DNA of 36,820 bases, from assembly GCA_017503015.1 (NCBI GenBank), contig JAFVTX010000065.1, forward strand, positions 1 through 36,820. Direction: 5' to 3'. This document shows, piece after piece, positions 1-36,820 of the stretch. The notes under the pieces are model-generated. The model was not told the origin of the DNA. It saw only the letters and a list, made by a program, of their open reading frames with translations, and did no database searches. Each line of letters begins with the position of its first letter. The stretch's first letter is position 1. The translations under genes and the position numbers were made by a program. This DNA comes from Fibrobacter sp. (GTDB lineage Bacteria; Fibrobacterota; Fibrobacteria; Fibrobacterales; Fibrobacteraceae).

Positions 1-35
1 GATGCAGATGCGTTAAATCGGAGAACTGTGATAAA

Positions 36-147
36 ATGAAAAAAGAACGTAAGACTAGGCGGCGAACTCTAGTATGCAGGCACTTAATCTCAAAGGATCA
101 GTTGGCTGAAGTGGTCAACCTCTTTCCACTAACTCAATACGTTCTTT
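36..147 (-). ncRNA. Candidate structured small RNA, leftward
   Basis: No protein is convincing here, but the minus strand reads like a compact RNA gene. A sigma70-like promoter (154-182) ends 7 nt before base 147. There a 10-base arm (AAAGAACGTA, 147-138) begins that pairs perfectly with TACGTTCTTT (51-42) at the far end, and that arm is followed directly by a run of T. Inside the closing stem two short hairpins are visible: AGTGG/CCACT (130-126 with 116-112) and ACTAG/CTAGT toward the 3' side. The predicted transcript is about 106-112 nt. It matches no RNA family I recognise (not 6S, SRP, tmRNA or RNase P). It could instead be a structured leader or a recombination site. Inference only. Confidence 0.4.
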
Positions 148-153
148 AACTCT

Positions 154-182
154 AATATACCTCTTTTTTCGGAGAAAAGCAA
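154..182 (-). promoter_or_regulatory. Sigma70-like promoter for the candidate RNA
   Basis: On the minus strand TTGCTT (182-177) and TATATT (159-154) are separated by 17 nt. The same layout (TTGCAA, 17 nt, TATATT) precedes the leftward gene at 423-668, so the two promoters are copies within the duplicated units. Confidence 0.5.
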
Positions 183-421
183 TGATCAAGGCTAAAATTG
201 ATGACAAAAATTGCAAGTTTTATCCCTGCTCATAAAGAGCCCCTATAAGACAAGAAAGAAAATGGTTTCCAAGAATTGACAGAATCTGTATTGAAAAGAA
301 GGTTTTTCGCAAGAAAAGGAAATGTTGAGTATTTCGATTTCTTAATCGATATAGAAAAAATAAAAGACTCCCCGAAATTCAGGGAGCTATTGGGCTTTTT
401 CAACACTAAAAGTGTAAGATA
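182..421 (+). pseudogene. Broken rightward gene, unit 1
   Basis: A good ribosome site (GGAG at 171-174) precedes ATG 182, but the frame (MIKAKIDDKN...) stops at 235 inside the repeat at 217-253. A second frame opens after the TAA at 246-248 and runs to 421, ending in residues such as EYFDFLIDIEK and DSPKFRELLGF. The same tail occurs in unit 2 (886-978), which marks it as once coding. The N-terminal piece does not resemble that of unit 2. I do not recognise the family. It is convergent with the gene at 423-668, one base apart. It could be a frameshifted gene or a fusion of two fragments. Confidence 0.4.
217..253 (+). repeat. ~36-bp recurring element, copy 1
   Basis: Starts GTTTTATCCCT, has the core GCTCATAAAGAGC (a short GCTC/GAGC hairpin) and ends CCTATAAGACAA. 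It matches copies at 824-860 and 1240-1274 with only a few changes. It contains in-frame stops and lies at the break point of the rightward gene. Confidence 0.75.
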
Positions 422-422
422 A

Positions 423-668
423 TCATCGCGACAGCTGTTTCCTTTTACTAAAAAAATTAGCCCAATAAGGATTCTCTTTATCGAATAAAACTTTTTGCTC
501 TGGAGTGAAACTATGAGGATAATCTTTGAATAGAAATAAAATCGTTTTCTTGTCAAAAGAAACTGCATGAAGGCCGCATTGATCAATATAATCAACCCAC
601 CAGATTACATCACCTTCATTTTCCTTATAGAATTCGAATTTACGAGTTTCTTCTTTGACAGTGATCAT
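423..668 (-). CDS. Small conserved hypothetical protein, paralog 1
   Basis: This 81-residue soluble protein starts at ATG 668 with GAGG seven bases upstream and has a strong promoter at 686-714. It begins MITVKEETRKFEFYKENEGD and contains IWWVDYIDQ, AVSFDKK and FDKENPYW. The neighbour at 995-1222 is a clear paralog sharing all of these blocks, which supports both as real genes. There is no signal peptide or membrane segment; it is rich in aromatic and charged residues. The family is unknown to me. The small size, tandem duplication and pairing with a decayed convergent gene would fit an immunity or antitoxin-like role, but nothing in the sequence proves that. Confidence 0.75.
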   Translation of the reverse strand: MITVKEETRKFEFYKENEGDVIWWVDYIDQCGLHAVSFDKKTILFLFKDYPHSFTPEQKVLFDKENPYWANFFSKRKQLSR

Positions 669-685
669 GATTAACCTCGCTCTCT

Positions 686-714
686 AATATACCATTTTAC
701 CCAAGGAATTGCAA
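686..714 (-). promoter_or_regulatory. Sigma70-like promoter for 423-668
   Basis: TTGCAA (714-709), 17-nt spacer, TATATT (691-686) on the minus strand, 18 nt before the start codon. The surrounding bases CTCTAATATACC recur at 151-162. Confidence 0.6.
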
Positions 715-718
715 CCCC

Positions 719-978
719 ATGGCAGATTTTATCAACGCAGACGTAAAAATCGATAAATTCAACGAAATTATCGATATTGCGAATCGGACGGCAAGCGACT
801 TGAAGCCCGCCATGGCGGCTATCGTTTTACCTCAGCTCATAAAGAGCTCCTATAAGACAACGATTTCACACGAAAAAGGGACGAATTGAATACTTCGATG
901 TTTTGATAGACATTGAAAAATTAAAAGACTCCCCAAAATTTAGGGAGCTACTAGGATTCTTGAACACAAAGGTATAAG
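719..978 (+). pseudogene. Broken rightward gene, unit 2
   Basis: ATG 719 opens a 56-codon frame (MADFINADVKIDKFNEIIDI...) that crosses the repeat copy at 824-860 as LIKSSYKT and stops at 887-889. The tail shared with unit 1 (EYFDVLIDIEK, DSPKFRELLGF) lies in another frame and ends at 978. Compared with unit 1, about 45 bases between the repeat and the tail are missing. The N-terminal piece is faintly like phage virion-morphogenesis proteins (a DLKPAM...I pattern), which I regard as weak. It converges on 995-1222. Probably a frameshifted remnant. Confidence 0.4.
824..860 (+). repeat. ~36-bp recurring element, copy 2
   Basis: Same element as 217-253: GTTTTACCTC, then AGCTCATAAAGAGCT (5-bp arms AGCTC/GAGCT), then CCTATAAGACAA. 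It lies inside the open part of the rightward remnant. Confidence 0.75.
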
Positions 979-994
979 TAAATGTTGATGATTT

Positions 995-1222
995 TTAACC
1001 GCCAAGTAATTTTTTCCAATAAGGATTCTCTTTATCGAACAAGGCTTTTTCCTCTTTGGTGAAGTTCTTGGGATAATCTCCGAAAACAAACAAAATTTTT
1101 TTCTTATCGAAGGATACAGCTTCTGTTCCATGTTCACCAATATAATCAACCCACCAAATTTTATCGTTTTCGTGAACTTTGTAGAACTCAATCTTTCTTG
1201 TTTCTTTGTCAACCGTAATCAT
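995..1222 (-). CDS. Small conserved hypothetical protein, paralog 2
   Basis: 75 residues, paralogous to the protein at 423-668: both share MITV, the ETRK(I/F)EFYK block, IWWVDYI, AVSFDKK, a F.DYP motif and FDKENPYW. It starts at ATG 1222 with GAGG upstream (AGCGAGGTTAATC is identical in both copies). Unlike paralog 1, no TTGCAA/TATATT promoter is visible. The duplication is replaced 17 bases upstream of the ATG by the third copy of the ~36-bp element, so expression may depend on that element. Cytosolic by appearance; function unknown. Confidence 0.75.
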   Translation of the reverse strand: MITVDKETRKIEFYKVHENDKIWWVDYIGEHGTEAVSFDKKKILFVFGDYPKNFTKEEKALFDKENPYWKKLLGG

Positions 1223-1239
1223 GATTAACCTCGCTCTCT

Positions 1240-1274
1240 GTTTTATCTCCGCTCATAAAGAGCTCCTATAAGAC
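1240..1274 (+). repeat. ~36-bp recurring element, copy 3
   Basis: GTTTTATCTCC, then GCTCATAAAGAGC, then TCCTATAAGAC. It ends the duplicated region: the sequence beyond 1275 shares nothing with units 1 and 2. Confidence 0.75.
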
Positions 1275-1667
1275 CTGCTTTCTGAATATGCTTTATTTTA
1301 TACGGGTTCGCAGGCGGTTTGACGCTGGAAAAAACAGAAAAAAAGGAAGGATTTCTTGGATTTTGTCGATTTCAACAGGCCTTTGTAAAAAAGAGAGCCG
1401 CTGATTTCCATCAGGGAAAATGTCAACGGCATAACGATTCTTTCCGAACAAGAAAAGTTGAAAAGCGCAAGCTGACGATGTGGGGGTGTTAGGGGGCTTG
1501 CCCCCTAGGCGAAGGCTTCCCCCTTTCTTTGTTAATTGCTGAAATTTTACACATTCGCAAGGCGTTTTTTTCCGCAAAAAAAAGTCTATACTAGTAGATG
1601 GGGACTGTCTCCGTCTGCCAAACGGAGGCTTTTCCGAGAAAATATGGGAATATGGCTAGAACATTAG
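1275..1667. other. Intergenic stretch without a convincing gene
   Basis: A G-run hairpin (AGGGGG, loop CTTG, CCCCCT; 1491-1506) and a second hairpin (CTCCGT/ACGGAG, 1609-1627) are the only clear structures. A leftward 94-codon frame (1293-1577) spans the G-run; its composition (LRLGGKPPNTPTS) is the usual translation of such hairpins and it has no good ribosome site, so I do not call it. This may be the edge of an old mobile element. Confidence 0.5.
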
Positions 1668-1705
1668 TTGTTTTTTCTCAAAAATGTAATTATATTATAA
1701 TTACA
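1668..1705 (+). promoter_or_regulatory. Promoter and palindromic operator of the brnTA remnant
   Basis: TTGTTT (1668-1673) and TATATT (1691-1696) are 17 nt apart. The -10 lies within a perfect palindrome with arms TGTAATTATA and TATAATTACA around a single T (1685-1705). BrnA-type antitoxins are DNA-binding autorepressors, so this is a likely operator. Confidence 0.6.
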
Positions 1706-1719
1706 CCACGAGGTTCTAT

Positions 1720-1764
1720 ATGGAAGTAGAATTCGAGTGGCTTTTTGTTGGAGACGGAATATGA
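1720..1764 (+). pseudogene. Remnant of BrnT-type toxin gene
   Basis: A 14-codon frame, MEVEFEWLFVGDGI, lies between the operator and brnA and overlaps the brnA start (ATGA, 1761-1764). Intact BrnT toxins are about 90 residues, commonly begin with a short segment ending in F-E-W-D, and sit directly upstream of brnA. The simplest reading is an internal deletion that kept the first seven codons and the 3' end of brnT. Alternatively it is a leader peptide. BrnT identity is inferred from position and the first residues only. Confidence 0.5.
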
Positions 1765-1976
1765 AAAAGGAATATGACTTTTCGGGCATGAAAGCGGTAA
1801 AGAACCCTTATGCGGCGGCGTTGAAAAAGCAGATAACCATCCGCCTCAATTCAAGAACCATCGATTACTTCAAGAACATGGCAAAAAACGTCGGCATACC
1901 TTACCAGACGCTTATAGATTCGTATCTCACGGACTGCGCCCTGTGCAAACGCAAACTGACAATGCGGTGGAAATAA
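1761..1976 (+). CDS. brnA: BrnA/CopG-type antitoxin, apparently orphaned
   Basis: 71 residues from ATG 1761. It begins MKKEYDFSGMKAVKNPYA and contains KKQITIRLNSRTIDYFKNMA and a GIPYQTLIDSYL block: the ribbon (QITIRL) followed by two helices of the BrnA (CopG-like ribbon-helix-helix) family. These proteins bind their own promoter and neutralise BrnT, a ribonuclease toxin. The reading frame overlaps a 14-codon remnant where brnT should be, and the upstream palindrome fits autoregulation. With the toxin gone it may act only as a repressor or as an anti-addiction relic. The C-terminus is short and basic. Confidence 0.85.
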   Translation: MKKEYDFSGMKAVKNPYAAALKKQITIRLNSRTIDYFKNMAKNVGIPYQTLIDSYLTDCALCKRKLTMRWK

Positions 1977-1978
1977 AA

Positions 1979-2000
1979 AAGCGGGAATTTTATCCCGCTT
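1979..2000. terminator. Bidirectional terminator between brnA and ung
   Basis: Stem AAGCGGGA/TCCCGCTT with loop ATTTTA; A-rich on one side and T-rich on the other, placed between convergent genes. Confidence 0.75.
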
Positions 2001-2006
2001 GTTCCT

Positions 2007-2681
2007 CTACTTCACTGACCAGTCGATAGGCTCGATTCCCTTGCTTACAAGGAATGCGTTTGCCTTGCTGAAATGCTTGCAGCCGAAAAATCCTCGGTAG
2101 GCCGAAAGAGGGCTCGGGTGTGGGGCGGTGAGGATCAGGTGCCCGCGGTTTGGCGCCACCAGGGCCTGTTTCTTTATAGCGAAACTGCCCCAGAGCAAGA
2201 ACACCAGATTTTCCCGCACCTGCGAGAGCCTCTGGATAATGGTGTCGGTAAAGGTCTGCCAGCCGATTCCCGCATGGCTTGCCGCCTGGTGGGCCCGCAC
2301 CGTCAGGGAGGCGTTCAGGAGCAAGATGCCCTGGTGGGCCCAGCTTTCCAGGTTCCCGTGCTGCGGGGGTGTGATGCCAAGGTCGTCGTGGAGTTCCTGG
2401 AAGATGTTGATGAGGGAGGGCGGCGGGTCGATTCCGTTAGGCACCGAGAAACACAACCCGTGGGCCTGTCCTGGATTGTGGTATGGGTCTTGCCCGATGA
2501 TGACCGCCTTTACCTTGTCCACAGGGCAAAAGTCCAGGGCCGCAAAGATTTTCGGCCCTGGCGGGTATATCACGTGGTGTTCCGCCTTCTCCTTCAGGAG
2601 GGTTTCCTTTATTTTCTGGAAATAGGGCTGCTCGAACTGGTCGCCCAGGAGTTTCAGCCAGGATTCTTCAAGTTTAACCAT
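2007..2681 (-). CDS. ung: Uracil-DNA glycosylase (family 1)
   Basis: Removes uracil from DNA, the first step of base-excision repair, in the cytoplasm. The 224-residue protein is typical in length. It carries the water-activating motif GQDPYH (Asp65), the PPPSL.N uracil-pocket stretch (about 87-92), LLLNASLTV (about 120-128) and the minor-groove/active-site motif HPSPLSAYRGFFGC (His188). I place the start at ATG 2681, where family homology (VKLEESW..LL) begins; an in-frame extension to 2750 would add 23 unrelated residues. No clear ribosome site is visible. It is divergent from the lipoprotein gene at 2781, and the region between holds that gene's promoter. Confidence 0.96.
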   Translation of the reverse strand: MVKLEESWLKLLGDQFEQPYFQKIKETLLKEKAEHHVIYPPGPKIFAALDFCPVDKVKAVIIGQDPYHNPGQAHGLCFSVPNGIDPPPSLINIFQELHDDLGITPPQHGNLESWAHQGILLLNASLTVRAHQAASHAGIGWQTFTDTIIQRLSQVRENLVFLLWGSFAIKKQALVAPNRGHLILTAPHPSPLSAYRGFFGCKHFSKANAFLVSKGIEPIDWSVK

Positions 2682-2706
2682 TATGGCCGAAAAATACTTA
2701 ATTATT

Positions 2707-2735
2707 TTGCCAATGTCTCCATTAATGCTTATATT
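2707..2735 (+). promoter_or_regulatory. Sigma70-like promoter of the lipoprotein-kinase operon
   Basis: TTGCCA (2707-2712), 17 nt, TATATT (2730-2735), giving a leader of about 40 nt before ATG 2781. Same pattern as the promoter at 10952-10980. Confidence 0.6.
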
Positions 2736-2780
2736 TCTTTTATTGAACACTGGTATGTTCGCCTAATAAAGGAGGCCTCC

Positions 2781-4943
2781 ATGACAAAAACATTCGCTAT
2801 GCGCCTGGCTGCTATTTCTGCTGTGGCTATACTCTGCTCCTGCGGTGATTCTTCCACGGGAGCCAAGGATGATGGGGACAAATCCTCCAAAGAGTCTGTG
2901 AAGTCTGTTTCTGGTTTGGGGAAGTGCTCGGCAGACCGTGCGGGTGAAGTCCTCTATGTAGAAGACGAAAAAGCCGAGTATATCTGTATTCCTAACGAAT
3001 GGAAAAATACCGGCGCCACCGAAAATAGTGAAGGTGATGAATCTGACACAAGTTCAAGTCCCTCCAAAAACAAGTCATCGTCTTCGACAAAGGGAAGTAG
3101 TGGAAGTACTTCGGGTTCAAGCAGCGCCTCTGATTCGGGTAAGAATTCCTCTGGGTCTGGCTCTGCAAGTTCTTCAAGTGTTGCACAGGAACCGACTTCT
3201 AGTGCACCCGGCGCAAATGAAACCATTCCTACGAAGCCTGTGAGCAAGGCCTTTTCGGGAGTGGTGCAAAAGGGCCCGTTCACGAGTGGCTCTACTATGA
3301 AAATTTGGGAACTGGATGAGGATTTGGCCTTGACGGGAACGAAGTTTGAATGGGAGGTATCTTCGTCTCTTGGTGAATTTTCTTCGCCTAAGTTGAATCT
3401 TGCTACCCAGTATGGATTGCTTCAGGCTACGGGAACCTTCTATAACGAGGTTTCGGGCTCTACAACGACAGGAGATTTTACCCTGAAGGGGATTGTGGAC
3501 CTGAGTAACCGGGACAAGGCGAACTTGAACATTTTGGCTCACCTGGCTTACAATAGGGCGATGGCTCTGTTTGCGACAGGAGATTACAAAAACATTCCGG
3601 CAGCCAAGTCTAAGGCCGAACAGGAAGTGATGGAAGCGTTCTACATGAATCCGAAGGATGCCCCCCTGAACCACGCCTTTGAAGATTTGAGCATCTTTGG
3701 CACAACCAACGACGATGCCAAACTTCTGGCGGTGTCTATCCTGCTTACTCGGGGATTGAATCCGACGGGAATAACGTCTACCACGGCGGAACTATCTGCG
3801 GATATCAAGGATGACGGTAAGTGGAACCAGAGTTCGGAATCTACGACGCAGGTGACCGTTGCGGATTGGGCGCTTAACAATTTGGCAAACAATTCCAAGA
3901 TCCGCACCAGGGTAGAAACCCAAGGTGGTAACGCCCCCAATTTCGAAAGATGGATAGGGGAGTTTATTGAGGGCGTCTATTCCATTCCCTGTACCGACAA
4001 GTTGGATGGGAATATGGAACAGATCGCTGTTGCAGGAAGTTCGTACAATGGTAAAAAACTGGTCTGCGATGGCGGCAGCTTGAGATTTGCAACAAGGCTG
4101 GATACCCTTATCGGGTATGCGTGTACCGCGTCCAGGGACGGAGTCATTAAGAGTTACATTGACCCCTATTATGGCACTAAAAAGGAGCAGATTTGCGATA
4201 GTGGCGTTAAAAGCTGGAGGGACGTTGGAATCTACGATTACTCCAAGGAGGATTTCTTCAGCGAAACGGCCAATTATGGCACGCTCAAGGATAGCCGCGA
4301 CAACAAGACATACAAAACCATAAAGATCGGTAGCCAGACCTGGATGGCCGAGAACCTTGATTATTCAGATTCTACGAAGATGACGAATTTGAAGGGGAAT
4401 TCCTGGTGTTTCAACAATCGCCCAAAGAATTGCGAGATGGCGGGAAGGCTTTATACTTGGACGGCGTCCATGAATCTGGCGTCATTCTACCTTGAAGAAA
4501 GTGCTGCCGATGTTATTGCGGAAAAACATCAGGGTGCGTGTCCCGATGGATGGCATATCCCGACCTCTACAGAATGGAATGACCTTATGGAGTATGTCGA
4601 GGCGAAAGGTACTGAGCACTATGCTGGTTCTTACTTAAAGTCCAAGACGGGGTGGCAAAGCTATTCGACGAGTGTAAAATCATTGGATGAATATGGTTTC
4701 TCTGCGATTCCCACGGGAGCCTATTACGGGAAATATGCAAATGCGGGGGAAACCTATAGTGCCTATACCTTTGATGACGAAGGCCAGTTTACCAATTTCT
4801 GGTCTGCAACGGAAGCCCCCAAGACAGCTGCGGCCACGAAGGCTCTATATTGGTTCCTGGATTACCGCTACAACTATTTTGATGTAAGTACCGATTACAA
4901 CCAGAAGGGGCGCGGATTCCCGATTCGCTGCGTCAAGAATTGA
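2781..4943 (+). CDS. Lipoprotein with Fibrobacter major paralogous domain
   Basis: 720 residues from ATG 2781, behind a strong AAAGGAGG site. A lipoprotein signal ends in ILCSC (Cys near 19). A Ser/Gly/Lys-rich low-complexity linker (about 75-135) leads into a middle domain (FSGVVQKGPF, about 155-420) and a C-terminal domain (about 498-720) with TWMAENLDY, CPDGWHIPT, EWNDLM, NFWSATE and a final [11 protein letters not shown]. The C-terminal pattern is that of the Fib_succ_major domain, related to FGE/C-type-lectin-like folds and expanded in Fibrobacter. Role unknown; a surface-exposed protein is likely. Its stop overlaps the start of the hybrid kinase (TTGA), so the two are probably co-translated. 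Confidence 0.88.
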   Translation: MTKTFAMRLAAISAVAILCSCGDSSTGAKDDGDKSSKESVKSVSGLGKCSADRAGEVLYVEDEKAEYICIPNEWKNTGATENSEGDESDTSSSPSKNKSSSSTKGSSGSTSGSSSASDSGKNSSGSGSASSSSVAQEPTSSAPGANETIPTKPVSKAFSGVVQKGPFTSGSTMKIWELDEDLALTGTKFEWEVSSSLGEFSSPKLNLATQYGLLQATGTFYNEVSGSTTTGDFTLKGIVDLSNRDKANLNILAHLAYNRAMALFATGDYKNIPAAKSKAEQEVMEAFYMNPKDAPLNHAFEDLSIFGTTNDDAKLLAVSILLTRGLNPTGITSTTAELSADIKDDGKWNQSSESTTQVTVADWALNNLANNSKIRTRVETQGGNAPNFERWIGEFIEGVYSIPCTDKLDGNMEQIAVAGSSYNGKKLVCDGGSLRFATRLDTLIGYACTASRDGVIKSYIDPYYGTKKEQICDSGVKSWRDVGIYDYSKEDFFSETANYGTLKDSRDNKTYKTIKIGSQTWMAENLDYSDSTKMTNLKGNSWCFNNRPKNCEMAGRLYTWTASMNLASFYLEESAADVIAEKHQGACPDGWHIPTSTEWNDLMEYVEAKGTEHYAGSYLKSKTGWQSYSTSVKSLDEYGFSAIPTGAYYGKYANAGETYSAYTFDDEGQFTNFWSATEAPKTAAATKALYWFLDYRYNYFDVSTDYNQKGRGFPIRCVKN

Positions 4944-6439
4944 TTTTGGAAAATCTGCCCTTGATTCTCGTTTATGCCGGAAGTGCCTTGATGCTTCTCA
5001 ACATCGTCCGTTACATTTTGCTGGAACGGGTTGTTCTCAGGTCGAACTACTGGGACATGGGCCGTGGCCCTCTCCACATTCCCCTGGCGCTGTTGGTCCT
5101 GTTCCTCTTGGGCTACCTGGCGGTTGGCTATGTGGGGACTTCCGACAACGTGGTTCCATCCATCCTCTTTGGCGGGAGCCTTTTTGTGTTCCTGATTCTT
5201 TCCCTGATGAAGATTGTCCTTAAAAAAGTTGAAGAGGGGGAAGAACGCATCGGGGCTGTCCACAAGGACTTGAACGCGGAGAAGAAGGAACACGAGGCCA
5301 AGTCCGCATTTCTTTCTAACATCGGTCACGATATCCGTACCCCCATGAACGAAATCATGGGCTGTGTCGCCCTTTGCAAAAAAGAAGACGCAACCTTGCC
5401 CGAAATCAGGGAGAACTCAGTGAAGATTGAACGTTCCTGCCAACACCTGCTGTCGCTGGTGAACGACGTGCTGGAAATGAGCCGCCTGGAAAGCGGTAAA
5501 ATCGAGGCGGAAGAGTCCGCCCTGGACTTAAGGGAAATGGTGTCTGGGTGGCAAGAAACCTTCGCGCCTCGGATGCAAGAGAAGAACATCGACTTCACTG
5601 TGGATTGCAGCGGCGTAAAAGATCCGCTGGTCCTTTGTTCCCGCCAGGGTTTCAACCGGGTCGTCATGAACCTCTTGAGCAACGCCTGCAAGTTTACGCC
5701 CGATGGTGGAGAGGTTTCCTTGAAACTTTCCGAAAAGCCTTCGGAAAGGGAAGGCTTTGGCCTGTACGAATTGCGGGTGAAGGACAACGGAATCGGCATG
5801 ACCGAAAGCCTTGCGAGCCGCCTGTTCGACGCCTTTGAAATGGAGCGCTCCTCCTCGTTGAGCGGTGTCCAGGGCGTGGGCCTTGGAATGGCCATCACCA
5901 AGCGCATCGTGGACCAGATGGACGGAAAAATCCAGGTGCAGAGCCAGTCCGGAAAGGGCACGGAGTTCGTGGTGACGCTTCCCATGCGCCTCCAGTCGGC
6001 CATGCAGACCCAATGGAATGCGGACTTGCCGAATTGTCCGGTGAATTTTGCGGGCAAGCGGGTCCTTTTGGTAGAGGACATGGTCGTCAATCGCGAAGTA
6101 ACCGGTTTGATCCTGAAAAACATGGGCTTCGAGGTGGAATTTGCGGCAAATGGCGAGGAGGGCGTTTACAAGCTGTCCAGCGCCCATCCCGGCTACTACG
6201 ACATGATCCTGATGGATATCCAGATGCCCGTCATGGACGGTTACGAGGCCACCCGCCGAATTCGCCGTCTCGGCAATGTGGAACAGGCATACGTCCCCAT
6301 CGTGGCCATGACCGCCAATGCCTTTAGCGCAGATATAGAAAAGGCCATGGAGGCGGGAATGAACGCCTACGTGGCCAAGCCTATCGATGTAGCGGTTCTT
6401 GAAAAGACCCTGGCAGGATTTTTCGGGAAAAAAGTCTAG
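4940..6439 (+). CDS. Membrane hybrid histidine kinase (HisKA-HATPase-REC)
   Basis: 499 residues from TTG 4940, overlapping the lipoprotein stop; ATG 4991 is an alternative with a shorter first membrane helix. Three membrane segments (about 8-28, 46-65, 71-92) with almost no periplasmic loop are followed by a coiled linker. The HisKA box has phospho-acceptor His130 in [13 protein letters not shown]; then come a HATPase domain ([28 protein letters not shown]) and a receiver with Asp380, phospho-acceptor Asp426 (MDIQMP) and Lys480. No Hpt or DNA-binding output follows, so the phosphate must pass to another protein. Lack of an own sensor domain plus coupling to the lipoprotein suggests the lipoprotein may supply sensing (inference). 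The 3' end overlaps thiG tail-to-tail by 4 bases. Confidence 0.93.
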
Positions 6440-7212
6440 TCCCGCAAGAATCCGGTGAGCGGGTCGGAGGCGGAAGCCCCGCGCGTGAGCACGCGCCCAA
6501 GGCCTGCCAGGTAGGCCTTGCGACCCGCCTCGATGGCAAGCTTGAAGCTGTTTGCCATGAGCGTCAGGTCGCCCGCCGTTGCAAGGGCGGTGTTCGCCAT
6601 GATGGCGGCGGCCCCCATCTCCATGGCGGCGCAGGCTTCGGAGGGTTTTCCGATTCCCGCGTCTACGATGATGGGCTGGTCAATCTCGTCAATCAGAATT
6701 TGGATGAATTCCCGTGTGGATAGTCCCTTGTTGGACCCGATGGGGGCAGCGAGGGGCATGACGGCGGCAGCGCCTGCGTTTACCAGGTCTCGGGCCACGT
6801 TCAGGTCGGGGTACATGTAGGGCATTACCACAAAGCCTTCTTTTGCCAAAGTCTCCGTAGCCTTTACCGTTTCGTAGTTGTCGGGCAACAGGTACTTGGT
6901 GTCCCGCATGATTTCGATTTTTACGAAGTCTCCGCAACCAAGTTCACGGGAGAGCCTTGCGATACGCACGGCCTCGTCGGCATTTCGGGCTCCCGAAGTG
7001 TTGGGCAGTAGGGTCACTCCCTTGGGAATGTAGTCCAGGATGTTCTCGTGGTCCTTGGTGTTGGCGCGGCGCACGGCAAGCGTTACGATCTGTGCCCCGG
7101 CGTCACGCACAGCAGCCTCGATGAGCTTCAGCGAGTACTTGCCGGAACCAAGAATAAAACGGGAACTGAATTCGTGACCGCCAATAACGAGAGTATCCTT
7201 TGCGCCTTCCAT
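6436..7212 (-). CDS. thiG: Thiazole synthase ThiG
   Basis: Makes the thiazole phosphate of thiamin from deoxyxylulose phosphate, a dehydroglycine-derived imine and ThiS thiocarboxylate; cytoplasmic TIM barrel. 258 residues, normal for the family. Visible motifs: [10 protein letters not shown] near the N-terminus, [15 protein letters not shown] (70-84), the Schiff-base Lys98 in [32 protein letters not shown] and [11 protein letters not shown]. The start is ATG 7212; an in-frame extension upstream to 7341 translates a palindromic repeat and is rejected. No thiS, thiH/thiO or thiF is adjacent, so sulfur carriers must be encoded elsewhere. No TPP riboswitch is evident in the short upstream gap. 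Confidence 0.96.
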
Positions 7213-7279
7213 AAAGCCTTCTTTTTTTTTTGCGTCTGGAATATAGAAAAATCCGCCCGAAATATGGACGAGGCGAAAA

Positions 7280-7306
7280 GGAGATGCCCGCCTTCGCGGG
7301 CATGAC
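7280..7306. repeat. Palindromic GTCAT-type repeat (copy A)
   Basis: Stem GCCCGC/GCGGGC around TTC, flanked by ATGAC on one side and GGAGAT on the other. One of seven intergenic palindromes in the window with the same flanks but different stems. Confidence 0.7.
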
Positions 7307-7342
7307 AAATCGAAGAAAGGACGGTCGTCCGTGAGCAACAAA

Positions 7343-7364
7343 GCCCCTGGTATTAACCAGGGGC
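7343..7364 (-). terminator. Terminator of ilvBN
   Basis: Stem GCCCCTGGT/ACCAGGGGC with a 4-nt loop, followed on the minus strand by TTTGTTG. It lies about 60 nt beyond the ilvN stop. Confidence 0.7.
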
Positions 7365-7423
7365 GGTTGCGAGAGTGAGCGCAGTCCGGAGAATTTGCTC
7401 CTGACTTTGGCGCGAACGGTCGT

Positions 7424-7918
7424 TTACGTCTTGTCTTCGCCGCGGAGCATGATGACCTTGCCCGTGCGGATGTATTCCACGATTTCGAATTTTTGGAGCA
7501 GGCTCTTTAGGTTGTCCACCTTGTCGCTGCTTCCGGTAATCTGGATAATCATGGACTTTTCGGTCATGTCTACGGTATGGGCCTTGAAGTGGTCGCAGAG
7601 CTGCAACACTTCGGTCCTCTGGTCCGGAGAACAGCGCACCTTGATGAGGGCCAGTTCCTTTTCCACCGCGTTGGTGTCGGTATGGTCCTTGGCCTGCACC
7701 ACGTCCACCAGCTTTTCCAGCTGCTTGATAATCTGCATCAGGATTTCGGGGTTTCCGTGGGCGATGATGTTCATGCGGCTGAAATTCGGGTCCAGAGTGG
7801 GGGAGACCACCAGGGAATCGATGTTGTAGCCACGACGGGAGAACACGAGGGCGATACGCACCAGCACGCCGGGGCGGTTCGCAACCAACAGACTAATAGA
7901 ATGTGCCTTATCAATCAT
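7424..7918 (-). CDS. ilvN: Acetolactate synthase, small regulatory subunit
   Basis: Regulatory subunit that stimulates IlvB and carries valine feedback inhibition in branched-chain amino-acid synthesis. 164 residues from ATG 7918, eight bases after AGGAGG; a TTG two codons earlier is too close to that site. An N-terminal ACT domain ([28 protein letters not shown], quoted as separate blocks [14 protein letters not shown] and RRGYNIDSL, residues about 5-75) is followed by the second ACT-like C-terminal domain (about 85-160, [20 protein letters not shown]). It follows ilvB by 15 nt, so translation is probably coupled. The length matches the ~160-residue ilvN/ilvH family. Confidence 0.95.
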
Positions 7919-7933
7919 CTTCAAATCCTCCTA

Positions 7934-9652
7934 TTAGGTCGATCCCGTGGGCTTTTCCAGCTGGGCCTTGGGCTGTTCAACAATCATGCTGGTAATGGGG
8001 GCGCCTGCGGGAATCATGGGGAACACGTTGTCTTCCTTTTCGCATTCGCAATGGATAAGGATGGGCCCGTCCTTGTATTCCAGCGCCTTCTGGATAACGC
8101 GTTCGGCGTCGGCGGCGCGCTTGATACGCAGCCCCGGAATGCCGTAGGCCTCGGCGAGTTTTACGAAGTCGGGGTTGCCCTGCATGTCCACGCTAGAGTA
8201 GCGGTGTTCGTAGAAGAGTTCTTGCCACTGGCGCACCATGCCCAGGTACTTGTTGTCCATCACGAAAATCTTGATGGGCAACTTGTGGATAGCGGCTGTG
8301 GCCAGTTCCGCTTCGGTCATCTGGAATCCGCCGTCGCCGCTGAAGCTGAGCACCGGCCAGCCGGTCTCGTTGCCGAAGGAGGCGCCGATGGCGGCGGGGA
8401 ACCCAAAGCCCATGGTGCCGGCGCCGCCGCTGGAGTGCAGCTGGCGGGGGTAGTTGATGTCGAAGAACTGTGCGACCCACATCTGGTGCTGGCCCACGTC
8501 GGTAGTGACGATGGCCTTGCCCTGGGTAAGCTTGCTTGCTGTTGCAATCACGTGCTGCATGCGGAGTCCGCCCTGCTTGGGGTAGGTGAGGGGGAACTTC
8601 TTTTTCCAGCTCTGGCAAGTTTTAACCCAGTCGGCGGTGTCCAGCTTGTTTACCATGGGCAAGAGCTGTTCCAGCACGAGCTTGGCGTCGCCGCAGAGGA
8701 ACACGTCGGGCTGCAGCACCTTGCCCTCTTCGGCGGGGTCGATGTCCAGGTGCATCTTGACGGCGTCCTTGCAGAACACGTCCAGCTTACCGGTGATACG
8801 GTCGTCCCAGCGGCTGCCGATGGAGAAAATCAAATCGCAGTCCAGTACCGCCTTGTTGGCGTAAACCGTACCATGCATGCCCAGCATGCCCAGAGAAAGC
8901 TCGTGGTCGGTGGGGAAGGCGCCTAGGCCCAGCATGGTGCAGCACACGGGAGCGTTCAGCTTTTCGGCCAGCTCGCGCACCTGGCGGCTCGCTCCGGAAA
9001 TCATGGCGCCGTGGCCTACCAGCAAGAGGGGCTTCTTGGACTTTTTCAGGAATTCTGCAGCCTTCTCAACCGCCTGGATGGGGGCGTGGGTCGGAATCTT
9101 GTAGCCCGGCAGGTCCATCTTGTCGGTGAAGGGGGCGGTGCAGGGGCCGGCGGTCACGTCTTTGGGCAGGTCGATGAGCACGGGGCCCGGTCGGCCGCTG
9201 CGCGCGATGTGGAAGGCCTCTTTCATGATACGGGGAAGGTCGTTGGAATCCTTCACCAGGTAGGAATGCTTGACGGCGGCGAAGGTCATGCCGCTGGTGT
9301 CGCATTCCTGGAAGGCGTCCTTGCCCAGGTTCGGCGTGGTGGTCTGGGCGGCCAGCACCACGATGGGGCTGGAATCCATGAGGGCGGTGTAGATGCCGGT
9401 AAAGGTGTTGGTGGCGCCGGGGCCGCTGGTCACCAGGGCAACGCCCACCTTTCCGGTCTGACGGGCGTATCCGTCGGCCATGTGGGTGGCTCCCTGCTCG
9501 TGGCGGGTCAGCACTACTTTAATATTAGAATCGAGAATTGCGTCGAACATGGGGATTGCAGATCCGCCAGGGTACCCGAAAATGGTATCGACGCCCTCTC
9601 TTTTGAGACATTCGATAATCACTTCGGCTCCACTTAATGTCTTGTTTGCCAT
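7934..9652 (-). CDS. ilvB: Acetolactate synthase, large catalytic subunit
   Basis: ThDP-dependent enzyme that condenses two pyruvates (or pyruvate with 2-oxobutyrate) in valine, leucine and isoleucine synthesis. 572 residues, normal length. Catalytic Glu52 lies in TRHEQGA, the FYPGG-like GYPGG loop at 26-30, GPGATN at 77-82, RWDDR at 281-285, and the ThDP/Mg motif GDG (439-441) through Asn467. The start at ATG 9652 has AGGA upstream. ilvN follows directly, giving an ilvBN operon ended by the hairpin at 7343-7364. The ~300-bp AT-rich region upstream may hold the promoter, possibly with TATAAA near 9680; no attenuator leader peptide is obvious. Confidence 0.97.
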
Positions 9653-9950
9653 AAAAGTCCTGAGTTAAAGTTTGGAAATTTATAAAAAGTTGACGAAAAA
9701 TTAGCAGTTTTTGTTTAGGACGGCAAGATATAGTTCCTGAATTTGTTGAAAATTTTTGAAATTTTTAATAAAAATTGAATTTTTTAAGCTTTTAATTGTT
9801 GAAAATTGTGTAAAAATTGGCAAAGTTTTGAGAAATTTTGGTTTTGATTGTTCAAAATTCGCTATTTTTATCCGTGAATTTTGCTGAATGACTGTTTTTT
9901 TGATATGAAAATTTTGGATTTTTGCGCAAAAAGGCGCTACGTTCTCGAAC
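9653..9950. other. Very AT-rich gap with phased A/T tracts
   Basis: No gene is supported. The stretch is dominated by runs such as AAAATTTTT and GAATTTTTTAA recurring roughly every 10-20 bases, which favours intrinsic curvature. It forms the upstream region of ilvB. A leftward 100-codon frame through it is compositional only. Confidence 0.6.
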
Positions 9951-10001
9951 GGATCCCCGATCAAAGCCTGCCCTGAGCTTGTCGAATGGGTCGGGGATGA
10001 C
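9951..10001. repeat. Composite palindromic GTCAT-type repeat (copy F)
   Basis: Outer stem ATCCCCGA/TCGGGGAT with flank GAC. The loop is enlarged and carries the segment CCTGCCCTGAGCTTGTCGAA, a sequence that I recall in intergenic palindromes of several unrelated bacteria. Confidence 0.65.
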
Positions 10002-10013
10002 ACTTCTTGAGAC

Positions 10014-10090
10014 CCTCAATCCTAACCACTAATCACTAACCACTAATCACTAAATCCTAGCCCCTAGATCCTAACCCCTAGATCTTAACC
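10014..10090 (+). repeat. Degenerate heptamer array abutting rnhB start
   Basis: Eleven 7-base units in exact phase: CCTCAAT, CCTAACC, ACTAATC, ACTAACC, ACTAATC, ACTAAAT, CCTAGCC, CCTAGAT, CCTAACC, CCTAGAT, CTTAACC. The last base is immediately before the ATG of rnhB. The coding-strand sequence is nearly free of G. Confidence 0.9.
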
Positions 10091-10810
10091 ATGAAATACA
10101 AGAATCCCGACTTCATGTCTGCCGTCACCACTCCCATCGAGGGAGAAATCGCCTTCCGTAACTACGCCGCATCCACTTTTGGCCCTAACTATATCATAGT
10201 AGGCATTGACGAAGTGGGCCGCGGTCCGTTGGCGGGCCCTGTGGTGGCCTGCGCCGCCGTGCTCAAGTCTGCAGATGTTTTGTCCGTATTGAACGACTCG
10301 AAAAAGTTTACTCGGCCCAAACGCGAGGCCATTTACGACAAAGTAAAGGACGCCTGCGAATGCTATGCCATAGCCAGTGCCAGCGTTGAGGAAATTGATC
10401 AACTGAATATTCTGGAAGCTGACTTTTTGGCCATGCGGCGGGCGTTGCAGGCTTTGGGTATGACGGGGATCACGGAAAAACAGCCCGAACTACCCGTGGA
10501 GGTTCGGGGACATTTTAAGCCGGGTGCGACCGTTCTAGTAGCGGTGGATGGAAATTTGAAAATTCACGGTTTGGACTTGGGGTGCCAGTTCCCCGTGATA
10601 AAAGGGGACAGTTTGGTGGCTTCTATTTCTGCGGCATCAATCCTTGCGAAGGTTTTTCGTGACCGCTATATGGACCAACTGGCCAAGGAATATCCTGGTT
10701 ATGGCTTTGAAAAACATGCAGGATACGGCACCAAGGCGCACCTGGACGCCATCCGCAAGCAGGGCTTTTCGCCGGTACACCGCAAGACCTTCCATCCGAA
10801 AGGACTGTAG
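10091..10810 (+). CDS. rnhB: Ribonuclease HII
   Basis: Cleaves the RNA strand of RNA-DNA hybrids and single ribonucleotides in DNA; cytoplasmic. 239 residues, with Asp40 and Glu41 in GIDEVGRGPLAGPV, Asp153 in VAVDGN and Asp173 in KGDSLVASISAASILAK, the expected four-carboxylate set. The C-terminal GYGTKAHLDAI and HRKTFHP blocks are typical. There is an insertion of about 20 residues near 125-148 and an N-terminal extension of about 30. The first ATG (10091) directly follows a heptamer array without a Shine-Dalgarno site; ATG 10115 (Met9) is an alternative start with no better site. Confidence 0.96.
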   Translation: MKYKNPDFMSAVTTPIEGEIAFRNYAASTFGPNYIIVGIDEVGRGPLAGPVVACAAVLKSADVLSVLNDSKKFTRPKREAIYDKVKDACECYAIASASVEEIDQLNILEADFLAMRRALQALGMTGITEKQPELPVEVRGHFKPGATVLVAVDGNLKIHGLDLGCQFPVIKGDSLVASISAASILAKVFRDRYMDQLAKEYPGYGFEKHAGYGTKAHLDAIRKQGFSPVHRKTFHPKGL

Positions 10811-10815
10811 AAAAT

Positions 10816-10891
10816 GAGTAATGAGTTGTGAGTAGTGAGTTGTGAGTCGTGAGTAGTGGGAAATTACACCGCTCACACCCCACACTTCACA
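10816..10891. repeat. Two heptamer arrays downstream of rnhB
   Basis: First array 10816-10857: GAGTAAT, GAGTTGT, GAGTAGT, GAGTTGT, GAGTCGT, GAGTAGT. Second, short array 10871-10891: GCTCACA, CCCCACA, CTTCACA. Both keep a 7-base period with unit sequences different from the array before rnhB. Confidence 0.85.
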
Positions 10892-10951
10892 TCTAGAAAA
10901 CACTCTGGGAACAGAAAAAAAGCCCTTTTGGGGACGTTTCTTAAAAAAAAC

Positions 10952-10980
10952 TTGCATAAAGGGGTTATTCTTTATATATT
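10952..10980 (+). promoter_or_regulatory. Sigma70-like promoter of the barrel protein gene
   Basis: TTGCAT (10952-10957), 17 nt, TATATT (10975-10980), with a leader of about 36 nt before ATG 11023. Confidence 0.65.
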
Positions 10981-11022
10981 TCACGTGATTTTAATGCAAA
11001 CTCTTTTATGAATGGAGAATCT

Positions 11023-12129
11023 ATGAAGAAACTTGCAATGGTTATGTTCCTTGCTTCTATGGTCGGCGGAGCCTATGCTCAGGCCCCTGCCGCACCTGCA
11101 CCTGCTCCCGCGCCGGCTCCTGCACCCGCAGCTGCCGCTCCCGCGCCGGCTCCTGCTTCCGCAGCTGTTGCTCCGGCCCCGGCTCCCGCTCCAGCCCCTG
11201 CAGCGGCTGCTCCTGCTGCCGCACCGGCTCCCGAGGCTGCTCCCGCTGCCGCACCGGCCCCCGAGGCTGCACCCGTAGCCGAAGCCGCTCCGGTCGAAGA
11301 AGTTCCGGCTGTAGATCCTTGCGCCGTAGACTCCCTGGGTCAGCAGATTGACCCCGAAGGTTGCGCCGCCGCTGTTGAAGCCGCTCGCCAGCAGGCCATC
11401 GCCGACTCTATCGCCGCCGAGGAAGCCCGCCAGAAGGCTATCGCTGACTCTATCGCCGCCGAACAGGCCCGTGCCGATTCTATCGCCGCTGCCGAAGAGG
11501 AAGCCCGCAAGAAGGCCGAAGCTGATTCTATCGCTGCCGCCGAAGCCGCTCAGAAGGCTGCCGAAGAAAAGGCTGCCAAGGCTCCTCGCTTTGCGCTCGG
11601 TCTTACCGGATCTGGCGCTTGGGGTATGTTCGATGTCCAGTATGACGAGAACCACTTCAAGGATCTTCCCTTTACTTTGGGCGTGAGCGGACTCTTCTCT
11701 AAGCAGCAGTTCGGCGCTCGCCTCACGGCTTCTATGCAGTATCATCGCCTCTATGTGAGCGAATCCAACAACCGCACCATTAACGAAGGTTACTGGCGTG
11801 CCGGTCTCGGCCTCTATGGTCGTTGGATGCCTGCCCAGAAGGAAGGCCTCATTGTAGAACTCGGTATCAACGCCGCTTGGGTTACCTCTGATGATATCAG
11901 AATCCCAAGCCCTTATTCTACCAGTCACACGGATATGTTCTATCGTCCCCAGTCCGAATACGCTGTTGAACTGGGCGCTGGTTACGGCATTACCTTTGCC
12001 GGAATGGCCGGTGAAGTTGGAGCCTTTGTCTCTTATGATCTGAACGAGACCATGGAATTCACCAACGATGTGGACGGCAATGCGTTCCATATCGGTGCCC
12101 GTGCCACTTTCTGGATCCTCAACCTCTAA
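11023..12129 (+). CDS. Outer-membrane beta-barrel protein with Ala/Pro and DSIAA-repeat linker
   Basis: 368 residues from ATG 11023 (GGAG five bases upstream; an ATG at 11008 lacks a site). A signal peptide ends GGAYAQ (about 1-21). An Ala-Pro repeat (about 22-88) may span the periplasm or wall; it is followed by a DPCAVDSLGQQIDPEGC segment resembling a short Cys pair, then a helical repeat built on ADSIAAEEAR / ADSIAAEQAR units (about 120-185). The C-terminal ~180 residues alternate aromatic and polar residues as in an 8-strand barrel and end in a hydrophobic/aromatic strand (ATFWILNL). Likely abundant, by its strong promoter. Function unknown; an OmpA-like structural tether is one possibility. 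Confidence 0.85.
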   Translation: MKKLAMVMFLASMVGGAYAQAPAAPAPAPAPAPAPAAAAPAPAPASAAVAPAPAPAPAPAAAAPAAAPAPEAAPAAAPAPEAAPVAEAAPVEEVPAVDPCAVDSLGQQIDPEGCAAAVEAARQQAIADSIAAEEARQKAIADSIAAEQARADSIAAAEEEARKKAEADSIAAAEAAQKAAEEKAAKAPRFALGLTGSGAWGMFDVQYDENHFKDLPFTLGVSGLFSKQQFGARLTASMQYHRLYVSESNNRTINEGYWRAGLGLYGRWMPAQKEGLIVELGINAAWVTSDDIRIPSPYSTSHTDMFYRPQSEYAVELGAGYGITFAGMAGEVGAFVSYDLNETMEFTNDVDGNAFHIGARATFWILNL

Positions 12130-12178
12130 CAGACAAGTTTATTAACAATAACATAAATACAAATCACAAGGAGAATGT

Positions 12179-14203
12179 ATGAAACATAAACTCTTGACTC
12201 TCGCCTCGGCTGCTGCCTTGCTCGCTGCTTGTAGCGACACCGCGGTTTCCGATGCCAATGACGAAATCAAGGAAAAGGGAACCGTCACCTTCTTCGTGTA
12301 TGACGTCCTCACCAGGATGCCTCTCGAAGACGTGGCCAACTACTACCGTACCGAAGACAAGACCAAGTACACCGACTCCACCGGTACAATCGTATGGAAG
12401 AATGTGGATATCGGTCAGTCTTACTTTGACTTCCAGCTTGAAGGCTACGCCATGAAGCGTCACAACGTTTTCGTTGAAGACATTATGTCTAACGACGTGG
12501 CTCGTGTGAATGACAACGTTGAAAAGGTCGAAATGTACGAACTTGGCGTTGATGTGAAGGGCCAGTTCTTCTACGTTGACCCTGAAACCAAGAACTGGAT
12601 TCCTGCACCCAATGCCACCATCTACGTAGACTACCCGGACTCTTCCGAAATCTACCCCAACGAAGTCTATACCAAGACCGACGAAAACGGTTTCTATAGC
12701 TTCAAGAACCTGGCAGCCAACATTGGTTTTGAAGTGAGAAGCGAACGTTTCACTGTGGACAGTGTTGTTTACGAAGTGGACTCTATCGGTGCAACGGCAC
12801 AGCGTAAGGGCGTGCTCAAGGAAATGGATCCTCTTGCTGCCGTGGTTGCTTCTCTGGATCCGAAGATGGTTTCCAGCAACCTGAATGCAATCAATGTTAA
12901 GGACGAAATCAAGCTGAACTTCACCGAAGTTCTGGAAAAGGATTCCGTCACCACCAAGTACATCAAGGTGAAGCGCGTTATTGACCCGGCTGATGCCGAC
13001 AATGATGGCAAGCCGGATGTTTTGAAGGATGTTTCTGTTTCCGTTAGCCTTTCTGAAGATGGCAAGACCATTACCATCAAGTCCACTTCTGGAGAATGGG
13101 CCGACGGTAAGCAGTACATCGTTGAATTCGACGTGTGGTCTACCCTTGCAAAGAACCTGAAGGACGAAGTCGTTATCGACGGCATCACCTACAAGAAGTT
13201 CCGCAAGTTCACCGCCGGTTCTGTGGAACTGCCTGGCCAGGTCAAGAACCTGGTGATTGACCTGAACGACGACAAGGATGAAACCGAAAAGGTTAACTAC
13301 GTCTACGAAGGTACTTACACTGCCGAAAAGGTTGCTGCTGGTAAGGATGACCTGACCTATAACGAAGTCATCACCATCAAGTGGGACGGCATTGAAAAGG
13401 GCGTTGACAGCTACAACGTGTATGTCAAGGGCGATATTGATGCCTTCGCCGACTACAAGTTTGTTGACAACTATACCGATACAACTGCTACTCTTAACCT
13501 TGCCAACCTCTTCAATGACGGTAAGTTCCTTGCCTTCCCGGCCAGCAAGAAGCAGCCCAAGGTGATTAGCGTGATTGTTCTCCCGGTGAACGCTGCTGGC
13601 GAAGCTCTTGCCAAGAATGCCAAGGCTCTCGAAATCAAAACCTTCGAAAAGGCTGATGATGATGTCTATGCCAAGCAGACCAACATGTTCAACGTGAACG
13701 CCAAGGTTACCTTGGACGCTCTCTATGAATGCGGTACCGATGGTTCTTCTTGTGCTCCTGTTGCTAAGGGTTCCGACCTCACCGGAGGCAACTTCTACTC
13801 TGCTGACTTGACGGTGGCTGTTTCCAAGACTGATCCGGATTGGAAGGGTAAGACTCCTACAGGTTTCCAGCTGTACTACAATGGTGTGCTGGTTGCTGAC
13901 CAGCCTAGCTCCTCCTTCACGATCACTCATGGTGTCAAGATGGGCGCTGCCGCTGATGTAGACATGCCTTATACCAAGGCCCAGAAGTACAAGGCTTCCG
14001 ATGTGAAGAGCTTTGACTTTGTCATCGTTCCTTACTTCTCCGTTGATGCTTCTTGCTCTGATCTTCTGTACCCCACCAAGGATGCTTGCGAAACCGCTGG
14101 TAAAACTTGGACTCCGGCTTCCAAGATCGGTCAGACCGAGCTTGACCAAAAGAACGCTCTGTCTGCTAACGACGACGTTCAGGACCTGATTGACGATCTC
14201 TAA
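12179..14203 (+). CDS. Large lipoprotein with Ig-like/carboxypeptidase-regulatory-like domains
   Basis: 674 residues from ATG 12179, with AAGGAGAA upstream. The lipoprotein signal ends ALLAACSD (Cys18). About residues 30-110 and 120-200 look like carboxypeptidase-regulatory-like beta domains (TDSTGTIVWKNV and TDENGFYSFKNL are the typical turn motifs). A Big_5-like Ig domain follows (LNAINVKDEIKLNFTEVLEKD, read as NVKDEIKLNF then TEVLEKD; about 235-350), then fibronectin-like repeats (about 360-480). A Cys-containing tail (CGTDGSSC, CSDLLYPTKDAC) ends the protein. It lies 49 nt after the barrel gene and probably shares its transcript. Function unknown; an outer-surface structural role is likely. 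A strong terminator follows. Confidence 0.85.
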   Translation: MKHKLLTLASAAALLAACSDTAVSDANDEIKEKGTVTFFVYDVLTRMPLEDVANYYRTEDKTKYTDSTGTIVWKNVDIGQSYFDFQLEGYAMKRHNVFVEDIMSNDVARVNDNVEKVEMYELGVDVKGQFFYVDPETKNWIPAPNATIYVDYPDSSEIYPNEVYTKTDENGFYSFKNLAANIGFEVRSERFTVDSVVYEVDSIGATAQRKGVLKEMDPLAAVVASLDPKMVSSNLNAINVKDEIKLNFTEVLEKDSVTTKYIKVKRVIDPADADNDGKPDVLKDVSVSVSLSEDGKTITIKSTSGEWADGKQYIVEFDVWSTLAKNLKDEVVIDGITYKKFRKFTAGSVELPGQVKNLVIDLNDDKDETEKVNYVYEGTYTAEKVAAGKDDLTYNEVITIKWDGIEKGVDSYNVYVKGDIDAFADYKFVDNYTDTTATLNLANLFNDGKFLAFPASKKQPKVISVIVLPVNAAGEALAKNAKALEIKTFEKADDDVYAKQTNMFNVNAKVTLDALYECGTDGSSCAPVAKGSDLTGGNFYSADLTVAVSKTDPDWKGKTPTGFQLYYNGVLVADQPSSSFTITHGVKMGAAADVDMPYTKAQKYKASDVKSFDFVIVPYFSVDASCSDLLYPTKDACETAGKTWTPASKIGQTELDQKNALSANDDVQDLIDDL

Positions 14204-14231
14204 TAATCTGTTTTAGCAGGTTGCCTTTCAA

Positions 14232-14266
14232 AAGGTCGGATCCTTCGGGATTCGGCCTTTTTTCTA
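14232..14266 (+). terminator. Rho-independent terminator
   Basis: A 12-bp stem starting AAGGTCGGATCC (paired with GGATTCGGCCTT), UUCG-type tetraloop, then TTTTTT. It separates the lipoprotein from the Tol-Pal genes. Confidence 0.9.
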
Positions 14267-14274
14267 TATTATCT

Positions 14275-14293
14275 CCGTAACGTTTTACGGAGG
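14275..14293 (+). promoter_or_regulatory. Hairpin overlapping the tolQ ribosome site
   Basis: CCGTAA (14275-14280), loop CGTT, TTACGG (14285-14290), continuing into AGG. The Shine-Dalgarno ACGGAGG (14287-14293) shares four bases with the 3' arm, so the hairpin could limit translation from TTG 14299. Confidence 0.45.
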
Positions 14294-14298
14294 TTGTT

Positions 14299-14991
14299 TT
14301 GAACAATTCCATTCCTCTTGTACAGATGGTGCTGCAGTCAGACATTGCCACCATCGTTGTCCTTTGCATATTGGCGGTTATGTCCCTGGGGTCTTGGGGT
14401 ATCATTATCGTCAAGTACATTACTTACTTAAAGAACAAGCACGCCAATGCCGAATTTTTCCGCAAGTTTAACGAAGTGACCCAGTTCGTGGAACTCCAGG
14501 AACTATGCGAAAAGGCCGAAGACAGTGCTCTGCGCCGCCTGACAGCCGAAGTGTTAAAAGAAGCATCCAAGTTCAGTAACTTTGTGAGTTATGACTCCAT
14601 TCAGCACCGCGCCTCCCTCCTGGAAGATACTATCCAGCGCTCTATCGAAGGGCTCCGCCTTGTAGAAGACAAGTACCTGAGCTTTTTGGCCACCAGTTCT
14701 AACCTGGCGCCCTTCTTTGGCTTGCTCGGTACCGTGTGGGGAATCATGATTGCGTTTTTCCAGATTGGTCAGCACGGATCTGCCGACCTTTCCGTGGTGG
14801 CTCCCGGTATCGCCATGGCCTTGATTACTACAGTGGGCGGCCTTGTGGTGGCAATCCCTGCCTCTGCGGGCTACAACTACTTTACCAGCTGTAACGGCCA
14901 GAACGAAATCTCTTATTTCAACTTCGGTTCCCAGGTGCTGAGCTTGTTTAAGCGTGGCGACCTGTTGGCTCTCGAAGAAGTGGCGGGCTAG
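14299..14991 (+). CDS. tolQ: TolQ/ExbB-type proton-channel subunit
   Basis: Inner-membrane motor subunit; with TolR it converts proton-motive force into movement of the Tol-Pal envelope-constriction system. 230 residues from TTG 14299, five bases after GGAGG. One N-terminal membrane helix (about 15-40), a cytoplasmic loop with RRLTAEVLKEA, then two helices (about 133-160, 165-192) bearing NLAPFFGLLGTVWGIM and AMALITTVGGLVVAIPA, the MotA/TolQ/ExbB signature. It is TolQ rather than ExbB because tolR, tolA-like, tolB, pal and cpoB-like genes follow. Spacing to tolR is 9 nt. Confidence 0.92.
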   Translation: MNNSIPLVQMVLQSDIATIVVLCILAVMSLGSWGIIIVKYITYLKNKHANAEFFRKFNEVTQFVELQELCEKAEDSALRRLTAEVLKEASKFSNFVSYDSIQHRASLLEDTIQRSIEGLRLVEDKYLSFLATSSNLAPFFGLLGTVWGIMIAFFQIGQHGSADLSVVAPGIAMALITTVGGLVVAIPASAGYNYFTSCNGQNEISYFNFGSQVLSLFKRGDLLALEEVAG

Positions 14992-15000
14992 GAGGCCTAG

Positions 15001-15408
15001 GTGAAGCGTAGCCGCGGAAAAGAACTGAAGCAGGAGATGAACCTCACGAACATGATTGATATCGTGTTCTCGATTCTGATTGTGTTCATTATTTCTGCTC
15101 CCCTTATGAGCCAGGGCGTCAAGGTGGACCTGCCCAAGGCCGAAGCCCCTACCATGGAACAGGAAAAGCTTTTGAAGGTGTCCATCACCAAGGACGACGA
15201 AATCTACATCGCCGACATGATGGTGGATTTTGACAGCTTCAATAGCGTGTTCCAGTCCCTCTGGAATGGCGAGATGGCGGTGGTCATCAACTCCGACGAA
15301 TCTGTTCGTTATGGTCTAGTAATGCAGGTGGTGACCCAGGTGCAAAAGCTGGGCGTAACAAAGCTCGGCTTCTTGACCATGAACCCCAAAGAAACTCCGG
15401 GTAAATGA
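15001..15408 (+). CDS. tolR: TolR/ExbD-type subunit
   Basis: 135 residues from GTG 15001, with AGGAGG five bases upstream. Short basic cytoplasmic tail, one membrane helix (about 16-37) with the proton-path aspartate Asp20 in NMIDIVFSILIVF, then a periplasmic TolR/ExbD domain (KVDLPKAEAP, ITKDDEIYI, VVINSDESVRYG, LGFLTM). It forms the stator/channel partner of TolQ and contacts the cell wall. Its last codon overlaps the next gene (ATGA), so translation is coupled. Confidence 0.93.
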   Translation: MKRSRGKELKQEMNLTNMIDIVFSILIVFIISAPLMSQGVKVDLPKAEAPTMEQEKLLKVSITKDDEIYIADMMVDFDSFNSVFQSLWNGEMAVVINSDESVRYGLVMQVVTQVQKLGVTKLGFLTMNPKETPGK

Positions 15409-16118
15409 AGAAGTTCCAGGACAGGATACAGTATTTTTCCTCCGATGTAGATTCTACATTGGTGAAGATTATCGTGTGCGCCGTGGTGTTCCACCTGACC
15501 ATCGTGGGAATCTGTATCGCTTTCCATTACGTGAACTTGAAGCCCGAGCCGGAGCAGATTCCCGTGTTCGAAATGGTGCAGGTGTCCGAGCCCGCGCCGC
15601 CTGCGCCGCCCAAGACGCAGCCCCCACCACCAAAGCCAAAGCCCAAACCCAAGGTCAACAAGCGGTTGCCGCCGGAAATAAAGCCCGAGCCCAAGGAAAA
15701 GCCGGAGGTGGTAGACGAAGATCCGAAACCGCCCGAGCCCACGCCGGAACCGGTGGATGATTTCCCGGTAGACGACATGGACTTGCCTGTGGCGCTTGAA
15801 GCCCCGAGTCTTGATCCTGTGGGTTCTGTGGACATGGACCCCCTGATGCAGGTGTACCTGGAACAGCTCAAGAAGATTATCATGAGCAATTTCAGACCTC
15901 CCAAGGATTTGAAGGTGGGCCGCGATGCCAAGACCACAGTGCAGTTTACGGTGGACCGATTCGGAAAAATTTCGGCGGTGATTCTCAAGAAGTCTTCAGG
16001 CAACAAGGCCTGGGATCACCTGTCGGTGCGTGCTATCCAGATTTCCAAGGTGCCGGAGTTGCCCTTCAATTACCGAGCTCCGAATTTGGTACTGAATTTC
16101 AACTTTACGCCTAACTGA
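15405..16118 (+). CDS. TolA/TonB-like energy-transducing protein
   Basis: 237 residues. A membrane anchor (about 19-42), a long Pro/Lys/Glu-rich periplasm-spanning linker (about 58-125: PPAPPKTQPPPPKPK and PEPKEKPE stretches), and a C-terminal TonB/TolA-like domain (about 150-237) with QLKKIIMSNF, TVQFTVDRFGKIS and VRAIQIS. By position it is the TolA of this Tol-Pal locus, linking TolQR to TolB/Pal at the outer membrane. The linker is Pro-rich as in TonB rather than Ala-rich helical as in enterobacterial TolA, so the symbol is left open. Two palindromic repeats follow before tolB. Confidence 0.85.
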   Translation: MKKFQDRIQYFSSDVDSTLVKIIVCAVVFHLTIVGICIAFHYVNLKPEPEQIPVFEMVQVSEPAPPAPPKTQPPPPKPKPKPKVNKRLPPEIKPEPKEKPEVVDEDPKPPEPTPEPVDDFPVDDMDLPVALEAPSLDPVGSVDMDPLMQVYLEQLKKIIMSNFRPPKDLKVGRDAKTTVQFTVDRFGKISAVILKKSSGNKAWDHLSVRAIQISKVPELPFNYRAPNLVLNFNFTPN

Positions 16119-16146
16119 TTTTGTATGTTGTTGAAAGTAATTGAAC

Positions 16147-16174
16147 GTCATTCCGGCCTTGAGCCGGAATCAGG
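16147..16174. repeat. Palindromic GTCAT-type repeat (copy B)
   Basis: GTCAT then stem TTCCGGC/GCCGGAA around CTTGA, then TCAGG. Confidence 0.7.
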
Positions 16175-16185
16175 AATGGAAAAAA

Positions 16186-16213
16186 CTAGATGGCGGTTCT
16201 AGCCCGCCATGAC
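16186..16213. repeat. Palindromic GTCAT-type repeat (copy C)
   Basis: CTAGA then stem TGGCGG/CCGCCA around TTCTAGC... (short loop), then TGAC; inverse orientation to copy B, 12 nt away. Together the pair may terminate the tolQRA transcript. Confidence 0.65.
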
Positions 16214-16277
16214 GAATGATGTAAACAGCTGAATAATGTTTTTTGTTTTCTATAATTGAGAAAGAGTGTTTTTAAGA

Positions 16278-17585
16278 ATGAGAGAAAATTTGAAAAGGTT
16301 TGTTTGGGGGCTTGTCCTTGCCTTGGCCTGTGTTTTCCCGCAGGGAGTGTTTGCCTCTATCGATACTATTGCCGTAGATGTGGGAATTTCTGTTTTCAAG
16401 ACTACGCCCATAGGCATTGTTCCCTTTGAAGAAAAACCGGGTATAGATTGGATTGAAGAAAGACCTCACCAGATTTTGACTCGCGATGCGAACCTTTCGG
16501 GACGCTTTGACGTGGTGGCTTCTGAAAAGTTCAACTTGGCCCTGTTCAGCCGTTCCAAGGCGAAACATTACATGACGGGTAAGGTGGAACCCACTAGCGA
16601 TGGCCGCCTTGCCGTGGATTGCTACCTGTATGTGTCCCAGTCCAAGACGCTCCTTTTGGGAGAACGCTATACGGTGCCCCAGAAGGAACTTCGTCGGGCT
16701 ATGCATGCCTTTTTTGACAAGGTGATTTACCAGCTGTGGGGTGAGCGTGGCGTGGCCAGCACCCGCATTGCATACGTTTCGAAGATTGACGGCGTGAAGC
16801 AGGTGGTGGTGTCCGACTACGATGGATTCCACCGCTCCCAGATTACCAGGGATTCTACCATCAGCATGATGCCGGTGTGGACCCGCGGTAACAAGGGCCT
16901 TGTGTACGTGAACTTCAAGACCAACCGTCCGAGGCTTTACACCAAGAACTTTGGCAGGCCCGAAAAACCCCTGTTCGAACAGTTCGACCAGACTTACAGC
17001 CCTGCGGTGAATCCCGTGAACGGGGAACTTTTGTTCTCCTCTTCTAAGGACGGCAAGACGGACCTGTATCTTGGCAACATGGAGACGGGCAAGGCCCGCA
17101 AGTTTGCCTACCTGAAGAGCAATCAGACCAGCCCTGCCTGGAGCCCGTATGCTACCGAGGTGTTGTTCACCAGCGATCGTGGCGGTGGCCCCCAGATTTT
17201 TGTGATGGGCAAGGACGGAAGCGACTTGCGTCGGGTGACCTTCATGGGCCGCTACAATGAACGCGCCAGCTGGTCCCCCGAAGGCGACCGCATTGCCTAC
17301 ACCTCCATGGACAACGGCAAGATGAACATTTACACCTGCGCTCTGGATGGTAGCGACATTGTGCAGCTCACCAACAACGCAGGTAACAACGAACATCCCT
17401 CCTGGTCGCCGGATGGCAAGCTCATTGCCTTTTCTAGCAACCGGAGCGGCACGTACCAGATTTATATTATGCGGAAAGACGGAAGCAACGTGACCCGCAT
17501 TACCCAGGCCGGCGAGAACACTGCGCCTACATGGTCCTGGTTCTACGATGAAAATAAACCACAACCTAAAGAAGGATCCAAATGA
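16278..17585 (+). CDS. tolB: Tol-Pal system protein TolB
   Basis: Periplasmic protein that binds Pal and links it to the TolA-like motor. 435 residues from ATG 16278; a GTG at 16266 would add four residues. A signal peptide ends FPQGVFA (about 1-27). The N-terminal alpha/beta domain (about 30-150) is followed by a six-bladed beta-propeller with TolB/WD-like repeats: SPAVNPVNGELLFSS, SPAWSPYATEVLFTSDRGG, RASWSPEGDRIAYTS, HPSWSPDGKLIAFSSNRSG, each about 43 residues apart. A TATAAT (16251-16256) lies close upstream, with no good -35, and may start a tolB-pal transcript. Its stop overlaps pal (ATGA). Confidence 0.95.
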   Translation: MRENLKRFVWGLVLALACVFPQGVFASIDTIAVDVGISVFKTTPIGIVPFEEKPGIDWIEERPHQILTRDANLSGRFDVVASEKFNLALFSRSKAKHYMTGKVEPTSDGRLAVDCYLYVSQSKTLLLGERYTVPQKELRRAMHAFFDKVIYQLWGERGVASTRIAYVSKIDGVKQVVVSDYDGFHRSQITRDSTISMMPVWTRGNKGLVYVNFKTNRPRLYTKNFGRPEKPLFEQFDQTYSPAVNPVNGELLFSSSKDGKTDLYLGNMETGKARKFAYLKSNQTSPAWSPYATEVLFTSDRGGGPQIFVMGKDGSDLRRVTFMGRYNERASWSPEGDRIAYTSMDNGKMNIYTCALDGSDIVQLTNNAGNNEHPSWSPDGKLIAFSSNRSGTYQIYIMRKDGSNVTRITQAGENTAPTWSWFYDENKPQPKEGSK

Positions 17586-18166
17586 AAAACATCGTCAAGA
17601 TTGCATTGATTTCTAGCGCTGCCTGCCTTGCCTTGGTGGCGTGTGCCAAGAAGCAGCAACCCCAGACCGACCCTGCTGCCGAAGCCGCTCCTGCCGCTGC
17701 CGCCCAGGATTCCGCAAGCGCTGCCATGACTCAGGCCCAGGCTGATTCCCTGGCCGCCGAACAGGCCCGCCTGGAAGCGGAACGGCTTGAAGCAGAACGC
17801 GCCCGCTTGGAAGCGCTTATCAACCAGATTATGTCCGAAGACGTTTACTTTGACTTTGACCGCTCGGAACTCACCGAAAAGGCCAAGGAACTTTTGGCAC
17901 AGGTGGGCGAACTGTTGCTGAAGGAAAAGCGCTTCACCATTACCATCGAAGGCCACACCGATGCCCGCGGTACAGAAGATTATAACTTTACTTTGGGTGC
18001 AAAGCGCGCCATGAAGGTGAAGGAATTCTTGGCCGCTTACGGTATCGAAAATAGCCGTATGGAATCGGTGAGTTACGGTAAGGAAGCTCCGAAGGCTCAG
18101 GGCGAAACTGAGGAAGCTTATTCCCAGAACCGCCGTGCCAACTTCCGCGTGAATATCAAGCAGTAG
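17582..18166 (+). CDS. pal: Peptidoglycan-associated lipoprotein Pal
   Basis: 194 residues. Lipoprotein signal ending ALVACAK (Cys21), then a helical linker with ADSLAAEQARLEAERLEAER (about 54-76), then an OmpA-like peptidoglycan-binding domain (about 85-194): VYFDFDRSEL, the binding loop GHTDARGTEDYN, and a final NRRANFRV. It anchors the outer membrane to the wall and is the partner of TolB. The DSLAAEQAR helix resembles the DSIAAEQAR repeats of the barrel protein at 11023. A heptamer array follows its stop. Confidence 0.96.
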   Translation: MKNIVKIALISSAACLALVACAKKQQPQTDPAAEAAPAAAAQDSASAAMTQAQADSLAAEQARLEAERLEAERARLEALINQIMSEDVYFDFDRSELTEKAKELLAQVGELLLKEKRFTITIEGHTDARGTEDYNFTLGAKRAMKVKEFLAAYGIENSRMESVSYGKEAPKAQGETEEAYSQNRRANFRVNIKQ

Positions 18167-18171
18167 TTTTT

Positions 18172-18206
18172 AATTCGGAATTCGGATTTCGGAATTAAGA
18201 ATTGTC
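18172..18206 (+). repeat. Heptamer array between pal and cpoB-like gene
   Basis: Five in-phase units: AATTCGG, AATTCGG, ATTTCGG, AATTAAG, AATTGTC. Same 7-base period as the other arrays with yet another unit sequence. Confidence 0.75.
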
Positions 18207-18229
18207 GTAGAAAAATAAAGCGGTTGAAC

Positions 18230-19150
18230 ATGAAAAAACTTGCTATTGGAATAGTATCGATTGCGTTTGCGCTTGTCGGGTGCTCCAAGATCACCATGCT
18301 CCGTACCGAGGAGATGAAGGCTGTGGGTAGCGATGTGCAGACGGGTATGCAGCAGGGTCTGGATTCTGCCGTGCTGAAACTTTCTGCAGAGAACGATTCC
18401 CTGCGTGCGGAGATGGATAGCCTGAAGGCGCAACTGGATGCTTCTGCCCTGGTGCAAAAGCGCATGATGGCCGAAGTCACCATGCTGTCGCGCCGTATGG
18501 GTGACGAATCGGAAAGGAACGATTCCAGGCAAGAAGAAATCATCTACCGTTTGGACATGCTGCTGGGCAAGAGCGACAAGATTCTGGCCAAGAAGGTTGT
18601 GGTCAGTGGCGCTCCTGCGGCTCCCATTTCTATGGACAGCCTGGAGCGTGAAGCCGAAAAACTGGTGGAAGCCGAAGCCATGTTCAATACGGCCCGTTCC
18701 GACTACCATCGCGGTGAATACAAGCTGGCCTACGCCGGTTTCAAGCAGGTCTACGAACAGATGAAGACCGGCGAGCTAGGGGAGAATTCCCTGTACTGGA
18801 TGGCGTTGTGCCTGATTGACGCCAACCAGGTGGAAAAGGCGAAGAAGGTGTTTACGAGCCTTGCGGACGCTTTCCCCGAAGGCCAGAAGGTCTGCACCAC
18901 CATGTTCAAGCTGGCGGCTATTTACAGCACCGAAGGCAACATCGATATGCAGAAGCAGTACCTGCAGAAAATCCTGAACAGCAAAACTTGCTCTACTTCG
19001 GGAGAGTTCGAACAGGCGGCAGAGATTCTGCAAGAAATTCTGGAACAGGAAACTCAGGCCGGCCCCAAGGCCGCTGAGCCTTCGAATGGCCCTGAAGCTG
19101 CCGCACCTGCGACGGAAGCTCAGCCTGCTGCACCAGCGCCTGCTCCGTGA
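18230..19150 (+). CDS. CpoB/YbgF-like lipoprotein with coiled coil and TPR
   Basis: 306 residues from ATG 18230 (a TTG two codons earlier is possible). The signal ends FALVGCSK, so it is a lipoprotein (Cys18), whereas E. coli CpoB is a soluble periplasmic protein. A coiled coil (about 40-110: SAENDSLRAEMDSLKAQL, RQEEIIYRLDMLL) precedes TPR-like repeats (about 145-265: YHRGEYKLAYAGFKQV, LGENSLYWMALCLI, AYSTEG-like AAIYSTEGN). The C-terminus is Ala/Pro-rich. As the last gene of the Tol-Pal cluster it probably coordinates Tol-Pal with wall synthesis at division (family knowledge, not proven here). Confidence 0.85.
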   Translation: MKKLAIGIVSIAFALVGCSKITMLRTEEMKAVGSDVQTGMQQGLDSAVLKLSAENDSLRAEMDSLKAQLDASALVQKRMMAEVTMLSRRMGDESERNDSRQEEIIYRLDMLLGKSDKILAKKVVVSGAPAAPISMDSLEREAEKLVEAEAMFNTARSDYHRGEYKLAYAGFKQVYEQMKTGELGENSLYWMALCLIDANQVEKAKKVFTSLADAFPEGQKVCTTMFKLAAIYSTEGNIDMQKQYLQKILNSKTCSTSGEFEQAAEILQEILEQETQAGPKAAEPSNGPEAAAPATEAQPAAPAPAP

Positions 19151-19152
19151 TT

Positions 19153-19183
19153 CTAGATGGCGGATTGGTGGCCGCCATGACGA
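19153..19183. repeat. Palindromic GTCAT-type repeat (copy D)
   Basis: CTAGA, stem TGGCGG/CCGCCA around an 8-base loop, TGACGA. Stem as in copy C, with a different loop. Confidence 0.7.
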
Positions 19184-19192
19184 AATAAAAAA

Positions 19193-19212
19193 GGCGAGTC
19201 AGATGGCTCGCC
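19193..19212. terminator. Bidirectional terminator
   Basis: Stem GGCGAGTC/GGCTCGCC with loop AGAT; a T run follows on both strands (six T on the minus strand). It lies between convergent genes. Confidence 0.85.
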
Positions 19213-19235
19213 CTTTCTTTTACTTTATACTTTGA

Positions 19236-20330
19236 TTATTTAATCGTACTGGTCAGGCGGAAGGCGAGACCCACGTCGCTGACTTCGTTTTCGCTATAGA
19301 CGCTGAACTGCAGCTTGGACTTGCCGATGTTACGGACCAGGGCCACCGTCCATGCCCAGTCATCCATTTCGGCCTTGCTGTCTGCCATAATCTGCCTGTC
19401 GTTGATGTATTCGCCTTCTACCATCAGGTTAGAAAGCAACACGTTCATCACGGGGACCAAACGGACGGGGAGCTCCAGGCCAACGTAGGTGGGCTGGTAG
19501 TAGATGCCCGGCTGGAAATACTTGGATTCGGGAGCGATATAGTTATGAGCCTTGGTGTTGATGTCATCATCCTGGGTGTAGATGCAGGCGTATTCACCGT
19601 AGAGGCGCAGGTTCGGGATAATGGAGTAGCTCGCGTAGGCGGCAACACGGTGGGTGAGGTAGGCGGTGTTTTGCACCACGTCAATGAGGTTTCCGCGGTA
19701 GGCTGCCTTGACTTCTAACGGGAAGGTGAACTTCATGTCGTCTTCTACACGGAGGTAGCCCTGGTTGGCGTTGCCGTCTTTAGTAGCGAGCATGGCGTTC
19801 AGCTGGTTGTTCTGGTGCTTCCAGCCAAGTTCGATGGCGTTGTGGCTGTAATCGCGCATCCAGAGACCGCGCTTGGTCAGGTCCTTGTCGATATAGGTAC
19901 CGTAGTGGGTGGACTGGGACCAGTCCGTTTTCCAGCGGCCGATTTTCAGGTTCACCTGGTCGATGTCTGTGACTTTCCACTTGTAGTTTGCCCAATAGAG
20001 GTCGGCGAGGATCTTGTCTTGTGCGGACTTGGTGGCCTTGGCGTTGCCATTTTCGTCGGTGGCTACATTCGTTACGTTCTTGTTGCCGAATTCCGGGGCG
20101 AAAATGCGGAGCATGATGGTTCCGTCCAGGTTGTCGCTCTTGTATTGTCCGCCCACGTTGGCGCGAATCCAGCCGCTGCTGAAATTGTTGTCGTGGTCGT
20201 TGATGGACTTGGTGACCTGGGTCTGCACATTTCCCTTGAGGGTCATGTTGTCGGTGACGCTTGCTGCATCTGCGGCGTAGGCGGCAACACCTGTCGCAAG
20301 AATGGCTGCACTTAAGATACCGTACTTCAT
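19236..20330 (-). CDS. Putative outer-membrane porin-like beta-barrel protein
   Basis: 364 residues from ATG 20330, with AGGAG upstream. A signal peptide ends VAAYAAD (about 1-20). The mature part is a continuous series of amphipathic strands (GWIRANVGGQYKSDN, GTIMLRIFAPEFG, VNLKIGRWKTDWSQ, LRLYGEYACIYTQ, LQFSVYSENEVSDVGLAFRLTSTIK read as separate strands) with acidic, Asn-rich turns, as in 14-16-strand barrels, and no other domain. I do not recognise a specific family; a Fibrobacter porin for solute entry is plausible. The gene stands alone between two terminator-like regions, so it is probably monocistronic. Confidence 0.75.
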   Translation of the reverse strand: MKYGILSAAILATGVAAYAADAASVTDNMTLKGNVQTQVTKSINDHDNNFSSGWIRANVGGQYKSDNLDGTIMLRIFAPEFGNKNVTNVATDENGNAKATKSAQDKILADLYWANYKWKVTDIDQVNLKIGRWKTDWSQSTHYGTYIDKDLTKRGLWMRDYSHNAIELGWKHQNNQLNAMLATKDGNANQGYLRVEDDMKFTFPLEVKAAYRGNLIDVVQNTAYLTHRVAAYASYSIIPNLRLYGEYACIYTQDDDINTKAHNYIAPESKYFQPGIYYQPTYVGLELPVRLVPVMNVLLSNLMVEGEYINDRQIMADSKAEMDDWAWTVALVRNIGKSKLQFSVYSENEVSDVGLAFRLTSTIK

Positions 20331-20390
20331 AAGATACTACTCCTATTGATTTTCGGCGGTAAAGATAGCTTTTTATTAGGAAAAAACTTG

Positions 20391-21635
20391 TTAAACCGGC
20401 GGGAAGAACAGGTAGGCGATGGCGATAGCGGCAATTACGCCAGCTGCATCGGCAATCAGGGCGCAGGTGACGGCATGGCGGGTCTTTTTCACACCTACAG
20501 AGCCGAAGTAAACGGCGATGATATAGAATGTGGTGTCGGCCGCACCTTGGAACATACAGCTAAGGCGTCCGGCAAAACTGTCGGGACCCATGCTCTTCAT
20601 GGCGTCAATCATCATACCGCGGGCACCGCTTCCGCTCAAGGGCTTCATTAGGGCGGTGGGCAGTGCCGGCACTACATCGTTGCCGGCTCCGAATAAACCG
20701 AGTACCCACGAAATTCCGTTCATGAGCAGGTCCATGGCTCCGCTGGCACGGAATACGGCCACGCCCACGAGGATGGCCACCAAGTTCGGGATAATCATTA
20801 CGGCGGTATGGAATCCGTCCTTGGCCCCTTCCACGAAGGCTTCGTAGGCCTGGACCTTTTTGTAGATGGCAAGCCCCAAGAAGGCGACAATGATTCCGAA
20901 CAGCACAAATCCGCTGATAAAAAGGCTGGTGGTGCCGATGGCTTCTGCCGTAAGGCGGCTGAAATATACCATGATGGCGACCACGACGGCAACGCCGCCT
21001 CCGAGCCAGGCTACGGTGATGGGGTCCTTGAGTTTCACCTTCTGGAAAAAGCTCAGGGCGATAATGCCCGCAATGGTGCTGAAGAAGGTAGAAAGCAAAA
21101 GGGGCAAGAATACATCGCTTGGGTTTGCGGCACCCAGCTGGGCGCGGTAGGTCATGATGCTCACAGGGATGAGCGTAAGGCCGCTGGCGTTTAGTACCAG
21201 GAACATAATCTGGGAGTTGCTGGCAACGGTCTTGTCTTCGTTGGGATTGATTTCTTGCAGTTGCTTCATGGCCTGGAGGCCCATGGGAGTGGCGGCGTTG
21301 TCCAGGCCCAGCATGTTGGCGCTGATGTTCATGAGCATAGTGCCTACCACGGGGTGGCCTTTGGGGATTTCGGGGAACAGGCGGCTGAACAGGGGAGAGA
21401 CGATTTTCGCGAGAATTTGCACTGCTCCCGCCTTTTCGCCGATTTTCATGATGCCGAGCCACAGGGAGAGTATGCCCGTAAGGCCGATAGCGATTTCGAA
21501 TGCCGTTTTCGACATGTCGAATGCACCGAGGATGGCCTTGTTGAAAATGCCTGAGTCACCGAAGGCGAGCCACTGGACCATGCAGGCCACGAAGGCGCTC
21601 AGAAAGAAAAAGAGCCAGATGATGTTCAGAACCAT
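20391..21635 (-). CDS. SpmA-SpmB fusion (nucleoside-recognition/gate domain membrane protein)
   Basis: 414 residues, with about ten membrane helices. The N-terminal half matches SpmA (about 1-200): GLTGILSLWLGIMKIGEKAG, the LFPEIPKGHP block and GLDNAATPMGLQAM. The C-terminal half matches SpmB (about 235-414): DGFHTAVMIIPNLVAILVGV, PLSGSGARGMM and QGAADTTFYIIAVYFGSVG. In Bacillus these are separate spore-maturation proteins; fused versions occur in many non-spore formers, with unknown transport function. It begins at ATG 21635 with no Shine-Dalgarno site. A heptamer array lies 14-49 bases upstream, in phase with the ATG. No linked partner gene. Confidence 0.9.
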   Translation of the reverse strand: MVLNIIWLFFFLSAFVACMVQWLAFGDSGIFNKAILGAFDMSKTAFEIAIGLTGILSLWLGIMKIGEKAGAVQILAKIVSPLFSRLFPEIPKGHPVVGTMLMNISANMLGLDNAATPMGLQAMKQLQEINPNEDKTVASNSQIMFLVLNASGLTLIPVSIMTYRAQLGAANPSDVFLPLLLSTFFSTIAGIIALSFFQKVKLKDPITVAWLGGGVAVVVAIMVYFSRLTAEAIGTTSLFISGFVLFGIIVAFLGLAIYKKVQAYEAFVEGAKDGFHTAVMIIPNLVAILVGVAVFRASGAMDLLMNGISWVLGLFGAGNDVVPALPTALMKPLSGSGARGMMIDAMKSMGPDSFAGRLSCMFQGAADTTFYIIAVYFGSVGVKKTRHAVTCALIADAAGVIAAIAIAYLFFPPV

Positions 21636-21649
21636 GGCGCAAATGTAGT

Positions 21650-21736
21650 AAATAGGGGCTAGGAACTAGGGGCTAGGATCTAGGGGAGAGAAAGACCCAT
21701 GCGCGCATATTTGTCTAGGATCTAGGGGTTAGGGGT
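21650..21736 (-). repeat. Heptamer arrays upstream of the spmAB-like gene
   Basis: Read in the sense of the gene: CCTAGAT, CCTAGCC, CCTAGTT, CCTAGCC, CCTATTT (21684-21650), then 14 bases to the ATG. A second block (21736-21716) has ACCCCTA, ACCCCTA and GATCCTA on the same strand. A 30-base spacer separates the two. Confidence 0.85.
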
Positions 21737-21877
21737 TTGAAGTCGTTTCTTTTTGTTTACAAAGTGCGGTAAAAGGCCAAATCAAAAAACGAATCCCAAA
21801 GATGGACTCATTTTATTGTATATTCTCGCAAGATGCAGATAGGAATCTGCTTGTTTTTAACTGATAAAAGGACATCT

Positions 21878-22612
21878 ATGAAACGTCTCTCTCTCGTTGC
21901 TATGGCAATCTTCTTCGCAAGCCTCGTGGCTTGCAACCAGGCCTCCGCCGGATCCTCCTTCAACCAGCAGGCCAAGCTGGACTCCCTGGAAAAGGATTTC
22001 AAGCAGGTCAAGGAAGAATTTGAAATCATCAAGTACGCCCTCGACAAGCGCGGAATCTCCCTGGAACAGGCCCGTGCCGAGATGGAAGCGGACAACAAGG
22101 TCTGGGACATTCCCGACGAAGACAGCCCGGTCTTTGGCAACACCAAGAACCCGAAGCTCACGATTGTTGAATTTACCGAATTCCAGTGCCCGTACTGCAG
22201 CCGTATCGCTCCTACTATGAAGGAACTGAACGAAAAGTACGGTGACAAGATCAAGTTCGTCTATAAGCATTTCCCCCTGAGCTTCCACGCCAACGCTCCG
22301 GCTGCAGCGGCTGCTTCTATCGCCGCCCACAAGCAGGGCAAGTTCTGGGAATTCCGTTATGCCCTCGCTCCCCACAGCCGCGAACTGGGCGATTCCATCT
22401 TTGTTGAAATCGCCAAGCAGGTGGGCCTGAACGTGGAACAGTTCAAGAAGGACATGGTTCTCGACTCCGCCATGCAGGCTCGTATCGACAAGGACTTCAA
22501 ACTGGGGGTTGAAGTCGGGGTTCAGGGTACGCCTAACTTCTACATCAACGGCAAGCGCCAGGACCGCTTCAGCAAGGAACTGGTGGAAAAGATGCTGAAA
22601 GAGGCTAAGTAA
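21878..22612 (+). CDS. DsbA-like thiol-disulfide lipoprotein
   Basis: 244 residues from ATG 21878 (AAAAGGAC upstream); an earlier in-frame start at 21833 lacks a site. A lipoprotein signal ends FASLVACNQ (Cys19). A short coiled coil (about 33-75) precedes a thioredoxin-fold domain with helical insert, with redox motif Cys104-Pro-Tyr-Cys107 in FTEFQCPYCSR, VYKHFPLSFH and the cis-Pro loop GVQGTPNFYING (about 216-227). It resembles the DsbA/BdbD (Thioredoxin_4) group that forms or isomerises disulfides in exported proteins. The lipid anchor places it at the periplasmic face of a membrane. A useful partner for Cys-containing secreted enzymes and lipoproteins here, though no DsbB-like gene is present. 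Confidence 0.93.
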   Translation: MKRLSLVAMAIFFASLVACNQASAGSSFNQQAKLDSLEKDFKQVKEEFEIIKYALDKRGISLEQARAEMEADNKVWDIPDEDSPVFGNTKNPKLTIVEFTEFQCPYCSRIAPTMKELNEKYGDKIKFVYKHFPLSFHANAPAAAAASIAAHKQGKFWEFRYALAPHSRELGDSIFVEIAKQVGLNVEQFKKDMVLDSAMQARIDKDFKLGVEVGVQGTPNFYINGKRQDRFSKELVEKMLKEAK

Positions 22613-22715
22613 GCCGCTGGTTTCGGCCGTACACACAAAGATTAGGCGGAAACTTCGTGTTTCTGTAGGAAAAGTTTAATTTTAAACAAAAATCAACAAC
22701 ATAAGGATGCGATAT

Positions 22716-23903
22716 ATGATGAAGCAAACTCTGAAGGTCGCCTCGATAGCCCTGCTTGGGCTTTTGACGACGGCAGCGATGGCTCAGCCCAAACCGCCTC
22801 GTTTGGTAGTTTACAAGTTCTTTGACGACCAATATCGTCAGGGTGGCTTTGACTATGCCTACGGTGGTTCTAGCAAGGGCGTTACCATTACCAAAGATGG
22901 TGGTTACAAGTCTAAGTCTGCCTTGAATATCAAGCTGGACCCCAGCGAGTATTCGGGTGCCTCTATCTGCTTGTATAACGAGTTCTTTGATTTGAACAAG
23001 TACATGCTGGACTCCAAGATCGAGTTCATGATCAAGGGCAAGAAGGGTGGCGAATCTGTGAAGGTTGGCCTCTTGGATGACGAAGTGGGCGATGGCAAGA
23101 AGACTCAAGTTGTGCTCCCCATGAACAAGTACATCGAGGGCGGCGCCGTCACGACGGACTGGAAGAAAGTCTCCATTCCTCTGGTGGACTTCCCGGACCG
23201 TGGTCTCTACTGGGACAACACCCGCAAGTCTGAATTTCCGGCCCGTATTGACTGGGACAAGATTGCTGAAATCCGTTTCTCTATCGACAAGAGCGGCGCC
23301 AAGGATTTCGAAATCTGGGTGGACAACATCGAAATCGTGAAGGGCAACAAGAAGGCCAAGCCCAAGGCCAAGATTGTCTACTGGGATGAAAACGAAGACG
23401 TCATCGACGGCCCGAAGAATCCCGAAAAGCTGGATGGCAAGGCCAAGGCTCTTGTCACCTTCTACGACAACAACCTGAAGGGCTTCAGCTACAGCTACGG
23501 TGGTCTTTCTGCCCAACGTGAAGCCAAGTCCAAGACGGCGGGCAACCCCAATGTGCTTGCCCTGTACATCGACAACAATGACTGGTCCGGTGTGACCTAC
23601 TCCATGGGCGAAGGCAAGTATGCCGACCTGTCCAAGGTTCGCAACAAGGGCGGTCTCTATTTCTGGATCAAGGGTAAGCTCGGCGGCGAGAAGGTCTATG
23701 TGGGTCTTCTGGACAACCAGGGCAACGACATCAAGAGCCAGACCAAGATTAGCCTGAACGACTGGATTGAAGGCGCCAAGGTGGGTACTGGTTGGAAACT
23801 GGTGAAGATTCCTCTGAAGAAGTTTGGTGACAAGGGTAAGGCTTGGGACGCCAACAAGCAGGCCGAAGTCGCTAAGGATATCCAGTGGAACAAGATTCAG
23901 TAA
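22716..23903 (+). CDS. N-terminal part of a GH51-type endoglucanase (CBM11-like modules), cut by TAA
   Basis: 395 residues from ATG 22716 (AAGGA eight bases upstream). A signal peptide ends TTAAMAQ (about 1-21). Two homologous beta-sandwich modules follow, about 30-215 and 235-395. Matching blocks are KVGLLDD/YVGLLDN, YIEGGAVTTDWKKVSIPL/WIEGAKVGTGWKLVKIPL and YWD/AWD; each starts with a F-(F/Y)D-(D/N) motif. They look like CBM11-type glucan-binding modules. The second is interrupted at WNKIQ-stop, where module 1 has WDKIAEIRFS. After the stop the same frame continues with IRFSVGKG for 662 codons. As it stands the product would be a secreted binding protein without catalytic domain. F. succinogenes has a GH51 endoglucanase (EGF/Cel51A) of about 118 kDa, which I recall as similar in size to the uninterrupted frame. 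Confidence 0.85.
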   Translation: MMKQTLKVASIALLGLLTTAAMAQPKPPRLVVYKFFDDQYRQGGFDYAYGGSSKGVTITKDGGYKSKSALNIKLDPSEYSGASICLYNEFFDLNKYMLDSKIEFMIKGKKGGESVKVGLLDDEVGDGKKTQVVLPMNKYIEGGAVTTDWKKVSIPLVDFPDRGLYWDNTRKSEFPARIDWDKIAEIRFSIDKSGAKDFEIWVDNIEIVKGNKKAKPKAKIVYWDENEDVIDGPKNPEKLDGKAKALVTFYDNNLKGFSYSYGGLSAQREAKSKTAGNPNVLALYIDNNDWSGVTYSMGEGKYADLSKVRNKGGLYFWIKGKLGGEKVYVGLLDNQGNDIKSQTKISLNDWIEGAKVGTGWKLVKIPLKKFGDKGKAWDANKQAEVAKDIQWNKIQ

Positions 23904-25892
23904 ATCCGCTTCTCTGTAGGCAAGGGCGAAAACCAAGGCGAACCGGGCAAGCCCGCTCCTGTGACCATCTTTGTGGACCAGATTACCTTCACCGAGAATA
24001 TCGACTGGGTCGACCCGGATATCAAGTGGGATAACTGGAACTCCAAGGAGAAGGACATGATCATCACCGACTTCGAAGACAAGTTCAAGGGTGATGTGTG
24101 GGAACCCTCCAAGGGCCCGAAGTCCAAGGTCGAAGTGGAAGTGCCTTTCAAGACCTCCAAGCTTGACGGCAATTCCCTCAACGTGAAGCATTTCGAAATG
24201 TCCGACTGGGTGGACATCGTGTTCGACATGGTCAAGAGCAAGCGCTCTGCCGCCGATCGCGACTGGACCAAGCACTGGGGCATTATGTTCGACGTTTATT
24301 CCGAACGTGCATGGCAGTCCATCACCGTGCAGATTGGTGACGCCGGCAACGAACTCTTCGTGGCCAACACCGGTGTGCCTCGTGGACGCACCACTGTGAT
24401 TGTGCCCTTCCGTGCCTTCTCCAAGTTCCCCTACTACCAGCCGCCTACCGCCAAGGAAAACGGTGTGTTCGACCTGAAGGGCGTTGTCTCTCTCGACTTC
24501 AAACCGGGTGGAGAAGGTTCTAATGGTAACTTCGAAATCGACAACATCAAACTCACCAACCAGAAGGAAGTTAAGGCTGCTGACCGTCCGGCTCTCGTGA
24601 AGGTTGAAGTCAAGGGTACCGGCGATGTGGTGAACCCCAACATCTCTGGCGGCCTCTTCGGTATCAACGCCGCCCTCTGGGATGGCGACATGTTGGACAA
24701 CCCCAAGTTCAAGGTGCAGACGGCTGAATATGCCAAGCGCATCAACCACGGCATCATCCGTTATCCGGGCGGTCTCCGTGCCGATGACGACCACTGGAAG
24801 GAAATCCTCGACAACCACGACTGGATGGTGGACACCGACGAATTCCTCGCCTGGTTGAAGAAGACCGGCTCTAACGCTATGTTCACGGTGAACTTCGGTT
24901 CTGGTACCGAACAGGAAGCCGCAGCCTGGGTGAAGCACACCAACGTTGACAAGAAGGCCGGCATCAAGTACTGGGAAATCGGTAACGAAGTCTACGGTAA
25001 CTGGCACCCCTACTACGAAAAGTACGGTAAGGACGGCGGTACCATCTATGGTAAGCGCGCTCGCAAGTTCATTGAAGCCATGAAGAAGGTCGATCCCACT
25101 ATCAAGGTGGCCGTGCTCGGCGTGCTGGATGGCGAATGGAACGACAACGTGCTTCGTGAAACCGGCGACATTGCCGACGGTATCATTGTTCACCACTACC
25201 CGCAGCACTATGGTGAAGAAAACGACTTCGCCATGCTCTCTGCTCCGCAGGACCTGGTGCCTATCTATAGCCGCCTCCACAAGCTGGTGGACAAGTGGAC
25301 CAAGCACTTCAACAAGAAGCAGAAGTTCGAACTCTGGCTCACGGAATGGAACTCCGTGGACTTCAACCCCGGTCCGCAGACCATTTCTCTCGAGAACGGC
25401 CTGTTCGTTGCTGACTATCTGGCTATGCTTGCCACCGAAAATGTGGACAACGCACAGTACTGGGATATCCACAACGACATCACTCCGGAAGGCGGTGACT
25501 ACGGTTACCTGACCCGTTCTGCCGAAGAGTGCATGAACTGCCCGCGCCCGAGCTACTGGGCTTTCCAGATGGCTTCCGACGCTCTCCGCGGCAAGCTCCT
25601 CAAGACTGAAATCTCCGGTGACAAGGAATCTCTCATCACCACCTACTACACCGAGAACGGCAAGAAGAAGTCCCTGTTGGTAATCAACAAGAACCCCTAC
25701 AGCGACTACGAGCTGAAGCTCTCTATCCCTGGTTTCTCCGGCAAGGCTACTGTCCAGACTCTGGACCGCAGCTCCGAAAAGCTCAAGGAAGGCTGGGCCA
25801 ACGACCCGTCCAAGAAGGCCAAGAAGGGCGTAGACGTGTCCAAGCCCATCAAGGTGGGTAAGAGGACCATCACCCTCATTACCATCGAGTAA
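23904..25892 (+). pseudogene. C-terminal part of the GH51-type endoglucanase (third CBM-like module and catalytic domain)
   Basis: Same frame as the upstream part, no signal peptide and no ribosome site of its own (the first possible start is GTG 23961). It completes module 2 (IRFSVGKG, VTIFVDQITF), then carries a third module (about 24070-24570) and a catalytic (beta/alpha)8-type domain from about 24600. This has RYPGG, the acid/base motif WEIGNEVYG (Glu codon 24987-24989) and the nucleophile motif LTEWN (Glu codon 25344-25346), typical of clan GH-A family GH51. A C-terminal beta domain ends at 25892. Reading frame and codon use are intact, so the nonsense change is recent, or the stop is a sequencing/assembly error or is read through. 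Confidence 0.85.
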
Positions 25893-25902
25893 TTGACGGA
25901 AT

Positions 25903-25933
25903 GTCATCCCCGACTTGGTCGGGGATCTCCTAG
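25903..25933. repeat. Palindromic GTCAT-type repeat (copy E)
   Basis: GTCAT, stem CCCCGAC/GTCGGGG around TTG, ATCTCCTAG. Confidence 0.75.
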
Positions 25934-25938
25934 CAACG

Positions 25939-25967
25939 AAAAGCCCCGGCTCTGCCGGGGTTTTTCG
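25939..25967 (+). terminator. Terminator of the endoglucanase gene
   Basis: Stem CCCCGGC/GCCGGGG with loop TCT, preceded by AAAA and followed by TTTTT. Confidence 0.9.
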
Positions 25968-25993
25968 TTTGTCCTGCAGGGTGTAAAAAACAA

Positions 25994-26019
25994 AAGACCC
26001 TCTCTTTCGAGAGGGTCTT
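25994..26019 (-). terminator. Terminator of the tRNA transcript
   Basis: Stem AAGACCCTCTC/GAGAGGGTCTT with loop of four, followed on the minus strand by TTGTTTTTT, 3 nt past the tRNA-Asp 3' end. Confidence 0.88.
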
Positions 26020-26021
26020 CG

Positions 26022-26097
26022 CGGGATAGACGAGGCTTGAACTCGCAACCTCCGGCGTGACAGGCCGGTGCTCTAACCAAAATTGAGCTACCACCCC
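26022..26097 (-). tRNA. tRNA-Asp (GTC)
   Basis: 76 nt on the minus strand. Acceptor GGGGTGG pairs with CTATCCC (one G-T and one more wobble), discriminator G. Anticodon arm CCGGC-CTGTCAC-GCCGG gives anticodon GTC, and the T arm has the loop TTCAAGC. CCA is not encoded. It lies 23 nt after tRNA-Val. Confidence 0.95.
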
Positions 26098-26120
26098 AAA
26101 TCGTTTCCGATTTTCGGTAG

Positions 26121-26195
26121 TGGGCGATAACGGATTCGAACCGCTGACATTCTGCTTGTAAGGCAGACGCTCTGAACCAACTGAGCTAATCGCCC
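26121..26195 (-). tRNA. tRNA-Val (TAC)
   Basis: 75 nt on the minus strand. Acceptor GGGCGAT/ATCGCCC with discriminator A. Anticodon arm TCTGC-CTTACAA-GCAGA gives TAC; T arm GCGGTTCGAATCCGT. CCA is not encoded. Its first base is 7 nt after the stop of the small membrane protein gene, which suggests one transcript. Confidence 0.95.
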
Positions 26196-26202
26196 GAAAG
26201 GG

Positions 26203-26391
26203 TTACTTGTCCTGCTTTTTACCGCCGAAGAGGATTCCGAGAGGAATGACCACCACGTAGGCAAGAACCAGGATAAGAGGTGCGACCGTAAGGCTGACCG
26301 GATTGTCGGCAGGACCCTGCTGGAGGCAGAAGAAGCCGATTACCAGGAGCAAGATTCCGATAGCAATCAAAATGAAATTTTTCTTGTTCAT
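26203..26391 (-). CDS. Small two-helix membrane protein, DUF3098-like
   Basis: 62 residues from ATG 26391 (a start four codons earlier is less likely). Two membrane helices (about 5-25 and 38-57): FILIAIGILLLVIGFF, a short loop QQGPADNPVS, then LTVAPLILVLAYVVVIPLGILF, and a Lys-rich end (GGKKQDK). The helix-loop-AP-helix layout resembles DUF3098 proteins of Bacteroidetes-type bacteria, often near cell-division genes; the match is by eye. A consensus promoter (26422-26449) lies upstream, and the two tRNAs follow within 7 nt. Function unknown. Confidence 0.8.
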   Translation of the reverse strand: MNKKNFILIAIGILLLVIGFFCLQQGPADNPVSLTVAPLILVLAYVVVIPLGILFGGKKQDK

Positions 26392-26421
26392 CGTCTTACA
26401 CAACCTTAAAGTGACTGCGCA

Positions 26422-26449
26422 AATATAGCATAAAAAAGCCGAATGTCAA
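26422..26449 (-). promoter_or_regulatory. Strong sigma70 promoter for the small protein-tRNA transcript
   Basis: Perfect TTGACA (26449-26444), 16 nt, TATATT (26427-26422) on the minus strand, followed by GC-rich bases (TGCGC) at the expected start, as in stable-RNA promoters. It is the best -35 seen in the window. Confidence 0.75.
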
Positions 26450-26458
26450 GGGAGATTC

Positions 26459-28753
26459 CTACTTCTGGCCGGGGTATTTCACTCGGGTGTGGTAGGTGCC
26501 GTCCAGGCTGCGGAGGAACGCCTGTTCCAGCTTGAACAGTTCGCGGACAGACAGGTTACATTCGCTGAACTGCCCCTCGTTGAAACGGCCCTGGATGGTA
26601 TTGTGGATCATTTCTTGCAGGGCTTCGGAATCCATGTTGGACATGGAACGGCTGGTAGCCTCGATGATGTCGGCCAGCATGAGAATAGCCGTTTCCTTGC
26701 TCTGGGGTTTGGGTCCCTTGTACTGGAAATCCTCTTGTTTTACGACCTTTGTGGGGTCTTCCTTGGCTGCTTCAAGAGCCTTGTGGTAGAAATACTGGAT
26801 GGTGGTGGTGCCGTGGTGTTCGGAGATACCTGCCGCCACCAGTTCGGGAATCTTGTATTCCTGGGCAAGGGCATAACCCTGGGTCACGTGCCCGATGATA
26901 ATCTTGACCGACTGGGATGGATCCAGGGAGTTATGAGGGTTGATTCCCTGTTTCTGGTTTTCGGTGAAAAATTCCGGACGCATGGTCTTGCCGATGTCGT
27001 GGTACAACGCCATGACGCGGACCAGCAAGGAATTGGCCTCGATACTTTCGGCCACTTTTTCGGCCAGGTTCGACACCTGGATGCTGTGGTGGAAAGTGCC
27101 AGGAGCAAGTTCCGAAATGCGCTTTAAGGCCGGACGGTTGAAGTCGGACATTTCCATGAGGGTAAGTACCGTAGTGATGCCGAAGATACGTTCCATCAAG
27201 TGCACAAAGAATGCCGACGCGATAGCGATACATACGGCAAAGTTCGCGCTTGCGGCAATAAGAGTCTGGTAGAAGGCTTCGAAACTCATGCGGTTACGTA
27301 GCAGGAACATGATACTGATGGATGCCGCCATGGAAAGGATGCCCACGAAAATAGCGTAGATGAACTGCACCCGGTAGCGGATTTTTACCAACGGAACGAG
27401 CGAAATAATCAAGACCGCAAACACGGCAATGGTAGCCGCCAGGTCGTAGCCGTTGAGGATGCCGAATATCAGGGAAGACAGCACGGAGAAGGCGATGCCC
27501 AGTCCGTAGTTAAAAAGAACGGTGGCAATGACCGGGGTAAAGGCGAAGGGATAGAGCCACATAAAGTCAACCCCTTCGGGGAGTACCATGGCTTCGGGCC
27601 TGTTCAGGGAGTTGGACAGGTAGTGCACGGCCCAGAAACTCACCAGCTGGATAATGGCCAGGAGAACAAGGCTCCAGAGCTGCCTCGGGCTCTTGAACTT
27701 GCGTACCGTTTCGTTGTAGAAGAAATAGAAGAAAAAGGCGATGATGATGAGGGCGAGGATGATGGACTGGCCAAAGGGAGCCGTCAGGGTTCTCTGGTTT
27801 TCTTCTTTTTGCTGGGCTTGCTGCAGGGCTTCCATCTTTTCCAAGATGTCCTTGGTGATGGGGTCGCCCTGCTTTACGATTTCCATGCCACGGGGAACCA
27901 TACCCTTGATGAGAGTCACCTTGTCCCGGGCGGAAGCCTTGCGGGCGGCCGTTTCCTTTTCTAGGTAGAATACGTTAGGCAGCGAGAACACGTAGAGCAC
28001 TTCGTAAAAAGCGCTCTGCAGGCCTTGGTCGCTGGGGAAAGCCCGTTGCAGTTGAGCGAAGGCTTCGTCGATACGGCGCTGCAGGGGTTGAATAGAGGTT
28101 GTTTCCAGGGTGGTTTCCTCGCTATCGCGAATCATGGCCACGGTGGTCTTGTTGTAAATCAGGTGCTTGATTTCTTGGACATTGTAGGATTCCATGAACA
28201 ACTTAAGTTCGGTCTCGGTTTTGGCGAGAAGGGTGTTGGAAACGCCGCGCCTGAGCATCTGGTTGAATACAGAAAGTACGGAATCTCTGGCCTTTGAATT
28301 TTGACTCAGGGGCTTGATGGCGGTAATGGAAAGCCTTTGCTTTAATACCTCATAGACCCGGGAAGCCTGCTGCACTTTCATCTGCAGGGTGTCTGCTGCT
28401 TCTGGGCTTGAGTTGCCGGGGGCATTGCTAATCTGGGCTTGCAGGCTGCCGTACTGGGCGAGCTTGTGAAGGTACTGCTTCAGGTCTTCACTGATGCGGT
28501 TGGTTTCGTCGGAGTTGTACTCGAAAATGGCGTTGACCTTTTCTTCGGCACGCTGGCGTTCAGCCTCAATTTCTTGCTTGGACTTGGGAATGTCGAAATT
28601 GATGGGGGAGATGATGGTGCGGGTACTGAGCTGGCCCAGGTGGGGGTGGTCCGCCTGCATGGCGATATTCTTGTCGGGGAACAGGAATATGGCGATAGCC
28701 GCGACCAACACGCAGCCAAGGAAAAGATGGAGTTTTTTCTTCTTCTTTTTCAT
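26459..28753 (-). CDS. pgpH: 7TMR-HDED/HD-domain membrane phosphodiesterase (PgpH family)
   Basis: 764 residues. One N-terminal membrane helix (about 9-25) is followed by a large extracytoplasmic 7TMR-HDED domain (about 30-325), seven membrane helices (about 330-530) and a cytoplasmic HD domain (about 545-715). The metal-binding motifs are HHS (about 554), HDIGK (about 584-589), [11 protein letters not shown] and ISEHHGT. PgpH proteins hydrolyse c-di-AMP; the enzyme has not been shown here. It starts inside the phoH stop (ATGA, 28750-28753), so the two are co-translated. Gene order phoH-pgpH is widespread (often followed by ybeY, which is absent here). Confidence 0.93.
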
Positions 28754-29691
28754 TTGGAGTCCTTTTGCTCGTAGGCGGACAATATGTCTTTCACCAGGGG
28801 ATGCCGTAAAACATCGGTGGCGGTAAATTCAACTTGGGCGATGCCCCTGATTCCGTTCAAGATGGTCATGGCGTGTTCCAGTCCGGACTTTTGCCCCTGG
28901 GCCAGGTCCACCTGGGAGGTGTCTCCGGTAATGATGGCCTTGCTGTGGGGCCCGAGTCTGGTAAGGAACATCTTCATCTGGGGAATCGTGGTGTTCTGGG
29001 CTTCGTCCAGAATGATAAAGGCGCGTTTGAGGGTGCGTCCACGCATGTAGGCGAGGGGGGCCACTTCGATGGCTCCGGTTTCTTCGTACCGACGGAGCTT
29101 TTCTGGAGGTAGCAGCTCGGAGAGGCTGTCGTGGATAGGGCGCAGGTAAGGGGCGATTTTTTCTTTCAGGTCACCGGGTAAGAACCCGAGGGATTCTCCC
29201 GCTTCTACGGCAGGCCGGACTAGGCATATCCGTTCGGCCTCGTTGCGTTCGAGGCTTGCGACGGCCAGAGCTACCGCAAGAAACGTCTTGCCCGTACCGG
29301 CGGGGCCCTTGGCGAAAATGACGTCGTTCTTTTCGACGGCCTTTACCAGTTCTGCCTGGGAGGGCGTCTTGGGGCCAATGGATATGCCGAACCGGTTCCG
29401 GATGATGGGGGCTGCGCCAAGGTCGAATTCCTGTACGGCAGACGACGATTTCCCGAGAAGGCGCTCCACCTGCTTGGCGGTAAAGGATTCCCCGTGTTTT
29501 GCGGCGATTTTCAGCTGGTCCAGGACCGTCAGCAGGCCTTGTAGGTCTGCACCGTCCTTGGGCTTCAAGTTGAGCCCCGGGAGTCTGGTCTGTATCTCAA
29601 CACAAAAACGGCCTTCCAATAAGCGGAAAACCGTTTCGTTCTCTCCTGAAATCATCCGTTTCAGGTTATCAGAGATGGAGTAATGTTCCAA
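28750..29691 (-). CDS. phoH: PhoH-family ATPase
   Basis: 313 residues from TTG 29691 (Met13 is an alternative). An N-terminal KH-like part with [15 protein letters not shown] is followed by a P-loop domain: Walker A GPAGTGKT (129-136), [17 protein letters not shown], Walker [11 protein letters not shown] (224-233) and the sensor TGDTSQVDL. PhoH proteins are ATPases linked to RNA metabolism; the exact role is uncertain. It follows the small lipoprotein by 5 nt and overlaps pgpH by 4 nt, giving a three-gene leftward operon from the promoter region near 30020. Confidence 0.94.
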
Positions 29692-29696
29692 ATGAC

Positions 29697-29990
29697 CTAC
29701 TCGGCGTCGGGACGTTCCACCGGAATGCCCAACTTGTTCTTGGCGTCGAAGATTTCCTTACGGAGCTTATGGTTTTCTTCGGTCATGGCCATGGCTTCGT
29801 CTTCGGTCTTCTTCAGTTTGTTTTCGTCGATCTTTTCTTTCTGGACGGCGGCCTTTCCACTAGCACCGCCGGCTGCACCTCCTTCGGCGCCACCTTCGTC
29901 GCTGCCACCGCCGGAAGAGCCGGCGCAAGCGGTGAAGAGGGCAAGGGACAGAGAGGCGAGGATCAGTTTCCAATTTTTCAAAAATGACAT
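29697..29990 (-). CDS. Small lipoprotein with Gly/Ala linker and coiled coil
   Basis: 97 residues from ATG 29990, with GGAG eight bases upstream. The signal ends SLALFTACAGS (Cys22). A Gly/Ser/Ala-rich linker (about 23-48) precedes a charged helix (about 50-88: KIDENKLKKTEDEAMAMTEE), likely a coiled coil. It is the first gene of the lipoprotein-phoH-pgpH operon. No family recognised; a short Lpp-like spacer or partner protein is possible. Confidence 0.78.
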   Translation of the reverse strand: MSFLKNWKLILASLSLALFTACAGSSGGGSDEGGAEGGAAGGASGKAAVQKEKIDENKLKKTEDEAMAMTEENHKLRKEIFDAKNKLGIPVERPDAE

Positions 29991-30018
29991 TATTCAGGCT
30001 CCATTCTAGTCTGTGTTG

Positions 30019-30040
30019 CGTAAAATGTATATTATTTACG
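30019..30040. promoter_or_regulatory. Inverted repeat in a divergent promoter region
   Basis: CGTAAA/TTTACG around a 10-base AT centre that holds TATATT, between the divergent starts at 29990 and 30071. Possible operator or shared -10 region; no good -35 was found on either strand. Confidence 0.35.
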
Positions 30041-30070
30041 GCAAAAAAGTTGTAAAAAAGTGAAATCCAT

Positions 30071-31438
30071 ATGAAAAATGCCGAAATTTTGCGAAAATCC
30101 TATTCCCAGGTATTCATTTCTTCGCCGGATTACGATTCTTGTGCCTTATATGCCCAGAGGCGCGCCCAGATGATGGAAAAACTGGATTCCTTCTGTATTT
30201 TTGGAGGGATGCCCAGGGAGCCTGGGGCCGAAGAAGCCTTTACGGAAACCTGGACCCGATTTGTCCAGGATCCGGCGTTCTTGTTCCTTACGGGGGTGAA
30301 CCAGCCGGGGTGCTACCTGGTGCTGGACCCCAAGGCGAAAAAGCCTGTGCTCTTTGTGCCCGAAAAGGACCTTTTCCGAGAGTTCTGGAACGGAAAACGG
30401 CTTGGTGTCGAACCTGGAAGCGACGATGTATCTAGAGTTACAGGCATTGCCGATGTCCGTGATGCCCTGGATTTTTTGCCCTTTGTGGAATCCATGGCGA
30501 AAAAATACCGGTCCAGGGGTTTCGGTTACGTCTATTACTTCGAAAAGGTTCGGGGAGACCATAACGACAGACTGAAAGACCAGGTGGCGAAGGTCCTTGG
30601 CCGGCAGGGGATGAAGGTGAAGACCTGCTCGCCGATACACTTTGCAGAGAGGCTTCCGTTGGGACCGGAGCGCATCGCCGACGCCAAGAGGGCCCAGTCC
30701 ATTACGGAGAAGGCTTTCCGCAACCTGCTCCCGCGGGTGAAATCCTTCAAGAACGAGCGGGAGCTATTCCTGTACCTGAATTACGAGATGCAGCGCCGAA
30801 GCGACGGTGACCTGGCGTTTCCGACCATTGCCGCCTCCGGAGAAAACGCCTGCTGCCTGCACTACGTGAAAAACGATGAGCCTCTGAAGTCGGGGCGGAT
30901 GATTCTCTTGGATTTTGGCGTGCGTTACGGGACCCTTCATAGCGACATTTCCAGAACAATTCCCTTGAACGGGAAGTTCAACCCCTTGCAGGCCCTGCTG
31001 TACCAGATTGTTTTGGATTCGGCATTAGTTTATCAGAAATTCGTGAAGCCGGGGGTAAGCCTGAAAGAAATAGGCCAGATTCCTTGGGAATTTGTTATGA
31101 ATGAGCTGGAGTCCCGATTGGTAAAAGCTCACAAGGGCAAGTTCAAGTTGTGTTATGACAAGAGACCTCATGGAGTGAGCCATTTTATCGGTGAGCACAT
31201 TCACGATGGCGACCCAGGTTCCCGTTCTTTGGACACGGTGCTGGAACCCGGTATGTTGATTTCTTGCGAGCCGGGACTATACGGTGAATTCGAGGGGGTC
31301 TTCAACGGCCGGCGCTACCGCGAAAAGATCGGTATCCGCATCGAGGACGACCTGCTGATTACGAAAACGGGCTTTTTGAACATTTCCAAAAAAATCCCGA
31401 AAGAAATCGTGGAGATTGAGCGACTGATGCAGGGATAG
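30071..31438 (+). CDS. pepP: Xaa-Pro aminopeptidase (aminopeptidase P, M24B)
   Basis: Removes N-terminal residues before proline; cytoplasmic dinuclear-metal enzyme. 455 residues. The N-terminal AMP_N domain (about 20-180: RRAQMMEKL, FLFLTGVNQPGCYLVL) is followed by the pita-bread catalytic domain (about 205-450) with ligands Asp281 (LLDFGVRYG), Asp292 (SDISRTIP), His371 (HGVSHFIGEHIHD), Glu400 (SCEPGLY) and Glu425 (GIRIEDDLLIT). The spacings of 11, 29 and 25 residues match the PepP family. The ATG at 30071 follows an A-rich leader with only a weak ribosome site. Single gene, followed by a heptamer array. Confidence 0.95.
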   Translation: MKNAEILRKSYSQVFISSPDYDSCALYAQRRAQMMEKLDSFCIFGGMPREPGAEEAFTETWTRFVQDPAFLFLTGVNQPGCYLVLDPKAKKPVLFVPEKDLFREFWNGKRLGVEPGSDDVSRVTGIADVRDALDFLPFVESMAKKYRSRGFGYVYYFEKVRGDHNDRLKDQVAKVLGRQGMKVKTCSPIHFAERLPLGPERIADAKRAQSITEKAFRNLLPRVKSFKNERELFLYLNYEMQRRSDGDLAFPTIAASGENACCLHYVKNDEPLKSGRMILLDFGVRYGTLHSDISRTIPLNGKFNPLQALLYQIVLDSALVYQKFVKPGVSLKEIGQIPWEFVMNELESRLVKAHKGKFKLCYDKRPHGVSHFIGEHIHDGDPGSRSLDTVLEPGMLISCEPGLYGEFEGVFNGRRYREKIGIRIEDDLLITKTGFLNISKKIPKEIVEIERLMQG

Positions 31439-31466
31439 GTTTCTTGCCCCAAGAAAAAGACCCCGT

Positions 31467-31532
31467 GCCTCGAACCTCGGGCCTCGAACCCCTAACCCCT
31501 AGATCCTAGCCCCTAAATCCTAGCCCCTAATT
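31467..31532 (+). repeat. Heptamer arrays upstream of the lplT-aas fusion
   Basis: GCCTCGA, ACCTCGG, GCCTCGA (31467-31487), a 3-base slip, then CCTAACC, CCTAGAT, CCTAGCC, CCTAAAT, CCTAGCC, CCTAATT (31491-31532). The start codon lies 36 bases further on, with a normal GAAGG site. Confidence 0.88.
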
Positions 31533-31568
31533 ACTATCTTTACCTTCAAATTTTTACGAAGGTCCAAA

Positions 31569-34500
31569 ATGTGGAAATATAGCGGAGCGATCCGATTCTT
31601 TCTTTCTATCCTTGCGGTAACGTTTGTCCAGATGGGTGTGTTCATTTACGCCCAGAAGATTCTGTCCGGCTCCTTTGCCGGGGTGGAGGGCGGCCAGAAC
31701 TGGCAGAGCCTGATGCTGCAGATCTTCTTTATCGCCCCCTATGTGGTTTTCGTGTGGGCGGCAGGGCTTTTCTCCAACAAGTTTTCCAAGAACAGGGTGC
31801 TGGCCTGGTCGTCTCTCTTTATGACGGCATTCGTCATAGCCATGGCGGTGCTGGTGACCTGCGGTGTTCCCCGTGTAGCGTTCTGGCTCTGCATAGGCCT
31901 TTCTACAGGCTTTGCGGTCCATAGTGCAGCCAAGTACGCCGTGCTGAAAGAGATGTTCGGCGTCCGGAACCTGAGCTATGCCAACGCCTTCTTGCAGATA
32001 TTCTCCCTGAGCGGTATCATCGCTGCCAGCTGGCTTGCCATTGTGGGCGTGAACCTTATTGACCTGGGTAGCCTTGCCAAGTACGAGGCCGTGGGCAGGA
32101 TTATCTCCAAATCAGTGGTGATTCCCTGGATTCTGGTGGGGGTGAGCGTGCTTGGTACCGTGGCGAGTTTCTTGATCCCGAAGGTCAAGTATGCCGACCC
32201 CAACGTTAGTTTTACCACCGCCCGACGCAGGTTTAGCCTGGGCTGGCGCCAGCGTCCCCTGCGCGCGACCATAATCGCCCTTTCCATGTTCTGGGCCATG
32301 GCTCAGGTGTTTACCCTTTTGTTCCAGGATGTATCCGGTTCCGAGACGGTGAACATGATCCAGAACTATATTCCCTTTGCCATCGGGGGCCTGATGGTGG
32401 GCTCCATCTTTGCGGCCAGGAACTCCAAGGACTTTATCGAGACGGGCTTTATCCCCCTGGGCATGATTGGGGCGTCCCTCTGCATGCTCCTGATTCCCTT
32501 TATGGTTCACCCCGCGGCCCTATCCGTGATTTATGTGCTGGTGGGGTTCTTCGGTGGTATTTTCCTTGTGCCCGTGAACGCCCTTTTGCAGTACAATACT
32601 CGCCCAAACAACTCGGGCTGGGTCATTGCCCTTGCGAACTTGATACAGGCGGTAATCCTTGGTATTTTCCTTGTGCTTTATTCGGTGATGGTGCATTACA
32701 CCCATATCCGTCCGCAGCTCTACTTCGTGGGACTGGGTGTCATTTCTCTTTGCGTATTCGCTTGGACTATCACGAACCTGCCCCAGGCTTTGCTCCGCTC
32801 TCTCTTGCGCCTGGTGTTCAGCCGTCACAAGATTCGGGTTTTGAATGTGGGCAACATTCCCAATGCGGGCCCGGTGCTCATGGTGGGTAACCACCATAGC
32901 TTTATCGACTGGGCCATGCTCCAGATGGCAAGCCCCCGACCGCTCTGCATTGCCAGCAACAAGGACCACTTTGAAAGGTGGTACTTGCGGGCAATCTTGA
33001 AGCGCTTGGGAATGATTCGCATCGACAACCGCCACCCCGAAGAAGCCATGGAAAAAATCCACGAGGCCCTTTTGGCGGGCAAGGCCGTGGTCATGTTCCC
33101 TACGGGTGAGGTTTCCAAGTCCCCCCATGTGGAACCGTTTAATCTGGATTACTCCAAGGCGGTGGAAGGGACCGATGCCGTGTTGCTCCCGTTCTATATC
33201 CAGGGCCTTTGGGGTTCTAACTACAGTTACAGCGGCTCCGATATGTACGGTGCTTCATCAGACCGTTCCGTGACGGTGGCCTTTGGCGAACCCATTTCTG
33301 CAAAGACTCCGCCTAACGAGGTTCGTGCCATTGTCCGCAAGATTTCAATTGAAGCTTGGCAGTATGCTGTTAAGTTTGTGCGTCCCATTGCCGCCTCCTG
33401 GATTAACACTTGCAAGAAGTACGTGAAAAACGGTCCTGCCATCTACAATACCGATGGCGGTCACTTCTCAGGATACAAGCTCATGGGAGCGGTTATGGCC
33501 TTCCGCGGGCTCTTGAAAAAGAAGTTGGGCAAGCAGGAACAGAACATCGGTATCATGCTCCCGCCAAGTCCTGCGGGTGTCATCGTGAACTTGGTTCTCT
33601 GGGTCATGGGCAAGACCAACGTGAACCTGAACTACACATCTTCTGTAGATAACGTGAAATACTGCTGCGAAAAGGCCGACGTGACTACCGTGATTTCTAG
33701 CCGCCAGTTCGTAGAAAAGTTGAAGGGTAGGGGAAACGATTATTCTCAGGTGGCCTCTGACAAGGTTCGCATCCTCTATGCCGAAGACCTGATGAAGGAA
33801 ATCCCCAAGGTGAAGATTGCGGCCCTCCTGGTGCTTTGCATGATTATGCCCGCATGGCTTATCCGCTTTGTGTTCTGCAAGCGTACCCGTATCGACGATA
33901 CCGCCGTCATCGTGTTCAGTTCCGGCTCCGAAGGAACCCCGAAGGGCGTGCTCCTTTCGCACCGCAACCTGATGGGCAATATCCAGCAGTTGGCCTGTAT
34001 TCTGAACGTGAGCCGCGGCGACGTGATGCTTTCGGAGCTTCCGCTGTTCCACAGTTTCGGCCTGACGGTGACCACGCTCTTGAACCTGACGGAAGGCTGC
34101 CCCATTGTGGCGGTGGCGGACCCCACCGACGTGAAGACCATGGCCCGCGTGTGCTCCCGCTTCCGCGTGACCTGCATGGTGGCGACCCCCACCTTCTTGC
34201 GGGCCTTTACCGTGAGCCGCTATGTACACCCCTTGGTGTTCAAGTATGTGCGTATCATCATCGCAGGTGCCGAAGCCTTGCGGCCTGAACTGGCTACGGC
34301 ATTCCGCCTCAAGTTCGGTAAGGAAATTTACGAAGGTTACGGTTGTACCGAGACCGCCCCTGTGGCGTCGGTCAATACAGAAAACACCCTGCTGAACGAC
34401 TACATGACCATGCAGGTGAACAACAAGCCCGGTACCGTTGGTCCGGCACTCCCTGGAACCCAGTTCCTGATTGTGGACCCCGAGACCAACGAACCGCTCC

Positions 34501-34997
34501 CCACGGGAGAGGCTGGCATGATTCTCATTGGCGGCTGCCAGGTGATGCAGGGCTACCTGAAGGATGACGAACGTACCAAGAGCGTCATCGTGAATATCAA
34601 CGGTATTCGCTATTACCGCACGGGCGACAAGGGTTATCTGGACGAGGACGGGTTCCTCACCATCGTGGACCGTTACAGCCGCTTCGCCAAACTTGGCGGC
34701 GAGATGGTTAGTCTTGGAGCTGTCGAGAAGAAGATTCAGGACACTCCGGTGCTGGAAGGCTGCGACTACCTGGTGACTACGGTTCCCGATTCCGCCAAGG
34801 GCGAAAAGATTGTGCTGCTCTATCAGGGCGATAAGGACCCGAAGCAGGTGCTTTCGGAACTTCGCGCCAGCGGATTCCCGCCCATCATGCTTCCGGCCCT
34901 GGCTTTCCCGGTGGAAAAGGTGCCGAAGCTTGGGACCGGCAAGGCGGACTTTACCGGAGCGAAGAAGCTCGCGAAAGAACTGGCAGGGATTAAATAA
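31569..34997 (+). CDS. Fusion of LplT-like transporter, PlsC acyltransferase and acyl-ACP synthetase (Aas)
   Basis: 1142 residues. N-terminal MFS domain of about 12 helices (about 1-405), like the lysophospholipid flippase LplT. A PlsC acyltransferase domain (about 420-610) has the HX4D motif His442-Asp447 in GNHHSFIDW and the FPTGEVSKS block. A C-terminal AMP-binding ligase (about 640-1140) has the P-loop FSSGSEGTPKG (about 781), YEGYGCTETAP, YYRTGDKGY and a terminal Lys in KLGTGKADF. In E. coli LplT and Aas are separate; together they import lysophosphatidylethanolamine and re-acylate it with acyl-ACP. One polypeptide here implies channelled recycling in the inner membrane. Similar fusions are known elsewhere. 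GAAGG precedes the ATG. Confidence 0.95.
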   Translation: MWKYSGAIRFFLSILAVTFVQMGVFIYAQKILSGSFAGVEGGQNWQSLMLQIFFIAPYVVFVWAAGLFSNKFSKNRVLAWSSLFMTAFVIAMAVLVTCGVPRVAFWLCIGLSTGFAVHSAAKYAVLKEMFGVRNLSYANAFLQIFSLSGIIAASWLAIVGVNLIDLGSLAKYEAVGRIISKSVVIPWILVGVSVLGTVASFLIPKVKYADPNVSFTTARRRFSLGWRQRPLRATIIALSMFWAMAQVFTLLFQDVSGSETVNMIQNYIPFAIGGLMVGSIFAARNSKDFIETGFIPLGMIGASLCMLLIPFMVHPAALSVIYVLVGFFGGIFLVPVNALLQYNTRPNNSGWVIALANLIQAVILGIFLVLYSVMVHYTHIRPQLYFVGLGVISLCVFAWTITNLPQALLRSLLRLVFSRHKIRVLNVGNIPNAGPVLMVGNHHSFIDWAMLQMASPRPLCIASNKDHFERWYLRAILKRLGMIRIDNRHPEEAMEKIHEALLAGKAVVMFPTGEVSKSPHVEPFNLDYSKAVEGTDAVLLPFYIQGLWGSNYSYSGSDMYGASSDRSVTVAFGEPISAKTPPNEVRAIVRKISIEAWQYAVKFVRPIAASWINTCKKYVKNGPAIYNTDGGHFSGYKLMGAVMAFRGLLKKKLGKQEQNIGIMLPPSPAGVIVNLVLWVMGKTNVNLNYTSSVDNVKYCCEKADVTTVISSRQFVEKLKGRGNDYSQVASDKVRILYAEDLMKEIPKVKIAALLVLCMIMPAWLIRFVFCKRTRIDDTAVIVFSSGSEGTPKGVLLSHRNLMGNIQQLACILNVSRGDVMLSELPLFHSFGLTVTTLLNLTEGCPIVAVADPTDVKTMARVCSRFRVTCMVATPTFLRAFTVSRYVHPLVFKYVRIIIAGAEALRPELATAFRLKFGKEIYEGYGCTETAPVASVNTENTLLNDYMTMQVNNKPGTVGPALPGTQFLIVDPETNEPLPTGEAGMILIGGCQVMQGYLKDDERTKSVIVNINGIRYYRTGDKGYLDEDGFLTIVDRYSRFAKLGGEMVSLGAVEKKIQDTPVLEGCDYLVTTVPDSAKGEKIVLLYQGDKDPKQVLSELRASGFPPIMLPALAFPVEKVPKLGTGKADFTGAKKLAKELAGIK

Positions 34998-35070
34998 GTG
35001 TGTAATGTGTGGTGCTCAGTTGTCGGTTATCAGTGTGCTGGTTTCTAGAAGCTCCTGTCTAAAGTATCAA

Positions 35071-35112
35071 AACTCATAACTCGCAACTCATAACCCGTAA
35101 CTCGAAACTGAT
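35071..35112 (+). repeat. Heptamer array abutting the next start codon
   Basis: Six in-phase units: AACTCAT, AACTCGC, AACTCAT, AACCCGT, AACTCGA, AACTGAT, ending at the base before ATG 35113. Nearly free of G, no Shine-Dalgarno sequence. Confidence 0.9.
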
Positions 35113-35982
35113 ATGAGCGAAGGCAACATTGAAAAAGGCTTTACTCCTATACGGACTGTTCGGCTGGTGTCGGCCGTAGTGGCCGTAGCGGGAATGTTCT
35201 GCCTGTTGGTCCAGCGTATCTTGTCCATAGCCATGACCATGGCCCAAGAAATTCTGGACCTGGCCTTTGCACGCTACGGTAACTTTACGGGGCGCTTTGC
35301 TGCCAACAACTTTGCCGAAGACAAGAAGCTCCTTTCGATGCTGAACGAACTGAAGGGACTGATTCCTACGGTAGAGACCGCCCTGACCTTGCTTCTGGTG
35401 CTGAGCGTTGTGCTTTTCGTCATTGCCCTGGTGGGACTTGCCTTGCCGAGGCAGTCGGGGCATGTGCTGGTGGCCCTGAAACTCTTGAAGTGGCAACCTG
35501 TCGATGGGGAAGACGGAGCTTCCGTCGATCAATTGTCCATGAGTCCTGCGGCCCTTAAAAGGCTTGGAATCGCGACAGGGGTAATTGTTGCCGTTGTACT
35601 GGCCGTTTTTGGTATCCGCGGCTGTATGTTGGTATCTAGCGCTCAGGAGCAGGGCCTGGCCCTGCAGGAACTGGATACGCAGGTGCAAGGCTACATGACG
35701 ACCCAGCGCGCTTACTTTAGCAAGAATAAGTCTCTCGGTACGGCGCGGCAGCTAGGGCTTGACACCCTTGTGAACGGGGATTACTACACCTTTAGGGTTG
35801 GACGCGGCTACATTGCTGCCGAATCCAAGGTGACTCTTGAAAAATGCCCCATGGGCACCCGTTGGAGGGTGAATGCGAAAGCCGAAGGCTTTATATCGAA
35901 GGAACTGAAATTTTTCAGTGTGCTTCCCAAGAACAGGGAATGCTTCAAGTTTGCCCCGAACCTAAAAAATACACCGCGATAG
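35113..35982 (+). CDS. Membrane protein of unknown function
   Basis: 289 residues. Three membrane helices: about 18-42 (LVSAVVAVAGMFCLLVQRIL), 88-112 (ALTLLLVLSVVLFVIALVGL) and 152-176 (GIATGVIVAVVLAVFGIRGC). A periplasmic C-terminal domain follows (about 178-289) with an N-terminal helix, TQVQGYMTTQRAYFSKN, then GDYYTFRVGRGYIA and a Cys pair (KCPMGTRW, NRECFKFAP). The YMTTQRAYF segment and later beta-strands resemble the pseudopilin-like heads of type IV pilin-related proteins, but the prepilin cleavage site is absent. Fibrobacter-specific by impression only. Translation starts without a ribosome site, straight after a heptamer array. Confidence 0.75.
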   Translation: MSEGNIEKGFTPIRTVRLVSAVVAVAGMFCLLVQRILSIAMTMAQEILDLAFARYGNFTGRFAANNFAEDKKLLSMLNELKGLIPTVETALTLLLVLSVVLFVIALVGLALPRQSGHVLVALKLLKWQPVDGEDGASVDQLSMSPAALKRLGIATGVIVAVVLAVFGIRGCMLVSSAQEQGLALQELDTQVQGYMTTQRAYFSKNKSLGTARQLGLDTLVNGDYYTFRVGRGYIAAESKVTLEKCPMGTRWRVNAKAEGFISKELKFFSVLPKNRECFKFAPNLKNTPR

Positions 35983-36082
35983 CCGGACTCGTCCGGGACC
36001 CAGTGCAGTTTTTTTATACTTTGGTATAGAACGCTTTTACAGGGGGCGTTTTAACCTTGCCGTTCCCGCGAATGTGGGAATC
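35982..36082. repeat. Hairpin and degenerate palindromic repeat (copy G) before thyA
   Basis: CCGGAC/GTCCGG (35983-35996) directly after the membrane-protein stop, with a T run 12 nt later, may act as a weak terminator. At 36062-36081 a degenerate copy of the GTCAT-type palindrome (TTCCCGCG...TGGGAATCT) appears. TATACT near 36010 could be a -10 for thyA. Confidence 0.45.
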
Positions 36083-36132
36083 TGTTGGCTGTACAGGGAG
36101 AAATTGGCCGCCTGGCAAAATAAAAGGATTTT

Positions 36133-36820
36133 ATGCAGCAGTACCTAGACTTGTTGAAAGATATCATGGACAATGGTGTGGACCGTTCCGACCGCACGGG
36201 TACGGGGACTCGTTCCGTTTTTGGCCGCCAGAACCGTTACGACCTTTCCAAGGGATTCCCCTGCCTTACCACCAAGAAACTCCACTTGCGCAGCATCATT
36301 CACGAACTGCTGTGGTTCTTGAAGGGAGATACCAACATCAAGTACCTTCACGACAACAAGGTGACCATCTGGGACGAATGGGCCGACGAGAACGGCGACC
36401 TTGGCCCTGTTTACGGCCACCAGTGGCGCAGCTGGCCTACTCCCGACGGAGGTCACATCGACCAGATCCAGAACTTGATTGACAGCCTCAAGAACAATCC
36501 CGATTCCAGGCGTCATTTGGTGTGCGCCTGGAACGTGGCCGAAGTGAACAAGATGGCCCTGCCGCCTTGCCATTGCCTTTTCCAGTTCTATGTGGGCGGT
36601 GTAGGGGAGTCCGGCAAGCGCAAGCTCAGTTGTCAGCTTTATCAGAGGAGCGCCGACATGTTCTTGGGCGTGCCCTTCAACATTGCGTCCTATTCCCTGT
36701 TGACCATGATGCTTGCCCAGGTCTGCGGTTACGAGGCAGCCGAGTTCGTGCACACCTTCGGTGACCTCCACCTGTACAGCAACCATTTTGACCAGGCCAA
36801 GGAACAGCTTTCCCGCACGC
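36133..36820 (+). CDS. thyA: Thymidylate synthase ThyA, 3' end beyond the window
   Basis: Methylates dUMP to dTMP with methylenetetrahydrofolate; cytoplasmic dimer. 229 codons are visible of the usual ~264. ATG 36133 follows AAAGGAT. Motifs: [12 protein letters not shown] (phosphate-binding Arg near 21), [24 protein letters not shown] (read as [10 protein letters not shown] and [12 protein letters not shown]), [17 protein letters not shown], catalytic Cys146 in [30 protein letters not shown] and GDLHLYSNH. Numbering of the catalytic Cys is the same as in E. coli. A dihydrofolate reductase gene often follows, but the window ends here. Confidence 0.97.

Follow-up and report, generated by a model that had tools for sequence, protein, structure and literature searches.

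The cel51A gene of the rumen-type Fibrobacter genome studied here is interrupted at codon 396, probably by a nonsense mutation of recent date that changed a single base (Glu396 to stop) and has inactivated the gene in this lineage or culture. In the window, the whole stretch of 36,820 nucleotides that was analysed, positions 22716–25892 of the forward strand form one frame of 1058 codons plus stop, which is open except for a TAA at 23901–23903. This confirms the single interruption described in an earlier note on this DNA. The three-CBM GH51-type architecture assigned there also holds and can be specified as CBM30-CBM30-CBM11-GH51, with the refinement that the stop lies inside the second module rather than between modules. 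The relevant features are:

22716–25892, forward strand: cel51A orthologue as judged by sequence (CBM30-CBM30-CBM11-GH51), one stop inside; domain order as in FSU_0382 / Fisuc_3111 (PMC6851124)
22716–22787, forward strand: signal peptide region, about residues 1–24 (sequence MMKQTLKVASIALLGLLTTAAMAQ; 1–24 is reported for FSU_0382)
22788–23345, forward strand: CBM30 module 1, whole in the truncated product (Pfam PF21582, 1.1e-14; strands 6–185 of the predicted model; Foldseek matches to CBM30 entries 1wzx, 1wmx and 2c24)
23412–23993, forward strand: CBM30 module 2, with the stop inside it (Pfam PF21582, 6.5e-13; strands 221–402 of the predicted model)
23790–23792, forward strand: codon 359, GGT (Gly); Asp in 85 of 89 relatives, Glu in 3 and Lys in 1
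23901–23903, forward strand: premature stop TAA, codon 396; Glu in all informative relatives
24051–24557, forward strand: CBM11 module 3' of the stop, approximate limits (Pfam PF03425, 1.4e-11; phmmer match to 1v0a)
24690–25892, forward strand: GH51-type catalytic domain and C-terminus, both putative catalytic Glu codons retained (phmmer matches to GH51 arabinofuranosidases, e.g. 3ug3, 2.3e-18; partial NCBIfam match)

Pfam places two CBM30 modules in the N-terminal part and the CBM11 module beyond the stop. In a phmmer search against the PDB, module 1 matched CBM30, the third module CBM11 and residues 659–906 GH51 arabinofuranosidases. Judged from these matches, the interrupted gene is the orthologue of Fibrobacter Cel51A (EG2/EGF/CelF), the principal cellulose-binding endoglucanase of the genus. 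The two Glu codons singled out by the earlier note, GAA at 24987–24989 (EIGNEVYG) and at 25344–25346 (LTEWNS), are both intact, and from general knowledge of GH51 we take them to be the catalytic pair. For FSU_0382 / Fisuc_3111 the published layout is a signal peptide (1–24) followed by CBM30, CBM30, CBM11 and GH51 (PMC6851124). The window copy resembles this protein, Cel51A / EG2 / EGF (CelF) of Fibrobacter succinogenes S85 (Fisuc_3111, FSU_0382), in domain order, in a signal peptide of ~24 residues and in being present once per genome, but differs from it by the stop at codon 396 and by Gly at position 359. With its frame for a secreted enzyme broken at codon 396, the gene is an interrupted cel51A copy and not a working Cel51A. 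Directly upstream, at 21833–22612, lies a gene for a DsbA-like protein with a thioredoxin fold. An antisense gene on the minus strand (22605–26048, 1147 aa) was considered and rejected. Of the 98 loci aligned, some of them partial, 63 have an antisense frame free of stops; since this openness is explained by the rarity of TTA, CTA and TCA codons, it is no evidence of a gene.

Among the 61 genomes searched, 52 (the window genome counted in) match the query, and 74 loci came from the genome collection. In about 30 genomes of the genus the gene is present over its whole length, codons 1–1058, at 81–97% identity and without a stop. Codon 396 encodes Glu in 89 of 89 informative relatives, a figure that does not stand for 89 independent lineages, because some genomes enter twice from two collections. 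It is GAA in every close relative and TAA in the window genome only, a difference of one G-to-T change. The surrounding residues W391, K393, Q395, R398, F399 and S400 are invariant in the 89 relatives. The alignment of WDKIAEIRFS in module 1 with WNKIQ-stop-IRFS in module 2, from which Glu had been expected at the stop, proved right. Apparent breaks in some relatives (L026/L095, L037, L099 and L102) do not correspond to the stop of the window; in these metagenome assemblies the frame is shifted or scaffolds are joined. A TAA within one of them (G022:C31, locus L099) was likewise dismissed as a second case, codon 396 being GAA there. RUG831, the assembly of this locus (OMSO01000074), seems to contain two different cel51A copies, probably from two strains that share one bin.

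Compared with 96 loci, the window gene has only five private nucleotides, including the G-to-T change of the stop and the A-to-G change of D359G. At the protein level the stop and D359G are the only private differences in the whole gene, and comparable intact copies mostly have 0 to 2 private residues each. D359G is located in CBM module 2, 37 codons upstream of the stop; the chance of such closeness is 0.07. Close relatives lack the stop and the remainder of the gene is intact, as in a recent nonsense pseudogene. If the base is real, the window gene is no different from bacterial pseudogenes of this kind, which owe their stop to one substitution and were intact and functional until recently.

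Relative to four close relatives, the private changes of the window lineage are 9 synonymous against 1 nonsynonymous in the part that precedes the stop, and 25 synonymous against 0 nonsynonymous in the part that follows it. The neutral ratio of nonsynonymous to synonymous opportunities is about 3.0, so that a fully unconstrained branch would give ~75 nonsynonymous changes behind the stop. By our own arithmetic (Poisson, 95% bound) the unconstrained share of the branch is at most about 4%, a bound that ignores recombination, the presence of which is suggested by mosaic block identities. Relaxed constraint 3' of the stop, expected only for an old loss, is not visible (25:0), which fits only a very recent loss or an error. 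Since no private nonsynonymous change follows it, the stop, as far as substitution counts can tell, is either of very recent origin or spurious.

If the base is real, translation would begin normally and the protein would be exported, but synthesis would end inside CBM30 module 2. In the resulting product the first CBM30 would be complete and the second broken, and the CBM11 module and the enzyme would be lacking. Behind the stop, an open frame of its own (23961–25892) begins with GTG, and in-frame starts include GTG 23961, GTG 23973 and ATG 24057, the last with the purine-rich CAAGGAGAAGG upstream. In agreement with the earlier note, which had found no signal peptide in the second part, no signal sequence follows any of these three starts. 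At most, the post-stop part could be translated from a start of its own, as a fragment confined to the cytoplasm and unable to reach cellulose. We infer that the base is real and that the short product is non-functional. Other cellulases would remain in the cell. The window genome retains seven GH9 genes and a further GH51-type gene (L002), all of them free of stops; thus, the loss of Cel51A would be survivable.

In S85 the Cel51A gene is described as constitutive, as the top-expressed CAZyme gene and as one of the genes with the strongest transcription (PMC6204037), and it was single-copy in 40 of 40 Fibrobacter genomes compared (PMC6291624). For both reasons natural selection for the loss of Cel51A is not expected. 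An advantage, e.g. saving the cost of a constitutive secreted protein during growth on soluble sugars, is speculation. Since both CBM11 and GH51 are there, the post-stop half alone would still be scored as present in a survey of the latter type. The D359G exchange affects a site of module 2 that is mostly acidic elsewhere and would fit an early relaxation.

The main rival to the nonsense mutation is a base-call, assembly or strain-mixture error, in which case the living cell encodes a normal Cel51A. We regard this as quite possible, though less likely than the mutation. An error would equally leave zero nonsynonymous changes behind the stop, where no decay whatever is seen. The stop is known from one assembly alone: the collections searched carry one genome per species and yielded no further assembly of this species against which the base could be checked. 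With 37 codons between them, the two private residues could mark a locally poor consensus, as expected where coverage is low; their closeness speaks weakly for such a stretch or for an early relaxation of module 2. That relatives universally carry the gene and express it strongly (PMC6291624, PMC6204037) would also suit an error. Against this stands the quality of the assembly, which comprises 2.96 Mb in 74 contigs and is 99.94% complete and 0.22% contaminated. To estimate an interruption rate, 388 kb of the genome, the window included, was sampled. Antisense frames dominated the result of a first scan, and a stricter one gave 7 candidates, 6 of which were rejected as ordinary neighbouring genes with a start just behind a stop. 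The TAA of the window is therefore the sole stop inside a coding frame in this sample. Consequently, the assembly is not generally error-laden, but neither this sample nor the good genome statistics speak against a single substitution error, one wrong base. Neither a nonsense mutation nor a sequence error is a new kind of system; either is an ordinary event in an important gene.

The earlier note had listed recent loss, readthrough and assembly error side by side. The first and the last are the two leading explanations, whereas readthrough at some rate, giving a short CBM protein together with full-length Cel51A, is very improbable. Coding constraint is intact past the stop, which speaks for readthrough, but the youth of the stop alone explains this, and the stop is conserved in no relative (Glu in 89 of 89). 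Bacterial readthrough is least at UAA (PMC5289835). The genome gave 43 tRNA matches, and no UUA, CUA or UCA anticodon was found in the tRNAs read in the loci around them; no recoding signal was seen either. No RNA structure is predicted behind the stop; shuffled versions of the 120 bases that begin with it fold, on average, more stably than the actual sequence (z +0.99). Because a suppressor tRNA was not found among these tRNAs, UAA is the least leaky stop and no downstream structure is predicted, programmed readthrough is unlikely.

Equally hard to credit is selection for the truncated protein itself as a free binder of cellulose, a function that the earlier note had thought possible. Module 1 is complete and carries a signal peptide, and a CBM-only function for it is conceivable. 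The predicted model of residues 25–445 (mean pLDDT 87) consists of two beta-sandwich modules resembling CBM30 (1wzx, 1wmx and 2c24 in Foldseek, TM-scores mostly 0.76–0.78 by target). In this model the stop corresponds to residue 372, within the second-last strand of module 2 (370–376), and strand 392–402 is also lost. According to the model, the short product would thus keep module 1 whole, and the cut and the lost strand should spoil module 2. With the last two strands of that module gone, the case for a functional CBM-only protein is weak, and no sign of adaptive change was seen. A stand-alone secreted CBM30 protein occurs in most Fibrobacter genomes, including the close relatives G016 and G028, and no orthologue (compare L126:1343–2098) was detected in the 99.94%-complete window genome. 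The truncated product might replace it, but the missing gene may be unrelated. Fisuc_1525 is such a stand-alone CBM30 protein (PMC3079729). Proteins of this type are secreted and share a single complete CBM30 with the expected truncated product, but are encoded by a separate gene (33% identity) and naturally have one module, whereas the window product would add a broken second one. We likewise give little credence to a combination of both ideas, in which the stop is real and kept and a major cellulase gene has become the gene of a secreted cellulose-binding protein, perhaps for the missing stand-alone CBM30, with some full-length enzyme made by readthrough.

If the TAA is an error, it bears on the annotation of this genome only. 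If the nonsense mutation is real, an enzyme regarded as universal in Fibrobacter and as central to its breakdown of cellulose would have been lost naturally, and the mutation would provide a ready natural knockout for weighing the importance of Cel51A in an organism with few genetic tools.
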